Shown here: positions 1 to 64,000 of the stretch, piece by piece
Numbering within the stretch: the stretch's first letter is position 1
How the letters are laid out: each line of letters opens with the position of its first letter
From: Thermaerobacter marianensis DSM 12885
GTDB taxonomy: Bacteria > Bacillota > Sulfobacillia > Thermaerobacterales > Thermaerobacteraceae
DNA: 64,000 nt
NCBI RefSeq assembly: GCF_000184705.1
Contig: NC_014831.1
Span: 2,666,001 to 2,730,000 of the forward strand
Reading direction: 5' to 3'
Translations under genes and position numbers: made by a program
Notes under the pieces: model-generated
The model's database searches: none
The model's input: the letters and a program-made list of their open reading frames with translations, nothing else
What the model was told of the DNA's origin: nothing

Positions 1-63
1 TACCAGCACGACGGCCAGGAACACGGGAATCCACCAAGCCGAACCCTGGCCCGCACCCGGCAT
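1..63 (-). CDS. N-terminus of a membrane protein, cut by the window edge
   Basis: Only the first 21 codons lie in the window. They read MPGAGQGSAWW followed by a very hydrophobic run (IPVFLAVVLV), so the protein probably begins with a membrane segment. The ATG at 63 is chosen because a GGGGAGG Shine-Dalgarno sequence lies 4 bases upstream; the overlapping ATG at 67 is too close to that site and gives a non-hydrophobic reading. It follows rodA in the same direction. In related Firmicutes this place often holds an M50 or M23 peptidase gene, but too little is visible to assign it. Confidence 0.5.
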   Translation of the reverse strand, partial: MPGAGQGSAWWIPVFLAVVLV

Positions 64-363
64 CCATCCTCCCCGCGGCGGGGCGAGGGGCGGGCCCCCG
101 TCCGGGACGTCCGGCCCGCCCGGTGGAACGCCGTTGCCTGCGCCCGGGGAAACCATGGCCGTCCCTCCCCGGCGCAGTATATGGATGGCCGCCCCATCCC
201 TATGCTCGCCGGGCCCACACCGGCGCCCGGCCCGGCAGGCCGGCACCCGGCGGCGGGGCAAGGCCGCCGGGCCCGGGGAGGACGGTCTTGCATCCCCTGA
301 CGGCGGCGGGGAAGGGGCCGGCGAAGACACCCTGACGACGCCCCATGGTGGTCCGGCTGGAGG
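64..363. other. non-coding gap after rodA
   Basis: GC-rich spacer between the rodA stop and the partial gene. The only promoter-like signal is TATACT on the minus strand at 176-181, with no convincing -35 box. No strong hairpin followed by a T-tract was seen, so read-through from rodA is possible. Confidence 0.4.
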
Positions 364-1506
364 TCAGAAGAGGATCTTGTGCCGCCGGGCGTAGGCGCTC
401 ATCAGCAGGCCGAGCCCGAGGCAGTTGGTCATGAGGTTGCTGCCGCCGTAACTGATGAAGGGCAGCGGCAGGCCGGTGATGGGCATGAGCCCTACCGTCA
501 TGCCGGCGTTGATGATGAAGTGGGTCGCCAGCATGGACACCACCCCGGCCCCGAGGAGCATGCCGTAGGTGTCGGCGGCCTGGGTGGCGTCGTGCAGGGC
601 GCGCAAGAGCAGCGCCAGCAACAGCAGCACCAGCACGGTGATGCCCACGAAGCCCAGGGTTTCGGCGGCCACGGCGAAGATGAAGTCCGTCTGGGGCTCG
701 GGCAGGAAGCTGGTGGCCGTCTGGCTGGTGCCGGTCAGTCCCTGGCCGAAGAGCCGCCCGTTGCCCACGGCCAGGCGCGCCTGCAACACGTGATAGCCGG
801 CGCCCAGCCCGTTCTGCCCGTCGTTGTAGGGGTTGATGAACACCACCAGGCGCATCAGCTGGTGGGGTTCCAGGAAGGAGATCTTGTCGGGGAAACGAAG
901 CTGCGCCCACACCAGAGCGACGGCAGCACCCAGGCCCCCCAGCGCCAGGGCCAGCAGCCGACCGGCGGGATAGCCCGCCATGAGCAGCATGCCGCCCGCG
1001 ATGCCGAGGAACACCAGCACGGTGCCCAGGTCAGGCTGCTTGAGGACCAGCAGCGCCGGGGGCACCACCATCGCCGCCACCGGCACCAGGTCCAGCCAGG
1101 TCCACGGGCGGTCTTCGTGGCGGGCGAGCCAGTCGGCCAGCACCAGGATCAGGATGGGCTTGACGAACTCCGCCGGCTGGATGCTGATGGGACCGGTCTG
1201 GATCCAGCAGCGGCAGCCGTTGATCTCCGGCGCCACGGCCAGCATGGCCGCCAGCCCTGCCAGGGCCCCGCCGTAGAGGTACCACTGCAGGCGCGGAAGG
1301 GTGCGGTAGTCGACCCACAAGGTCACGGCCAGCATCAGCGCCAGCCCGACCACCGCGAAGATCGCCTGCTTCTCCACCAGGTCGATCATGCCGCGGGCCC
1401 GCACCGCCACGGAGATCAGCACCAGCCCGAAGGCCATGAGGACCATGACCAGGGCGATCAGCGGGATGTCCAGGGTTTTCAGCAGGCGGCGGTCCAGCAA
1501 GCCCAC
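364..1506 (-). CDS. rodA: RodA-type SEDS peptidoglycan glycosyltransferase
   Basis: Polytopic membrane protein of 380 residues, the usual RodA/FtsW/SpoVE length. The family polymerises lipid II into glycan strands together with a class B penicillin-binding protein. The sequence shows about ten hydrophobic segments and ends with the conserved family motif ISYGGSN near the C-terminus. The start is a GTG preceded by AAAGGAGG. Its place at the end of the mre-pbp2-min block argues for the elongasome RodA rather than FtsW or SpoVE. MinE ends 153 bp upstream and is probably co-transcribed. Confidence 0.93.
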   Translation of the reverse strand: MGLLDRRLLKTLDIPLIALVMVLMAFGLVLISVAVRARGMIDLVEKQAIFAVVGLALMLAVTLWVDYRTLPRLQWYLYGGALAGLAAMLAVAPEINGCRCWIQTGPISIQPAEFVKPILILVLADWLARHEDRPWTWLDLVPVAAMVVPPALLVLKQPDLGTVLVFLGIAGGMLLMAGYPAGRLLALALGGLGAAVALVWAQLRFPDKISFLEPHQLMRLVVFINPYNDGQNGLGAGYHVLQARLAVGNGRLFGQGLTGTSQTATSFLPEPQTDFIFAVAAETLGFVGITVLVLLLLALLLRALHDATQAADTYGMLLGAGVVSMLATHFIINAGMTVGLMPITGLPLPFISYGGSNLMTNCLGLGLLMSAYARRHKILF

Positions 1507-1659
1507 GGGCCCTTCCCTCCTTTGCCGGCTGAGGCGGCATGCCGGCGGGCACGGTGCGGCTGGCCGAGCGCCGGCCGCGGCCCAGCGCGACCTGGTCCCG
1601 TGCCCTTCCCCATGATAGCAGCCGGCCCCCCCACCCTGCCGGTGGCGCTCCCCCCAGAC

Positions 1660-2049
1660 TCAGGCCTTCTCCTCGCCGGCCACCAGCGGCCGCCGGCGCA
1701 CGGCCCGCACGGGAATGGTCGCCACCAGGGCCACCGCCGCCGCCTCCCGATGCAGGCTGACCTCCATGGCGGACCGGTCGACCTCCAGATAGCGGGAGAT
1801 GGCGCGGATCAGGTCGTCCTTGAGCGCCTCCATCAACTCCGGCTCCATGTCGACCCGGTCGTGGACCAGCATGAGCTTGAGCCGTTCCCGGGCGATGTCC
1901 TTGCTGGCCACCCGGCCCGCTCCCCAGCCGGCGCCTGCGCCGGAGTAGGTCCCCCCGTTGGCGGAACCGCTGCCCCGGACCGCCCCGCCGGGCCCGCCTC
2001 CCATCCCGGCACCGCCGCGCCCCAGGACGCGCGCCAGTAGCTGGATCAC
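1660..2049 (-). CDS. minE: MinE, cell-division topological specificity factor
   Basis: 129-residue protein whose second half matches MinE: an ERLKLMLVHDR helix that displaces MinC from MinD, then the dimerisation domain (ELMEALKDDLIRAISRYLEVD). MinE normally stimulates MinD ATPase and drives pole-to-pole oscillation. The short N-terminal membrane-targeting segment (MIQLLARVLGR) is separated from the anti-MinCD helix by a Gly/Ala-rich insert at about residues 12-45, which ordinary MinE proteins (about 85-90 residues) lack. The start is a GTG with GAGGG 7 bases upstream. MinD lies 22 bp upstream. Confidence 0.9.
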   Translation of the reverse strand: MIQLLARVLGRGGAGMGGGPGGAVRGSGSANGGTYSGAGAGWGAGRVASKDIARERLKLMLVHDRVDMEPELMEALKDDLIRAISRYLEVDRSAMEVSLHREAAAVALVATIPVRAVRRRPLVAGEEKA

Positions 2050-2071
2050 CCGTCATCCCTCCCCCGCCGCC

Positions 2072-2866
2072 TCACGCGCCGCCCAGCAGCCGCCGCAGCC
2101 GCCCCAACAGGCCGTGGTCTTCCTTGAAGTCGGGGAAGGGAACCTGCTCGCCCAAAAGGCGCCGGACGATGTCCCGGTACGCGCGGCCGGCGCGGCTGCG
2201 CTCGTGGGCCACCACGGGCTCGCCGCGGTTGGTGGAGTCGACCACCTGCTCGTCCTCCGGCACCACGCCGATCAGCTCCACGGCCAGCACGTCCAGCACG
2301 TCGTCCACGCCCATCTGCCGGCCCTGCTGGACCATGTCCGGCCGCAGCCGGTTGACGATGAGCCGCGGCGCCGGCAAGCCCTCGGCATCCAGCAGGCCGA
2401 TGACGCGGTCGGCGTCGCGGACCGACGACACGTCGGGCGTGCACACCACCAGGGCCTCCTGGGCGCCGGCGACGGCATTGCGGAAACCCTGCTCGATGCC
2501 GGCCGGGCTGTCGACCAGCACGTAGTCGAACTCCTGGGCCAGCTCCTGGCACAGCGCCTTGAACTGCTCGGGCCGCACGGCCGTCTTGTCCTTGGTCTGG
2601 GCCGCCGGCAGGAGGAACAAGCCCTCGAACCGCTTGTCCTTGATCAGCGCCTGGCGCAGCCGGCAATAGCCCTCGATGACGTCGACCAGGTCGTAGACGA
2701 TGCGGTTCTCCAGGCCCATCACCACGTCCAGGTTACGCAGGCCGATGTCCGCGTCGACCAGCACCACCCGCTTGCCCATCATGGCCAGCGCCGTGCCCAG
2801 GTTGGCGGTGGTGGTGGTCTTGCCGACCCCGCCCTTGCCCGAGGTCACGACCAGCGTCGTTCCCAA
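2072..2866 (-). CDS. minD: MinD, septum-site determining ATPase
   Basis: 264-residue deviant Walker A ATPase. The P-loop GKGGVGKTT is at residues 10-18 and the Walker B-like VVLVDADIGLRNLD follows. The C-terminus (GLLGRLRRLLGG) is an amphipathic helix of the kind that anchors MinD to membrane when ATP-bound. It recruits MinC to block division at the poles. Translation appears to start at a TTG codon, supported by GGAGGGG 5 bases upstream. The gene sits between minC (25 bp upstream) and minE (22 bp downstream), so the three are a transcription unit. Confidence 0.96.
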   Translation of the reverse strand: MGTTLVVTSGKGGVGKTTTTANLGTALAMMGKRVVLVDADIGLRNLDVVMGLENRIVYDLVDVIEGYCRLRQALIKDKRFEGLFLLPAAQTKDKTAVRPEQFKALCQELAQEFDYVLVDSPAGIEQGFRNAVAGAQEALVVCTPDVSSVRDADRVIGLLDAEGLPAPRLIVNRLRPDMVQQGRQMGVDDVLDVLAVELIGVVPEDEQVVDSTNRGEPVVAHERSRAGRAYRDIVRRLLGEQVPFPDFKEDHGLLGRLRRLLGGA

Positions 2867-2891
2867 GGCGTCCCCTCCTTCGTTGCGGGCT

Positions 2892-3968
2892 TCACCCCGC
2901 CGCCCGCGGGTCCCGCTGGCGCTGCCAGAACCAGCGGGCCGGATCGAAGGGCTCGATCACCACGTACCCGTTGCGGACGAACGCGATCTCCGGGCCCCGC
3001 CCCGCGGCCGCCCACTCCCGGCCCGCCGCAACGGCCGGCGGCTCCCCGTCGGGCGCGCGGCCGATCCAGCGGGCGATGCGCAGCTGTACCGGCTCCATCA
3101 CCAGGGACGCCACCACGGCGCCCGGGTCGCCCTTGAAGCCCGCGTGCACCGTGCCGCGCAGCCGCCCGAAGACGACCACGTCCCCGGCGGCCAGCACCTC
3201 GGCACCGGGGTTGACGTCCCCCAGCACCACCACGTCGCCGTCGTACACCAGGCGGTGACCGGATCGCAGGGTCCGGCGGACCACCACCCCGGGCCGGCTG
3301 CGGCCGGTCCCCCGGGACGAACCGGATACGGGCGGGTTCGTCCCGGATGCCGGCACCTCGCCCGCCGCCGCCCTGGGCGGCACCCCGCCCGCCGGCAGCT
3401 CGCCGGCCCAGCCGCCGGTCACCCCGCCCTCTTTCATCGTGGTCGCGCCCTGGCCCACCGGCCCAGGCGTGACGGGGGTACCGCTCGGCAGAACCGTGGC
3501 AGGGGCATCGCCCGGCATCGCGGTAGCCGGGGCGCCACGCGCGACGGCCGATGCCGGACCCGCGCCGTCACCGTCCACACCGGGACAACCACGCCAGGCC
3601 CCTGACCCGCCGGCATCCGGGTCCACCCCGGCCGGCCGCGTGTCCTGGGCCGGGGCCGAACCGGTCCCCGGCCCCCGCACCGCCGGCCGAACCCGGGCCC
3701 GGGGAGCCGCCTCGTCCACGTGTTCGGTCATGACGTGCAGCAGCCGTGCGCCGCCGTACCGGCTCACCAGGCCTTCCAGGGCCATCACCTGATCGGCCGT
3801 GAGTTGCAGGCGGCCCGCATCCAGCACCAGGGCGGGAGACTCCCGCAAGGCCGGGTCGGCGGCCAGCATCCGTTCCAGCGTGCGGCACAAGGTGGGGAAG
3901 TCCAGATCGCCGGTCAGGGAGACGACCACCTCGTCCCCCACCCGCGACACCTGCGGTGAAGCCCTCAC
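2892..3968 (-). CDS. minC: MinC, septum-site inhibitor with a long low-complexity linker
   Basis: The GTG at 3968, preceded by GGAAGGGGGG, gives a 358-residue protein. The N-terminal domain (about 1-85) matches MinC_N, which antagonises FtsZ. The C-terminal part (about 240-345) is the right-handed beta-helix MinC_C with repeated VVVLGDVNPGAEV and DVVVFGRLRGTVHAG strands that bind MinD. Between them lie about 150 residues of Gly/Ala/Pro/Thr-rich linker, much longer than the short linker of typical MinC (about 220-230 residues in all). The open frame continues far upstream into pbp2, but that extension is antisense-type junk. Confidence 0.9.
   Translation of the reverse strand: MRASPQVSRVGDEVVVSLTGDLDFPTLCRTLERMLAADPALRESPALVLDAGRLQLTADQVMALEGLVSRYGGARLLHVMTEHVDEAAPRARVRPAVRGPGTGSAPAQDTRPAGVDPDAGGSGAWRGCPGVDGDGAGPASAVARGAPATAMPGDAPATVLPSGTPVTPGPVGQGATTMKEGGVTGGWAGELPAGGVPPRAAAGEVPASGTNPPVSGSSRGTGRSRPGVVVRRTLRSGHRLVYDGDVVVLGDVNPGAEVLAAGDVVVFGRLRGTVHAGFKGDPGAVVASLVMEPVQLRIARWIGRAPDGEPPAVAAGREWAAAGRGPEIAFVRNGYVVIEPFDPARWFWQRQRDPRAAG
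3314..3325 (+). repeat. dispersed motif GGGACGAACCGG, copy 1
   Basis: Exact copy inside the variable linker of minC. On the coding strand it is read in a frame giving SGSSR. See the finding on the dispersed motif. Confidence 0.6.
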
Positions 3969-4144
3969 CGCCGTCCCCCCTTCCAAACCGGCGCTGACCG
4001 GTCCTTCGCGCCAGGGGGGACAAGTCCTGCCGCGAATCGTGTCGCACGTTCCCGTCGCCCCCCTCGCAAAGTTCGGCAAGCCGGGGCCAGGGAACGACGC
4101 GCGACGCGCCACCATACGAGAGCGCCGGCGCCGTGACGACGCCG

Positions 4145-6172
4145 TTAGTCGGCGGGCACGGTGGTGACGCTCCGGGCCGCGTTCTGCCGGGCTTCCTGGG
4201 CGGCCTCCACCGGATTCTCGGTAAGGCCGTAGCGGCCGGCAAAGTAGGCGTCCAGTACAGCGCGGGCCACCGGCCCCGCCGCCAGCGCGCCGCCGCCGCC
4301 CGCGTGGATCACCACCGCCACGGCGATCTCCGGCTCCTCTCCCGGGCCGGCGGGGGCGAAGGCGATGAACCAGCCGTGGTTCTCGTACTCGGGCAGGTCC
4401 GAGCCGGCCTGGGCGGTCCCTGTCTTGCCCGCCGCCACGTAGGGCGCGTCGCGGAAGACCCCGTAGGCCGTCCCGTACCAGCCGCCGTTGTCCCGGGTGA
4501 CGGTGACCATGGCCTGGCGCACCCGCTCCAGAAAGGCCGTCGGGATGTCCACGGTGTTGAGCGGGTCGGGCTTCGCCTCCCAGAGCACCCGGCCCGTCTG
4601 CGGGTCGCGGATCTCCTGGACCAGGTAGGGGCGGTAGCGGGTACCGCCGTTGGCCAGGGTGGCGGTGTAGACGGCCATCTGCAGGGGCGTGAAGGCGTTC
4701 AGCCCCTGGCCGATGGAGGTGTTGAGAGTGTCGCCGGCGTACCAGCGCGGATCCTTGGGGTTCACCTTGGCCTTGACCTCCGGCGAGGCCAGGGTGCCCG
4801 CCCTCTCTCCCGGCAAATCCCGCAAGCCCGTGGGCTGGCCCAGGCCGAACTGGGTCGCCACCTGGTCGATGGCCTCGATGCCCGTGTTGAGCCCGGCCTG
4901 ATAAAAATACACGTTGCACGAGCGGCCGATCGCCCGGTTGAAATCCACGTAGCCGTGGGCCTGCCAGTCCTCCCAAACACCGCCGGCGAACGGAAAGCGG
5001 CCATTGCAGTATAACGAGCCCGGCAGCGCGCCGCGCAGCATGGCGGCGAGGGCCGTGACGGGCTTGAAGGTCGACCCCGGGGCCAGGGGGACCCGGATGG
5101 CCATGTTCATGGTCGCACCCAGGACCCGCCTGCCCCGGTACTTGGTCTCCTCGAAATAGCTCTGAACCCGCCGGTTGACCGCCGGATACCGCGGGTCGCT
5201 CTTCTCCATGAACGCCTGCCGGGCGAAGTCGTTGGGATCGAAGGTCGGGTAGGAGGCCATGGCCAGGATGGCGCCCGTGCGCACGTCGATGGCCACGGCA
5301 GCGCCGTTGCGGGCCGGGCAGGGGCAGGGGCGGGTCTTGAGCTGGCGCAGTTCCTGGATGCGCCGGGCCAGGGCCTCCTCCGCCGCCTTCTGGACCCGGG
5401 CGTCCAGGGTGAGGACCACCGTGTTGCCAGGCTGGGGCGGGACCGCGTACCGTTCCGCGTCGCCCCCCAGCAACAGGTAGCGGGACGCGTCGGCCAGGGG
5501 CCGGCCGCGGGCGTCCACCTCCACCAGCCGCTGGCCGTCGACCCCCGTCAGGCCGCGGACGGTGCGCCCGCCGGGCAGCTCCACCTGGCCGTTGTAGGTC
5601 AACTCGATGCCGGTCTCCCCCCGCAGCTGCCATGGCCGCTCGCCCTCGCGGACGTACCCCAGCACGTGGGCAGCCAGGGTGCCGCCCGGGTAGTAGCGCA
5701 AGGGCTGGGGTTCGACGATCACGCCAGGCAACCGGTCACGGTTCTCCGCCAGGGCGGTGATCTCCGCCGGCGTCAGCTCCGCCTTCAGCCGTACGGGAAT
5801 CTCGGGGACGGGGCGCACCCGCAACTGGGCCTCCGCCGCTTCGATGGCCTCCACGGGAATGTTGAGGATGCGGCTGAGCAACTGCCGCGCCTCGGGATCC
5901 AGCCCGTCCCGGGTGTAGACCAGATAGGCGGAATAGGCGGGCAGCGTGGTCGCCAGCACCTGGCCGCGCCGGTCCACGATCTGCCCCCGGGGCGCGGGCA
6001 CGTAGACCTTGCGCAGGCGCTGGCCGGCGGCGTACTCGCTGAGCTCGTCCCCCATGACCACCTGCAGGACGTAGAGGCGGCCCAGGAGGATCACCGTCCA
6101 GATCACCAGCAAGGCCATCAGCACGTTGCGCCGGCGCACGCGCTGCCGGCGGGCCCGTTCTTCCGGGTTCAT
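4145..6172 (-). CDS. mrdA: penicillin-binding protein 2, elongasome transpeptidase
   Basis: 675-residue class B PBP starting at the ATG that overlaps the mreD stop by 4 bp. It has one N-terminal membrane helix (about residues 14-34), a dimerisation/pedestal domain beginning at PRGQIVDRRG, and a transpeptidase domain. The active-site motifs are visible: Ser-x-x-Lys in PGSTFKPV, Ser-x-Asn in GRSCNVYF, and Lys-Thr-Gly in GKTGTAQAG. It cross-links the glycan made by RodA. The neighbourhood (mreBCD upstream, min genes and rodA downstream) supports a role in sidewall growth. Confidence 0.95.
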   Translation of the reverse strand: MNPEERARRQRVRRRNVLMALLVIWTVILLGRLYVLQVVMGDELSEYAAGQRLRKVYVPAPRGQIVDRRGQVLATTLPAYSAYLVYTRDGLDPEARQLLSRILNIPVEAIEAAEAQLRVRPVPEIPVRLKAELTPAEITALAENRDRLPGVIVEPQPLRYYPGGTLAAHVLGYVREGERPWQLRGETGIELTYNGQVELPGGRTVRGLTGVDGQRLVEVDARGRPLADASRYLLLGGDAERYAVPPQPGNTVVLTLDARVQKAAEEALARRIQELRQLKTRPCPCPARNGAAVAIDVRTGAILAMASYPTFDPNDFARQAFMEKSDPRYPAVNRRVQSYFEETKYRGRRVLGATMNMAIRVPLAPGSTFKPVTALAAMLRGALPGSLYCNGRFPFAGGVWEDWQAHGYVDFNRAIGRSCNVYFYQAGLNTGIEAIDQVATQFGLGQPTGLRDLPGERAGTLASPEVKAKVNPKDPRWYAGDTLNTSIGQGLNAFTPLQMAVYTATLANGGTRYRPYLVQEIRDPQTGRVLWEAKPDPLNTVDIPTAFLERVRQAMVTVTRDNGGWYGTAYGVFRDAPYVAAGKTGTAQAGSDLPEYENHGWFIAFAPAGPGEEPEIAVAVVIHAGGGGALAAGPVARAVLDAYFAGRYGLTENPVEAAQEARQNAARSVTTVPAD

Positions 6173-6705
6173 GGCCAACCTCCCCGCCAGCCGCCCGGAA
6201 CCTCCGCCTCCCGGACCTCCCGCTCCCGCCGCTCGATCGCCAGGACGAACCGGAAGAGCAGCGGCGCCGCCACCGCGGCCGCCACCAGTTCCGGGCCGAG
6301 GGCACGGGACCAGGCCATCAGGTCGGCCGCCGCCACCGGCAACCCGGTGACCGCCGTCACCAGCAGCCCGCGGAGCGTCTCCACCAGCCAGGTGGCCGCA
6401 ACACCCAGAGCGGGGGACAGGCCCGGCACCTCCCGGTAGAGGCTCTCGCCCGCCTTCCCCGCGAGCCAGCCGGCCAGGGCGTGGAGCAGCGTCCACGACC
6501 CCACCAGGCGCCCGGTCCACAGGTCGAGCCAGAGGCCGGCCACGGCGCCCACGGCCACGCCTTGCCGGGGGCCGTAGACCAGGCCCACCCCCAGCGCCAG
6601 CATCAAGGGCAGGTGCAGGCGCGGCAAGCCCAGGGCGGGGCCCCAGGCGATCTCCAGCCACAGGGCCAACAGGGCTAGCAACGACCAGCGCAGCGGGTGC
6701 CTCAC
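6169..6705 (-). CDS. mreD: MreD, rod-shape determining membrane protein
   Basis: 178-residue integral membrane protein with about five hydrophobic segments. It begins MRHPLRW and contains the LHLPLMLALGVGLVYGPRQG region typical of MreD, which helps hold MreC, RodA and PBP2 together at the membrane. Both ends overlap neighbours by 4 bp (mreC upstream, pbp2 downstream), which indicates translational coupling. Confidence 0.9.
   Translation of the reverse strand: MRHPLRWSLLALLALWLEIAWGPALGLPRLHLPLMLALGVGLVYGPRQGVAVGAVAGLWLDLWTGRLVGSWTLLHALAGWLAGKAGESLYREVPGLSPALGVAATWLVETLRGLLVTAVTGLPVAAADLMAWSRALGPELVAAAVAAPLLFRFVLAIERREREVREAEVPGGWRGGWP
6243..6253 (+). repeat. dispersed motif GGACGAACCGG, copy 2
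   Basis: Exact 11-base core inside mreD. On the coding strand it is read as FRFV(L). Confidence 0.55.
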
Positions 6706-7688
6706 GGGGCGTCGCCTCCCGCGCCGGGTCGTCCGGAGGTGGCCGGGCGTCCTGTCGCCGCGGTGGAAAAGCCTGCGGCGACCCGCGCGGTGGCGGAACC
6801 GCCTGCCGCAGCCCCCTCGGCCGCCGGGCCGCCCTGCGGCACCGACGCCGTGCCCTCCCGGGCCGGCTCACCCTCCCGGGCCGGTTCGAGCAGCAGGACC
6901 GCCGCCAGCCGGTTGAGGGGCGCGCTGGGCTCGACGGTGACCTGGACGCCCAGGCCCGTGGGGTCGCGGCCCACCGCCGTCACGGTACCGATGGGCAACC
7001 CGGGCGGGAAGACGGGACCCAGCCCCGACGTCACCACGTCGTCCCCCACCCGGACGTCGGCATCGGGGGCAAACAAGGTCATGACCAGCTCGGGCACGTC
7101 GCCGCCGCGGCCGTAGACCACACCCGCTTCCCCGCTGCGTCCGATGAGCCCGCCGACCCCGCTCTCCGGGTCGGTGATGAGCAGGACCCGCGCGCTATGG
7201 GGCGTCACCGCCGTGACCCGGCCCACCACGCCGCCGGGCACCACGGCCACCATGTTGGGGCGGACGCCGTCGGCCGAACCCTGGTCCAGGGTGATCTCCT
7301 GGTACCAGCGGTCCGGGGTGCGGCCCACCACCCGGGCCGCCAGGGCCGCATCGGGCCGGGCCTGTTTCAGCCCCAGGAGTTCTTCCAGCAGGCGGTTCTC
7401 CCGCTCCAGCTGGCGCACCTGCGCCTCCACGCCCCGCAGCCGCTCCAGCTCCGCCCGGAGCTGCTCGTTCTCCGTCTCCAGCCGGCCCAGGGTCGCCACG
7501 GTGCGCCCGATCTCCCCGGCCCCCCGGGCCATGCGCGCGGCAACACCGCTAAGGGGCGCCAGCACTTCCTGCAGCGCCCCTTCCAGCAAGGCCGGCCGCG
7601 GCCGCAGGGTGCGGGTGGCCGCCAACACGCCGCCCGCCAGGGCCAGCACCAGGGCCAGGGCCAGCAGCCTGCGGAGCCACGGCACCAT
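6702..7688 (-). CDS. mreC: MreC, rod-shape determining protein
   Basis: 328-residue bitopic protein with an N-terminal membrane helix (about residues 7-24), a coiled coil (about 65-110, ETENEQLRAELERL) and the extracellular beta-domains containing VVGRTPDRWYQEITLDQG and IGTVTAVGRDPTGLG. It organises PBP2 and RodA outside the membrane. The C-terminal 50 residues are a Gly/Ala/Ser-rich tail absent from typical MreC. It overlaps mreD by 4 bp; mreB ends 42 bp upstream. Confidence 0.94.
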   Translation of the reverse strand: MVPWLRRLLALALVLALAGGVLAATRTLRPRPALLEGALQEVLAPLSGVAARMARGAGEIGRTVATLGRLETENEQLRAELERLRGVEAQVRQLERENRLLEELLGLKQARPDAALAARVVGRTPDRWYQEITLDQGSADGVRPNMVAVVPGGVVGRVTAVTPHSARVLLITDPESGVGGLIGRSGEAGVVYGRGGDVPELVMTLFAPDADVRVGDDVVTSGLGPVFPPGLPIGTVTAVGRDPTGLGVQVTVEPSAPLNRLAAVLLLEPAREGEPAREGTASVPQGGPAAEGAAAGGSATARVAAGFSTAATGRPATSGRPGAGGDAP

Positions 7689-7717
7689 TGCGCTTCCCGC
7701 CCCTCTCTCCCGTTGCC

Positions 7718-7728
7718 GGACGAACCGG
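7718..7728 (+). repeat. dispersed motif GGACGAACCGG, copy 3
   Basis: Exact core in the short mreB-mreC intergenic gap, about 30 bp upstream of the mreC start. Confidence 0.6.
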
Positions 7729-7730
7729 CG

Positions 7731-8768
7731 TCAGGCCAGGCGGCGCGAGGTGGCCAGGCTCCGCTGGACGTTGTCGATCACATCCAGGTACTTGCCTGCA
7801 CCAAGAGCCACCGACAGCAGCGGGTCTTCGGCGATGTGCACGGGCATGCCCGTTTCCTCGGCCACCCGGCGGTCCAGGCCCCGCAGCAGGGAGCCGCCGC
7901 CGGTCATGACGATGCCGCGATCCATGATGTCCGAGGCCAGCTCGGGCGGCGTGCGCTCCAGCGTCACCTTGATGGCATCGACGATGGCCGCCACCGTCTC
8001 CGAGAGGGCTTCGCGGATCTCCGCCGCCGTCACCTCGATGGTCTTGGGCAGGCCGGTCACCAGGTCCCGGCCGCGGATCTCCACCGAGCCCTCCTCCTCC
8101 ATGGGGTAGGCGGAGCCGATGGCGATCTTCACTTCCTCCGCGGTGCGCTCGCCGATGAGCAGGTTGTAGTTGCGCTTGACGTAGTTGACGATGGCCTCGT
8201 CCATCTCGTCGCCGGCGATGCGGATGGACCGGTGGGTGACGATGCCGCCCAGGGAGATGATGGCCACCTCCGTGGTCCCGCCGCCGATGTCGACGATCAT
8301 GTTGCCGGTGGGCTCGTGAACGGGCAGGCCTGCCCCGATGGCCGCCGCCATGGGCTCCTCGATGGGGTAGGCCTTGCGCGCCCCGGCCTGCTCGGTGGCG
8401 TCGACCACGGCCCGCTTCTCCACCTCGGTGACCCCCGAGGGCAGGCAGATGACCACCCGCGGCCGCACCAGCGGCCGGCCGCGCAGCGCCTTGGCGATGA
8501 AGTGACGGAGCATGGCCTGGGTGATCTCGAAGTCGGCGATGACGCCGTCCTTCATCGGCCGCACGGCGATGATGTTGCCGGGCGTGCGCCCGATCATCCG
8601 CTTGGCCTCCTCACCCACGGCCAGCACCTGCTTGGTCTCCGCCTGGACGGCCACCACCGACGGCTCCTGGATCACGATACCCCGGCCGCGTACGTACACC
8701 AGCGTGTTGGCCGTTCCCAGGTCGATCCCCATGTCCCGCGAGAAGTAACGGTATACCGATTCCAGCAC
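7731..8768 (-). CDS. mreB: MreB, actin-like cell-shape protein
   Basis: 345-residue actin-fold ATPase that polymerises under the membrane and positions the elongasome. The phosphate-1 loop [15 protein letters not shown] is near the N-terminus, phosphate-2 is [10 protein letters not shown], and the adenosine motif is [10 protein letters not shown]. Two consecutive GTG codons (8771 and 8768) could start it. I take 8768 because AGGGGG is then 8 bases upstream and the product begins [13 protein letters not shown], as in relatives. It is the first of mreB-mreC-mreD-pbp2. Confidence 0.96.
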
Positions 8769-8917
8769 CACCAACGCCCCCTGACCGTGCCGCCTCTTGG
8801 CCCAATCTCCCGCGGCATCCTGTCCGCGCCCGCCGCGCCGCACGGCGGGACACCGCCGTGGCACCGGGAGGGTGCCAGCCGGCCGGCTTCCCGCCGCCCG
8901 GGCGCCGCCCCTGCCCG

Positions 8918-9973
8918 TTAGCCGTCCCACACCAGGCCCGCTTCCCGCAGGCTGATGTAACGCTGGTTGCCGATGATCACGTGGTCCAGCACGTCGATGC
9001 CCATGATGCGCCCCGCCTCCACCAGGCGGCGGGTGACCTGCACGTCTTCCGGACTCGGCGTGGGATCGCCGCTGGGGTGGTTGTGCACCAGGATCAGCGC
9101 GGCCGCCCCGCGCCGGACGGCGGCGCGGAAGACCTCCCGCGGGTGCACCATGGACCCGTTCAGCGTGCCGATCGAAATCAAGTCCACACCTAGTACATAA
9201 TGTTTGGTGTTCAGAAGGACTACGTATAAATGTTCCCTGTCCAGGTCCTTCATGCCGGCCATGAGCAGGCGACCCACGTCCTCGGGGCAACGCACCCGGG
9301 GACGAACGGGCCGCGCCGCGGCCAGCCGGCGCCCCAGCTCCACCGCCGCCACGATCTGGGCGGCGCGGGCGGGGCCGATGCCTGGGATCTGGCAGAGTTC
9401 CTCCGCCCGGGCCGACGCCAGCCACTGGAGGGCATCCCCGTCACCGCCGGACGGCAGCCCGCCGGCCCCCGCACCGTCCGGACGACCGTCGGCCAAGGCC
9501 GCGGGCCGATCCGAGGCCGCATCCCCGCCCGGCTCCGGGCCTGCCGCCAGCCCGCCCGACGGCCCGGCGGATCCCGTGGCCGCACCCCTCATCCCGACGC
9601 TGCCGGAGCGGGTCGACCGGCGGGGTTCCTCCCCCCGGCCGGGATCAGCGCCCCGCCCCCCGGCCCCGTAAGCCAGCACCTTGCGCGCCAGGTCCAGGGC
9701 CGATTCGCCCCGGCCCGTCCCCGAACCGATGAGGATGGCCAGGAGGTCGACGTTGCTCAGGGTCGCGGCGCCGCCCGCCAGCAACCGTTCCCGCGGACGG
9801 TCCGACGGGGGCAGGTCCTTGACCCGGGGCGACCGGTGCCGGTGGGCAGGTGCGGAAACCGGCTGGCGGCCGGCCCGCGGCGCCGGCACCCGCACCGCCG
9901 CGGCGGGAGGGTCCGCCGGCGCGCGGGACCGCCCGAGCACCGGTGGCGGCGCCGGGTCCCGCACCGGCTTCAT
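8918..9973 (-). CDS. radC: RadC/JAB-domain protein, enlarged
   Basis: 351 residues against about 225 for ordinary RadC. The family core is present: [16 protein letters not shown] with helix-hairpin-helix features, then a C-terminal JAB metalloprotease-like domain with [11 protein letters not shown] and the ending [14 protein letters not shown]. Two extra segments are seen: a Pro/Ala/Arg-rich N-terminal extension of about 48 residues and a Gly/Ala/Arg/Ser-rich insert of about 80 residues inside the HhH region. The biochemical role is uncertain in all bacteria despite the DNA-repair name. The start overlaps the maf stop by 4 bp. A position between maf and mreB is common in Firmicutes. Confidence 0.9.
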
Positions 9974-10620
9974 GGCCGGCCGTCCCCCGAAGGCGTCGCG
10001 GCCACGCCGCCGCGCCCCAAGACCCGAACGTCGAAGTGGGCAAGCAGGTCGGCCAGCAGGGCCAGGGGTAAGCCAACGACGTTAAAGTAACACCCGTCAA
10101 TGCGCGGGACAAGGGTTGCGCCGATCCCTTGAATGGCGTAGGCGCCGGCCTTGTCCATGGGCTCGCCCGTATCCACGTACGCTTCGATTTCCGCCTGCGT
10201 AAGGGGCCGGATCCAGACGCGGGTGATGCGGGTGCCGGTGGCCTCCCGGCCCGTGGCGGCGTCGACCACCGCCACGCCCGAGGCCACCCGGTGCTCCCGG
10301 CCCGCCAGCGCCGCCAGCATGGCGACGGCCTCAGCCCGGTCGCGGGGCTTGCCCAGCAGCCGGCCGTCCACCTCCACCACCGTGTCGGCGGCGATCACCA
10401 GCGCCCCGGGGTGCCGCCGGGCCACGTCCCGGGCCTTGCGGACCGCCTGCCGGTGCGCCCAGGCCGCGGGATCCAGCGCCCCCGGCGGGACGTCGGGCAG
10501 GGGCTCCTCGACCCGCGAGGGGTCCTGGATGAAAGGAAGGCCCAGCATCCCCAGGAGCTGCACCCGCCGCGGCGACGACGATGCCAGCACCAGCGTGCGC
10601 CCGGGGCTTGTCCCGCTCAC
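9970..10620 (-). CDS. maf: Maf-type nucleoside triphosphate pyrophosphatase
   Basis: 216 residues with the family signatures LASSSPRR at the N-terminus and AADTVVEVDGRLLGKP in the middle. Maf proteins hydrolyse dTTP/UTP or modified nucleotides to the monophosphate, and some are linked to septum formation. I prefer the GTG at 10620, with GGGAGG 8 bases upstream, over the GTG at 10629, which would overlap the Shine-Dalgarno site. It is coupled to radC by a 4-bp overlap. Confidence 0.92.
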   Translation of the reverse strand: MSGTSPGRTLVLASSSPRRVQLLGMLGLPFIQDPSRVEEPLPDVPPGALDPAAWAHRQAVRKARDVARRHPGALVIAADTVVEVDGRLLGKPRDRAEAVAMLAALAGREHRVASGVAVVDAATGREATGTRITRVWIRPLTQAEIEAYVDTGEPMDKAGAYAIQGIGATLVPRIDGCYFNVVGLPLALLADLLAHFDVRVLGRGGVAATPSGDGRP

Positions 10621-10729
10621 CGCCGCCACCTCCCGGCGAGGCAGCCCCGCTGCCGGCTCCGCAAGGTACGGGGCCTGCCCAGGGTGCGGTGCATCGACAG
10701 GCTGCGGGTCTTCGGCAAGGCGCGGGGCC

Positions 10730-10984
10730 TCACCGCCGGCGCTTTAGCCAGAGCAAGGCGCCCAGGGCCCCCAGCAGCCCGCCGGCCGTGATGTCCAGGC
10801 GCAGGCCGAAGGTCACCGCACCCAGGTAGGGCACGGCCAGGGTCGCGGGGTCCAGGGAAGGCCCCAGCCTCTGGGCCAGCCAGGGCAGCCATTCGGATGC
10901 CCACTGGCGGGCCACCAGGTTGCCCACCGCGTTGCCCACCAGGACCGCCGCGGCTACGCGCCAGCCGCCACCGCTCCGTCGCAT
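10730..10984 (-). CDS. small membrane protein of the DUF4321 type
   Basis: 84 residues with a hydrophobic helix near the N-terminus (VAAAVLVGNAVGNLV) and another at the C-terminus (ITAGGLLGALGALLWL) followed by KRRR. The ending pattern FGLRLDITAGGLLG and the position just upstream of maf match DUF4321 proteins of Firmicutes, whose function is unknown. A GGGAGG lies only 2 bases before the ATG, closer than usual. Confidence 0.7.
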   Translation of the reverse strand: MRRSGGGWRVAAAVLVGNAVGNLVARQWASEWLPWLAQRLGPSLDPATLAVPYLGAVTFGLRLDITAGGLLGALGALLWLKRRR

Positions 10985-11109
10985 GACCTCCCGCCCTTTC
11001 CCGGACGGTTGTGCACACCCGAACGGTCCCTTTCTTCGGTACGGTCACGCCGTTGCCTCCCTCGTGTCGAAAATTGATGCGCCGTTCCGTCATCTTGCGC
11101 TGTACCATT

Positions 11110-11137
11110 ATTTTACATTCCCCTGGGCCGTCCGCAA
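11110..11137 (-). promoter_or_regulatory. predicted sigma-A promoter of the DUF4321-maf-radC-mre operon
   Basis: On the minus strand TTGCGG (11132-11137) and TAAAAT (11110-11115) are separated by 16 bp in a locally AT-rich stretch between valS and the small membrane gene. No other promoter was found for the following genes. The rest of the gap 10985-11420 shows only one notable thing: a GTG at 11048 with a very good GGGAGG 7 bases upstream, in a frame that runs through the next gene and does not look protein-like. Confidence 0.5.
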
Positions 11138-11140
11138 TTC

Positions 11141-11152
11141 GGGACGAACCGG
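11141..11152 (+). repeat. dispersed motif GGGACGAACCGG, copy 4
   Basis: Exact copy just upstream of the predicted -35 box of the maf-mre operon. Confidence 0.6.
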
Positions 11153-11420
11153 ACCGCGGGAGGGTCGACGACCCAGCCGGCCCGTGGGGGCCAAGGGCCC
11201 GGCGGCGGTGCCCGACGGACCAAAGGACGGGGCGCAGGGGTGGGGCCGTGCCGGCCCCCACCCCTGCGCCCCGCCGCATGCCCACCCGGCCGCGCACCTG
11301 CGCGGCCAACCCGCCGCCGGGCCCCCATGGTCACCCGTCATAGCCGCACCCGGAGCCGTTCCCGGCGAACGCGCCGGGTCGACCGTTCCTGTCCGGCTAC
11401 CCCTTCCGTCATGCCTGACC

Positions 11421-14342
<2,922 letters not shown>

Positions 14343-14410
14343 GGGTTCCTCTCCTTTCCGGTGCGATAGGGGACTTCCATGGGAGTCGGCCGCGCCACGG
14401 TTCGGCCGAC

Positions 14411-14932
14411 AAAGTCAAAGGGCCTCTCGCCCCCAAGGGGCGAGAGGCCCTGCTCTCGCGGTACCACCCTTCTTCCGCTTCGCCAGGCCGGCACCGCCCA
14501 TCCGCCCGTCCCCGGACCGACACCGTCACCGGCGGCTTGCGGGCGGCGCCGCGTCCACCAGGCGCCGCCATGGCCGCGGCGGTTGGCCGCTGCGGCGCAC
14601 GCCGGCGGCCTGCGCTGCCCTGGGCCGCGATGCGGCGCGGGGCGCTGGCGAAGCGCTCACGGCGCGCTCACGGGCGCCACCCGCCCGGCCTACGACCCGG
14701 CCGGCGCGACCCTTCCCGTCCGCGCGCAGCCGGGTTCGGCGCGGGAGCTCCGGGGCGACTTCGGGGCCCGCTCGCCCGGAAGGCGCCTTGCAGCCGGCGG
14801 GCGCCTCTCTCTGGCCGGGGCGCGGCCCGTACTCCTCCCCGTCATCGCCTGCCTCACGGTCCCCGGCCCCTGCCACCCGGCCCGGTGCAGATGGCGGAGG
14901 GCAGGGTTTCCGGAGCGCTGCTGGATTGCGTT
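14411..14932 (-). ncRNA. T-box riboswitch leader of valS
   Basis: Reading the minus strand, the leader has an AGTA motif (14830-14833), a candidate specifier GTC (Val) at 14757-14759 in the context CGAAGTCGCCCCGGAG, the diagnostic T-box bulge sequence AGGGTGGTACCGCG (14457-14470), and a terminator hairpin. Uncharged tRNA-Val would pair with the specifier and the bulge and favour antitermination. The specifier-to-bulge distance, about 290 nt, is unusually long. Confidence 0.88.
14420..14450 (-). terminator. T-box-controlled intrinsic terminator
   Basis: Perfect 14-bp stem (14420-14433 with 14437-14450), a 3-base loop, then TTTGACTTT on the minus strand. It directly follows the T-box sequence, so it is the regulated terminator of valS. 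Confidence 0.85.
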
Positions 14933-14938
14933 GACTTG

Positions 14939-14969
14939 AGTGTAAAAGGAGAAAAGCGGGCCCTGTCAA
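14939..14969 (-). promoter_or_regulatory. predicted valS promoter
   Basis: Perfect TTGACA at 14964-14969 and TACACT at 14939-14944, spacing 19 bp. The spacing is long, but it lies just upstream of the T-box leader and no better pair was found. Confidence 0.5.
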
Positions 14970-15200
14970 GGCCTGCGGGCGCGGCGCCGCCGGCCGCCCG
15001 CGCCGCGCCCAGAGCAGCCTCTGGGTCCGCCCCGCCAGCCCGACGCCGGCCAGCTTCCCGACGATCCGAGCCCAGGGCGGCACGGCGGCCCGAAGGACCT
15101 CGATGACGCGGTTCGCCTTCTCCACGACGATGCCGTTTGCCGGCACCGCCCCGTATCCCGCCACCGGCAAGTACGGCAGGAACCGCAGCCCGTCGGTCAT
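14970..15200 (-). pseudogene. unidentified coding-like fragment upstream of valS
   Basis: From an ATG at 15200 the frame reads MTDGLRFLPYLPVAGYG, then ANGIVVEKANRVIEVL and WARIVGKLAGVGLAG. Amino-acid use is natural and third positions are almost all G/C, as in real genes here. The good stretch ends near 14970 where the valS promoter begins; the frame stays open to 14526, but only across the T-box leader, where composition becomes Arg/Pro/Gly/Ala noise. There is no good Shine-Dalgarno site at 15200, and a GTG/ATG further up to 15263 is possible. I do not recognise the family. It may be a gene remnant or a small unknown gene. Confidence 0.35.
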
Positions 15201-15351
15201 CAAGAACCGGCCGAAGGGGCTCCCTTCCCCTCGGGGGGCCCTTCTCCACGCTCGTCTGGCCAATGCGGCGGTGCATCCCGGCCCGCCAAGGGGTCGCGCC
15301 GGGCTCCGGGGGCCGGGGACAAGGCGGGAGCTGCCCGGGCGGCTCGGGGTC

Positions 15352-15888
15352 TCAGCCGTGAGCCGCCCGGGCCTGTGCCAGCGGCCGCGCCATCAGGTAC
15401 ATGTCCGCCAGCCCGTCGGCCTTGCGTCGCCCCGCCCGCAGCCGGGCCAGGCACCGGAAGCCGGCGGCGCGGTAGCACCGCAGGGCGGCCACGTTGCGCA
15501 CGTCCACCCGCAGGAAGAGCTGCTGCAGCCCGACGCCCGCGGCATACCGGGCCGCGGCCTCCACGGCCGCGCGGCCCAGTCCCCGCCCGCGGTAGGCGCG
15601 GTCGCCGATGCGGATGCGCAGTTCCGCCTCCCTCCGCGCCCAGTTGATCTCCACCAGCTCCACGTCGCCGATCAACTGGCCCGCCGGTGTGCGGATGGCC
15701 AGCACCGCGCGGCGGCGGTCGGCCTGGGCCGCCCGCCACCAGGCCCACGCCTCCGCCCCGTCGCGGAAGCGCCGGCCGGCGTAGCGGGCGACCTCGGGGT
15801 CGTGTTCCCAGCGCACCAGCCACGGCAGGTCGGAGGGAGCCAGCGGGGTGAGCACCACCCGCGGCCCCCGGGTTTGCGTCGCCGTCAC
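15352..15888 (-). CDS. GNAT-family N-acetyltransferase, RimJ/RimL type
   Basis: 178-residue acetyl-CoA-dependent acyltransferase. It begins with the strand [15 protein letters not shown], typical of the RimJ/RimL group, and carries the acetyl-CoA binding motif in [13 protein letters not shown], followed by [19 protein letters not shown]. The substrate (protein N-terminus, antibiotic or small molecule) cannot be told. The GTG start has GAGGGG 8 bases upstream. It seems to stand alone. Confidence 0.85.
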
Positions 15889-16058
15889 GCCCGGTTCCCC
15901 TCGTCCCCAAGTGGCGCGGCGGCGGGGTCAAGCCCGCGCCGCCGCGCTTGACGTCCCCTCGGGTTCGGGGCGGGGGACGGCCGTTCCTGCCTTCGTCGCC
16001 CCAGCAGTTTCCGGCAACCGCGTCAGGACGTGGTGAAGGCGTGCTGGGACAACCTGCA

Positions 16059-17753
16059 TCAGGGACTGGTTCCCCGGGGTGCCGCCGTCAGCACCTGGGC
16101 CGGCACTTCGCCGCGGGTCCCGCCCTGGGCCGGTTCGTCCCGGACCAGCGTGGCGCGCAGCACCTCCTCCACCGTGCTGACGGGAATCACCTCCAGGCCG
16201 CACCGTGCCAGGGATTCCTGCCAGTTCTCCCGCGGCAGGACGACCCGCCGTGCCCCCGCCTGCCGGGCTGCCGCCACCTTGGTCTGGATGCCACCCACCG
16301 CCCGGACCAGCCCCCGGGCGGTGACCTCACCGGTGATGGCCACCTGGTTGTCCACCGGCACGCCCGTCAGGGCCGAGTAGAGGGCCGCAGCCAGGCAGGC
16401 GCCGGCCGAAGGCCCGTCCAACGGGATGCCGCCGGGGAAGTTGATGTGCAGGTCGTAATCGGCGGGATGAACCGGCAACAGCGGCCGCAGGGCCGCCAGC
16501 ACGTTTTCCACCGACCCGCGGGCCGTGCTCTTGCGGCGCTTCAGCGGCCGGCCGCCGCCACCGAACTCCTCCTCGTCGATGACGCCCGTCATGGTGATGC
16601 GCCCCTGACCGGCTGTCGCCGCCCGCGACGACACCACCTCGATCTCGATCAGGGTCCCCAGGTTCGGGCCGTAAACGGCCAGGCCGTGGGCCACGCCCAC
16701 CTGGGGCCGGTCCGCCACCCGCCGCTCGGGGCGCGGCGTGTACTGGCCGGTGTTGACCACCCACTCCACGTCGGCGGTGGTGACCCGGCGCCGCCCCTCG
16801 GTCTCCGCCAGGCCGGCGGCGATCTGGACGATGTTCACCGCTTCCCGGCCGTTGCGGGCGTACCGCTCGATGACCCGCACTGCCCCTTCGTCCATGGGCA
16901 GGTCCAGCCGCGCCGCCGCCCGGCGGGCGATCAGGCCGACCTCCTCCGGGGCCAGGGGCCGGAAGAAGATCTCCACGCACCGCGAGCGGATGGCGGGCGG
17001 GATCTCCTCGGGCATGCGGGTGGTGGCGCCCACCAGCCGGAAGTCGGCGGGCAGGCCGTTCTCGAAGGCGTCCTTGATGTGGGCGGGCAGGTTGGGATCG
17101 TCGGGATTGTAGTAGGCGCTCTCCAGCAGCACCTTGCGGTCTTCCAGGACCTTGAGCAGCTTGTTCATCTGCACCGGGTGCAGCTCGCCGATCTCGTCGA
17201 TGAACAGGATGCCGCCGTGGGCGCGGGTGACGGCCCCGGGCTTCGGCTGGGGAATCCCCGCCACGCCCAGGGGCCCCGCCCCCTGGTAGATCGGGTCGTG
17301 GACGGAACCGATGAGGGGGTCGGCGATGCCCCGCTCGTCGAAGCGGGCGGTGGTGGCGTCGATCTCCACGAAGGCCGCGTCGGGACGGAAGGGCGAGCGG
17401 GGGTTGCGCTTGGCCTCTTCCAGCACCAGGCGCGCCGCGGCCGTCTTGCCCACCCCGGGCGGTCCGTAGATCAGCACGTGCTGCGGGTTGGGGCCGCACA
17501 GGGCCGCCCGGAGAGCGCGCAGGCCCTCCTCCTGGCCGACGATGTCTTCGAAGCGCTGGGGGCGGGTGCGCTCGGAGAGGGGTTCCGTCAGGGCGATGGA
17601 GCGCAGGGACGCCAGGCGGTCCTGCTCCTTGCGGGACTCCTTGCGCACCGCCACCTTGCTGCCTTGCTGGGCCTTGAGCAGGTTCCAGAAGTAGAGGCCG
17701 ATCACCACGGCAAAGAAGAACTGCACGAAGGCCAGGATGCTTCCGTAGTCCAT
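16059..17753 (-). CDS. lonB: LonB, membrane-associated ATP-dependent protease
   Basis: 564 residues. An N-terminal membrane helix (about 5-25, [18 protein letters not shown]) is followed by an AAA+ module with Walker A GPPGVGKT and Walker [11 protein letters not shown], and a C-terminal Lon protease domain with catalytic Ser in DGPSAG and Lys in GGIQTK. It lacks the long Lon N-domain, as in the LonB group linked to sporulation in Bacillus. It lies downstream of clpP-clpX, the usual Firmicutes order, after a 275-bp gap from clpX. The C-terminal 15 or so residues are a Gly/Pro-rich tail containing one copy of the dispersed motif. Confidence 0.93.
16130..16141 (-). repeat. dispersed motif GGGACGAACCGG, copy 5
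   Basis: Exact copy near the lonB C-terminus, in sense orientation, encoding RDEPA with the rarer GAA codon for Glu. Confidence 0.6.
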
Positions 17754-18028
17754 GGCCGGCGGGCTCCCCTCACGCTTGGTGGCCGGTACGCGGGCATGCC
17801 CGGGCGTACCGGCGTCCGCGAATCGCTCCTAGTATCCGCCCGGTCCGCCGGCTTCACCCCGCCCGGGCCGGGGAATGGCCGCCAGCCCAGCCTTGGAAAA
17901 CGCCACGGCGGTGGCGCGCTGCCGCCACCGCCGGAATCGTTGCCGTGCCGCGTTCGTCCTGAAACGGTCCGCCTGCTCCGGACCGGGGCCCGGAATCTCC
18001 AGGGCATGTCCGGCCCGGAGCCGGACGG

Positions 18029-19288
18029 TCAGGCCGTCTCCTCCTGCTTCTTCAGCCGCTCGCGGGTCACCACGATGGGCTCCCGCCGCTGGCGCACCGT
18101 CTCCTCGGTGACCACCACCCGGGCCACGTCGTCGCGGCCCGGCAGCTCGTACATCAGGTCCAGCATGAGCTCTTCCACGATGGCGCGGAGGCCGCGGGCG
18201 CCGGTGTTGCGCTTGAGCGCCTCCTGGGCGATGGCCCGCAGCGCCTCCGGCTCGAACTCCAGCTCCACGTTGTCCAGCGCCAGGAGCTTATGGTACTGCT
18301 TGACCAACGCGTTCTTGGGCTCGGTGAGGATGCGCACCAGGGCGTCCTCGTCCAGGGCGTCCAGGGTGGCGATGACCGGCAGGCGCCCGACGAACTCGGG
18401 GATCAGCCCGAACTTGAGCAGGTCTTCGGGCATGATGTGCCGCAGGATCTCGCCCACGTTGGTCTCCTGCTTGCTGCGCACCTCCGCCCCGAAGCCCAAC
18501 ACCCGGCGCCCGATGCGGCTGGAGATGATCTTGTCCAGCCCCTCGAAGGCGCCGCCGCAGATGAACAGGATGTTCGTCGTGTCGATCTGGATGAACTCCT
18601 GGTGGGGGTGCTTGCGCCCGCCCTGGGGCGGCACGCTGGCCACCGTGCCCTCCAGGATCTTGAGAAGGGCCTGCTGGACGCCCTCGCCCGACACGTCCCG
18701 GGTGATGGACGGGTTCTCCGCCTTGCGGGCGATCTTGTCGATCTCATCGATGTAGACGATCCCGCGCTCCGCCCGCTCGATGTCGTAGTCGGCGGCCTGG
18801 ATCAGCTTGAGCAGGATGTTCTCCACGTCCTCGCCCACGTAGCCCGCCTCGGTCAGGGAGGTGGCGTCGGCGATGGCGAAGGGCACGTTGAGCAGCTTCG
18901 CCAGGGTCTGGGCCAGCAGCGTCTTGCCCGAGCCCGTGGGACCGATCATGAGGATGTTGCTCTTCTGGAGCTCGACGTCGTCGATCCGCCCGCCCAGGTG
19001 GATCCGCTTGTAGTGGTTGTACACCGCCACCGCCAGGATCTTCTTGGCCCGCTCCTGGCCGATCACGTACTGGTCCAGGAAGGCCTTGATCTCCGCGGGC
19101 TTGGGCAGGTCCTTGAGCTCGACGTCGGCCTCCTCGCTGAGCTCCTCCTCGATGATGTCGTTGCAGAGCTCGATGCACTCGTCGCAGATGTAGACGCCCG
19201 GCCCCGCCACCAGGCGCTTGACCTGGTCCTGGTACTTGCCGCAGAAGGAGCACTTCAGCTGGCCCTTCTCGTCGGTGAACTTGAACAT
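18029..19288 (-). CDS. clpX: ClpX, AAA+ unfoldase of ClpXP
   Basis: 419 residues. The N-terminal zinc-binding domain has CSFCGK and CDECIELC; Walker A is GPTGSGKT, followed by [11 protein letters not shown] and Walker [11 protein letters not shown]. ClpX unfolds tagged substrates, including SsrA-tagged peptides made with the tmRNA found elsewhere in this window, and feeds them to ClpP. The start ATG has GGAGAGAGGGG upstream, and clpP ends 22 bp before it, so clpP-clpX are co-transcribed. Confidence 0.98.
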
Positions 19289-19310
19289 GACGACCCCTCT
19301 CTCCGGGTGG

Positions 19311-19910
19311 CTACCCGTCCGACCGCTTGGTCCGAGGCTCCAGGACGTGGTCGATGATGCCGTAGGCCTTGGCCTCCTCCGCGGTCATGAAGAAATCCCG
19401 CTCGGTGTCCCGCTCGATGCGCTCCAGCGGCTGGCCGGTATGCTTGGCCAGGATCTCGTTGGCCACCTGGCGCAGCTTGAGCAGCTGGTCCGCGTAGATC
19501 TTCACGTCCGATGCCGTACCGCCGACCTGGGAGTGGGGCTGGTGGATCATGATGCGGGAGTGGGGCAACGCATAGCGCTTCCCCTTGGTACCGCCCGCCA
19601 GCAGGATGGCGCCCATGCTGGCGGCCAGCCCCACGCAGTAGGTGGCCACATCGGGCTTGATGTGCTGCATGGTGTCGTAGATGGCCAGCCCCGAGTCCAC
19701 GCTGCCGCCCGGGCTGTTGATGTAGATGGAGATGTCCCGGTCGGGATCGTCGGTCTGGAGGAACAGCAGCTGCGCGATCACCGAGTTGGCCACCACGTCG
19801 TCGATGGGCGTGCCGATGAAGACGATGCGGTCCTTGAGCAGCCGCGAGTAGATGTCGTAGGCCCGCTCGCCCCGGTTGGTCTGCTCGATGACGTACGGTA
19901 CCAGGTTCAT
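19311..19910 (-). CDS. clpP: ClpP, protease subunit of ClpXP
   Basis: From the ATG at 19910 the product is 199 residues, the normal ClpP length, beginning [18 protein letters not shown]. The active-site Ser lies in GLAASMGA and His in MIHQPH, so the peptidase should be active. The frame extends 34 codons upstream, but that part is Arg/Gly/Pro-rich and has no family match; an AGGTGG lies 7 bases before 19910. It is the first gene of clpP-clpX(-lonB). Confidence 0.97.
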
Positions 19911-19996
19911 CCCTGCCCACCTCGCCCTCACCCACCGAAGCCGGCGGCGCGCCCGCGGGGAACCTGCCGGTCCCCGGCCCGGCCCGCGGCCCGTGG

Positions 19997-20008
19997 GGGA
20001 CGAACCGG
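19997..20008 (+). repeat. dispersed motif GGGACGAACCGG, copy 6
   Basis: Exact copy between the putative clpP -10 box and the clpP start, followed by CC as in the extended consensus. Confidence 0.6.
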
Positions 20009-20035
20009 CCACCCGGCGGCGCGGCTTCGGTGTCT

Positions 20036-20041
20036 ATTATA
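20036..20041 (-). promoter_or_regulatory. putative -10 box of clpP operon
   Basis: Perfect TATAAT on the minus strand in the clpP-tig gap, about 125 bp before the clpP start. No good -35 box at 16-18 bp, so this may be a weak or alternatively recognised promoter. Confidence 0.4.
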
Positions 20042-20156
20042 TTGGCCCGATTCCCCGGTCGCCTGCGCCGCCCGAGGAATCCGAACCGGCCCGGAACCGG
20101 GCGGGCGTCCCGCCCGGCCCTGCGGCCGGCCTCCCGTCACACACCTTCGCAGTTTG

Positions 20157-21548
20157 TCATCGCGCGGCTTCCGTTGATGCACCGGGCGCGGCGGCCCCGG
20201 CCGCCGCTTCGCCCGCGCCGGCGGCGTCGCCCGCCTCGCCCTGCGCCTCCCCGGCCGCCTGGCCCGTGGCCCGTGCCACCAGCCAGTCGATGGTCTTGCG
20301 CCGGCGCACGGTTTCCGCCACGTCCAGCACCAGGCCGGACCGGACGAACTGCTGCCGCACCTTGGCGTAGGGCTGGCCCATGGCCGCGGCCAGGGTACGG
20401 AGCTCCGCTTCGACCTCGGCGTCGCTGGCCTCGATGCCCTCCGCCTTGGCGACGGCGTCCAGCACCAGGTCCGTGCGCACGTCCTCCACGGCCTGGGGCC
20501 GCAAGGACGCTTCGAGTTGCTCGCGCGTCTGGCCCGTGGCCTTGAGGTAGCCCTCCAGGTCGTCCCCCTGGCGGCGCAACCGGTTCTCCAGGTTCCGAAT
20601 CCGGTCTTCCACCTGGCGGCGCACCAGGGTTTCCGGCACCTCCAGGCGGGCGCCTTCCACCACCTTTTGCACCACTTGCTGGCGCACCTCGGCCCGGGCG
20701 CGTTCCTCCGCGATTCGGGTCAATTCTTTCTCGACCTGCTGACGCAACTCCTGCAGGCTGGCCACACCGGCCACGTCCCGGGCGAAGTCATCGTCCAGGG
20801 CCGGCAGCTGCTTGCGCTTGAGCTCCTTGAGCCGGATGTGGAAGGTGGCCGTCTTGCCCCGGAGGCGCTCATCGGGGTGGTCGTCCGGGAAGGTCACCGG
20901 GACGTCCTTCTCCTCCCCAGGCCGCATGCCGACCAGCTGTTCCTCGACGCCGTCCAGGAGCCGGCCCGAGCCCAGCTCCACCATGTAGTCCGTGGCCTGC
21001 CCGTTGGGGATGGGTTCCCCGTCCAGGGTGCCGGCCAGGTCCAGCACCGCCACCATGCCCTTTTCCGCCACGGCGTCCTCGCCGGCGGGCTCCAGGGTGG
21101 CCTGCAGCTCGCGCCAGCGCTCCAGCTCCCGGTCCACGTCCTCGGCGGTGACGTGGACCGGCGGTACCTCCACCCGGACCGACCGGTAGTCGCCCAGGTC
21201 GACCTCGGGCTTGACCTCCACCTCGGCGGTGAAGCGCAGGCCCTGCTCCTCGCTGAAGGTCTCGATCTTGAGTTCCGGCCGGTCGATGGGCTCGATGCCC
21301 GTCTCCGCCACGGCCTGGCTGTAGGCCTCGGGCAGGAGGTGGTCCAGCGCCTCCTCGTACAGGGCCGCCTTGCCCAGGTGGCGCTCCACGAGGAAGCGCG
21401 GAGCCCGCCCTTTGCGGAAGCCCGGGATCTGCACCCGGTGCACCAGGTGCCGGTAGGCGTGGTCCAGGGCCCGGGCCACGGCCTCGGGCTCCACCTCCAC
21501 GCTCAGGGTTGCCCGGCGGTTTTCGATCTTCTCCACCGTCGCCTTCAA
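20157..21548 (-). CDS. tig: trigger factor, ribosome-associated chaperone
   Basis: 463 residues. The ribosome-docking signature IPGFRKGRAP is in the N-terminal domain (about residues 35-45). The FKBP-like peptidyl-prolyl isomerase domain follows around residues 150-250, and then the helical C-terminal chaperone arms. It ends in an Ala/Gly-rich tail. The start appears to be TTG at 21548: GAGGAGG lies 11 bases upstream, and the product begins LKATVEKIENRRATLSVEV, as in the family. The tig-clpP-clpX-lonB order is conserved in Firmicutes. Confidence 0.94.
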   Translation of the reverse strand: MKATVEKIENRRATLSVEVEPEAVARALDHAYRHLVHRVQIPGFRKGRAPRFLVERHLGKAALYEEALDHLLPEAYSQAVAETGIEPIDRPELKIETFSEEQGLRFTAEVEVKPEVDLGDYRSVRVEVPPVHVTAEDVDRELERWRELQATLEPAGEDAVAEKGMVAVLDLAGTLDGEPIPNGQATDYMVELGSGRLLDGVEEQLVGMRPGEEKDVPVTFPDDHPDERLRGKTATFHIRLKELKRKQLPALDDDFARDVAGVASLQELRQQVEKELTRIAEERARAEVRQQVVQKVVEGARLEVPETLVRRQVEDRIRNLENRLRRQGDDLEGYLKATGQTREQLEASLRPQAVEDVRTDLVLDAVAKAEGIEASDAEVEAELRTLAAAMGQPYAKVRQQFVRSGLVLDVAETVRRRKTIDWLVARATGQAAGEAQGEAGDAAGAGEAAAGAAAPGASTEAAR

Positions 21549-21625
21549 CGTCGCCCCATCCTCCTCGGCTCGGACGCCGGCACGGCCGGTGCCGGGCCAA
21601 GCCCTGCGCCAAATCGGACCAAAAA

Positions 21626-21654
21626 AGTTTATCACGGGACGGAACCCGGGACAA
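21626..21654 (-). promoter_or_regulatory. predicted tig promoter
   Basis: TTGTCC (21649-21654) and TAAACT (21626-21631) on the minus strand with 17-bp spacing, in an AT-rich patch 78 bp before the tig start and just downstream of tRNA-Gly. Confidence 0.6.
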
Positions 21655-21747
21655 CGAGCACCAGCGAGGGGAAGCCGCCGGCGGGGCGGCCGTCCAATAC
21701 GGCAGTGGCGCCCGGCCGAATCGCTTGCGGCGGGCGCCACCGGTCGG

Positions 21748-21819
21748 AGCGGGAGACGGGATTCGAACCCGCGGCCTTCTGCATGGCAAGCAGACGCTCT
21801 ACCCCTGAGCTACTCCCGC
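21748..21819 (-). tRNA. tRNA-Gly(GCC)
   Basis: Acceptor stem GCGGGAG/CTCCCGC, D-arm TAGCTCAGGGGTAGAGC, anticodon arm TCTGC-TTGCCAT-GCAGA with anticodon GCC, and T-arm GGGTTCGAATCCC. CCA is not encoded. It lies 88 bp downstream of tRNA-Leu, probably in one transcript. Confidence 0.97.
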
Positions 21820-21907
21820 ATGCTGCTTGTCGGATCTCCCCCGGCGGTCCTGGCGCGTCCCGCCGCGGCCGCCACGCCGCCGGATGCCGGGACCGCGGCG
21901 GGCCGTG

Positions 21908-21989
21908 TGCGGGCGGGGAGACTCGAACTCCCACGGGACGAACCCACCAGATCCTAAGTCTGGCGCGTCTGCCGTTCCGCCACGCCCGC
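21908..21989 (-). tRNA. tRNA-Leu(TAG)
   Basis: 82-nt class II tRNA with acceptor GCGGGCG/CGCCCGC, anticodon loop CTTAGGA (anticodon TAG) and a long variable arm. The variable arm happens to contain GGGACGAACC on the plus strand, a partial match to the dispersed motif of this window. Confidence 0.96.
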
Positions 21990-22057
21990 GCGTCGCTGCC
22001 CCGCCGCGGCGGGCAGCCCGCGGAACGCCGGCCCTCCGCCGGGCGCGTGCGGATTCT

Positions 22058-22086
22058 ATTCTAGCACCGGACGTCACGGCTGTCCA
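22058..22086 (-). promoter_or_regulatory. predicted promoter of tRNA-Leu-tRNA-Gly
   Basis: TGGACA (22081-22086) and TAGAAT (22058-22063) on the minus strand, 17 bp apart, about 70 bp before tRNA-Leu. Both boxes match the sigma-A consensus at 5 of 6 bases. Confidence 0.65.
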
Positions 22087-22165
22087 CGGGTCGCCGGCGG
22101 CGTGACCACCGGGCGTGCTCCGCCATGCCGGCAAGGACGGGGAGGTCCCGCCGGGCAGGTGGAAA

Positions 22166-22185
22166 TTTGCCGGGATTGTGGCAAA
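22166..22185. promoter_or_regulatory. inverted repeat upstream of speE
   Basis: TTTGCC and GGCAAA, perfect 6-bp arms 8 bp apart, lie 71 bp before the speE start in a relatively AT-rich stretch. It could be an operator. No protein can be assigned. Confidence 0.3.
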
Positions 22186-22255
22186 GTGAATGGGGACGCA
22201 ACGAACAGGACGCGACCCTGCGCAAGCCACAGGACAGCGTAAAGGAGTGAAGGCC

Positions 22256-23128
<873 letters not shown>

Positions 23129-24054
23129 CGGGATCCGCGGCGTGCGCGGCCGGCGTGCGGCCGCGCACGTCCCGGGACTGCGGATCGGCACCGCGGTCCA
23201 GCAGCCACCGCACGGCGGCACGCTGGCCGGCCAGGGCCGCCACGTGGAGCAGCGTGCCCTTCCAGTCGTTGCGCGCGTGGAGCAGCCCGGGATCCGTCTG
23301 GAGCCACGCCTCGAGCCGCTGGAGGTCGCCGAGGCCGGCGGCGGCGAAGGGGCCGACCTGGGCGCCGCGTTCGACCAGCAGGCGGGCCACGTCGGGGTGG
23401 CCGAAGACGATGGCCCAGTCGAGGGGGGTCTGGCCGCCTTTCGCCTTCACGTCCGGCCGGGCGCCCCACTCGATCAGCAGGGACGCCACCGGGCCGTGAC
23501 CGAACCGGGCCGCATAGTGCAGGGGGACCAGCCCCCACCGGTTCGTGGCATTGGGATCGGCGCCGAGCTCCAGCAGCCGGCCGGCCACGTCGGCCCAGCC
23601 GTACCGCGCCGCGTGGTGCAGCGGGGTGATGCCGTTGGGCGCCTCGGCCCGCGCCAGCTCCGGGTGACCGTCCAGCAGCGCCAGCACCTGGCGGCGGCGG
23701 CCGTCGCGGCCCGCCCGCAGGATGGCCCGGACCCGTTCTTCTGGCAGCTCCGGACCGCCCGCCGTGCCCGTGGCCCCGTCCCGTCCGTGCTCGGCCTCTC
23801 CGGGTCCCATCGCGCCCGGAAGATTCCGGCATGGCTCCTGGCGGCCGTGTCCGGTTGCGGATTCCTGCACGGTCCTCCCTCCCTCGCCCCTCGCCGGTCC
23901 GCGGCCGTTCCACCTCTGCCGGCACGCCGGAAGGCCGCTGTGCCGTGCCGGCCAGCCGCCCCGCCTCGGATGAGGCTCGCATCCCAGTTCCATGCTAAAA
24001 CGGGACGACCCATCGGGAAAGCGGCCGCGGTACCGCGGGAAGGCGGGGGATGCC

Positions 24055-25695
24055 ATGCCACGGCGCGACGGGCTGACGGCGGGCCAGCTGACCGTGCTGG
24101 CCCTGGGCAGCGCCATCGGCGGCGCTTTTTTTCTGGGCTCGGCGGTGGCCATCCGCAGCGCGGGGCCTGCCGTCCTGCTGGGGTTTGCCGCGGGCGGCGC
24201 CATCGTCTACGTGGTGCTCATGGCCCTGGCCGACCTCACCCTGGAAGACCCGGCCCCCGGCTCCTTCCGCCACTACGCCCAGCGGGCCTTCGGCCCCCTG
24301 GCCGGCTTCGTGGTGGGGTGGGTGTACTGGGCCGGACTCACCCTGGCCATGTCCAGCGAAGCCACGGCGGCGGCCGTGTTCCTCCGCACCTGGTGGCCGG
24401 GCGCGGCCGGGCCGGTGCTGGCCACCCTCATCGTGCTGGCCGTGACGGGACTGAACCTGCTGGGTGCACGCCAGCTGGCGGGCCTCGAGGGCCTGTTGGC
24501 CGGCGTCAAGCTGCTGGCGGTGGCGGGGTTTGTCCTGGTGGCGCTGAGCCTGATCGCGGGGCTCTGGCCCGGCCGGGCGCCGGTGGGCTGGGGTGCCCTC
24601 GCCGGGGAGCCGTGGGGAGCGGCGGGGTGGCGGGGGCTGCTGGGCGCGATGCTGATCGTGATGTTCAGCTACGCGGGGACGGAGGTCATCGGCCTGGCGG
24701 CGCCGTCGGCCCGGGATCCGCGGGGGACGGTGCTCCGGGCGGCGCGGCGGACGGCCCTGCTCCTGGCCGGCCTCTACGTGCTGGCCGTGGGGAGCCTGCT
24801 GCCGCTCATTCCCACGGCCCGGCTGGACGTGACCGCCAGCCCGATGGTGACGGCCCTGGCGGTCCACGGGCTGGGCGCGGCGGCCCGGATGGTCAACGCC
24901 GTCCTGGTGACGGCCATCCTCTCGACCATGTTGGCGGTGATGTTCAGCCTGGGACGAGTCGTGCGTTCCCTGGCCGAAGACGGCATGGGCCCGGCCTGGC
25001 TGGTGGACCGGGGACCGGTGCCGCGGCGGGGAATTGTCTTCTCCGGCGCGGTGATGCTGGCCGGCGTGGCCCTGGGGTACCTGGTGCCGCGGCAGGTGTA
25101 CGTGTTCCTGGTGAGCGCCGGCGGGTTCGCGCTGCTGCTGGTGTACGCCAGCATCGTGGCCGCCCACTGGCGGCTGCGGCGGCAGGCGGAGGCGGGCGGC
25201 CGGCGCGGCGTTCCCCTGGTGCCGGGATTCCCGTGGAGCAGCGCCCTGGTGCTGGCGGTGCTGCTGGCCATCATGGCAGGCATGCCGCTGGTGCCGGGCC
25301 AGGAATCGGGGTTGCTGGCGGGCCTGGCGATGGCCGCCGTGGCCGCCGGGGTCTATGGCTGGCGGGCGCGGGCCGGGCTGACCCGGCAGACCCCAGCGCC
25401 GGCCGGCGCCCCGGGCGAAACGGGTACCGGAGCGCCCGGGCGGGAGACCGCCCGGCCCCCTCGGCCGGTGACCGGTCGCCCGCAGCCCGCGCCGGCGCCG
25501 CCGGTGACGTCTGGCGCCGAGGTTGCCGGCCGGCCGTGGGCCGGGCCCCCGGGGCGCGCGCCGCAGCGGCGCACCGTGCCCCGCCCCGCTGTGGCCTTCG
25601 AGACGGCGGAGGAGATGACCCCGGTCCACGACACGGGGGAAGGCGGGCCGGAAGAGGCACGGAAGGAAGGGAGGCGGGAGAGGCCCCCGAGGTAG
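24055..25695 (+). CDS. APC-superfamily amino-acid permease with a long charged/Pro tail
   Basis: 546 residues. The first 440 or so form about 12 membrane segments, beginning LTAGQLTVLALGSAIGGAFFLGSA, the start of APC permeases where the substrate backbone binds, and containing FSYAGTEVIGLAA, a family hallmark in TM6. The substrate is probably an amino acid or amine. The last 100 residues are hydrophilic and rich in Pro, Gly, Ala, Arg and Glu, not typical of the family. The ATG at 24055 has GGCGGGGGA upstream. A possible extended -10 (TGCTAAAAC) lies at 23993-24001. Confidence 0.87.
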   Translation: MPRRDGLTAGQLTVLALGSAIGGAFFLGSAVAIRSAGPAVLLGFAAGGAIVYVVLMALADLTLEDPAPGSFRHYAQRAFGPLAGFVVGWVYWAGLTLAMSSEATAAAVFLRTWWPGAAGPVLATLIVLAVTGLNLLGARQLAGLEGLLAGVKLLAVAGFVLVALSLIAGLWPGRAPVGWGALAGEPWGAAGWRGLLGAMLIVMFSYAGTEVIGLAAPSARDPRGTVLRAARRTALLLAGLYVLAVGSLLPLIPTARLDVTASPMVTALAVHGLGAAARMVNAVLVTAILSTMLAVMFSLGRVVRSLAEDGMGPAWLVDRGPVPRRGIVFSGAVMLAGVALGYLVPRQVYVFLVSAGGFALLLVYASIVAAHWRLRRQAEAGGRRGVPLVPGFPWSSALVLAVLLAIMAGMPLVPGQESGLLAGLAMAAVAAGVYGWRARAGLTRQTPAPAGAPGETGTGAPGRETARPPRPVTGRPQPAPAPPVTSGAEVAGRPWAGPPGRAPQRRTVPRPAVAFETAEEMTPVHDTGEGGPEEARKEGRRERPPR

Positions 25696-25821
25696 CCCGC
25701 CCTGCGAACCGGCCGGCCGGCAACAACCCGGCCACCGGCCGGGCAGGACGCAGCCCGCGGCGACGGATCCCCCAGGTCCCGTGCCCCGGAACCCCCGAAA
25801 CAGCCTCCGCCCGGGAGCCAC

Positions 25822-25862
25822 AAAAAGGGCCCCGGGGCGCGGGTCGCGCCATGCCAGGGGCC
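25822..25862 (-). terminator. intrinsic terminator of the tRNA-Lys end of the array
   Basis: On the minus strand, two nested stems (GGCCCC/GGGGCC outside, GGCGCG/CGCGCC inside) are followed by CTTTTTG. It lies 11 bp after tRNA-Lys, so it ends the tRNA transcript. Confidence 0.7.
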
Positions 25863-25873
25863 GCGGTCACCGG

Positions 25874-25946
25874 TGGGCCATGAGGGAGTCGAACCCCCAA
25901 CACCCCGGTTAAAAGCCGGGTGCTCTGCCAGTTGAGCTAATGGCCC
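25874..25946 (-). tRNA. tRNA-Lys(TTT)
   Basis: Acceptor GGGCCAT/ATGGCCC, anticodon arm CCCGG-CTTTTAA-CCGGG with anticodon TTT, T-arm GGGGGTTCGACTCCC. CCA not encoded. Only 8 bp after tRNA-Gln, so the two share a transcript. Confidence 0.97.
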
Positions 25947-25954
25947 TCTTCCTG

Positions 25955-26025
25955 CTGGGGCGGCAGGATTCGAACCTGCGATCGAGGATCCAAAGTCCCC
26001 TGCCTTGCCGCTTGGCTACGCCCCA
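25955..26025 (-). tRNA. tRNA-Gln(TTG)
   Basis: Acceptor TGGGGCG/CGCCCCA, anticodon loop CTTTGGA with anticodon TTG, T-loop TTCGAAT. CCA not encoded. Confidence 0.97.
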
Positions 26026-26121
26026 TCGCGCCGGCGAGCGTAGTGAGATGAGACCGGCGCACTGTCATGAAGCGCCGCCCCGTCACAAGCCCGGCCGATG
26101 GACCGGGTGACAAGGGCAACG

Positions 26122-26149
26122 GGCGGCTCGGAAGCCGCTCCGAGCCGCC
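26122..26149. terminator. hairpin between tRNA-His and tRNA-Gln
   Basis: Perfect 10-bp inverted repeat GGCGGCTCGG/CCGAGCCGCC with an 8-base loop, 7 bp after tRNA-His, and no T-tract. It may be a processing or weak termination structure rather than a true terminator. Confidence 0.35.
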
Positions 26150-26155
26150 GTGCTG

Positions 26156-26230
26156 GGTGACTGAGGGGATTCGAACCCCCGACCTCCAGGGCCACAACCT
26201 GGCGCTCTAACCAGCTGAGCTACAGCCACC
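26156..26230 (-). tRNA. tRNA-His(GTG)
   Basis: Acceptor GTGGCTG/CAGTCAC with the extra 5' G opposite C73 that marks tRNA-His, anticodon arm CCAGG-TTGTGGC-CCTGG with anticodon GTG, T-loop TTCGAAT. Confidence 0.97.
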
Positions 26231-26357
26231 ACGGAATCAGGACAACCGACCCGGTCCCGGGCACCCCGCCCCTTCGCTGCGGTTCGCGGCGCAGGATTCC
26301 TCCGGCGCAGACGGGGCCTGCGCCGCGAAGGACGCCGGGCCGCACCGGACTTCTCTT

Positions 26358-26366
26358 ATCATAGCA
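26358..26366 (-). promoter_or_regulatory. putative extended -10 promoter of tRNA-His
   Basis: TGCTATGAT on the minus strand in an AT-rich island between tRNA-Arg and tRNA-His, 128 bp before tRNA-His. No convincing -35 box. Confidence 0.4.
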
Positions 26367-26432
26367 CACCGGGCGTGCCCCGTGGACCCGCCGGGCGTTC
26401 CGATTCTTCCCACTCCCGGCACGGCCCGATGG

Positions 26433-26504
26433 CGCGCCCGGAGGGATTTGAACCCCCGACCCACCGCTTAGAAGGCGGTTGCTCTTCCGCTGAGCTACGG
26501 GCGC
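26433..26504 (-). tRNA. tRNA-Arg(TCT)
   Basis: Acceptor GCGCCCG/CGGGCGC, anticodon arm ACCGC-CTTCTAA-GCGGT with anticodon TCT, T-loop TTCAAAT. CCA not encoded. Confidence 0.97.
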
Positions 26505-26537
26505 GGGTTGACGCCGGCGGCACGGCGCCGCCCGCTG

Positions 26538-26608
26538 AGCGGGAGACGGGAATCGAACCCGCGTCACCGGCTTGGAAGGCCGGCGCTCTACCATTGAGCT
26601 ACTCCCGC
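26538..26608 (-). tRNA. tRNA-Gly(TCC)
   Basis: Acceptor GCGGGAG/CTCCCGC as in the GCC isoacceptor at 21748, anticodon arm CCGGC-CTTCCAA-GCCGG with anticodon TCC. It lies 33 bp before tRNA-Arg(TCT) in transcription order. Confidence 0.97.
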
Positions 26609-26667
26609 ACGCTCTGGTTCCTCACCCGCTGGAGCTGCGGCACCCACGCGCCGGGGCGCCGGGGCTG

Positions 26668-26739
26668 TCGGGGCGGGCGGATTCGAACCGCCGACCTCTT
26701 GCTCCCAAAGCAAGCGTGCTGCCCCTGCACCACGCCCCG
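26668..26739 (-). tRNA. tRNA-Pro(TGG)
   Basis: Acceptor CGGGGCG/CGCCCCG, anticodon arm CTTGC-TTTGGGA-GCAAG with anticodon TGG. It begins 13 bp after the rdgB stop, so the Pro-Gly-Arg group may be read from the rdgB transcript. Confidence 0.97.
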
Positions 26740-26752
26740 CCGGTCCACGCCG

Positions 26753-27469
26753 TCAATTAACTATACCGTCCACCAGCCAGGCACGCAACGCCGGCAGCAG
26801 GGCGCGCAGGGCGCGGGCGCGGTGGCTGACGGCGTTCTTCGCGTCCAGGCCCGCTTCGGCGAAGGTCATGCCCAGTTCGTCCGAGTAGAACAGCGGATCG
26901 TAGCCGAAGCCGCCCGCGCCCCGGGGCGCCTCCAGGATGCGGCCGCGGGCCTCGCCGGCCGCCCACGTCCACCGCCCGTCGGGCAGGGCCAGGACCACCA
27001 CCGAGCGGAACCGCGCCGAGCGCCGCTCCGCGGGCACACCGGCCAGCTCCCGCAAGAGCCGCGCGTTGTTGGCGGCGTCGTTGGCATCCGGCCCGGCGAA
27101 ACGGGCCGAGTAGACGCCGGGACGGCCGCCCAGGGCGTCGACGCAGAGACCCGAGTCGTCGGCCAGGGCAGGCAGGCCCGTCTGGCGCGCCACGGCCTCG
27201 GCCTTGAGGCGCGCGTTCTCGAGGAACGTCGAACCGGTCTCCTCGGGCAGAGCCACGTGGGGGAACCGGTCCAGGGTGGCCACCCGCAGGGCGAGGCCGG
27301 CTTCGGCCAGGAGGTTCTCCAGCTCCCGGACCTTGCCCCGGTTGTGGGTGGCCAGCACCAGGTCGGGCCCGCCGCCGGCTGGGCCGGCCGCACCGGCGAC
27401 CGCGCCGGCCGGCGCCTGGGCCGGGCCGGGGACTGCGTGGGCGCCGTCTTCAGGGTGAGCAAACGGCAT
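26753..27469 (-). CDS. rdgB: RdgB/HAM1 dITP/XTP pyrophosphatase
   Basis: 238 residues. It hydrolyses ITP, dITP and XTP to keep deaminated purines out of nucleic acids. Signatures are LATHNRGKVRELENLL (start of the fold), LPALADDSGLCVDALGG, GFGYDPLF and the C-terminal SHRARAL. The first 34 residues are a Gly/Ala/Pro extension before the conserved domain, so a start nearer the domain is possible, but none with a better ribosome site is evident. GlmL ends 113 bp upstream. Confidence 0.94.
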   Translation of the reverse strand: MPFAHPEDGAHAVPGPAQAPAGAVAGAAGPAGGGPDLVLATHNRGKVRELENLLAEAGLALRVATLDRFPHVALPEETGSTFLENARLKAEAVARQTGLPALADDSGLCVDALGGRPGVYSARFAGPDANDAANNARLLRELAGVPAERRSARFRSVVVLALPDGRWTWAAGEARGRILEAPRGAGGFGYDPLFYSDELGMTFAEAGLDAKNAVSHRARALRALLPALRAWLVDGIVN

Positions 27470-27582
27470 GGGAATCCCGTCCTCATTTCAGATTGACGAT
27501 CTCGCCCCGGGACCCGGGTCCGTCATGGCGGCCCGGCTCGCGCCGCCAGGCCGCGGGATGGGAGCAGCCGGCGACGCCGCCC

Positions 27583-28971
27583 CTACGCCACCCGGGTGAG
27601 CCCGGCTTTCAGGATCTTCAGCGCCGCCACAGGATCCACCTCGGCCAGCAGGCCAGCGTGGCTCAGCAGGTAATGCCGGTCGACCCACAGGGTCGCCGCG
27701 CGGGGCTTGAGCACCGGCCCTTCCCCCGCCGGGTCCAGGGCCGCCGCCAGGATCACCGCCGGGTCCGGGGCGTGGCGGAAGATCCCGCCCGTGCCGACCA
27801 CGTGGCGGACGCCCCGCAGGTCCTTGCCCCGCTGGATCCACCGGCGGCCGTGGGGGGTGGCCAGGGGCTCGCGCCGGCCGGCGTGCCGGTCCACCGCCAC
27901 CCCCACCGCGGCCCGGGCCAGCTCCTGGTCGGCCTCCCGCTCCGCCGGTTCGTCCGGACCGGGGACGAAGGGCGGCTCCGCGGCCCGGCGCCGGGCCCGC
28001 TCCTGCCAGCGGGCGGCGGCCTCGCCGCCGCCCGCGGCCAGCCCGGCGGCCTCGACCAGGGACGGGGCCCCGTGGCGCAGGCCCAGGTCGCCCTCCACGG
28101 TGCGCTGGCTGCGGGGGGGCGGCAGGCCGCGCAGCACGGTCCGGCCGTCGGCGGGCAGCCCCGCGGCGACGGAGTGGACGTCGGTGGTGGCGCCGCCCAC
28201 GTCGACCACCAGCAGCTCGCCCAGGCCCGGCTCGTCCCCCGCGCCATCGGCCAGCAGCTCCGCGCCGCGCAGGGCGGCGGCGGGCGTGGGCATCAGGATC
28301 GCCCCCAGGCGCGCCTCCACGTCCTTCCATCCCCGGACCACCACGATGTGCTCCATGAAGATGCGGCGGATCGCCTCGCGGGCCGGCTCCACCTGCAGGG
28401 TGTCCAGGCGCGGCAGCACGTTGTCGACCACCACCACCGCCTTGCCCGCCCGCTCCAGGATGGCCGCCGCCTCGGGAGCGGCGTCCCGGTTCCCCGCCAC
28501 CACCACCGTGGCCGTGGTGGGGCACCCCGCCAGGGCGCGGGCGAAGTCCAGCAGGGCCGTGCGGTTGCCGCCGTCGGTGCCGCCCGCCACCAGGACGATG
28601 TCGGGGTTCAGCTCGGCCAGGCGGTCCCGGTCGGCCGGCCCCAGGCTGCCGCTGAAGGTGGCCAGCAGCCGCGCGCCCGCGCCCAGGGCGGCGCGGCGGG
28701 CCGCCTCGGCGGTGAGGCCGGGGACCAGGCCCACGGCCACCATGCGCAGGCCGCCGCCGGCGCTCGAGCAGGCCAGCCGGTGGCGGAAGGGCGGCAGGGG
28801 CGCGCCGTAGGCCTGCTCCAGGGCGGCCAGGGCCGCATCCAGCCCCTGCTCCAGCCCCGTGGCGTAGGTGGTGGGCGCCTGGGCCCGGGCCAGCAAGCGG
28901 GGCTGGTCCAGGTCGACGGCCGAGACCTTGGTGAAGGTGCTGCCGAAGTCGACCAGCAGGGCGACGTTCAT
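27583..28971 (-). CDS. GlmL/MutL-family protein (glutamate mutase accessory-like ATPase)
   Basis: 462 residues with an acetate/sugar-kinase/Hsp70-like ATP fold: VDFGSTFTKVSAVDL at the N-terminus, VLVAGGTDGGN in the middle and LLVVDVGGATTDVHSV later. These match the GlmL/MutL family found with adenosylcobalamin-dependent mutases; its role there is thought to be as an accessory or reactivating protein. No mutase subunit is in the window. The ATG at 28971 has GGGGAGG 6 bases upstream. The frame is open further upstream only because of the frameshift in the preceding gene. Confidence 0.8.
   Translation of the reverse strand: MNVALLVDFGSTFTKVSAVDLDQPRLLARAQAPTTYATGLEQGLDAALAALEQAYGAPLPPFRHRLACSSAGGGLRMVAVGLVPGLTAEAARRAALGAGARLLATFSGSLGPADRDRLAELNPDIVLVAGGTDGGNRTALLDFARALAGCPTTATVVVAGNRDAAPEAAAILERAGKAVVVVDNVLPRLDTLQVEPAREAIRRIFMEHIVVVRGWKDVEARLGAILMPTPAAALRGAELLADGAGDEPGLGELLVVDVGGATTDVHSVAAGLPADGRTVLRGLPPPRSQRTVEGDLGLRHGAPSLVEAAGLAAGGGEAAARWQERARRRAAEPPFVPGPDEPAEREADQELARAAVGVAVDRHAGRREPLATPHGRRWIQRGKDLRGVRHVVGTGGIFRHAPDPAVILAAALDPAGEGPVLKPRAATLWVDRHYLLSHAGLLAEVDPVAALKILKAGLTRVA
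27945..27955 (-). repeat. dispersed motif GGACGAACCGG, copy 7
   Basis: Exact core in the GlmL-family gene, sense orientation, encoding PDEPAE with GAA for Glu. Confidence 0.55.
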
Positions 28972-28991
28972 GGACGGCCTCCCCGGAAGCG

Positions 28992-29520
28992 TCACTTCCC
29001 CTTGCGCACCAGGCGGAGCACGCCGCCGATGGCGCGGCGGGTATCCAGCACGGTGACGAAGGCCTGGGGCTCCCGCTGGCGCAGGATCTCCAGGAGCTGG
29101 GGGCGCCTTGCGCTCCACGGTGATCAGCAGGACGGTGCGGTGGCCTTCCCGGCCCTGCCCCTCCAGCTCCGTCACGCCGTAACCCTGGCGCCGCAGGTCG
29201 TCGGCCAGGATGCGCCCGCCGGTGCCGTGGGGGATCACCTGGACCATCTCCACGCCCAGGGCCAGCCGCTCCTCCAGCAGGCTCCCCAGGTAGCTGCCGC
29301 TGGCGAACCCCAGGGCATAGAAGACCAGGGTCAGGGGCTGCTGGTCCAGCCGCTGCACCACCCAGCCCAGGGCGACGATGTAGATGGTCACCTCGAACAG
29401 GCCGACCAGCGAGCCCAGCAGCCGCTGGCCGCGGAAGACCAGCATCAGCCGCAGGGTGCTCAAGCTGACGTCGGCCACCCGCGCGAGGAACACCAGCACG
29501 TAAGCCAGGATCTCGTTCAC
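28992..29520 (-). pseudogene. UPF0316/DUF2179-type membrane protein with a one-base frameshift
   Basis: The N-terminal 135 residues are convincing: three hydrophobic segments starting NEILAYVLVFLARVADVSLSTLR, then a cytoplasmic domain with VIPHGTGGRILADDLRRQGYGV and VLLITVERK. After VERK the reading frame turns to Pro/Arg/Ala noise and runs into glmL. Removing one C from the five-base run at 29099-29103 restores VERKAPQLLEILRQREP, AFVTVLDTRRAIGGVL and a stop at 28992, the normal family C-terminus and length (about 175 residues). It is either a real frameshift or a sequencing error in a homopolymer. The GTG start overlaps the dinB stop by 4 bp. Confidence 0.8.
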
Positions 29521-30926
29521 GGCCGGCCGCCCCCTGCCGGCTCCCCGGCCGGGGACGAACCGGCCCGCCGCGGCCCGCCGGGGCGGGTGCGGGGCGCCGT
29601 CCCGACACCAGCGCCCGGCGCGGCGTCGGTGGGCGCGAGGCCGCGCATCCGGCCGGCGGCGGGGCCGCGTTCAGGGCCGGTTCCGGCACCGTCCCGGCCT
29701 GCGCCGCCGGCGGCGGGGTACCGGGCGCGTGCCACCGGTCGCGACGCCGGCGCGCGGCGGGCCCCTTGCCCGGTCCCGGTCGCGGCCCCGGGCAACCAGC
29801 GCGCCGCCAGCCCGATGGCGTGGCGGCCGAAACGGCCGCGCACCTGATCGACGGCCTGGGCCAGCCGCCGGGACCGCGAGTCGCCGGGCCAGAGGGCCAG
29901 CTGCTGGGGATCGTGCTGGTGGATCAGCCCCCCGGCCGCCACACCCACGAGGCGCAGCCAGCGCTCCGGCGGCACGTGGCGCGCCAGCAGCTCCCGCGCC
30001 GCGGCGAAGAGCTCGCCGTCGGCGCAGGCGGGACGCGGCAGGGTGCGGCTGCGGGTGACGGTGGTGAAGTCGGCGTAACGCACCTTGAGGGTGATCTGGG
30101 TCGCCTCGTACCCCTGGCGCCGCAGCCGGCCGCCCAGCTCCTCACACAGTTCGGCCAGCACGGGCAGCACGTCCTGCGCCCGGCGGTCTTGGGGGAAGGT
30201 GCGCTCCTCGCTCAAGGAGCGGGCGGGCGCGACGAGACCCACCGGACGCGGATCCCAACCCCGGGCGCGGGCTTGCAGTTCGGCAGCCCGGCCCTTGAGC
30301 AGCCGGTGCAAGACCACGGGATCGGCCGCGGCCAGCTGGCCCAGGGTGGCGATGCCAGCCTGGCGCAGGCGGGCTGCCGTGACCGGGCCCAGTCCCGGCA
30401 GGGCCTCCACCGGCTGGGGCGCCAGCCACGCCTCCACCTCCGCCGGCGCCACGGCCAGCAGGCCGTCGGGCTTCGCCCGCTGGCACGCCATCTTGGCCAC
30501 CAGCCGGTTGGGCCCCACCCCGACGGTCATGGCCAGCCCCACCTCCCGGCGCACCGCCTCCCGCAGCCGCCGGGCGGCGGCCACGCCGTCGCCGCGGACC
30601 TCAAGATACGCCTCGTCGATGGACACGGGCTCCAGAACGGGACTCTCCCGGGCGAGGATGGCCATGACCTGCCGGGACACCGCCTCGTACCGTTCCCGGC
30701 GCACGGGGAGGAACACGGCGTGGGGGCACAGCCGCCGCGCCTGGGCCAGGGGCATGGCGGAGCGCACGCCGAAGGCCCGCGCTTCGTAGGAGCAGGTGGC
30801 CACCACGCCGCGGGAGGCGGGGTCGCCGCCGACGATGACCGGCCGCCCGCGCAGCTCGGGCCGGTCCAGCTGCTCCACGGCGGCGAAGAAGGCGTCCAGA
30901 TCGCAGTGGAGGACCCAGCGGTCCAT
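29517..30926 (-). CDS. dinB: DNA polymerase IV (Y-family translesion polymerase)
   Basis: 469 residues. The palm carries the metal-binding residues in HCDLDAFFAAVEQ and VSIDEAYLEV, with SYEARAFGVRSAMP as the fingers signature. The helix-hairpin-helix (LPGLGPVTAARLRQAG) and little-finger domain follow. The last 90-100 residues are a Gly/Ala/Arg/Pro-rich tail beyond the normal end near residue 375. No clear beta-clamp motif was picked out. It is coupled to the following gene by a 4-bp overlap. Confidence 0.93.
   Translation of the reverse strand: MDRWVLHCDLDAFFAAVEQLDRPELRGRPVIVGGDPASRGVVATCSYEARAFGVRSAMPLAQARRLCPHAVFLPVRRERYEAVSRQVMAILARESPVLEPVSIDEAYLEVRGDGVAAARRLREAVRREVGLAMTVGVGPNRLVAKMACQRAKPDGLLAVAPAEVEAWLAPQPVEALPGLGPVTAARLRQAGIATLGQLAAADPVVLHRLLKGRAAELQARARGWDPRPVGLVAPARSLSEERTFPQDRRAQDVLPVLAELCEELGGRLRRQGYEATQITLKVRYADFTTVTRSRTLPRPACADGELFAAARELLARHVPPERWLRLVGVAAGGLIHQHDPQQLALWPGDSRSRRLAQAVDQVRGRFGRHAIGLAARWLPGAATGTGQGARRAPASRPVARARYPAAGGAGRDGAGTGPERGPAAGRMRGLAPTDAAPGAGVGTAPRTRPGGPRRAGSSPAGEPAGGGRP
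29552..29563 (+). repeat. dispersed motif GGGACGAACCGG, copy 8
   Basis: Exact copy in the low-complexity tail of dinB, 32 bp before the start of the next gene, followed by CCC. Confidence 0.6.
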
Positions 30927-30939
30927 GGGGTTCCCCCTC

Positions 30940-30950
30940 GGACGAACCGG
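30940..30950 (+). repeat. dispersed motif GGACGAACCGG, copy 9
   Basis: Exact core 14 bp upstream of the dinB start codon. Confidence 0.6.
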
Positions 30951-31011
30951 CAGCTGCCGCGGGCGCGCCCGCCCTGGGCGCCGCGCCCGCGGCGCGGCGC
31001 CCAGGCACGCC

Positions 31012-31055
31012 GGCGCCCCGGGCGGCCGGCCGGGATGCCGGCCGCCCGGGGCGCC
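31012..31055 (-). terminator. hairpin terminating tmRNA
   Basis: Perfect 19-bp inverted repeat (31012-31030 with 31037-31055) with a 6-base loop, starting 5 bp after the mature tmRNA end. There is no T-tract, so it may act by stem strength or in 3' processing. Confidence 0.55.
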
Positions 31056-31059
31056 ACGG

Positions 31060-31411
31060 TGGAGGTGCGGGGATTTGCACCCCGGTCCGCCAGCGGGCCA
31101 GCCGGAGCCTCTACGAGCGTAGCCCCTGTTTGGCTCTCGCCCGCCGGGCCCCCAGGGGCCGGGTCCGCGGCAGGCCAGCCCGCTTGGAATCTCGCCGCCG
31201 GCCCCGCGGGCCGGGCCGGCAGCCAGCCTGCCGGTATGAAACCGCGCCAGCCCCGCAGGCGAGGGCTCACGCGGCTTGGCCGCTAGTGATTAAGCAGCCA
31301 GAGCGAGCTCTTCGTTGGCACTTATTGGCCGTTCCGCTGTTTAACGAGGGGCGGAACCTCGGCTCGCTTCTCCAGCCCACCCTACCGGCGTCGAATCTAG
31401 AATCACCCCCG
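31060..31411 (-). ncRNA. ssrA: transfer-messenger RNA (tmRNA)
   Basis: 352 nt. The tRNA-like ends pair as GGGGGTG (31405-31411) with CACCTCC (31061-31067), and the T-arm GTGCAAATCCCC is at the 3' side. The tag frame is read from 31319 to 31290: GCC resume codon, encoding ANEELALAA and then TAA, a typical tag with the ClpXP degron ALAA. It rescues stalled ribosomes together with SmpB, encoded just upstream. CCA is not encoded. Confidence 0.95.
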
Positions 31412-31498
31412 CAGGGATGCGTGCCCTGGCACGGGCCCCGCCTGGGCACCTGAGGTACCCGCAAGGACATCCGCCGGGGCACAAAACGGCTAATATGC

Positions 31499-31507
31499 AT
31501 TATACCA
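31499..31507 (-). promoter_or_regulatory. putative extended -10 promoter of ssrA
   Basis: TGGTATAAT on the minus strand, 88 bp before the mature tmRNA 5' end, in the smpB-ssrA gap. No strong -35 box, which fits an extended -10 promoter. Confidence 0.55.
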
Positions 31508-31630
31508 CGGCGCGGCCCGGTGTGCCGGTCACCTTGGGTACGTCATCCACCGGCTCCCCCGGCACGCCGGCCGGCGCCAGCGCGGGGCACCCTCACACCA
31601 TGCGCCGCCGCGGGCCCGGACGCCGCCCGC

Positions 31631-32098
31631 TCACGGCCGGGCACGGAGAGCCTGGGCCATGCGCCGCTGGGCCTCGCGCTGGGCGATGGTGGCGCGCTTG
31701 TCGTAACTCTTCTTGCCGCGGGCCAGGGCCAGCTCCACCTTCGCCCACCCGCCCTTGAGGTAGAGCTTCAGCGGCACCAGGGTGTAGCCGCGCTCCCGCA
31801 CCCGCCCCGCCAGGTAGTCGATCTCGCGGCGGTGCAACAGCAGCTTCCGCGGCCGGTCCGGCTCGTGGTTGAACCGGTTGCCGTGCTCGTAGGGGGCGAT
31901 GTGCATCCCGTAGAGCCAGACCTCGCCCCGCTCGACCCGGGCGTGGCTGTCCCGCAGGTTCACCCGCCCGGCCCGGATCGACTTGATCTCCGTGCCGGTC
32001 AGGACCAGTCCGGCCTCGAAGGTCTCGTCGACGAAGTAATCATGACGCGCCTTGCGGTTGTCCGCCACCAGGCGCACGCCCTGTCCCTGTGCCCCCAT
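31631..32098 (-). CDS. smpB: SmpB, tmRNA-binding protein
   Basis: 155 residues from the ATG at 32098. It begins with [16 protein letters not shown] and contains [21 protein letters not shown] and the C-terminal [10 protein letters not shown], all typical of SmpB. It delivers alanyl-tmRNA to stalled ribosomes. The gene lies between rnr (62 bp upstream) and ssrA, a common arrangement. Overlapping longer frames upstream are antisense-type readings of rnr. Confidence 0.97.
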
Positions 32099-32160
32099 TG
32101 GGTCTCCTCTCCCGCCCGGCGCCCAGGCGCCCGACGAACGATGAATCCAAGCGCGCACCC

Positions 32161-34887
32161 TCACCGCGCCTGCGACCGGGCCGGGCCGGCATCGTCCCGG
32201 CCCGCCGCGGCGCCGGCGGCACGGCGTCGCCGGCGCCCGCCCCGCGCCGCCGCCCCCCCGGCCCCAGGCGCGGCGGCGGTCCGGCGGGCCGCGTTCTTCC
32301 CGCGGCCTGCGGCCCGGCCGGCTTCCCGTGCCTCCCGTTCCGCCCCACGGCCTCCGGTCCGGCCCGCCTCCCCCGCGCCCCGCGCACCCCCGCGCCCGGC
32401 GCCCTCGCCCCGCCGGCCGCCCCGGGACGGCCGCCCGGCGTAGTCCTCCAGTTCGCCGGCCAGCTCCGCCAGCACCAGGTCGATGGTGCGCGCCTCGGGG
32501 TTGACCTTGGCCACCACCACCTCCACCTCGTCGCCCAGGCGGAAGGTGCGGCGGGTGCGCTCGCCCACCAGGCTGTAGAGCTTCTCCTCGTAGTGATAAT
32601 AGTCGTCGGTCAGGGTGCTGACATGGACCAGCCCTTCCACCAGGTTCGGCAGGGTGACGAACAGGCCGAAGGGCGTGACGCCCGAGATGATCCCCCGGTA
32701 GGTCTCGCCGACCTTGTCCATCATGAACTGGACCTTCTTGAGCTCCACGCTCTCCCGCTCCGCCTCTTCGGCCACCCGTTCCTGCTGGGAGCAGTGGTCG
32801 GCGATCTCGGGCAGGATGGCCTCCAGCTGCTCCGCCCGCTGGGCGGGCAGGGTGCCCCGCGCCACCAGCTCCTTCACGATGCGGTGCACCACCAGGTCGG
32901 GGTAGCGGCGGATGGGGGAGGTGAAGTGGCAGTAGAACCGGGCCGCCAGCCCGAAGTGGCCCAGGGCCTCGGTGGCGTACCGGGCCCGCTTCATGGTGCG
33001 CAGCACCACGGCGTTGACCAGGTACTCCTCCGGCCGCCCCTCCACCTGCTTGAGCACCTGCTGGAACAGCCGCGGGTGCAGCTTGCGCCGCGGCGGCAGG
33101 GGATAGCCGAGGATGGTGAGGAACGCGGCCAGTTCCTCCACCTCGTCGGGGTCGGGCTCCTCGTGGACGCGGTAGACGAAGGGCACCTGGCGCCAGTGGC
33201 AGTGCTCGGCCACCGTCTCGTTGGCGGCGATCATGAACTCCTCGATGATGCGCGTGGCCACGGTGCGCTCCCGGCGCAGCAGCTCCCGCGGCATCCCCTG
33301 CTGGTCCAGGACCACCTTGACCTCGGCGATGTCGAAGTCGATGCTGCCCCGCCGCTCGCGGCGCGCCGTCAGGCGGGCGGCGAGGCGCGCCATCTCCTCC
33401 AGCATGGGCAGCACGTCGGCGTGCTGCTCCCGCAGGGCACGCACCTCGGGATCGTCCGGGTCCCCCTCCAGCATCCGCTCGACGCCCTCGTAGGTCAGGC
33501 GGTGGCGGGTGCGGATCACGCTGGGGAAGATCTCGTAGGCCACCCGCCGGCCCTGGGCATCGAAGTCCATGATCACCGACACCGCCAGCCGGTCGACCCG
33601 TGGGTTCAGGCTGCAGATGCCGTTGGACAGGCGCGGCGGCAGCATGGGGATCACCCGGTCGACCAGGTACACGCTGGTGGCGCGCCGGCGCGCCTCGAGG
33701 TCGAGGGGGCTGCCCTCGGGCACGTAGTGGGACACGTCGGCGATGTGCACGCCCAGGCGCCACACGGCCTCGCCGCCCTCGGGCAGCCGCTGGAGGGACA
33801 CGGCGTCGTCCAGGTCCTTGGCGTCGGCACCGTCGATGGTGACGATCAGCCAGTCCCGCAGGTCCCGCCGGCCACGCCGGTCGCGGGCCGTCACCCTCTC
33901 GGGCACCTGCTCCGCCTGGGCCATGGCGGCGGCGGGGAACTCGACCCGCAGGCCGGCCTTGGCGACGATGGCGGCCACGTCGACTCCCGGGGCGTCGGCC
34001 GGCCCCAGCACCCGGACGACCCGGCCCTCAGGGCCGCGCCGCTTCTCGGGCCAGCGGGTGATCTCCACCACCACCATATCGCCCGCCCTGGCGCCGCCCA
34101 GCTGCCCCTGCGGGATGAACACGTCCCAGGACACCCGCTGGTCCACGGGGGTGACGAAGCCGTAGCCCGCCTGGCCCTGTTGCCACTCCAGCCGGCCCAC
34201 CAGCTCGCGGTTGGCCCGCTCCAGGATGCGGATGACCTCGCCCTCGGCTTTGCGCCCGCCCCGGGCCCGGCCCACCAGCCGCACCACCACCCGGTCGCGG
34301 TGCATGGCGCCGTTGAGGTTTTCCGCCGGGATGAACACATCCTCGCCGTCGGGCTGGATGAGGAAGGCGTACCCCTTGGGGTGGCCGTGGAGGACGCCCA
34401 CGGCCAGGTTCATCCGCTCGGGCACGCCGTAGCGGCGGGTGCGGGTGCGGACGACCCGGCCCGCCGCCTCCAGCCGCTCCAGGGCGGCGCGGAAGGCCGC
34501 TTCCGCCTCGGGGCCTTCGACATCCATGGCGGCGGCCAGCTGGGTGGCCGTCAGGGGGCGGTAGGCCTTCTCCCGCATGAAGGCGAGGATGCGGTCTTCC
34601 CACGCCTGCACCGCGTCCCCCGGCTTCACCGCCCCTGCCGCCTGCGGGGCCGTGGCGCCGGCCGCCTCCCTGGCATCCGGCGCCGCGGCCCTGGCGGCCT
34701 CCGCCGGTTCCTCCATCTCCCCAGGCTTCACCGCCGCGGCATGGCGCGCGCCGGCCGCCTCGGCCGCCACGGCCGCCCGGGAGGCCGGGCGGCGGCCGCC
34801 GCGGGCCCCTTCGCCGCCCGTCCGTCCGTCGCGGGTTCCTGCGTCAGGGGTCCCTTGGTCCAGATCCTTCTTCCTGCGTTTCGGCAA
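32161..34887 (-). CDS. rnr: RNase R, 3'-5' exoribonuclease
   Basis: 908 residues starting at a TTG with GGGAGGG upstream. Order: an Arg/Gly/Ala-rich N-terminal extension (about 90 residues), a winged-helix segment (about 95-155), cold-shock OB domains, the RNB catalytic domain with the Asp cluster [16 protein letters not shown] and [15 protein letters not shown], an S1 domain ([17 protein letters not shown]), and a long Arg/Gly/Ala tail of about 100 residues. RNase R degrades structured RNA and acts with tmRNA-SmpB on faulty mRNAs, in line with smpB and ssrA following it. Confidence 0.95.
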
Positions 34888-35191
34888 TGGTGTTCCCTCC
34901 CGGGCCCGGGGACGGCCCGGGACCCTGTTCGGCAGGGCCCTTCACCCGCCGCGCCGCCGCGGCCGGCTCCGGGACGTGGCGCAGCACGCCCCCGACCGGC
35001 ACCGGCGGCATCCCTGCCAGGCCGTGCCTGTCCCCATCATACACGGCGGGGACCACCGGCGCAGAAAAAACCCCGCGGCCGGTACCACTCCGCCGGGGGA
35101 AGGGCCCCGGGCACCGGCGCAGGACCGCCTTGGAGCGCGCACCGCGGCCACGGGCAGGGGCACCTGCGCAGGGGCGGGCCGGCGGCCGCGG
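34888..35191. other. rnr-hppA gap with hppA terminator
   Basis: The gap has one clear element: on the minus strand an imperfect 8-bp stem (35071-35078 with 35090-35098, one bulged base) followed by GTTTTTT (T run 35065-35070), an intrinsic terminator for the upstream pyrophosphatase gene. No convincing rnr promoter was found. Confidence 0.65.
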
Positions 35192-37225
35192 TCAACCGCC
35201 CACTCTCACGAACAGGGGGGCGAAGACCAGGGCCACGATGGACATCAGCTTGATCAGGATGTTGAGCGACGGGCCCGCCGTGTCCTTGAAGGGGTCGCCC
35301 ACGGTGTCGCCCACCACCGCGGCCCGGTGGGGTTCGGAACCCTTGCCGCCCAGGGCCCCGCCCTCGATGTACTTCTTCGCGTTGTCCCAGGCACCGCCGG
35401 CGTTGGCCATGAAGATGGCCACCAGCACGCCCGTCACCAGGGCCCCGGCCAGCAGGCCGCCCACCGCCTCCGGTCCCAGGAGGAGCCCCACCGCCAGGGG
35501 CACGGCCACGGCCAGCAACCCGGGCACCATCATCTGGGCCAGGGCGGACCGGGTGCTGATGTCGACACAACGGGCGTAATCGGGCCGCTGTTCTCCCGTT
35601 AGGATGCCCGGCCTCTGGCGGAGCTGGCGGCGGACTTCCTCGATCATGGCGAAGGCAGCCCGGCCCACCGCCTCCACGGCCAGGGCGGAGAACAGCATGG
35701 GCAGCATGCCGCCAATTAGAGCGCCCGTGATGACCCGCGGATCCAGGAGGTCCACGGACCCGAGCCCCGTGGTGGCGGCGTAGGCCGAGAAGAGCCCGAG
35801 CGCCGTCAGGGCGGCGGAACCGATGGCGAAGCCCTTGCCCATGGCCGCGGTGGTGTTCCCCACGGCGTCCAGCCGGTCCGTCACCTCCCGCACCGGAGCG
35901 GGCAGGCCGGCCATCTCGGCGATGCCGCCGGCGTTGTCCGCGATGGGGCCGTAGGCGTCGACGGCCACGGTGATGCCCGTGGTCGCCAGCATGCCGACGG
36001 CGGCCACGGCGATGCCGTACAGCCCGGCGAAGTGGTGGGCGACCAGGGTCGCCGCCCCTACCACCAGCACCGGCAGGGCGGTGCTCTTCATGCCGACGGC
36101 CATGCCGGCCAGGATGTTGGTCGCCGTGCCCGTCTCCGCCGACCGCTCCACCTGACGGACCGGCGGCCGGTCGCCGGAGGTGTAATACTCCGTCACCAGG
36201 CCGATGATCACGCCGGCCACGAGCCCCGCCGCCATGGCCGCCGCCGCCCGCGGCAGCCCCAGCCATCCCGCCGCCAGGCCGCCCCCGGCCGCCAGCAGGA
36301 AGGAGGCGGCCAGGGTGCCGCGCCGCAGGGCGGCGGCGGGGTCACCGCCCGCCCCGGCCCGGGTGACCGCGATGCCCAGAAGGGAGGCCACCACCCCGGC
36401 CGCGGCCAGCACCAGCGGGAACTCCACCGCCGCCCGGGCGGCCCCGGTGGCGGCGACCCCGGCCGCCCCCACCACCACCGCCGCCACCACCGACCCCACG
36501 TACGACTCGAACAGGTCGGCACCCATGCCGGCCACGTCGCCCACGTTGTCGCCCACGTTGTCGGCGATCACCGCGGGGTTGCGCGGGTCGTCCTCGGGGA
36601 TGCCGGCTTCCAGCTTGCCCACCAGGTCGGCCCCCATGTCCGCCGCCTTGGTGAAGATGCCCCCGCCCACCCGGGCGAACAGGGCCACGGAGCTGGCGCC
36701 CATGGCGAAGCCGTTGAGCACCGCCAGGGTGGCCGGCCGGGCCGGATCGACCCACGCCAGGTACAGCCCGCCGAGCCCCAGGAGGCCCAGGCCCACCACC
36801 GCCAGCCCCATGACCGCCCCGCCGTTGAAGGCCACGGCCAGGGCCGCCGGCAACCCGCCGCCCTGGGCCATGCGGGCCGTGCGGACGTTGGCCATGGTCG
36901 CCACCCGCATGCCGCCGTACCCTGCCGCCAGGGAGGCCGTCGCCCCCATCAGGTACGCCGCCGCCACCGCCGGGCCGAAGCCCGCCGCCCGCGTCCCGCG
37001 GTCCGCTGCCGTCAGAACGGCGGCCATGGCCAGCACGAAGGCCACCAGCGTGCCGTACTCCCGGGCCAGGAAGGCCATGGCCCCCTCCTGGATGGCCCGG
37101 GCGACCTCGACCATCTTGCCCTCGCCGGCCTCGACCCGCGCCACGCTGCGGGCCAGGGACACCGCCACCGCCAGCGCCAGCAACCCGGCGGCCGGAGCCA
37201 GGAGGGCCAGTTCCCGTTCCGCCAC
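35192..37225 (-). CDS. hppA: membrane-bound ion-pumping pyrophosphatase
   Basis: 677 residues with about 16 membrane segments. The pyrophosphate-binding motifs are intact: [19 protein letters not shown] and [20 protein letters not shown], and near the C-terminus [14 protein letters not shown]. The K+-selectivity motif reads [10 protein letters not shown], with Ala where K+-independent enzymes have Lys, so K+ dependence is expected; whether it pumps H+ or Na+ I cannot tell. It couples PPi hydrolysis to ion export. The GTG at 37225 with GAGGGAGGGG upstream is chosen because it is followed directly by the first membrane segment. Confidence 0.95.
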
Positions 37226-37709
37226 GGCAGGACCCCTCCCTCGCCCGCCCGCGGCCCACCTCCGCCGCGGGCTCCTGGGAAGTCCTATGCCGCCGGGCGG
37301 CTTGTCATCCCGGCCCGCGCCCTCCCCCGGACCCGGCCGCCGTCCCGCTCCCGCCTCGCCCCTGCCCCGACCCCGGCTGCGGCGCCCCAGCCCCGGGCGG
37401 CGGCCCGGGCCGTGGCGCAGGCCCCGGCCCCGGACGGTGCGCCCGCGCAACCGGCCTCTTCCGAAAGGACACGCGGGCCCGGCCACCCCCACCGGGTGGC
37501 CGGGCCCGCCTCGCTTCCCGTCGCTTTTTCGGGCGTGGTGATCCGCTCGCCGGTCCGGTGTCCGCCGCCGCCCCGGCGCCGGCGGCGACCCCCGCGCCTG
37601 GCGTCCACGACAAGCCAGTGCCGGCCGGTCCGGAGCGCACGCAGGTCCGCTGCACCATCCCCGGTCCAGGCCGGGCGCCCGTCCGTACCGAAAGCCCGCG
37701 GGTCCGGCG
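37226..37709. other. secG-hppA gap with the glycolytic operon terminator
   Basis: Contains a perfect 16-bp stem, 37473-37488 with 37494-37509, with a 5-base loop. On the minus strand it is followed by GTGTCCTTTC; on the plus strand by a poorer run ending in TTTTT some 17 bp on. It probably ends the gap...secG operon. The remaining 250 bp before hppA is Pro/Gly-codon-like GC noise with no gene seen and no clear hppA promoter. Confidence 0.55.
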
Positions 37710-37937
37710 TCAGTCCATGAAGTACCCCAGCACGAAGGAGGTGATGAAGAAGACCACCGCCAGGATCACCGTCATCCGCCCGAGAAACTCGTCCAGACCC
37801 CGCCTCTTCCCGAAGAAGGCCTCGGCCCCGCCGGCGATGGCCCCGGACAGGCCCGCGCTGCGCCCCGACTGCAGCACCACCACGGCGATCAGGCCGATGA
37901 CCGCCAGGATGTGCACGATCAGCACCGCGGTCTCCAC
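37710..37937 (-). CDS. secG: SecG, preprotein translocase subunit
   Basis: 75 residues from the GTG at 37937 (GGGGTGG upstream). Two hydrophobic helices, [19 protein letters not shown] and [19 protein letters not shown], flank the conserved [19 protein letters not shown] loop, which is characteristic of SecG. It assists SecYE in protein export. The in-frame extension to 38084 is Gly/Pro-rich and not part of the family. eno ends 193 bp upstream. Confidence 0.93.
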
Positions 37938-38004
37938 GTCGTTCCACCCCGCTCCCGCCGCGCCTGCCGCGCCGCGGCCCGGCCCCGGCCGCCCCGGCCC
38001 TGGC

Positions 38005-38016
38005 GGGACGAACCGG
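38005..38016 (+). repeat. dispersed motif GGGACGAACCGG, copy 10
   Basis: Exact copy in the eno-secG gap, 68 bp before the secG start, followed by CC. Confidence 0.6.
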
Positions 38017-38130
38017 CCGCCCGGTGCCGCTCCCGGCGGGCGGCCATGCGGTGCCATGCTACCACAGCCGGGCCGCGCCGGCAACGGGACGCCGGCCCGG
38101 CTGGCCGGGCCGGGTTCTTCCGGCCACGCC

Positions 38131-41032
<2,902 letters not shown>

Positions 41033-41036
<4 letters not shown>

Positions 41037-41977
41037 GACCGTTCCTCCCCCGCTGCGGCGCCGCCCGGGGCAGCGGCCCGGGCCGCCACCCCCTGACGGA
41101 CCAGCCGGGCGAACCCCGCGCCGTCCAGGGAGGCGCCGCCCACCAGGGCGCCGTCGATGTCCGGCTGGGCCATGAAGCCGCCGATGTTGTCGGGTTTGAC
41201 GCTGCCGCCGTAGAGGATGCGCACCGCCGCCGCCACCGCCGGGCCGTGAAGCCGCTCGATCAGCCCGCGCAGCGCCGCCGCCACCGCCTGGGCGTCGGCG
41301 GGCGTGGCCGGGGTGCCGCTGCCGATGGCCCACACGGGCTCGTAGGCGATGACCACCCGGGCGGCCTGCTCCCCGTCCAGCCCCGCCAGGGCATGGGCCG
41401 CCTGGCCCAGCACCACCGCCGCGGTCCGGCCTTCCCGGCGCTGGGCGGCATCCTCGCCGACGCAGAGGATGGGGACCAGCCCCCCGGCCAGGGCGGCCTC
41501 GAGCTTGCGCAGGATCAGGGCATCGGTCTCGCCCAGAAGCTGGCGCCGCTCCGAATGTCCGACGATGACGTACCGGCAGCCCAGCTCGCGCAGCATGGGC
41601 GCCGAGACCTCGCCGGTGAAGGCGCCGAAGTCGCCCCAGGCCAGGTCCTGGGCGCCCAGGGCGATGGCGCTGCCGGCCAGGGCCTCCGCCGCAGCGGCCA
41701 GGGAGGTGAAGGGCGGGCAGAGGACGACCTCGGCCGCCCCCGCCGCGGGCGGCCCCGCGGGTCCCTCCGCCGGCTGCGTCCCGGCCCCCCTGCCGGCGAC
41801 CCCGGGCGTCACCGTCCCGCCCGCTGCGGCGGGATCGCCGCCACCCCAACCGTCAAGACCTTCCCGCACCGCCGCCGCCAGCCGGGCCGCTTCGGCCGGC
41901 AGGGTGTGCATCTTCCAGTTGCCGGCAAACAGGGGCCGGCGCTGGACCGCCGGCGCCCCAGGCGCCGCGGGGGTCAT
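41033..41977 (-). CDS. tpiA: triosephosphate isomerase with an inserted low-complexity segment
   Basis: 314 residues against about 250 usually. Catalytic residues are Lys22 in GNWKMH, His141 in VGHSERR and Glu213 in AYEPVWAIG, and the phosphate loop GGSVKPDN is present. About 40 residues of Gly/Ala/Pro/Thr are inserted at residues 43-81 between the first helix and the second strand, a surface position, and an Ala/Gly tail ends the protein. Starts and stops overlap pgk and gpmI by 4 bp each. Confidence 0.96.
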
Positions 41978-43287
41978 GCGCCCATCCCCCCTTGGCCGGT
42001 GCCAGAGCCGGTCCCCTCCGCCGGGTCCGGCCGGGCCGGCCGGCTGGCCGCCGCCCCGTGGTCCGCACCAGCCCCACCGGCCACCGCCGGCATGCCGGCC
42101 CCTCCCGTGGCCGCCGGGGCGTCGGGCAGCACGGCCACGCCGGGCAGTTCCTTCCCCTCGAGGAACTCCAGAGAGGCGCCGCCGCCCGTGGAGATGTGGT
42201 CGATCCGGTCCGCCACCCCGGTGCGCCGCACCGCCGCCACGCTGTCGCCGCCCCCTACCACCGTCACCGCGTCCAGGCCGGCCAGGAACTCCGCCAGGGC
42301 AAAGGTGCCGCGGTGGAAGGGTTCGACCTCGAAGACGCCCAGCGGGCCGTTCCAGAAGACGGTGCCCGCCGCCCCCAGCCGCTCCTGCCAGGCCGCCAGG
42401 GTCGCCGGGCCCACGTCGACGGCCATGGCCTCCGCCGGGATGCGGTCCACCGGCACCACCCGGCTGGACGCCCCGGGCTCAAGGCGCTCCGTCACCACCA
42501 GGTCGGCGGGCAGCAGCAGCCGGTCGCCGGCCGCTTCCAGCCAGCGGCGGGCCGGTTCGACCTGCTCCGGTTCGTAGAGGGAACGGCCCACGGCGAAGCC
42601 CCGGGCCACCAGCAGGGTGTTGGCCATGGCACCGCCGATGGCGAGGCCGTCACAGATCTCCAGCAGCCGCTGGATGACGCCGATCTTGTCCGACACCTTG
42701 GCGCCGCCCAGCACCGCCCAGAAGGGGCGGCGCGGCTTCTCCAGCAGGCTGCCCAGCACCTCCAGCTCCCGCTCCAGCAGAAAGCCGGCAGCCGCCGGGA
42801 GCCGCTCCGCCACGCCCACCACCGAGGCGTGGGCGCGATGGGCCGCGCCGAAGGCATCGTTGACGTAGACCTCCGCCAGCCGGGCCAGGGCCTCGGCGAA
42901 GGCCGGATCGTTGGCCGTCTCGCCGGGGTGGAAGCGCAGGTTCTCCAGCAAGGCCACCTGGCCCGGTTCCAAGTCGGCCAGGCGGCGTTCCACCTCCGGC
43001 CCCACCACCTCGGTCAGGGCCCGCACGGGGCGCCCCAGCAGTTCCTCCAGCCGCCGGGCCACGGGGGCCAGGCGGAGTTCTTCCACCACCTTGCCCTTGG
43101 GCCGGCCCAGGTGCGAGCAGAGAATCACCGCCGCGCCCTGCTCCAGCAGGTACCGGACGGTGGGCAAGGCCGCCCGGATGCGGGTGTCATCGGTGATGCG
43201 CCCGCCTTCCAGGGGCACGTTGAAGTCGGCGCGGACCAGCACCCGCCGGCCGCGCACCTCCAGATCCCGCACCGACCGCTTGCGCAC
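41974..43287 (-). CDS. pgk: phosphoglycerate kinase
   Basis: 437 residues from the GTG at 43287 (AAAGGAGG 7 bases upstream). It has RVLVRADFNVPLEGG and SHLGRPKGK in the 3-phosphoglycerate domain, LGGAKVSDKIGVI in the hinge region and GGGDSVAAVR for nucleotide binding. It makes ATP from 1,3-bisphosphoglycerate. About 45 residues of Ala/Gly/Pro-rich tail follow the usual C-terminus (FLEGKELPGVAVL) and run into the tpiA start with a 4-bp overlap. Confidence 0.97.
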   Translation of the reverse strand: MRKRSVRDLEVRGRRVLVRADFNVPLEGGRITDDTRIRAALPTVRYLLEQGAAVILCSHLGRPKGKVVEELRLAPVARRLEELLGRPVRALTEVVGPEVERRLADLEPGQVALLENLRFHPGETANDPAFAEALARLAEVYVNDAFGAAHRAHASVVGVAERLPAAAGFLLERELEVLGSLLEKPRRPFWAVLGGAKVSDKIGVIQRLLEICDGLAIGGAMANTLLVARGFAVGRSLYEPEQVEPARRWLEAAGDRLLLPADLVVTERLEPGASSRVVPVDRIPAEAMAVDVGPATLAAWQERLGAAGTVFWNGPLGVFEVEPFHRGTFALAEFLAGLDAVTVVGGGDSVAAVRRTGVADRIDHISTGGGASLEFLEGKELPGVAVLPDAPAATGGAGMPAVAGGAGADHGAAASRPARPDPAEGTGSGTGQGGMGA

Positions 43288-43475
43288 GGCCGGGCCTCCT
43301 TTCCAGACCCGGGGCGCCCCGCCGTGTTGACCCCGGCAAGGCGCCCCGCTGCCCTTCAAGACCCCAGATCCCTTCCGTCTCGCGTCGTTGCCGGGCCGCG
43401 CCGGGTCACGGCCTGCACGGTCCCCGGCCGGCATGGCGCCCGGGCCTGGCGCCGGACCGCGGCGCGGGCCCCGGC

Positions 43476-44513
<1,038 letters not shown>

Positions 44514-45482
44514 CTACGCGTCCATGATAGCAGTTTCTCCGGAAGATCCCCTGAGGGAATCGGGGTTCTCGGGCCGCTCTCCCCTCCCGGAGTCCCGCCG
44601 CCCTCCCACCCCCGAGCCGCCCGTGCCCGTCGCCCCGGGCCCGCCGACCCGCGCCGTCCCGGGCAAGGCCAGCCGGCGCGCCACCACGTCCAGGGTCACC
44701 ACGTGCAGGGCCGTCATGTGCTCCACCGCCTGCAGGGCCTGGCGTTGGGCCGAGGCCAGCACCGCCCGCAGGGGACGGCCCGGCGCCACCGCCACCTCCA
44801 GGGTGATGGCCACCCCCTCCTCCCGGTCCGCCACCGCCGCCCGCAGCACCTCCGTCACCCCGCTGACCCGGCCCGCCGCGTAGGCGGCGATCTGCCCCAC
44901 CACCTGGCGGGTGATGAAGAACCGGCCCAGGGAGCTGTAGGTCGGGCGGACCATGGTCTTCTCGATCACCTGGCCGGGACCCGCCGGGGACCGGTTCTTC
45001 CCGCGGTAGAACAGGCGCAAAGGATCCAGCAGGTAGCCGGAGAAGCTGCGCTTCACCTCGAAGGTGGGGGCGGGGATCACGTGGCGCCCCTGGGTCCGGC
45101 GGATCAGCTGGGCGCGGCGGATCTCCGCCGGCGTGGCCACCTCTTCGATGGCGATGTAGCGGGCGGGGGCGGGAAGGCCCAGGGTGGCGGCGATGCGGTC
45201 CACCATGTCCCGCGAGGTGCCCAGGATCAGCACCCGCCGCGGCCGGACCTCCGCCAGGGCGCGGCGGACCTCGTCCCGGTGGGCGGGGTCCACGAACAGG
45301 GCCCGGCGGATGGCGCCGATCTTGGTGGCTTCCCGCTTGGCCGACACCCCGGCCACGATCCGGCTCTCCCGGATCAAGAGCCCGTCGTCGATCAAGGCGT
45401 CGGCGTCGATCTCGCGGGCCACGGCGGCGGCCCGGTGGCTCTTGCCGGTGCCGCTGGGCCCCACCAGGGCGACGACTTCCAT
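44514..45482 (-). CDS. P-loop protein with a C-terminal Asp23/Gls24-like domain
   Basis: 322 residues from the ATG at 45482, with AAGGAGG 5 bases upstream. Residues 1-15 (EVVALVGPSGTGKS) are a clear Walker A loop; a possible Walker B lies at RVLILGTS (about 83-90). Residues about 184-272 (SSLGRFFITRQVVGQIAAYAAG, RVSGVTEVLRAAV, VAITLEVAVAPG, ALQAVEHMTAL) resemble Asp23/Gls24 (DUF322) proteins, which normally sit at the envelope. The last 50 residues are a Gly/Ser/Arg tail. Its place directly before gap is where many Firmicutes have the repressor cggR; no DNA-binding domain is seen here. Function unknown. Confidence 0.72.
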   Translation of the reverse strand: MEVVALVGPSGTGKSHRAAAVAREIDADALIDDGLLIRESRIVAGVSAKREATKIGAIRRALFVDPAHRDEVRRALAEVRPRRVLILGTSRDMVDRIAATLGLPAPARYIAIEEVATPAEIRRAQLIRRTQGRHVIPAPTFEVKRSFSGYLLDPLRLFYRGKNRSPAGPGQVIEKTMVRPTYSSLGRFFITRQVVGQIAAYAAGRVSGVTEVLRAAVADREEGVAITLEVAVAPGRPLRAVLASAQRQALQAVEHMTALHVVTLDVVARRLALPGTARVGGPGATGTGGSGVGGRRDSGRGERPENPDSLRGSSGETAIMDA

Positions 45483-45684
45483 GACGGCCTCCTTGCCTTG
45501 CCGGAACGCCGCCGGTCCGGCTCGTCCTGGACCACCCTCAGCCACCGGCTCTTGGCGGGCGGCGCGCCGCCGGTCCGGCCCGGACCCGCGGGCCCACCGC
45601 GGGGTACGGCCAGGCGGGTGCGGACGCCACGCCAACCTGCCCGCGGGGGAGGGCGCCGCGGCTCGCCGCCGTCCCCCGCCGGTT

Positions 45685-46992
<1,308 letters not shown>

Positions 46993-47018
46993 CGGCGCCC
47001 TCCTTTCGCCATGATGAA

Positions 47019-47027
47019 TGGTACAAT
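47019..47027 (+). promoter_or_regulatory. putative extended -10 promoter of lgt
   Basis: TGGTACAAT in the 77-bp hemL-lgt divergent gap, 43 bp before the lgt start; no good -35 box. An 11-base stretch just downstream (47032 on) is a one-mismatch copy of the dispersed motif on the minus strand. Confidence 0.4.
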
Positions 47028-47069
47028 GACCCCGGTTCGTCTGCCAGGTCACCGGGAGGAGGGCACCCC

Positions 47070-48035
47070 GTGGAGGTCAACTGGAACCCCATCTTGATCC
47101 AGATCGGCCCGCTGGCCATCCGCTGGTACGGCTTCTTCATGGCCGTCTCCATGGCCGCCGGCCTGTACGTGCTGGTGCGGGACGGGACGCGGCGGGGCTA
47201 CGACGAGGACTTCCTCTACAACGTCAGCGCCCTGATGATCGTCGGAGGCATCGTGGGAGCGCGGCTGGTGTACGTCCTGACCAACCCCGGCGACTACTTC
47301 GTCCCCGGCCGCTACGGCGAGATCATCCGGGTCGATCACGGCGGCCTGTCGCTCCACGGCGCGCTGGCGGGCGGGGCGCTGGCAGGCTGGTGGTACGTGC
47401 GCCGCCGCCTTCCGGGGTCGCCCTGGGCCCACTTCCAGCGGCTTTTGGACCTGGCGGTGCCGGGCGTGGCCATCGGCTACATGCTGGTGCGCATCGGCAA
47501 CCTGTTCAACGGCGAGGTGCTGGGCAACTTCACCACGGCCCTGCCCTTCCCGCGCCACCCCGTGCAGCTGTATGCCTCGGCAGCGGGTCTCGGCCTGCTT
47601 CTGCTGCACAACCGGCTGGCGCGGCGCCGGCCGCCGGCGGGTTACCTGTTCTGGAGCTTCCTCTATTACTACCAGTGGTGGCGGGTGGTGGTCGAGGAGA
47701 CGGTGCGGGATGCCCCCATCGCCGTACCGGTCTACAGCAATTCCGCCTACGGCATCGAGCTCCTGACGGTGACCCAGGTGACCACCTGGCCGCTGCTGGT
47801 GCTGGCCTGGTGGCTGCGCCGGCGGGCCCTGGCCGCCGGCATCGATCCCGAGTGGCGGCACGCGCCCGCAGAGGACGAGGGCGGAACGGGGGACCGGGAC
47901 GGCGCAGGGGACCAGACCGAAGCGCAGGAGCCTGCCGCCGCCGGGAAGGACGCCGCCGCGCCCGCGGGCGGTGAGGGCGAGCGTTCGGCTTCGGGCGGAC
48001 GACGGGAAGCCGGGCCCCGCGAGCCGGGCCTTTGA
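47070..48035 (+). CDS. lgt: prolipoprotein diacylglyceryl transferase
   Basis: 321 residues; about 270 form the seven-helix membrane enzyme and the last 55 are a charged Gly/Ala/Glu tail. Family features are [15 protein letters not shown] near the N-terminus, the conserved His in [12 protein letters not shown], the signature [13 protein letters not shown] and RHPVQLYAS. It attaches diacylglycerol to the lipobox Cys of prolipoproteins. The GTG start has AGGAGGG upstream. Confidence 0.95.
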
Positions 48036-48060
48036 CCTCGCATCGCCCTCCCTGGCGTGG

Positions 48061-48642
48061 TCATTCCTCCAGCCCGTCCCCGCCGTTGCCGGTGCCGGGT
48101 TCGGAAGCGGGCGCCGCCTGCGCCGCACCCGGTCCGTGGGCGGCCGGCGGCCCCTCCGCGGCGCCGCCCGGAGCGGGAAGGTCCCACGGCGCCGGCGGGG
48201 TGGAACGGGACGTGCGGGTCCGGCCAGCCGGGCGGGGATAGGCGGCCGTCCCGCGGCGACGGCTGCCGGCGCCGTCCCGCGCCCTGCGCGTCAAGCCCAC
48301 CCGGTCCAGGAACTCCGCCACCGCCTCCACCTGGCGGTCGTCCAGCGCCGCCAGGCGCTCGCACGCCTCGGCCAGGGCAGGCCGGTCCAGGAGCTGGCGG
48401 GCCAGGGCCGCCAGCTTGGGCGGGAGCACCGTCTCCAGCGCCAGCTCGTCGGTGAGGAAGACCGTGACGGGCACCTCGTAGAGGGCCGCCAGTTCCCGCA
48501 GGACGTCCAGGCTGGGCTGCCGCTCGTTGCGCTCGTACTTGCTGATGGTGGTGAAGTGCATCCCCGTCCGCCGCTCCACCTCGTAGATGCTGAGGTTCCG
48601 GCTCTCGCGGATCCGGCGGAGGCGGCCACCCAGGTCGTCCAC
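48061..48642 (-). CDS. XRE-family helix-turn-helix regulator
   Basis: 193 residues from the GTG at 48642 (GGAG about 10 bases upstream). Residues about 5-60 form a Cro/CI-type HTH: GGRLRRIRESRNLSIYEVERRTG, FTTISKYERNERQPSLDVLRELA, then YEVPVTVFLTDE as in many Firmicutes XRE regulators. A helical middle (about 70-115) is followed by a disordered Pro/Gly/Arg tail. Targets are unknown. It converges with lgt, 25 bp apart. Confidence 0.85.
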   Translation of the reverse strand: MDDLGGRLRRIRESRNLSIYEVERRTGMHFTTISKYERNERQPSLDVLRELAALYEVPVTVFLTDELALETVLPPKLAALARQLLDRPALAEACERLAALDDRQVEAVAEFLDRVGLTRRARDGAGSRRRGTAAYPRPAGRTRTSRSTPPAPWDLPAPGGAAEGPPAAHGPGAAQAAPASEPGTGNGGDGLEE

Positions 48643-48995
48643 GGCGGTCACTCCAGGCCTTGGTCCAGGGTTTGGCTCCAGGATGCCGGCTGGCAAAGGG
48701 GACCGCCGGCACGGCCCGTTCGGGCCCCAGGCAGGCGGTCCTTGCCATCCATTCCGGTTGGGCAGGGCGCTTCCTATAGCCGGAACGGATACACACGGGC
48801 GGGTTGTAGCCGCCATGACGCCACCGGCCCCGGCGGGCCGCGGCGCCGGGCCGGCAGGGATGGTCGCCCGCGTTGTCTAAGGGGTTGCGCGGCCCCGGCC
48901 TGCCGGTCGGGGATTCCAGCACCCCCGCCGCTCCCTGGGGTGTATCGGGCAACCGGGGCCTTTGGCAAGGTATCGGCGGAAGGAGGATGGGTTTC

Positions 48996-50546
48996 ATGGC
49001 GGTGCCGGAGTTCCGCAACGAGCCGCTGACGGACTTCTCGCAGCCGGCCGCGCGCCAGGCCATGACCGAGGCCCTGGCTCGGGTGCGGTCGGAATTCGGC
49101 CGCCACTACCCGCTGTGGATCGGCGGCCGCGCCGTGGACACGCCGGAACGCATCGTCTCCTACAACCCGGGGCGGAAGACGGAAGTGGTGGGCACGGTGG
49201 CCAAGGCCACCCGCGAGCACGCCGAACAGGCCCTGGCGGCTGCATGGGAGGCCTTCGGCGAGTGGAGCCGGCTGCCCGCGGCGGCTCGCGCGGCCGTGCT
49301 CTTCCGGGCCGCCGCCATCATGCGCCGGCGCAAGCTGGAGCTGGCGGCCTGGGAAGTCTACGAGGCGGGGAAGACCTGGCCCGAGGCCGACGCCGACGTG
49401 GCCGAGGCCATCGACTTCCTGGAGTACTACGGCCGGCAGGCGCTGCGGCTGGCCGAGCCCCAGCCGGTGACGCCGCTGCCCGGCGAGTTCAACGAGACCT
49501 TCTACATCCCCCTGGGCGCCGGGCTGGTGGTGCCGCCATGGAACTTCCCCCTGGCCATCCTAACCGGGACCACGGTGGGCCCGGTGGTGGCCGGCAATAC
49601 CGTGATCCTCAAGCCCGCCAGCAACACGCCGGTGATCGGCGCCAAGTTCATGGAGATCATGATCGAGGCCGGCATCCCGGCGGGCGTGATCAACTTCCTG
49701 CCCGGCCCCGGCCCCGAGGTGGGCGATTACCTGGTGGCCCACCCGCGCATCCGGTTCATCAACTTCACCGGGTCCATGGAGGTCGGCCTGCGCATCTACG
49801 AGCAGGCGGCGCGCCGGCAACCCGGCCAGATCTGGCTGAAGCGGGTCGTGGCCGAGATGGGCGGCAAGGACGCCATCATCGTCGACGACAGCGCCGACCT
49901 GGAGGACGCCGCCAACGGCATCGTGGTCTCCGCCTTCGGCTTCCAGGGGCAGAAGTGCTCGGCCTGCTCGCGGGCCATCGTGGTCGACAGTGTCTACGAC
50001 GAGGTCCTGCGCCGGGTGGTGGAGAAGACCCAGCAGCTGCGGGTCGGCCAGGCGGACGACCCCGAGACCCAGGTCGGGCCCGTGATCGACCAGGCCGCCT
50101 TCCAGAAGATCATGCGCTACATCGAGATCGGCCGCGGCGAGGGCCGGCTGGTGGCCGGCGGCCAGGGGGACGACCGGGAGGGCTACTTCATCCAGCCCAC
50201 CATCTTCGCCGACGTGGACGGCCGCGCCACCATCGCCCAGGAGGAGATCTTCGGGCCCGTGGTCGCCTTCATTCGCGCCCGGGACTTCGACCACGCCCTG
50301 GCCCTGGCCAACGACACCCAGTACGGCCTGACGGGGTCGGTGTACGCCCGCGACCGGTACAAGCTGGAGCGGGCCAAGCGGGAGTTCCACGTGGGCAACC
50401 TGTACTTCAACCGCAAGTGCACCGGCGCCCTGGTGGGCGTGCACCCCTTCGGCGGGTGGAACATGTCGGGCACCGACGCCAAGGCGGGCGGGCCGGACTA
50501 CCTGCTCTGGTTCCTCCAGCCCAAGGCCGTGTCGGAGAAGCTGTAA
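48996..50546 (+). CDS. pruA: L-glutamate gamma-semialdehyde (P5C) dehydrogenase
   Basis: 516 residues from the ATG at 48996, which has AAGGAGG 9 bases upstream; the ATG at 48987 lies directly on that site. The active-site Cys is in [12 protein letters not shown] and the general-base Glu in [10 protein letters not shown]. Length and the C-terminal [25 protein letters not shown] match the RocA/PruA type that oxidises glutamate semialdehyde to glutamate in proline/arginine breakdown. No proline dehydrogenase is adjacent. Confidence 0.93.
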
Positions 50547-50745
50547 CCGGCGCTGCCACCGGCACCGCGGCACCCGAACCGGGTGCGATGAACGCCGGAG
50601 ACGGCCCCGGCCGCCCGGACCGGTGGCGACGAGCCCAGGGGGCCGCACCGGCTGCCCCAACGGTCGGCTACGAAGCCAGGGGGCGGCACCGGCCCGGCCG
50701 AACGCCGGGTTCGGGGCCGCCCCTTCTGGGTTCTTCCGTTGCCTT

Positions 50746-50775
50746 TTGACGCTGGGAACGGCAACCGCCTATAAT
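50746..50775 (+). promoter_or_regulatory. predicted promoter of the Fur-family gene
   Basis: TTGACG (50746-50751) and TATAAT (50770-50775), 18 bp apart. An AT-rich imperfect palindrome, AATAACAGTTGTATT, follows at 50779-50793, before the start codon, a likely spot for autoregulation. Confidence 0.65.
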
Positions 50776-50799
50776 GTCAATAACAGTTGTATTTTTAGA

Positions 50800-51402
50800 A
50801 TGGCTATCGAATCGGTGGCCGAGCCGGGGGTGGCGTTGCCCCCGCCGACGCATGGGGTGAGCCCGGTGACCATCCGCAGGATCCTGGAAACCCTGGCCCA
50901 GCACCGGTACCGGCTGACCTGGCAGCGCTGGGCCGTGGCAGCGGCCGTGGTGGTCAACCAGGACCGGCTGCTGACGGCGGAAGAGCTGTATTCGCAGCTC
51001 AAGAAGGACTACCCCGACATCGGCCTGGCCACGGTCTACCGGACCCTGGACCTTCTGGTGGAACTCGGGCTGGTGGACCGCGTCCAGGTGGGCGAGGGCC
51101 CGACCAAGTACGGCCTGCGCAACGCCGACGTGGAGATCCGCCAGCAGCTGGTGTGCGAGTGCTGCGGGGAAGTGGCACCCCTGGACGACCGGCAGCTGGA
51201 GTCCCTGTGCAAGCACCTGTCCCACGTCAGCGGCTACCAGATCTCCGAGATCGAGGTGAGGGTCACCGGCATCTGCCCGCGCTGCCGGGCGGCCGCGCGG
51301 GGCGAGGGCCAGGCTGTCGGGAGGCCGGCCGCTGGGACGGCCCGGCCCGCGGCTGCGGCTGCGGACGAACCGGCCGCTACGCCGGCCCGGCAGGCCCGGT
51401 GA
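50800..51402 (+). CDS. Fur-family metal- or peroxide-responsive regulator
   Basis: 200 residues. The winged-helix DNA-binding domain includes RLTWQRWAVAAAVV and the classical IGLATVYRTLDLLVELGLV; the dimerisation domain carries CECCGE and CPRC, the two Cys pairs of the structural zinc site. Whether it senses iron, zinc, manganese or peroxide is not evident. The ATG at 50800 lacks a Shine-Dalgarno site and lies about 18 nt after the likely transcription start; GTGs at 50857 and 50866 are alternatives. The last 40 residues are an Ala/Gly/Arg-rich tail. Confidence 0.88.
   Translation: MAIESVAEPGVALPPPTHGVSPVTIRRILETLAQHRYRLTWQRWAVAAAVVVNQDRLLTAEELYSQLKKDYPDIGLATVYRTLDLLVELGLVDRVQVGEGPTKYGLRNADVEIRQQLVCECCGEVAPLDDRQLESLCKHLSHVSGYQISEIEVRVTGICPRCRAAARGEGQAVGRPAAGTARPAAAAADEPAATPARQAR
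51363..51373 (+). repeat. dispersed motif GGACGAACCGG, copy 11
   Basis: Exact core in the tail of the Fur-family gene, encoding ADEPAA with GAA for Glu, followed by CC. Confidence 0.6.
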
Positions 51403-51453
51403 CGCACGGGTCCGCGGGATCCCCACGATCCCCACAGGCGCACGCGCGGGCCC

Positions 51454-51479
51454 ACCGGTCACAGAAACCGGTCACAGAA
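51454..51479. repeat. tandem 13-bp repeat, two copies
   Basis: ACCGGTCACAGAA occurs twice head to tail, between the Fur-family stop and its terminator. Confidence 0.8.
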
Positions 51480-51486
51480 GTGGAAG

Positions 51487-51511
51487 AAGGAGCCGGGTTC
51501 GCCGGCTCCTT
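51487..51511 (+). terminator. intrinsic terminator after the Fur-family gene
   Basis: Perfect 10-bp stem AAGGAGCCGG/CCGGCTCCTT with a 5-base loop, then GTCTTTCCCCTTCT on the plus strand. The reverse strand has CTTCTTCC after the stem, so it may also serve the convergent HtrA-like gene. Confidence 0.7.
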
Positions 51512-51613
51512 GTCTTTCCCCTTCTCACCTTGCGCGGCCGGCACCGGACGGGGAACGGGACCCGACGGCCACGACCCGGCGTCCCGATCCACCTGCCACG
51601 CCACGGCGCCCGG

Positions 51614-52549
51614 TTACGACGCCGATGCCAGGCGCGGGATCTCCTCCACGGGGAACTCCAGCTCGATCAGCTCGCCGCCGCGGAGGACGGTCAGGCGCGC
51701 CCGCTCCCCCGGCCGGCGGTACGCCAGGACCTTGCGGATGCTGCCGGCGTGCACCACGGGCTGGTCGTCGGCGCGCACCACCATGTCGAAGGGCTTGATC
51801 CCGGCCCGCTTGCCGGGTCCGTTGTCGGCCACGTGCCCGACCACCAGGCCGCGGTCCACCGGCAGGGCAAAGAGCTGGGCCAGGGCCGGGTCGACGACCT
51901 CGGGCTGGCCGGAGAAACCCAGCCACGGATGGGTGGCGCGGCCGAACTCGATGATCTGGTTGACGACGCGCCGCACCACGTCGCCCTGCACCGCCAGATT
52001 CATCCCGTGGGACCAGGGGATGCCGTTGATCCCGGCCACCGTCCCGTCCAGCATGACCAGCGGGCCGCCGGTGTTCCCGGGGTGCATGGGCGCCTGGGTG
52101 ACGATGAGGCCGTCCACCGGGATGCGGTCGGGCCGGTACAGGGTCATGTCCACGGTGCTGATGATGCCGAAGGTGGCGTTGATCTGCAGGTTCAGGGGAT
52201 ACCCGACGGCCACCACGAACTGGCCCACCTGCAGCTCGGCCGTCGGGCGCCAGACAGGCAGGGGCCCGGGGAAGCGCTCGGCCAGCCGCAACACGGCGAT
52301 GAAGTACACGGGGTCGCTCCCCACCACCGAGGCGTCCACCTTGGCCCCGCCAGGCAGGGTCACCACCACCTCGGCAGCGTCATCCACCGTCTGGGCGTTG
52401 CAGATGACGTGCCAGTGGTCGAAGACCACGCCCGTCCCGAAGGCCGTACTCTGCCGCTTGCGGTCGGTCCCCGCCACGTGGACCAGGAAAGGCCGCACCC
52501 GCTCCAGGACATCGACAATGGCCGTTTCCCATCCGAAAGGTTGGAGCAT
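51614..52549 (-). CDS. HtrA/DegP-like pseudoprotease with PDZ domain
   Basis: 311 residues with the two-barrel trypsin-like fold of HtrA followed by a PDZ domain (about residues 207-300, HPWLGFSG ... ADNGPGKRAGIKPFDMVV). All three catalytic positions are changed: the His of NAH is Gln53 (CNAQTV), the Asp before LAVL is Phe83 (SDPVYFIAVL), and the Ser of GNSGGP is Thr160 (HPGNTGGP). The fold landmarks around them (FGTGVVFD, VGYPLNL, STVDM) are kept, so it is likely a folded binding protein without peptidase activity. No signal peptide or membrane anchor is seen, unlike most HtrA proteins. Confidence 0.85.
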   Translation of the reverse strand: MLQPFGWETAIVDVLERVRPFLVHVAGTDRKRQSTAFGTGVVFDHWHVICNAQTVDDAAEVVVTLPGGAKVDASVVGSDPVYFIAVLRLAERFPGPLPVWRPTAELQVGQFVVAVGYPLNLQINATFGIISTVDMTLYRPDRIPVDGLIVTQAPMHPGNTGGPLVMLDGTVAGINGIPWSHGMNLAVQGDVVRRVVNQIIEFGRATHPWLGFSGQPEVVDPALAQLFALPVDRGLVVGHVADNGPGKRAGIKPFDMVVRADDQPVVHAGSIRKVLAYRRPGERARLTVLRGGELIELEFPVEEIPRLASAS

Positions 52550-52629
52550 GGCGATCGCCTCAGACTGGGATGAGCCCGGCGGTGGCCGGGCCAGCCGAGA
52601 TGGTTGACGATGGATTCGACGATGGTTTC

Positions 52630-52646
52630 ATAATCGGATTATCGCA
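52630..52646 (-). promoter_or_regulatory. palindrome overlapping an extended -10 box of the HtrA-like gene
   Basis: ATAATC-G-GATTAT (52630-52642) is a perfect 6-1-6 palindrome. On the minus strand TGCGATAAT (52638-52646) overlaps it and fits an extended -10 box, about 90 bp before the HtrA-like start. With one more base on each side it approaches the 7-1-7 form of Fur-family boxes. Regulation by the nearby Fur-family protein is an inference. Confidence 0.45.
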
Positions 52647-52844
52647 CGGCCGGCGGCCGCGGGCGATGTCCCGCGGCCGCCGCGGGAGCCACCGGCGCGC
52701 ACGACCTTGGCGCGGCACCAGCGCGTCCGACCGGCGCACGGCGTGGCTGCGCGCGCACGTCCGGCGCGGCATCCGTCGCGTACCCGTCCCATGAACCAAG
52801 AAGGCGGCGCCGGGCCTGTCTTGCACCGGTCACCGCCTCGGATG

Positions 52845-52919
52845 TGCGCCCGGCAGGAATCGAACCTGCGCAAGACGTGGCTCCGGAGGCCACCGCTCTA
52901 TCCGCTGAGCTACGGGCGC
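52845..52919 (-). tRNA. tRNA-Arg(CCG)
   Basis: Acceptor GCGCCCG/CGGGCGC, anticodon arm GTGGC-CTCCGGA-GCCAC with anticodon CCG, T-loop TTCGATT. CCA not encoded. Stands alone with its own promoter. Confidence 0.97.
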
Positions 52920-52954
52920 ATGCGGGAGCGCTCCACGCGCTCGTTGCACGACTC

Positions 52955-52983
52955 ATTATATCCCGGAAACGCGTCCGTGCCAA
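52955..52983 (-). promoter_or_regulatory. promoter of tRNA-Arg(CCG)
   Basis: TTGGCA (52978-52983) and TATAAT (52955-52960), 17 bp apart, about 35 bp before the tRNA. The remainder of the gap to 53225 shows no gene or other clear element. Confidence 0.75.
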
Positions 52984-53225
52984 GGGCCCGGGTGCCGAGG
53001 GCCACCATGCGGGCGGCTGCGTGCTGCCGAAGGCCCGGATGTCCGTACATACCGCGGGGTCGTCCAGCGCCTGCACCTCCACCACCAACGTAAGGCAGGG
53101 GACCAGCACCCGGGGCAGGGACACGGCGGCCCGCCGCCGAATTTTGGATGTTAGCGCACCATCTTGGCCAACGGGCGGCAGCGCGTGGGGGACGCGCTCG
53201 GCCCGCGATGGGGGTTCGAGGTTCC

Positions 53226-53738
53226 ATGGGGGGGACGAACGCGGCCCGGCGGCCCGGGACCGTCCGGCAACTCTTCGCCGACGGGGACCCCGGCCCGGGC
53301 CAGCACCGCCGCCAGGACAGCACGCGCGGTGACGGGCAGGACAACGCCCGAAACGCCCGGGATAGTCACGGTGACGGCTCCGGCCACCACCACGGCCACG
53401 GTCATGCCCATGCCCGTGACGACCCGTTGCTGCGCCGGTACGGTCACCCTCGCTTCCACAGCTGGATCAGCCGGCGGCCCGCCACCTGGTGGGAAAAGGT
53501 CAAGCAGTTCATCTGGGGCTTTCTGTTCTTCGAGTGGTACCACGAGCTGCAGCACACCCGCTCCCGCTACAACGACATCATGAACCTGGTTCTCTTCGGC
53601 GAGCTGTTGGGGCTCCCGCTGATGAACTCGTCCATCGGGTTGCGACTGCTGCCGTACGTCCTGCCTGACCTCGACGCGTGGAAGCACCGGCAGCTGGAGG
53701 AGCACGTGGTCGAAGAACACGCGCCGCACATCCATTGA
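53226..53738 (+). CDS. unknown small protein with a His-rich stretch (paralogue of the 57921 gene product)
   Basis: 170 residues from the ATG at 53226 (GAGG 4 bases upstream; an ATG at 53208 is possible). The N-terminal half is hydrophilic and has HHHGHGHAHA at about residues 53-62, likely metal-binding. The C-terminal half is conserved-looking: WEKVKQFIWGFLFFEWYHE, then GELLGLPLMN, LRLLPYVLP and AWKHRQLEEH, ending EEHAPHIH. The block LG-x-P ... LR-x-LPY-x-x-P ... WK-x-R is shared with the 100-residue protein at 57921-58223. One or two membrane-interacting helices are likely. Family unknown to me. Confidence 0.7.
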   Translation: MGGTNAARRPGTVRQLFADGDPGPGQHRRQDSTRGDGQDNARNARDSHGDGSGHHHGHGHAHARDDPLLRRYGHPRFHSWISRRPATWWEKVKQFIWGFLFFEWYHELQHTRSRYNDIMNLVLFGELLGLPLMNSSIGLRLLPYVLPDLDAWKHRQLEEHVVEEHAPHIH

Positions 53739-53750
53739 GGTGACGGGACG

Positions 53751-54299
53751 GTGGACGATGCCCTGCTCGATCGAATCACCCTGGCCGTGGCCGTCCTCCT
53801 TGTGCTCTGGCTGATCGGGGGCCGCCAGTGGAACCGCCGACGCGCCGTCGAGCTGGCACGGGCCGCCCGCGATGCCCTGCGCTTGCTGGGGGACGAAATT
53901 AACATGCAGTCCCTGGGCGGCGGGACCGGCGGCTTCCTCATGGAGGTGGGGCGCCCCGGGCCGGGCATACGGTCGGCCCAGCTCCTGTGCCTGCTGGAAC
54001 CCCGCGACTTTCCCCTCGCCTGGGCATGGACCCGCTGGCGCGGCCGGCGCGACCAGTTCATCCTGAAGATCGAGGCGACCCAACCGCTGCGCACCGCGCG
54101 GCTTCAGGGGTACGGACGGCCGGCCGCGGGCTTTGGCTTGCGCCGGCTCGTGCTGGCTGCCACCCAGCCGTCCAGCCCGCAGGTACAGGTCAGCTTCGGC
54201 GTGGCGCCGGGCGAGGAGAGCGACATCGCCCGGGCCGTGGCCCTGGCGGCGGGCCTGGCCCGTGGGGAGCTGCAACTGGCGGCGCGCGACTCGGCCTGA
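53751..54299 (+). CDS. unknown protein with N-terminal membrane helix
   Basis: 182 residues from a GTG 12 bp after the preceding gene (GAGG about 10 bases upstream), so the two form an operon. Residues about 9-24 (ITLAVAVLLVLWLIGG) form a membrane anchor, followed by basic residues and a soluble domain containing DEINMQSLGGGTGGFLMEV and DQFILKIEATQPLRTARLQGYG. The type of fold is not recognised. Codon use is like real genes here. Confidence 0.65.
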   Translation: MDDALLDRITLAVAVLLVLWLIGGRQWNRRRAVELARAARDALRLLGDEINMQSLGGGTGGFLMEVGRPGPGIRSAQLLCLLEPRDFPLAWAWTRWRGRRDQFILKIEATQPLRTARLQGYGRPAAGFGLRRLVLAATQPSSPQVQVSFGVAPGEESDIARAVALAAGLARGELQLAARDSA

Positions 54300-54392
54300 G
54301 GGACACTGCCCGTCGCCGCGACATGCGACACCCCACGGCCTGCCTGCCCAGGCGCCCGGGCCGGCGCCCCGGGCACGTGCAAGGTGCAGGCC

Positions 54393-54416
54393 GGTGCAAC
54401 GTGCATGGTGCAACGT
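54393..54416. repeat. short direct repeats between convergent genes
   Basis: GGTGCAACGT occurs at 54393-54402 and 54407-54416 (14-bp period), with a degenerate third copy GGTGCAGG from 54383. It lies between the stops of two convergent unknown genes. Confidence 0.6.
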
Positions 54417-54428
54417 ACGGGACGAGCG

Positions 54429-54941
54429 CTAGCTCTGTGGCGGCCGGCCGGCGAGGCCGTCCCCGCCCGGCCGCCGTGGCTCGCCCCCGGCCAGGCAGCC
54501 CTCGATCAGGCGGTCCACGGCTTCATAGTCCTCCTCGAACCGCGCGCAGCGTCCTCCCACGACGACGGCCAACTCGCCGGTGCGGATGCGGTGGCGGGTG
54601 GCCAGCCACGTACCCCGCAACGACGTAAGGGGGACCGTCACAGGGTCCACCTGGGATCCGAAGCGGGCGGCCAGGTGCCGGACCAGTGCCTCCAGCCGGC
54701 GCTGCCCGCGGCGCTCCGCTTCGGGGTACTCCCGTTCCTGTTCCGCCGGCCCCTCCAGGCCGCAGGCGTAGCCCCACGGCATCCCCCGCGGGCACATCTT
54801 GTAGTAGAGGGGGAACAGGCCGACGATCTCCACCCTCAGGGGCCGCGGTGGTTGCTCCTGTGCGAGGCGGAAGCGCCACCGGGCGAACAAGCTCGGGGAG
54901 CGCTCCGCAGCCCGCGGCTCATTCACCCCCGTCCGGTCCAT
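54429..54941 (-). CDS. unknown protein, last gene of the CstA-ArsA cluster
   Basis: 170 residues, ATG with GGAGG 10 bases upstream, 14 bp after the preceding gene. The middle is well-formed: LRVEIVGLFPLYYKMCPRGMP with a second Cys in GYACGLEG 12 residues on, then RLEALVRHLAARFGSQVDPVTVPL and RTGELAVVVGGRCARFEEDYEAVDRLIEGCL. The alpha/beta pattern and Cys pair recall small redox or metal-binding domains, but no catalytic motif is certain. Probably cytoplasmic. Confidence 0.65.
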   Translation of the reverse strand: MDRTGVNEPRAAERSPSLFARWRFRLAQEQPPRPLRVEIVGLFPLYYKMCPRGMPWGYACGLEGPAEQEREYPEAERRGQRRLEALVRHLAARFGSQVDPVTVPLTSLRGTWLATRHRIRTGELAVVVGGRCARFEEDYEAVDRLIEGCLAGGEPRRPGGDGLAGRPPQS

Positions 54942-54955
54942 CGCCCCTGCCCCTC

Positions 54956-55669
54956 CTAGTGGCAGCGCCAGTCGTGCAACAAGGCCTGCCAGGCGAGTTC
55001 TAGCTCGGCTTCGCCGCTCCCCGCCGCGGTCTCCAGGCGGATCCGGATGCGGCGCGCCGTCTCAGGACAGTCCAGCACCAGCACCCGCGCAGGCCGCCAC
55101 TTCCCGGGGAAGCCCCGCCGCACCTCCCCCCGGGCCCACCATCCCCGATGACCGGCCACGGCCAGCACACCTTGGGCGGCTACGCGCCCCAGGGTGCCAG
55201 CGGATGCTGGTGGCAGGGCCCGCGGCCCATTCCGGCCGGGATGGGGCGCCGGCCCGGCGGCCGGGGTCAGGTCCAGAAAGAGTTCCACCCGCACCGTGGC
55301 CGGGCGGCAGCGCCCGGCGTGCCCCTGGCGGGCCGGGACGCCACCGGCGGTTTGCTCGGCGTCTCCCGCGCTGGCGGCACGGCCGTTCCGGGCGCGACCC
55401 GGACCGCCCGCCGCCTCCGGCTCGGACGGTACCGCATCGGACCCGGCCGTCAGCCACCAGTGGCCGCGCCCGGCCGTGGCCCAGCTGACGCCGTCCCGCA
55501 CCTGCCAGCGGTCGACCTCCGGGGGAAAGGCGCCGGTGCCCAGGCGCCACCCCGCCGGGACGCCCAGCAGCACCAGGTTGCAGGTGCCGAAGACAAGGCT
55601 GCGCACGGCCAGGACATGGGGCCGGGTCGCCGGTGGCCCGGCCCCCGCCCCGCCCGCCACCGCCCTCAC
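54956..55669 (-). CDS. unknown protein coupled to the second ArsA-type ATPase
   Basis: 237 residues. The GTG start overlaps the stop of the ATPase gene upstream by 4 bp, so the two are translationally coupled. Two structured parts, about 20-75 (VRSLVFGTCNLVLLGVPAGWRLG, WQVRDGVSWATAGRGHWWLTAG) and 150-237 (VLAVAGHRGWWARGEVRRGFPG, ARVLVLDCPETARRIRIRLETAAG), flank a Gly/Ala-rich low-complexity insert. No recognised domain. Confidence 0.6.
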   Translation of the reverse strand: MRAVAGGAGAGPPATRPHVLAVRSLVFGTCNLVLLGVPAGWRLGTGAFPPEVDRWQVRDGVSWATAGRGHWWLTAGSDAVPSEPEAAGGPGRARNGRAASAGDAEQTAGGVPARQGHAGRCRPATVRVELFLDLTPAAGPAPHPGRNGPRALPPASAGTLGRVAAQGVLAVAGHRGWWARGEVRRGFPGKWRPARVLVLDCPETARRIRIRLETAAGSGEAELELAWQALLHDWRCH

Positions 55670-56697
55670 CCCGTCACCTGGGCCAGGGCCCAGTGCTGGT
55701 CGGGGTCGAAGAGGTCGTCCACCGCCTGCTTCAGGGCCTCCAGGCCGTGGACCTCGCTCTTGTACAGGGGCAGGAAGGCCCGTACCAGGTCGCCCAACTC
55801 GCGCCGGATCTGCTCCAGGTAGCCCGCCTGCTCCTGGTACTTGTTGCGCAGGTACTCGTCCTCGCTCGCCTTCTCCACTTCCTCGCCGCGGATCACCCCG
55901 TTGACCAGCACCCCACCCACGGGGATGTCATAGGCGCGCACCATCTTGATGAACCGCGTGACCACGGAGATGGGCAGCGCCAGCGGCAGGGTGACGAAGA
56001 AGAACGCCGTCAAGTTGGGGTCGACCAGCAGCTTCTTGACCGCCTTGAAGCGCTCGTCCATGGCGATCAGGTCGGCCAGCATGGGGTCCTTCTTGACTTC
56101 TTCCATGACCTTCTCCTTGCGGAAGCTGAGCTGCACCCGCAGCGACAGGGCCTCCTTGCGCGATTCGATCATGCGCTGCAACCACAGGCCGTAGATCTTG
56201 GACAGACCGATGAGCCGCACGGCGTTGGCCACGGCCGCCGTGTCGAAGACCACGATCTCGTACTCCTGGCCTTCGCGCAGCATGATGTCGACCATCTTGT
56301 CGAACATGGCGGACTCCTCGAAGGCCGGGTTCGTCACGGCGATCTCGATGAACGGCTTGGCATCCACCGGGATGTCGGCGTACTTCAGGAACTCGCGCAC
56401 CCGCTGGCCGATGTTCTCGCGGTAGCGCGCCACCACGTCGGATGCGTCGACCTCCACGGCGTGGAGGTTGGGCACCCCCTGGACCGGCCGCACCTGCCCG
56501 CCCGACAGGTCCTGTCCGAAGACCGACGTCAGCGAGTGCACGGGGTTCAGGCTGGCCAGCATCGTGCGCTTGCCCTGCTCGGCGAAGTGGTAAGCCAGCA
56601 CGGCGGCGCAGATGGTCTTGCCCACGCCGCCCTTGCCGCCGGTGAAGACGAACTTCAACTCCGGATGCTCTTCCAGGAAGGCCGTGATGTGCTGCAC
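55666..56697 (-). CDS. ArsA/Get3-type ATPase with Asn at the catalytic Asp position
   Basis: 343 residues from the GTG at 56697 with AAAGGAG 8 bases upstream. Deviant Walker A GGKGGVGKT at residues 20-28; the ATPase-site segment that reads STDP in ArsA and Get3 is here SLNP (Asn51). Further motifs are IVVFDTAAVANAVRLI and VLVNGVIRG. Single ATPase domain, the size of Get3 rather than double-domain ArsA. The Asp-to-Asn change matches the well-known hydrolysis-dead Get3 D57N mutant, so activity may be low or depend on its partner. Second of two adjacent ATPases. Confidence 0.82.
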   Translation of the reverse strand: MQHITAFLEEHPELKFVFTGGKGGVGKTICAAVLAYHFAEQGKRTMLASLNPVHSLTSVFGQDLSGGQVRPVQGVPNLHAVEVDASDVVARYRENIGQRVREFLKYADIPVDAKPFIEIAVTNPAFEESAMFDKMVDIMLREGQEYEIVVFDTAAVANAVRLIGLSKIYGLWLQRMIESRKEALSLRVQLSFRKEKVMEEVKKDPMLADLIAMDERFKAVKKLLVDPNLTAFFFVTLPLALPISVVTRFIKMVRAYDIPVGGVLVNGVIRGEEVEKASEDEYLRNKYQEQAGYLEQIRRELGDLVRAFLPLYKSEVHGLEALKQAVDDLFDPDQHWALAQVTG

Positions 56698-56841
56698 CTT
56701 CGTCACTCCTTTGCGGAGGAACCGGCCGCGGCGCGCCGGCCAGGCCTCGCGGCCGGGGCGGCCGGGCACCGGGCCCCGCAGCCCGGCCGTTCGGGACGCC
56801 GGGAGCAGGCGGGGCCGCGCTGGGCCGGCTCGCCCAGGGCG

Positions 56842-57858
56842 TCACGCCTCCAGGGCCATCTCGCAGTTCATCAGATAGCGGGAGGCCTGCTCGATCATCT
56901 CCAGGCCTTTGGGCTCGCGGGTGAACATCGGCACCACGGACTGCACCCGGTCCCCGAACTTGCGGGCGATCTCCGCCAGGTGCTCCTGCTGCATCAGGAC
57001 CCGGTTGCGCAGGTACTCGGAGGTCCCCGGCCGGTCCAGCAGCTCGCGGGGGTACACCTGGTTGACCACCAGGCCCGACATCTCCATGCCGAGGGCGTGG
57101 AACATCGCCAGGGCCCGCTCGGTGTCGAGAATGGCCATCTTCTCGGGGATCAGCACCATGAAGAAGGCCGTACGGCGCCGGTCGGTGATGAGGTCGGTGA
57201 AGGCCTTGATCTTGTTGCGGATGTCGATGAGTTCCTGCATCACGGCGTCCTCGTGGCCCTTCTCGCCCTTGAGGGTGGCGGCGATGGCATCGTATTCGGC
57301 CACCTTGGAGCGGGCCTCGGTGATCTTCTCCACCCACTTGGAGAGGATGTCGGCCATGGCCACCATGCGCACGCCGTGGCCGAAGGGCGGCATGTCGAAG
57401 ATGTAGATGTCGTACTCGTGGGCTGCAACCAGCTCGGCCATGGCGTCGTAGGTGGCCGACTCGTACATGGCGGGCTCCGCCGAGGTGGAGTCGATGTACT
57501 CCTCGATCTCCCGAGGCACCGCGTCGAGGCCGTACATGTCCTTGATCTTCTGCTTCACCGAGGCCTGGTACTCGGCCACCCGGCGGTCGGCGTCGATCTC
57601 CACCACGAACAGGTTGGGCGCCACCTCGATCTCGCCCAGGCCGTAGAAGTTGCGCTCGAAGATGTCGCTGAGCGACGCCTGGGGATCGGTGCTGAAGAGC
57701 AGGGTCCGCTTCTTCTTCACCTGCGACATGTACCAGGCCAGGGACGAGCTGGACGTGGTCTTGCCCAGGCCGCCCTTGCCGGCGAAGATGACGATCTCCA
57801 CGTCGGGGTGCTCGTTGAAGTACGCCTCCAGACCCCGGGGCCGTACCAGGGTGGGCAT
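56842..57858 (-). CDS. ArsA/Get3-type ATPase with intact active site
   Basis: 338 residues from the ATG at 57858 with GGGAGG 9 bases upstream. Deviant Walker A GKGGLGKTT at residues 27-35 and FSTDPQASLSDIF with Asp58 retained; IYIFDMPPFGHGVRM and LVVNQVYPREL follow. It is similar in layout to the next gene product but clearly diverged, suggesting they work as a pair. No arsenic genes (arsB, arsR, arsD) are nearby, so arsenite export is unlikely; targeting or maturing a membrane protein is a guess from the Get3 resemblance. Confidence 0.85.
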   Translation of the reverse strand: MPTLVRPRGLEAYFNEHPDVEIVIFAGKGGLGKTTSSSSLAWYMSQVKKKRTLLFSTDPQASLSDIFERNFYGLGEIEVAPNLFVVEIDADRRVAEYQASVKQKIKDMYGLDAVPREIEEYIDSTSAEPAMYESATYDAMAELVAAHEYDIYIFDMPPFGHGVRMVAMADILSKWVEKITEARSKVAEYDAIAATLKGEKGHEDAVMQELIDIRNKIKAFTDLITDRRRTAFFMVLIPEKMAILDTERALAMFHALGMEMSGLVVNQVYPRELLDRPGTSEYLRNRVLMQQEHLAEIARKFGDRVQSVVPMFTREPKGLEMIEQASRYLMNCEMALEA

Positions 57859-57920
57859 GCCGTCATTCCTCCCCTTTCGGCATCCTCCGGTTCGACCGTT
57901 GAAGGGTGGCGCCGGCCACG

Positions 57921-58223
57921 TCAGTAGATGGCGTCGGTGAAGTCCCGCTCCCGGAAGACCCGCTGCTTCCACGACTCGATGTTGGGCACCGCGTACGGCA
58001 GGATCCGCAGGCTGTAGTACGGCGGCAGCACGGGGATGCCCAGCATGTCGCCCAGGGTGATGAACATGAACAGGTGCTCCAGGTGCATCCGCGTGCGCAG
58101 GGCCGCCGTCACGTTACCGTGGCTGGCCATGCCGTACAGGACACCGCGCAACTTGGTGAGGAACCCGGCCTTCTGCTCCTTGCCGTTGCCGTTGGCGGCC
58201 GGTTCGTCCTTCCGCCCGAACAT
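57921..58223 (-). CDS. unknown small protein between CstA and the ArsA-type ATPases
   Basis: 100 residues; ATG with GGAGG 9 bases upstream. After a hydrophilic start (FGRKDEPAANGNGKEQK) comes FLTKLRGVLYGMASHG, then a hydrophobic part MFITLGDMLGIPVLPPYYSLRILPYAVP and WKQRVFRERDFTDAIY. The LG-x-P, LR-x-LPY, WK-x-R pattern is shared with the C-terminal half of the protein at 53226-53738. It is possibly peripheral or tail-anchored in the membrane. The first ATPase begins 62 bp downstream. Confidence 0.72.
   Translation of the reverse strand: MFGRKDEPAANGNGKEQKAGFLTKLRGVLYGMASHGNVTAALRTRMHLEHLFMFITLGDMLGIPVLPPYYSLRILPYAVPNIESWKQRVFRERDFTDAIY
58199..58209 (-). repeat. dispersed motif GGACGAACCGG, copy 12
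   Basis: Exact core in the first codons of the small gene at 57921-58223, sense orientation, encoding KDEPAA with GAA for Glu. Confidence 0.6.
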
Positions 58224-58430
58224 CGTCCGCTGCCTCCTTTGCCGGGGCCGGCCGCACGGGCGGGCGCTGCCGGTGGCGGCGGCGCCCGCCCGCGGCCGCC
58301 GCGTTCGTCCCAAGGCACCGCCGGCGGGGCTACGGCCCAGGCCGCGACCATGGCCCGCCGCCACGCCCTTGAACGGGGCGGAGCCATGGTCCGGCCGCGG
58401 CCTTCCCGAGCCGGTGCGGGTCCCAGGGCT

Positions 58431-60203
58431 TCAGTCGCCCGGTGCCGCCTGGGGCTGGGCCATCAGGCCCGCCTTGGCCCGGGCGTACGCCTGCAGGGTC
58501 AGCACCGCCATGCGCAGGCCGAGGGCGAACAGCGCCAGGCCGATGAGCACCGACGCCCAGTCGAGGATGTTGGCCAGGGCCGGCGCCATCGTCTTGATGG
58601 GATCTTGGGTCAGCGTCTTGGCAGGCCCGCCGAGGGCGGCCTGCAGGAACCGCACCGTCTGGACGGCGATGGCCGCCAGGGTGGTGACGATCATGAACAG
58701 CGCCGGGATCAGCGTGTACCGCGTCGGCGCCTTGACCCGCGCCAGGTGGATGGTGACGAGCATCAGCGCCAGGCCCGCCAGCAGCTGGTTCGACCCGCCG
58801 AAGAACAGCCAGATGTTGTTCCACGAGCCGCTGACGGCCATGATCCACGGCAGCAGCAGGCCGATGAAGGTGGAGACGTGCTTCTGGGCCAGGATGCTCT
58901 CGCCGAAGACCTCCACCGACACCAGCCGCCAGAACCGGGTGACCAGGGCCTGGACGGTGATGGCGTAGATCACCAGCACCGTGCCGAAGAAGACCCGGAT
59001 CGCCACGTCGGACATGAAGAGCCCGAGGATCGGCTGGGTCATCAGCGTGGCGCCGAAGACCCACGAGCCCACGCTGGCCCCCTTGAGCTCGGCGATGCGC
59101 TCGGGGCTCAGCACCATGTAGGAGGCCAGGGAGACCAGGGCCAGCAGGCCCTCGCCCAGCATGGCGCCGGCGCCGACGGGATGGGCGTCGGGCTCGATGT
59201 CCAGCTGCTTCGCCGTGCTGGACGAGCTCACCAGGCTATGCCACCCCGAGATGGCACCGCAGGCGATGGCCGTGAAGAGCACGGGCCACATAGGGTTGCC
59301 GCCGGCGGCGAAGCTGCCTGCCGGACCCCAGAACCCCACGTACCCCGGTTGCGCCAGGGTGACACCGGTGACGGGCGTGATCAGCGCCCCTACCAGGATC
59401 ACCAGCACGGCGAACATGGCGGGGAAGAAGGACACGTAGTTGAAGGGCTGGATGAACGTCGGCAGGGGCAGGATCGACGCCACGTAGAGGATGGCGCAGC
59501 ACAGCGCCGCCCACACCCAGACGTTGAAGTTCAGGGCACCCTGGGTGGCCAGGTTGAACTTCACCGCGCGGCCGATCTCCGTGGACCCCAGCCAGAAGGA
59601 CAGGATCATCAGGACGAAGGCGATGAGGGTCACGGCCCCCACGTTCATCCGCCGCTTGTACAGCAGCTGGCCGCAGATCACGCCGGTGAGGATGATGCCG
59701 GCCGTGGCCACGAAGGACCCTTCGAAGGTGTTCCAGAAGACGGCGATCAGCTGGATGAAGGTCGCCGAGATGATCAGCAGGTAGAACAGGATGAAGCCCA
59801 GCAGGGTGCTGCGCCCCGCGGCGCCGGTGAACTCGTAGGTGATGGGACCGAAGGACCGCCCCTGGTTGCGCACCGACAGCATGATGGACCCGTAGTCCTG
59901 GAGCCAACCGATGAAGAAGTTGCCGAAGATGATCCACAGCAACGCCGGAATCCAGCCGAACTGCAGGGCGACGAAGGGCCCCAGGATCGGCCCGAGAGCA
60001 GCCACGCTCTTGTACTGGTAGCCCCAGAGGACGTAGCGGCTGACGGGGAAGTACTCCACCCCGTCCGTGTACATGTGGGCCGGCGTTGTGCGGTTCGCGT
60101 CGGGACGCCAGACGGTGCGGTCGTACCAGCGCCCGTACACGAAGTAGGCGATGCCGTAGGCGATCAGCGCCAGCACCACGAACATCGCCGGCGTGTTGAA
60201 CAT
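58431..60203 (-). CDS. cstA: CstA-family carbon-starvation transporter
   Basis: 590-residue membrane protein with roughly 15 hydrophobic segments. The N-terminal part (YGRWYDRTVW, TPAHMYTDGVEYFPV, WGYQYKSVAALGPILGP) and GAISGWHSLVSSSSTAKQL are hallmarks of CstA; these proteins import peptides or pyruvate. It is shorter than the 700-residue E. coli CstA, in the range of shorter family members. The ATG at 60203 has AAAGGGGA upstream. It lies 207 bp before the small protein and ATPase genes, in the same direction; no two-component system (as in btsSR) is nearby. Confidence 0.92.
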   Translation of the reverse strand: MFNTPAMFVVLALIAYGIAYFVYGRWYDRTVWRPDANRTTPAHMYTDGVEYFPVSRYVLWGYQYKSVAALGPILGPFVALQFGWIPALLWIIFGNFFIGWLQDYGSIMLSVRNQGRSFGPITYEFTGAAGRSTLLGFILFYLLIISATFIQLIAVFWNTFEGSFVATAGIILTGVICGQLLYKRRMNVGAVTLIAFVLMILSFWLGSTEIGRAVKFNLATQGALNFNVWVWAALCCAILYVASILPLPTFIQPFNYVSFFPAMFAVLVILVGALITPVTGVTLAQPGYVGFWGPAGSFAAGGNPMWPVLFTAIACGAISGWHSLVSSSSTAKQLDIEPDAHPVGAGAMLGEGLLALVSLASYMVLSPERIAELKGASVGSWVFGATLMTQPILGLFMSDVAIRVFFGTVLVIYAITVQALVTRFWRLVSVEVFGESILAQKHVSTFIGLLLPWIMAVSGSWNNIWLFFGGSNQLLAGLALMLVTIHLARVKAPTRYTLIPALFMIVTTLAAIAVQTVRFLQAALGGPAKTLTQDPIKTMAPALANILDWASVLIGLALFALGLRMAVLTLQAYARAKAGLMAQPQAAPGD

Positions 60204-61149
60204 GGCCCTATCCCCTTTCCCCTTCGGGATGACGCCCCGGTATCCGGGATGGATCCCTTGAGGACGATGGCAGCGATGGTGCTGCCCTTTCCGCGGGCCG
60301 GGGACGCTCGGGCCATGGCGGTTGCAGGGAAGAACCGGCCGGTGACGGTGCGCCGGCTGCGGCCCCGCCGCCGTCGGGGCGGGCCGGCAGGCACGTGGGC
60401 CGGCGGCGGACCTCGGGGAATGGGACCCATCGGCGCTCAGCGCGCGCGGGCTTCCCAGGGCTCCGCCGGGCTGAGAAGACATCACCCGCGGAAGGGAAAG
60501 GCCGGGCTCCCGCCCACCGCGCCGGCTGAGCCGCCGGGGTGCGCCAGCCGGAAGGCAACGCGGCACGGGGCCCGGTCGCATCGGGTTGTTTGCAGATTGA
60601 GATGGCGGGGGCTCCACTGCACGGCGCGAATGTTGCGGCCGCAACCTGGGAAGGAGCCGGCCGGGCCTCGTCCACGGGCGTGCCGGCCGTTCCACGCCCC
60701 TGCGGTCCGCCCGCGGGCCGCTGGGGCCGCCCTTTCCGGCCGGAAGTGACAGCAGGGTGCAGTCCCGGAGCCGCGGCCTCGGCGGCCGGTCGCCGTGCGG
60801 TTCTCCCACCCCCCTCGCGGGCCGTGCAAGCACCCGCGCCGGTCTCTCCCCCAGCAGGGACCGGCTACAGGCAGGTTCCCCTTGAAGGCCGGCGCGATGG
60901 AAGAGGAAAACGCATCACCCGGCCCATTGGCGGGTTGGATTTCGTCAAAAAGGAATGGAATTCCTCCTGACCCTTGGCGGCCACGCCGCCGCTCCGGGGT
61001 CGAGGTACCCCCCGGCCGGGCACCGGCAGGTGGCGACCGGTCCGGCGTTCCACGGCCGGTTTCCACTGCCATGGTGCACACCCGGGCTTCCCGGGCGCCG
61101 CCGGCCCGGGCGGATGGTGGCGCCATGTCGCGGGGGACCGGCCCGTTGC
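60204..61149. other. long gap upstream of cstA with possible leader structure
   Basis: No gene could be supported. On the minus strand, around 60800-60870, two neighbouring hairpins are possible: CCGGTC/GACCGG (60838-60863) and one built on CGCGGGTGCTTGCACGGC plus CCGCG. They could belong to a long cstA leader, but the sequence does not match a riboswitch class I know. A one-mismatch copy of the dispersed motif is near 60326. An AT-rich patch at 60920-60970 contains no clean promoter. Confidence 0.3.
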
Positions 61150-62259
61150 TTACGGCTTCCCACAGCCCCCGCCAGACCACAGCCACCACACAGGGACGCC
61201 GGCCAGGCCCGCCGCCTCCCGCTGGTCCGGGTCCGCCGGCGCCGAGGCGATGGGGACCACCACGGGCACCGGCACGAACTCCTCCAGATGACGGAGGAGC
61301 TCCGTCCGGGCGCGGGCCAGTTCCTGCAACCAGCGGAGCAGGCCGAAGCCCTGATGGCCATCCCGCCCGCGTCCCGGCCAGCGGGACGGCCCGGTCGCTT
61401 CGCCTGTCCCGGCCGAGGGCGCGGGGGCCGTCGTGCCGCCGCCCCTCGCCTCCCCGCCCGCCACCGCCGTCCCCGCAGTCGCCACAGCCAGCGCCCGCCG
61501 GGGCACGAGCACCGGCCCCACGGCACCAGGCGTCCACTCCACCACCCGCGCCCAGCCGCGCGCCCACAGGCCAGGGTGGCCCTCCTCGGGCCAGGGAAGC
61601 AGGACCCACCGGGTACCGGCACGCCGACCGTCGCCGGAGCCGGGGCCGGCACCGCCCCCCGCCCGGGTGTGGCCGTCCGGCCCGCTGCCGGCGGCGGCCG
61701 CCTGCAGGAGGGCCCGCAGGTGGTCCGGGTCCCGGGCCACGACGCCCTGGACGCCTGTGCCCCAGACCGCAGCCACCACCTCCGGTTGGAGGATGGCCAG
61801 CACCACCACGGGCGGGCGCCCGGCCGGCCAGGAGGCCCCCACGCTCCGCGGGGGAAGCGGCGGCCCGCCGGTGGCCGCCTGTTCAGCAGGCGGCGCCCCA
61901 GAGCCCGCCGGTGGCGGGTTGACCGGGATCCCGGCAGGGCCCACCCCGCCCGGTTCCCGGCCGGCCGGCCGCGGGGCTCCCGCCCCCTGGCGCAGGGCCG
62001 CCAGGCTGGGTTCGTCCAGCAGGGGCAGGTAGGCTATGGTATAACGGGCTGGAACGGGCCCGGGAGCCGGGCCAACTGGCGGATCGCCCGGGGCGGAACG
62101 TGCGGCGAGGTCGATCACGACCGTCGCCGCCTTACCGGGTCCGGGCTGGAGGTGACCCGGCAAGAGCCAGCGGTCGCCAGGCTCCCAGGGTACGGGCGGG
62201 AAGGCCCGTCCCGCCCCGCGGCGGTCGGGACCCGAAGGGGCACCGGAAGGGTCACGCAC
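61150..62259 (-). CDS. unknown protein with low-complexity segments
   Basis: 369 residues from the GTG at 62259 (GGAAAGGAT about 10 bases upstream). Structured parts alternate with Gly/Ala/Pro-rich stretches: ARYTIAYLPLLDEPSLAALR (about 71-90), VVVLAILQPEVVAAVWGTGVQ and VVARDPDHLRALLQ (about 150-190), RVVEWTPGAVGPVLVPRRAL (about 240-260), and a C-terminal GLLRWLQELARARTELLRHL with VPVPVVVPIASAPAD. No motif identifies a function. It is divergent from accC. Confidence 0.55.
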   Translation of the reverse strand: MRDPSGAPSGPDRRGAGRAFPPVPWEPGDRWLLPGHLQPGPGKAATVVIDLAARSAPGDPPVGPAPGPVPARYTIAYLPLLDEPSLAALRQGAGAPRPAGREPGGVGPAGIPVNPPPAGSGAPPAEQAATGGPPLPPRSVGASWPAGRPPVVVLAILQPEVVAAVWGTGVQGVVARDPDHLRALLQAAAAGSGPDGHTRAGGGAGPGSGDGRRAGTRWVLLPWPEEGHPGLWARGWARVVEWTPGAVGPVLVPRRALAVATAGTAVAGGEARGGGTTAPAPSAGTGEATGPSRWPGRGRDGHQGFGLLRWLQELARARTELLRHLEEFVPVPVVVPIASAPADPDQREAAGLAGVPVWWLWSGGGCGKP

Positions 62260-62588
62260 CGGTCGTCATCCTTTCCGCACGGCGTTCCAGCACCAGCATG
62301 GCCGGCGGGCTTCGGTGACGGCAAGGGCCCGCTCGCGGCAAGCGGCCCGTCGTCCCCGCGGGCTCCGACTCCGGCCGGGGCCCCGGCGGCGGTGGTGGTG
62401 GCGCCGCCCGGTGCGCGGCGGGTTCGACGGGTCCCGTCCCGCTGCGCGTGACGAGGACCGGGTCGTCGCGCTCCACCCGGCACCCGGCGGCAGCCCGTAC
62501 CGGGAACGGTGCGGCAAGGTGCTCCAGACGCCGCAACACCGCAGGAAACCGGTCATGGGATGCGAACCTTCTCGGGGAGGTTGAGGCC
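62260..62588. other. divergent gap before accC
   Basis: GC-rich spacer between the unknown gene and accC. No clear promoter boxes were found; a TGGTATAAC (extended -10 like, plus strand) lies further up at 62037-62045, inside the unknown gene. A GGGAGG at 62576-62581 serves accC. Confidence 0.35.
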
Positions 62589-63947
62589 ATGTTCCAAAAG
62601 ATCCTCATCGCCAACCGGGGCGAGATCGCCGTCCGCGTCATCCGGGCGTGCCGCGAGCTGGGCATCCGCACCGTGGCCGTCTACTCCGAGGCGGACGAGA
62701 ACGCCCTGCACGTGGCCATGGCCGATGAGGCCTACTGCATCGGCCCTGCGCCGGCCCCGCGCAGCTACCTGCACATCCCCAGCCTGATCGAGGCGGCCAG
62801 CAAGGCGGGGGTCGATGCCATCCACCCGGGCTACGGCTTCCTCTCCGAAAACGCCCACTTCGCCGCCGTGTGCAAGACGTGGGGCATCGAGTTCATCGGC
62901 CCGCCGCCGGAAGCCATCGAGACCATGGGGCTCAAGTCCCTGGCCCGCGAAGCCATGCAGCGGGCCGGCGTGCCGGTGGTGCCGGGCAGTGAGGGCACAG
63001 TGGAGGACGAGGACGAGGCCCTCCGGATCGCCCGGGAGATCGGCTATCCCGTGCTGGTCAAGGCGGCGGCCGGCGGCGGCGGGCGCGGCATCCGCGTGGC
63101 CCGCGACGAGCAGGAACTGGTTCAGGCGCTGGCTTCGGCCCGCCGGGAGGCGGAGTCGACCTTCGGCAACGGCGCCGTCTACCTCGAGAAGTTCCTGGAA
63201 GAACCCCGCCACATCGAGATCCAGGTCATCGCCGACAAGCACGGCCACACCCTGCACCTGGGCGAGCGGGAGTGCTCGGTCCAGCGGCGGCGGCAGAAGC
63301 TGATCGAGGAGGCGCCGTCGCCGGTGATGACGCCCGAACTGCGGCAGCGCATGGCCGAGGCCGCCGTCCGCGCCGCGGAGGCTGTGGACTATGTGGGCGC
63401 CGGCACCGTGGAGTTCCTGGTGGACCGGGACGGCAACTTCTACTTTATCGAGATGAACACGCGGATCCAGGTGGAGCACCCCGTCACCGAACTGATCACG
63501 GGCATCGACCTGGTCAAGGAGCAGATCCGGGTGGCCGCGGGCGAGCCCCTGTCCTTCACCCAGGAGGACGTGACCTTCAGGGGCTGGGCCATGGAGTGCC
63601 GGATCAACGCGGAAGACCCCAACAACCGCTTCCTTCCCTCGCCCGGCACCATCACGGCCTGGGAGCCGCCGGGCGGGCCCGGCGTGCGGGTGGACGCGGG
63701 TTTCCGTGCCGGGACCGCGGTCGTGCCGTTCTACGACTCCCTGGTGGCCAAGCTCATCGTCTGGGGGCGCGACCGGGAGGAGACCATGGCCCGCATGCAG
63801 CGCGCCCTGGCCGAGTTCCGCATCGAGGGGATCCGGACCACCATCCCGCTGTACCAGGAGATCCTGAAGCGGGACGACTTCCGCCAGGGCCGGTTCCACA
63901 CCCGGTGGCTGGAGGAAGAGGTGCTGGCGGGGCATCAGAGCCCCTGA
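62589..63947 (+). CDS. accC: biotin carboxylase subunit of an acyl-CoA carboxylase
   Basis: 452 residues from the ATG with GGGAGG 7 bases upstream. ATP-grasp enzyme that carboxylates biotin on its carrier protein. It shows [36 protein letters not shown], the glycine loop [14 protein letters not shown], and the catalytic region [16 protein letters not shown]. No accB precedes it, so it may serve acetyl-CoA or another acyl-CoA carboxylase; downstream genes are outside the window. Confidence 0.96.
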
Positions 63948-64000
63948 CTCGACCGGCGGGCGGCGGGTGGCATGGACGCGGGCCGCATGGACGCGGCTCG

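Follow-up and report, generated by a model that had tools for sequence, protein, structure and literature searches.

A conserved CstA locus with two distinct ArsA/Get3-type ATPases and paired CstX proteins in Bacillota and archaea

The locus described here occupies positions 53,226 to 60,203 of the window, the whole 64,000-nucleotide stretch of Thermaerobacter marianensis DSM 12885 DNA that was analyzed. Its genes form two convergent groups, with cstA through P170 on the minus strand and CstX2 and P182 on the plus strand, and the arrangement put forward in a preliminary description was confirmed, every gene being found in its place and on its strand:

53226..53738, plus strand: CstX2, a second CstX paralog of 170 aa with a His-rich N-terminus and a C-terminal HIH (NF041419, 31 bits; paralog tree)
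53751..54299, plus strand: P182, a CstY-like protein of 182 aa anchored by an N-terminal membrane segment (hydropathy 2.3, residues 4-22)
54429..54941, minus strand: P170, a 170-aa protein that looks thioredoxin-like and whose first strand is followed by a Cys (predicted model; fold search)
54956..55669, minus strand: P237, a 237-aa protein with a predicted PsbP/Mog1 fold (conserved columns; orthologue model; VIA fold comparison)
55666..56706, minus strand: ArsA2, a paralog of ArsA1 with the motif SLNPVHS (Asn for the catalytic Asp) and the switch-II Gly replaced by Ala (PF02374, 190 bits; TIGR00345, 199 bits)
56842..57858, minus strand: ArsA1, a single-domain Get3/ArsA ATPase with the catalytic Asp intact (STDPQAS) (PF02374, 226 bits; TIGR00345, 224 bits)
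57921..58223, minus strand: CstX1, a small hydrophobic protein of 100 aa, cory-CC-star/CstX family (NF041419, 31 bits)
58428..60203 including the stop codon, minus strand: CstA, a carbon-starvation family transporter of 590 aa (PF02554, 325 bits, 1.1e-96)

The P237 reading frame overlaps arsA2 by 4 bp, and that of P170 starts 14 bp downstream of P237. The CstA of the window, which is 27% identical to E. coli CstA over 570 aa, was the only one recovered in a search of the Thermaerobacter genome. No full-length ArsA/Get3 ATPase other than the window pair was found in this 2.84-Mb genome, nor any ArsB or SBF-family protein (the superfamily of Acr3). A role in arsenic resistance was rejected on the absence of ArsB and SBF-family proteins and on the lack of the ArsA cysteines in the ATPases.

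With CstA, a small CstX and single-domain ArsA of ~330 aa in one cluster devoid of ars genes, the locus belongs to a class of operons published by Castillo and Saier in 2010 (PMC2963123). That study describes operons of CstA, CstX and single-domain ArsA, optionally with CstY, in the forms CstA-CstX-ArsA and CstA-CstX-CstY-ArsA; these correspond to its ArsA clusters 14-18, of which cluster 15 contains the adjacent pairs of Symbiobacterium thermophilum and Pyrobaculum arsenaticum. For Thermococcus kodakarensis, it reports two CstX and, in the portion of its table covered here, one ArsA. The adjacent ArsA pair and a CstY-like protein are likewise shared with the window. The suggestion that the joint arrangement with CstA was undescribed thus does not stand, the core, adjacent ArsA pairs included, having been published in that work, whereas the asymmetry between ArsA1 and ArsA2 and the additional protein parts appear to be unreported so far.

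For comparison, 77 genomes were used, 51 of the paired class (ArsA1 plus ArsA2) and 26 with a single ArsA. The paired class extends over Bacillota, one small bacterial phylum and archaea, including many thermophiles among the archaeal carriers, and one of the loci examined (L032) comes from a Symbiobacterium thermophilum MAG. The order ArsA1 then ArsA2 is kept in 50 of the 51 paired loci; of the 50 with a CstX, 49 have one immediately ahead of arsA1; and cstA is present at the locus in 48/51 genomes. The recurrence of this gene set in 51 genomes puts the arrangement far outside what chance would produce, and it forms a conserved system, as had been proposed; scattering of the genes in relatives was not seen, and co-localization spans Bacillota to archaea. 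Beyond eight families, no neighbor that might have provided a clue to the substrate was widely shared between bacteria and archaea, the remainder being small clusters confined to close relatives, plus a few that were spurious or due to chance, and no linked starvation regulator was found at the loci, the gene content of which is constant. On sequence evidence, the CstA module encoded here is a paired-class one, conserved and self-contained.

Both ATPases retain the P-loop (GKGGVGKT) and the signature Lys found in GET3/TRC40 and exceed the TIGR00345 cut-off of 135 bits (224 for ArsA1 and 199 for ArsA2), which places them in the GET3/TRC40/ArsA subfamily; the previously proposed link to hydrophobic clients is plausible. 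The helical subdomain (67-71 residues) is similar in length to that of archaeal Get3 (70-72 residues). They differ from GET3/TRC40 proper in that the window has two distinct genes, of which one naturally carries a change of the D57N type, and in that ATPases of this type are bacterial and archaeal, are linked to CstA and lack the CxxC zinc motif, which was present in 0/126 ATPase sequences. The arsenical pump ArsA shares the superfamily and the two ATPase units, but these are fused in ArsA, whereas the window ATPases are separate single-domain genes without the ArsA cysteines in a genome without ArsB or an Acr3-type protein, and they score 95 and 102 bits against TIGR04291 (cut-off 650), outside the pump family. 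No conserved Cys was found in ArsA2 or in single ArsA, and ArsA1 has one half-conserved Cys only. As to the actinobacterial pairs invoked earlier as a parallel, mycobacterial BagA/BagB (Rv3679/Rv3680) are indeed an adjacent pair of single-domain ArsA-like ATPases, but the parallel is loose because both window ATPases, at 27-43 bits, score far under the cut-offs of NF053622/NF053621 (400 and 521), and membership in BagA/BagB was rejected. We know of no link between BagA/BagB and CstA.

Asn takes the place of the catalytic switch-I Asp in ArsA2 of 51/51 paired genomes, compared with 0/51 ArsA1 and 0/24 single-class ArsA, all of which retain the Asp; in PDB alignments, the Asn lies over the Get3 Asp, and the switch-II Gly is replaced by Ala, again in 51/51 ArsA2. 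In yeast Get3, the D57N mutant binds ATP and has lost hydrolysis (PMC12506534), and ArsA2 is probably an ATP-binding, hydrolysis-impaired partner. In the tree, ArsA1 and ArsA2 each occupy one side of a branch (99 and 100, respectively) and jointly lie on one side of another (92).

CstX1 and CstX2 both match NF041419 ('cory-CC-star') and are therefore paralogs, as the preliminary description had held for the His-rich and the 100-aa protein; at 31 bits each, under the cut-off of 80, they represent a related family and not the equivalog itself. Two CstX copies occur in 48/51 paired genomes and one in 26/26 single-ArsA genomes; one paired genome (G141, 96% complete) has a single CstX. In the paralog tree, CstX1 is separated by a branch (95), and CstX of single-ArsA genomes stands apart (93); CstX split in parallel with the ArsA pair. 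CstX has a weakly hydrophobic segment (19-residue mean hydropathy of 1.45-1.6), followed by a tail of ~31-34 residues, long for a tail anchor; because the hydropathy is only borderline, CstX is no more than a candidate for a tail-anchored Get3 client in the strict sense. The His-rich N-terminal tract of Thermaerobacter CstX2 is missing from archaeal copies, and the last residue of CstX2 is His in at least 13 archaeal copies as well as in those examined Bacillota copies whose C-terminus is complete; CstX1 copies have no terminal Cys or His. E. coli CstA requires YbdD (PMC5847655), and YbdD/YjiX (Sel_put, PF04328) was found in 0/77 genomes. Homology of CstX to YbdD, considered because YbdD and some CstX of the single class share a CC at the C-terminus, was rejected at an hhalign probability of 0.4%. 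Profiles of CstX, P237, P170 and P182 gave no significant match by sequence to solved structures, and the small soluble proteins had no sequence match to chaperone families.

P237 was found in the paired class only. A model of an orthologue (pLDDT 93) compares with PsbP, Mog1, EagT6 and SciW at VIA Z 8-10, and with the Eag chaperones EagT6/SciW specifically at 8.2-8.9 over 109-118 aligned residues, PsbP and Mog1 scoring slightly higher. P237 is thus modeled as having the PsbP/Mog1 fold, which is common to the Eag transmembrane-domain chaperones; these hold transmembrane domains (PMC7773334) and act in type VI secretion. Unlike them, P237 has neither a sequence match (none of 10 family members matched the Eag Pfam family DUF1795) nor a secretion context, and carries an invariant set of residues: His in 42/43 members, Cys in 42/42, Arg in 42/42 and a C-terminal Cys-His in 42/42 and 41/41. 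P170 is present in some genomes only, with the Cys in 20/25 members. Its model (pLDDT 75; order beta-alpha-beta-alpha-beta-beta-alpha) gave a best Foldseek match at E 0.011 (probability 0.97) and VIA Z 7-8.7, near background level, with almost all rows thioredoxin-like and no ArsD among the matches listed, so that P170 looks thioredoxin-like in the predicted structure.

The P182 family occurs in paired and single loci and is CstY-like, judging from its sequence. PF07946 (CCDC47) matches 17/34 CstY-family members, mostly collinearly, the window copy not being among them; one archaeal CstY reaches 30.0 bits against a gathering score of 27.7, and the other matches lie at 10-22 bits. Reversed sequences gave no match, and none was left for the soluble part alone once the membrane segment was removed. 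In the comparison with solved structures, an 8-row profile brought up a CCDC47 chain a single time (E 0.21), which larger profiles did not. As in CCDC47 of the eukaryotic PAT complex, a membrane segment precedes a globular cytosolic domain in the CstY family, which however lacks the coiled coil. It seems doubtful that CstY is a prokaryotic CCDC47 homolog and the module a prokaryotic membrane-protein biogenesis machine, in which an asymmetric Get3-type heterodimer, P237 as transmembrane-domain chaperone and a PAT-type membrane component would be dedicated to CstX and the multipass CstA.

Together, these observations point to machinery dedicated to the assembly or driving of CstA. We tentatively favor assembly: an asymmetric Get3-type heterodimer of ArsA1 and ArsA2, with one hydrolyzing and one ATP-locked site, may bind CstX1 and CstX2 by their hydrophobic segments after transfer from P237, dock at the membrane via CstY and insert or assemble the CstX pair with CstA, ATP hydrolysis in ArsA1 releasing the client. 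By analogy with E. coli CstA and YbdD, CstA would need a small partner for transport. Counted in favor are the cassette conserved in Bacillota and archaea with its CstX1-ArsA1-ArsA2 order, the invariant ArsA2 Asn, the ArsA1/ArsA2 and CstX1 tree branches, the two CstX copies in paired genomes, the P237-Eag fold, the missing YbdD, the helical subdomain length and the weak CstY-CCDC47 similarity. Counted against are the missing CxxC, the weak hydrophobic segment and long tail of CstX, a PsbP/Mog1 fold common to proteins of many functions, the lack of chaperone-family sequence matches for the small soluble proteins, the single CstX in G141, and the two CstX reported for T. kodakarensis (PMC2963123) alongside, in the portion of the table covered, one ArsA.

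The main rival, which we consider rather unlikely, is the energization proposed in the same source (PMC2963123): CstX would couple ArsA1/ArsA2 hydrolysis to transport, so that a proton-driven carrier would become an ATP-driven pump. ArsA-ArsB is a direct precedent, the window CstA is a normal family member, cstA is retained at nearly all paired loci, and the ArsA-type ATPase is nearly always found with CstX in the examined loci; yet the substrate-coupling ArsA cysteines are missing, E. coli CstA functions with YbdD and without a known ATPase, four Bacillota genomes have CstX-ArsA with no cstA within the surrounding 12-19 kb, and the PsbP/Mog1-fold and CstY proteins are left unexplained. The His/Cys complement of P237, the terminal His of CstX2 and its His-rich tract in Thermaerobacter, and the P170 Cys would fit metal binding by these proteins, with the ATPases driving transfer into CstA or moving metal complexes, but no metal transporter or metal chaperone family is present, archaeal CstX2 lacks the tract and CstX1 a terminal Cys or His; we consider this reading improbable. 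Least probable is a regulatory role, in which the paired ATPases and the small proteins would gate CstA in response to carbon starvation or the state of the membrane, neither inserting clients nor driving transport: pseudo-ATPase partners often serve as a sensor or switch, and the set of genes does not vary even though no regulator of starvation is linked to it, but no part has a signaling domain and specific support is lacking.

Through the module, ATPases and small membrane proteins are tied to a widespread transporter, and the 2010 proposal of an ATP-driven CstA becomes testable against a role in biogenesis. The module is also a natural experiment on how nucleotide sites share work, a Get3-type pair with one site permanently altered from bacteria to archaea by the same Asp change that is made deliberately in the laboratory for trapping Get3 with ATP. 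If the reading of CstY as a CCDC47 relative were true, it would run counter to published work stating that PAT components are missing from prokaryotes (PMC9630114), and eukaryotic membrane-protein machinery would gain a possible prokaryotic root.

The window is part of a 2.84-Mb genome represented by one contig, and it contains all the genes named in the preliminary description, namely, cstA, the gene for the 100-aa protein, two ATPase genes and the genes for other small proteins. On the minus strand lie cstA, the gene for the 100-aa protein (CstX1), arsA1 and arsA2 (single-domain Get3/ArsA ATPases), and genes for a 237-aa protein (P237) and a 170-aa protein (P170); the P237 gene overlaps arsA2 by 4 bp and the P170 gene lies 14 bp beyond it. 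On the plus strand, convergent to these genes, a His-rich 170-aa protein (CstX2) is followed after 12 bp by a 182-aa protein (P182) with a single, N-terminal membrane segment. Because CstX1 and CstX2 both match NF041419 ("cory-CC-star"), they are paralogues, and because the CstX2-P182 pair lies just upstream of cstA and in the same direction in a related locus (L034), the convergent pair of the window belongs to the same module as cstA. The genome encodes no full-length ArsA/Get3 protein besides ArsA1 and ArsA2, and it lacks both ArsB and the SBF family (which includes Acr3). Beside the module, the window also carries:

50623-51402, Fur/PerR-family regulator
51614-52549, DegS/HtrA-like protease
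52848-52918, minus strand, tRNA-like sequence, between the protease gene and CstX2

The regulator and protease adjoin the module in 4/4 genomes of the window's genus and were not found beside it outside that genus.

The arrangement with CstA, initially taken to be undescribed, was reported in 2010. According to Castillo and Saier 2010 (PMC2963123), cstA often clusters with a small cstX and a single-domain arsA homologue of ~330 aa, joined by cstY in five archaea; adjacent ArsA pairs occur in Pyrobaculum arsenaticum and Symbiobacterium thermophilum, and both Pyrobaculum and Thermococcus kodakarensis carry a second, paralogous CstX. A search of one paper library found no follow-up to that work.

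One collection scan and searches of >600 genomes, with profiles then run on the loci retrieved, revealed two locus classes. The paired class (51 genomes of Bacillota, one small bacterial phylum and several archaeal groups) comprises CstA, CstX1, CstX2, ArsA1, ArsA2, P237 (42/51), P182 and sometimes P170 (21/51); the single class comprises CstA with a lone CstX and a lone ArsA, frequently accompanied by P182, and P237 and P170 were found in 0/26 of its genomes. These counts are lower bounds owing to contig ends and, including related genomes, are non-independent. Two CstX are present in 48 of the 51 paired genomes; two of the other three are drafts in which a contig ends within the cassette, and in the third, G141 (96% complete), the single CstX is genuine. 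All 26 single-class genomes have one CstX (leaving out L177, a fragmentary locus with paired-class genes), and in a sample of one archaeal phylum, 14/29 genomes were positive, each with exactly two. ArsA1 is followed by ArsA2 on the same strand in 50/51 loci, and of the 50 paired loci with a CstX, 49 have one immediately upstream of ArsA1. Six archaeal loci without a detected P182 have another N-anchored ORF, which may be a diverged copy. Three archaeal loci (L166, L175 and L177) carry two P170 copies; in L172 ArsA1, and in L184 both cstA and the single ArsA, appear to be split into several open frames through sequencing error or decay. In four Bacillota genomes (L042-L045), CstX-ArsA occurs with no cstA in the surrounding 12-19 kb, which suggests that this unit is separable from CstA, against the 2010 statement (PMC2963123). 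An ArsR-like ORF adjoins ArsA in L045.

The two ATPases differ at positions set by alignment to PDB relatives. The Get3 catalytic Asp (yeast D57) is Asp in all ArsA1 and in 24/24 single ArsAs and Asn in 51/51 ArsA2, which also have Ala for the switch-II Gly (51/51); the P-loop Lys and signature Lys are retained in all the ATPases. Since Get3 D57N binds ATP without hydrolysing it (PMC12506534), there is a strong case from sequence that ArsA2 is hydrolysis-impaired. Castillo and Saier noted that the SXD motif may be SXN in single-domain proteins, and the available portions of their paper do not tie SXN to one member of ArsA pairs (PMC2963123). In the ATPase tree, ArsA1 and ArsA2 are each split off by a branch of their own (support 99 and 100), and a further branch (92) splits off the two jointly; the CstX tree, built from few columns, sets apart CstX1 (95) and the copies of the single class (93). 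On the simplest history, the ATPase and CstX would each have duplicated once in the ancestor of the paired class, ahead of its spread to both bacteria and archaea.

The model of a P237 orthologue (pLDDT 93) matches PsbP (Z 10.3), Mog1 (9.6), SciW with bound transmembrane domain (8.9) and EagT6 (8.8). Eag chaperones hold the transmembrane domains of secreted effectors (PMC7773334); chaperone action of P237 is only a lead, because the predicted fold has many functions. Of 43 P237 sequences, 41 or 42 have each of these conserved features: His, Cys, Arg and a Cys-His pair at the C-terminus. Strand numbering would place the His and the first Cys opposite each other on one hairpin. The P170 model has the element order of thioredoxin, its fold search returned mostly thioredoxins (Z 7-8.7), and a Cys follows the first strand in 20/25 sequences. 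P182 is termed CstY-like on three grounds: where it lies, how long it is and its membrane segment. Its relatives adjoin loci of both classes, among them the type of archaeal locus for which CstY was described. As for protein ends, CstX2 terminates in His in at least 13 archaeal copies and in those Bacillota copies analysed here whose C-terminus is complete (L163-L175 and Bacillota loci); the last two residues are CC in Escherichia coli YbdD and in some single-class Bacillota CstX, and CH in P237.

Of 34 CstY-family members scanned against Pfam, 17 match PF07946, the family of CCDC47, a subunit of the PAT complex. The best E is 3.9e-7, and one match exceeds the gathering score with alignment over most of its length. 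Two single-class members give weak, collinear matches. In an independent six-frame scan of 398 archaeal genomes, 8 matches start within profile positions 5-8; each of them lies in a paired-class genome or next to a paired-type CstX, and 7 are at the CstA/CstX locus. Reversed sequences give no match. Against a relation, P182 of the window has no match, matches are lost without the membrane segment, and CstY-family profiles searched against PDB reached CCDC47 chains at no better than E 0.21. A published statement holds that PAT components are absent from prokaryotes (PMC9630114), and a relation between CstY and CCDC47 is treated here as a possibility. A paired genome with no CstY at the locus has a CCDC47-like match (G437:C1:517842-518129) ~40 kb from its CstX-ArsA genes.

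Pyruvate uptake by E. coli CstA requires the small protein YbdD (PMC5847655), and YbdD was found in 0/77 CstX-carrying genomes examined; CstX therefore probably stands in for it, with no homology detected between the two despite the CC end that YbdD shares with some single-class Bacillota CstX. In our preferred reading, the ATPase pair would bind the CstX pair and carry it to CstA, with P237 as a helper and CstY as the membrane dock; we infer every interaction and direction of action in this scheme. The main rival is that CstA is ATP-driven, in line with the proposal of Castillo and Saier (PMC2963123) that ArsA energises CstA. Metal handling, to which the conserved His and Cys residues point, is a third possibility.

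The gene set and order, the co-duplication, the residue loss and the predicted folds are documented here. These genes form a real, conserved system whose core was already known; the paired class, with its altered ATPase and additional components, is a new version of it.
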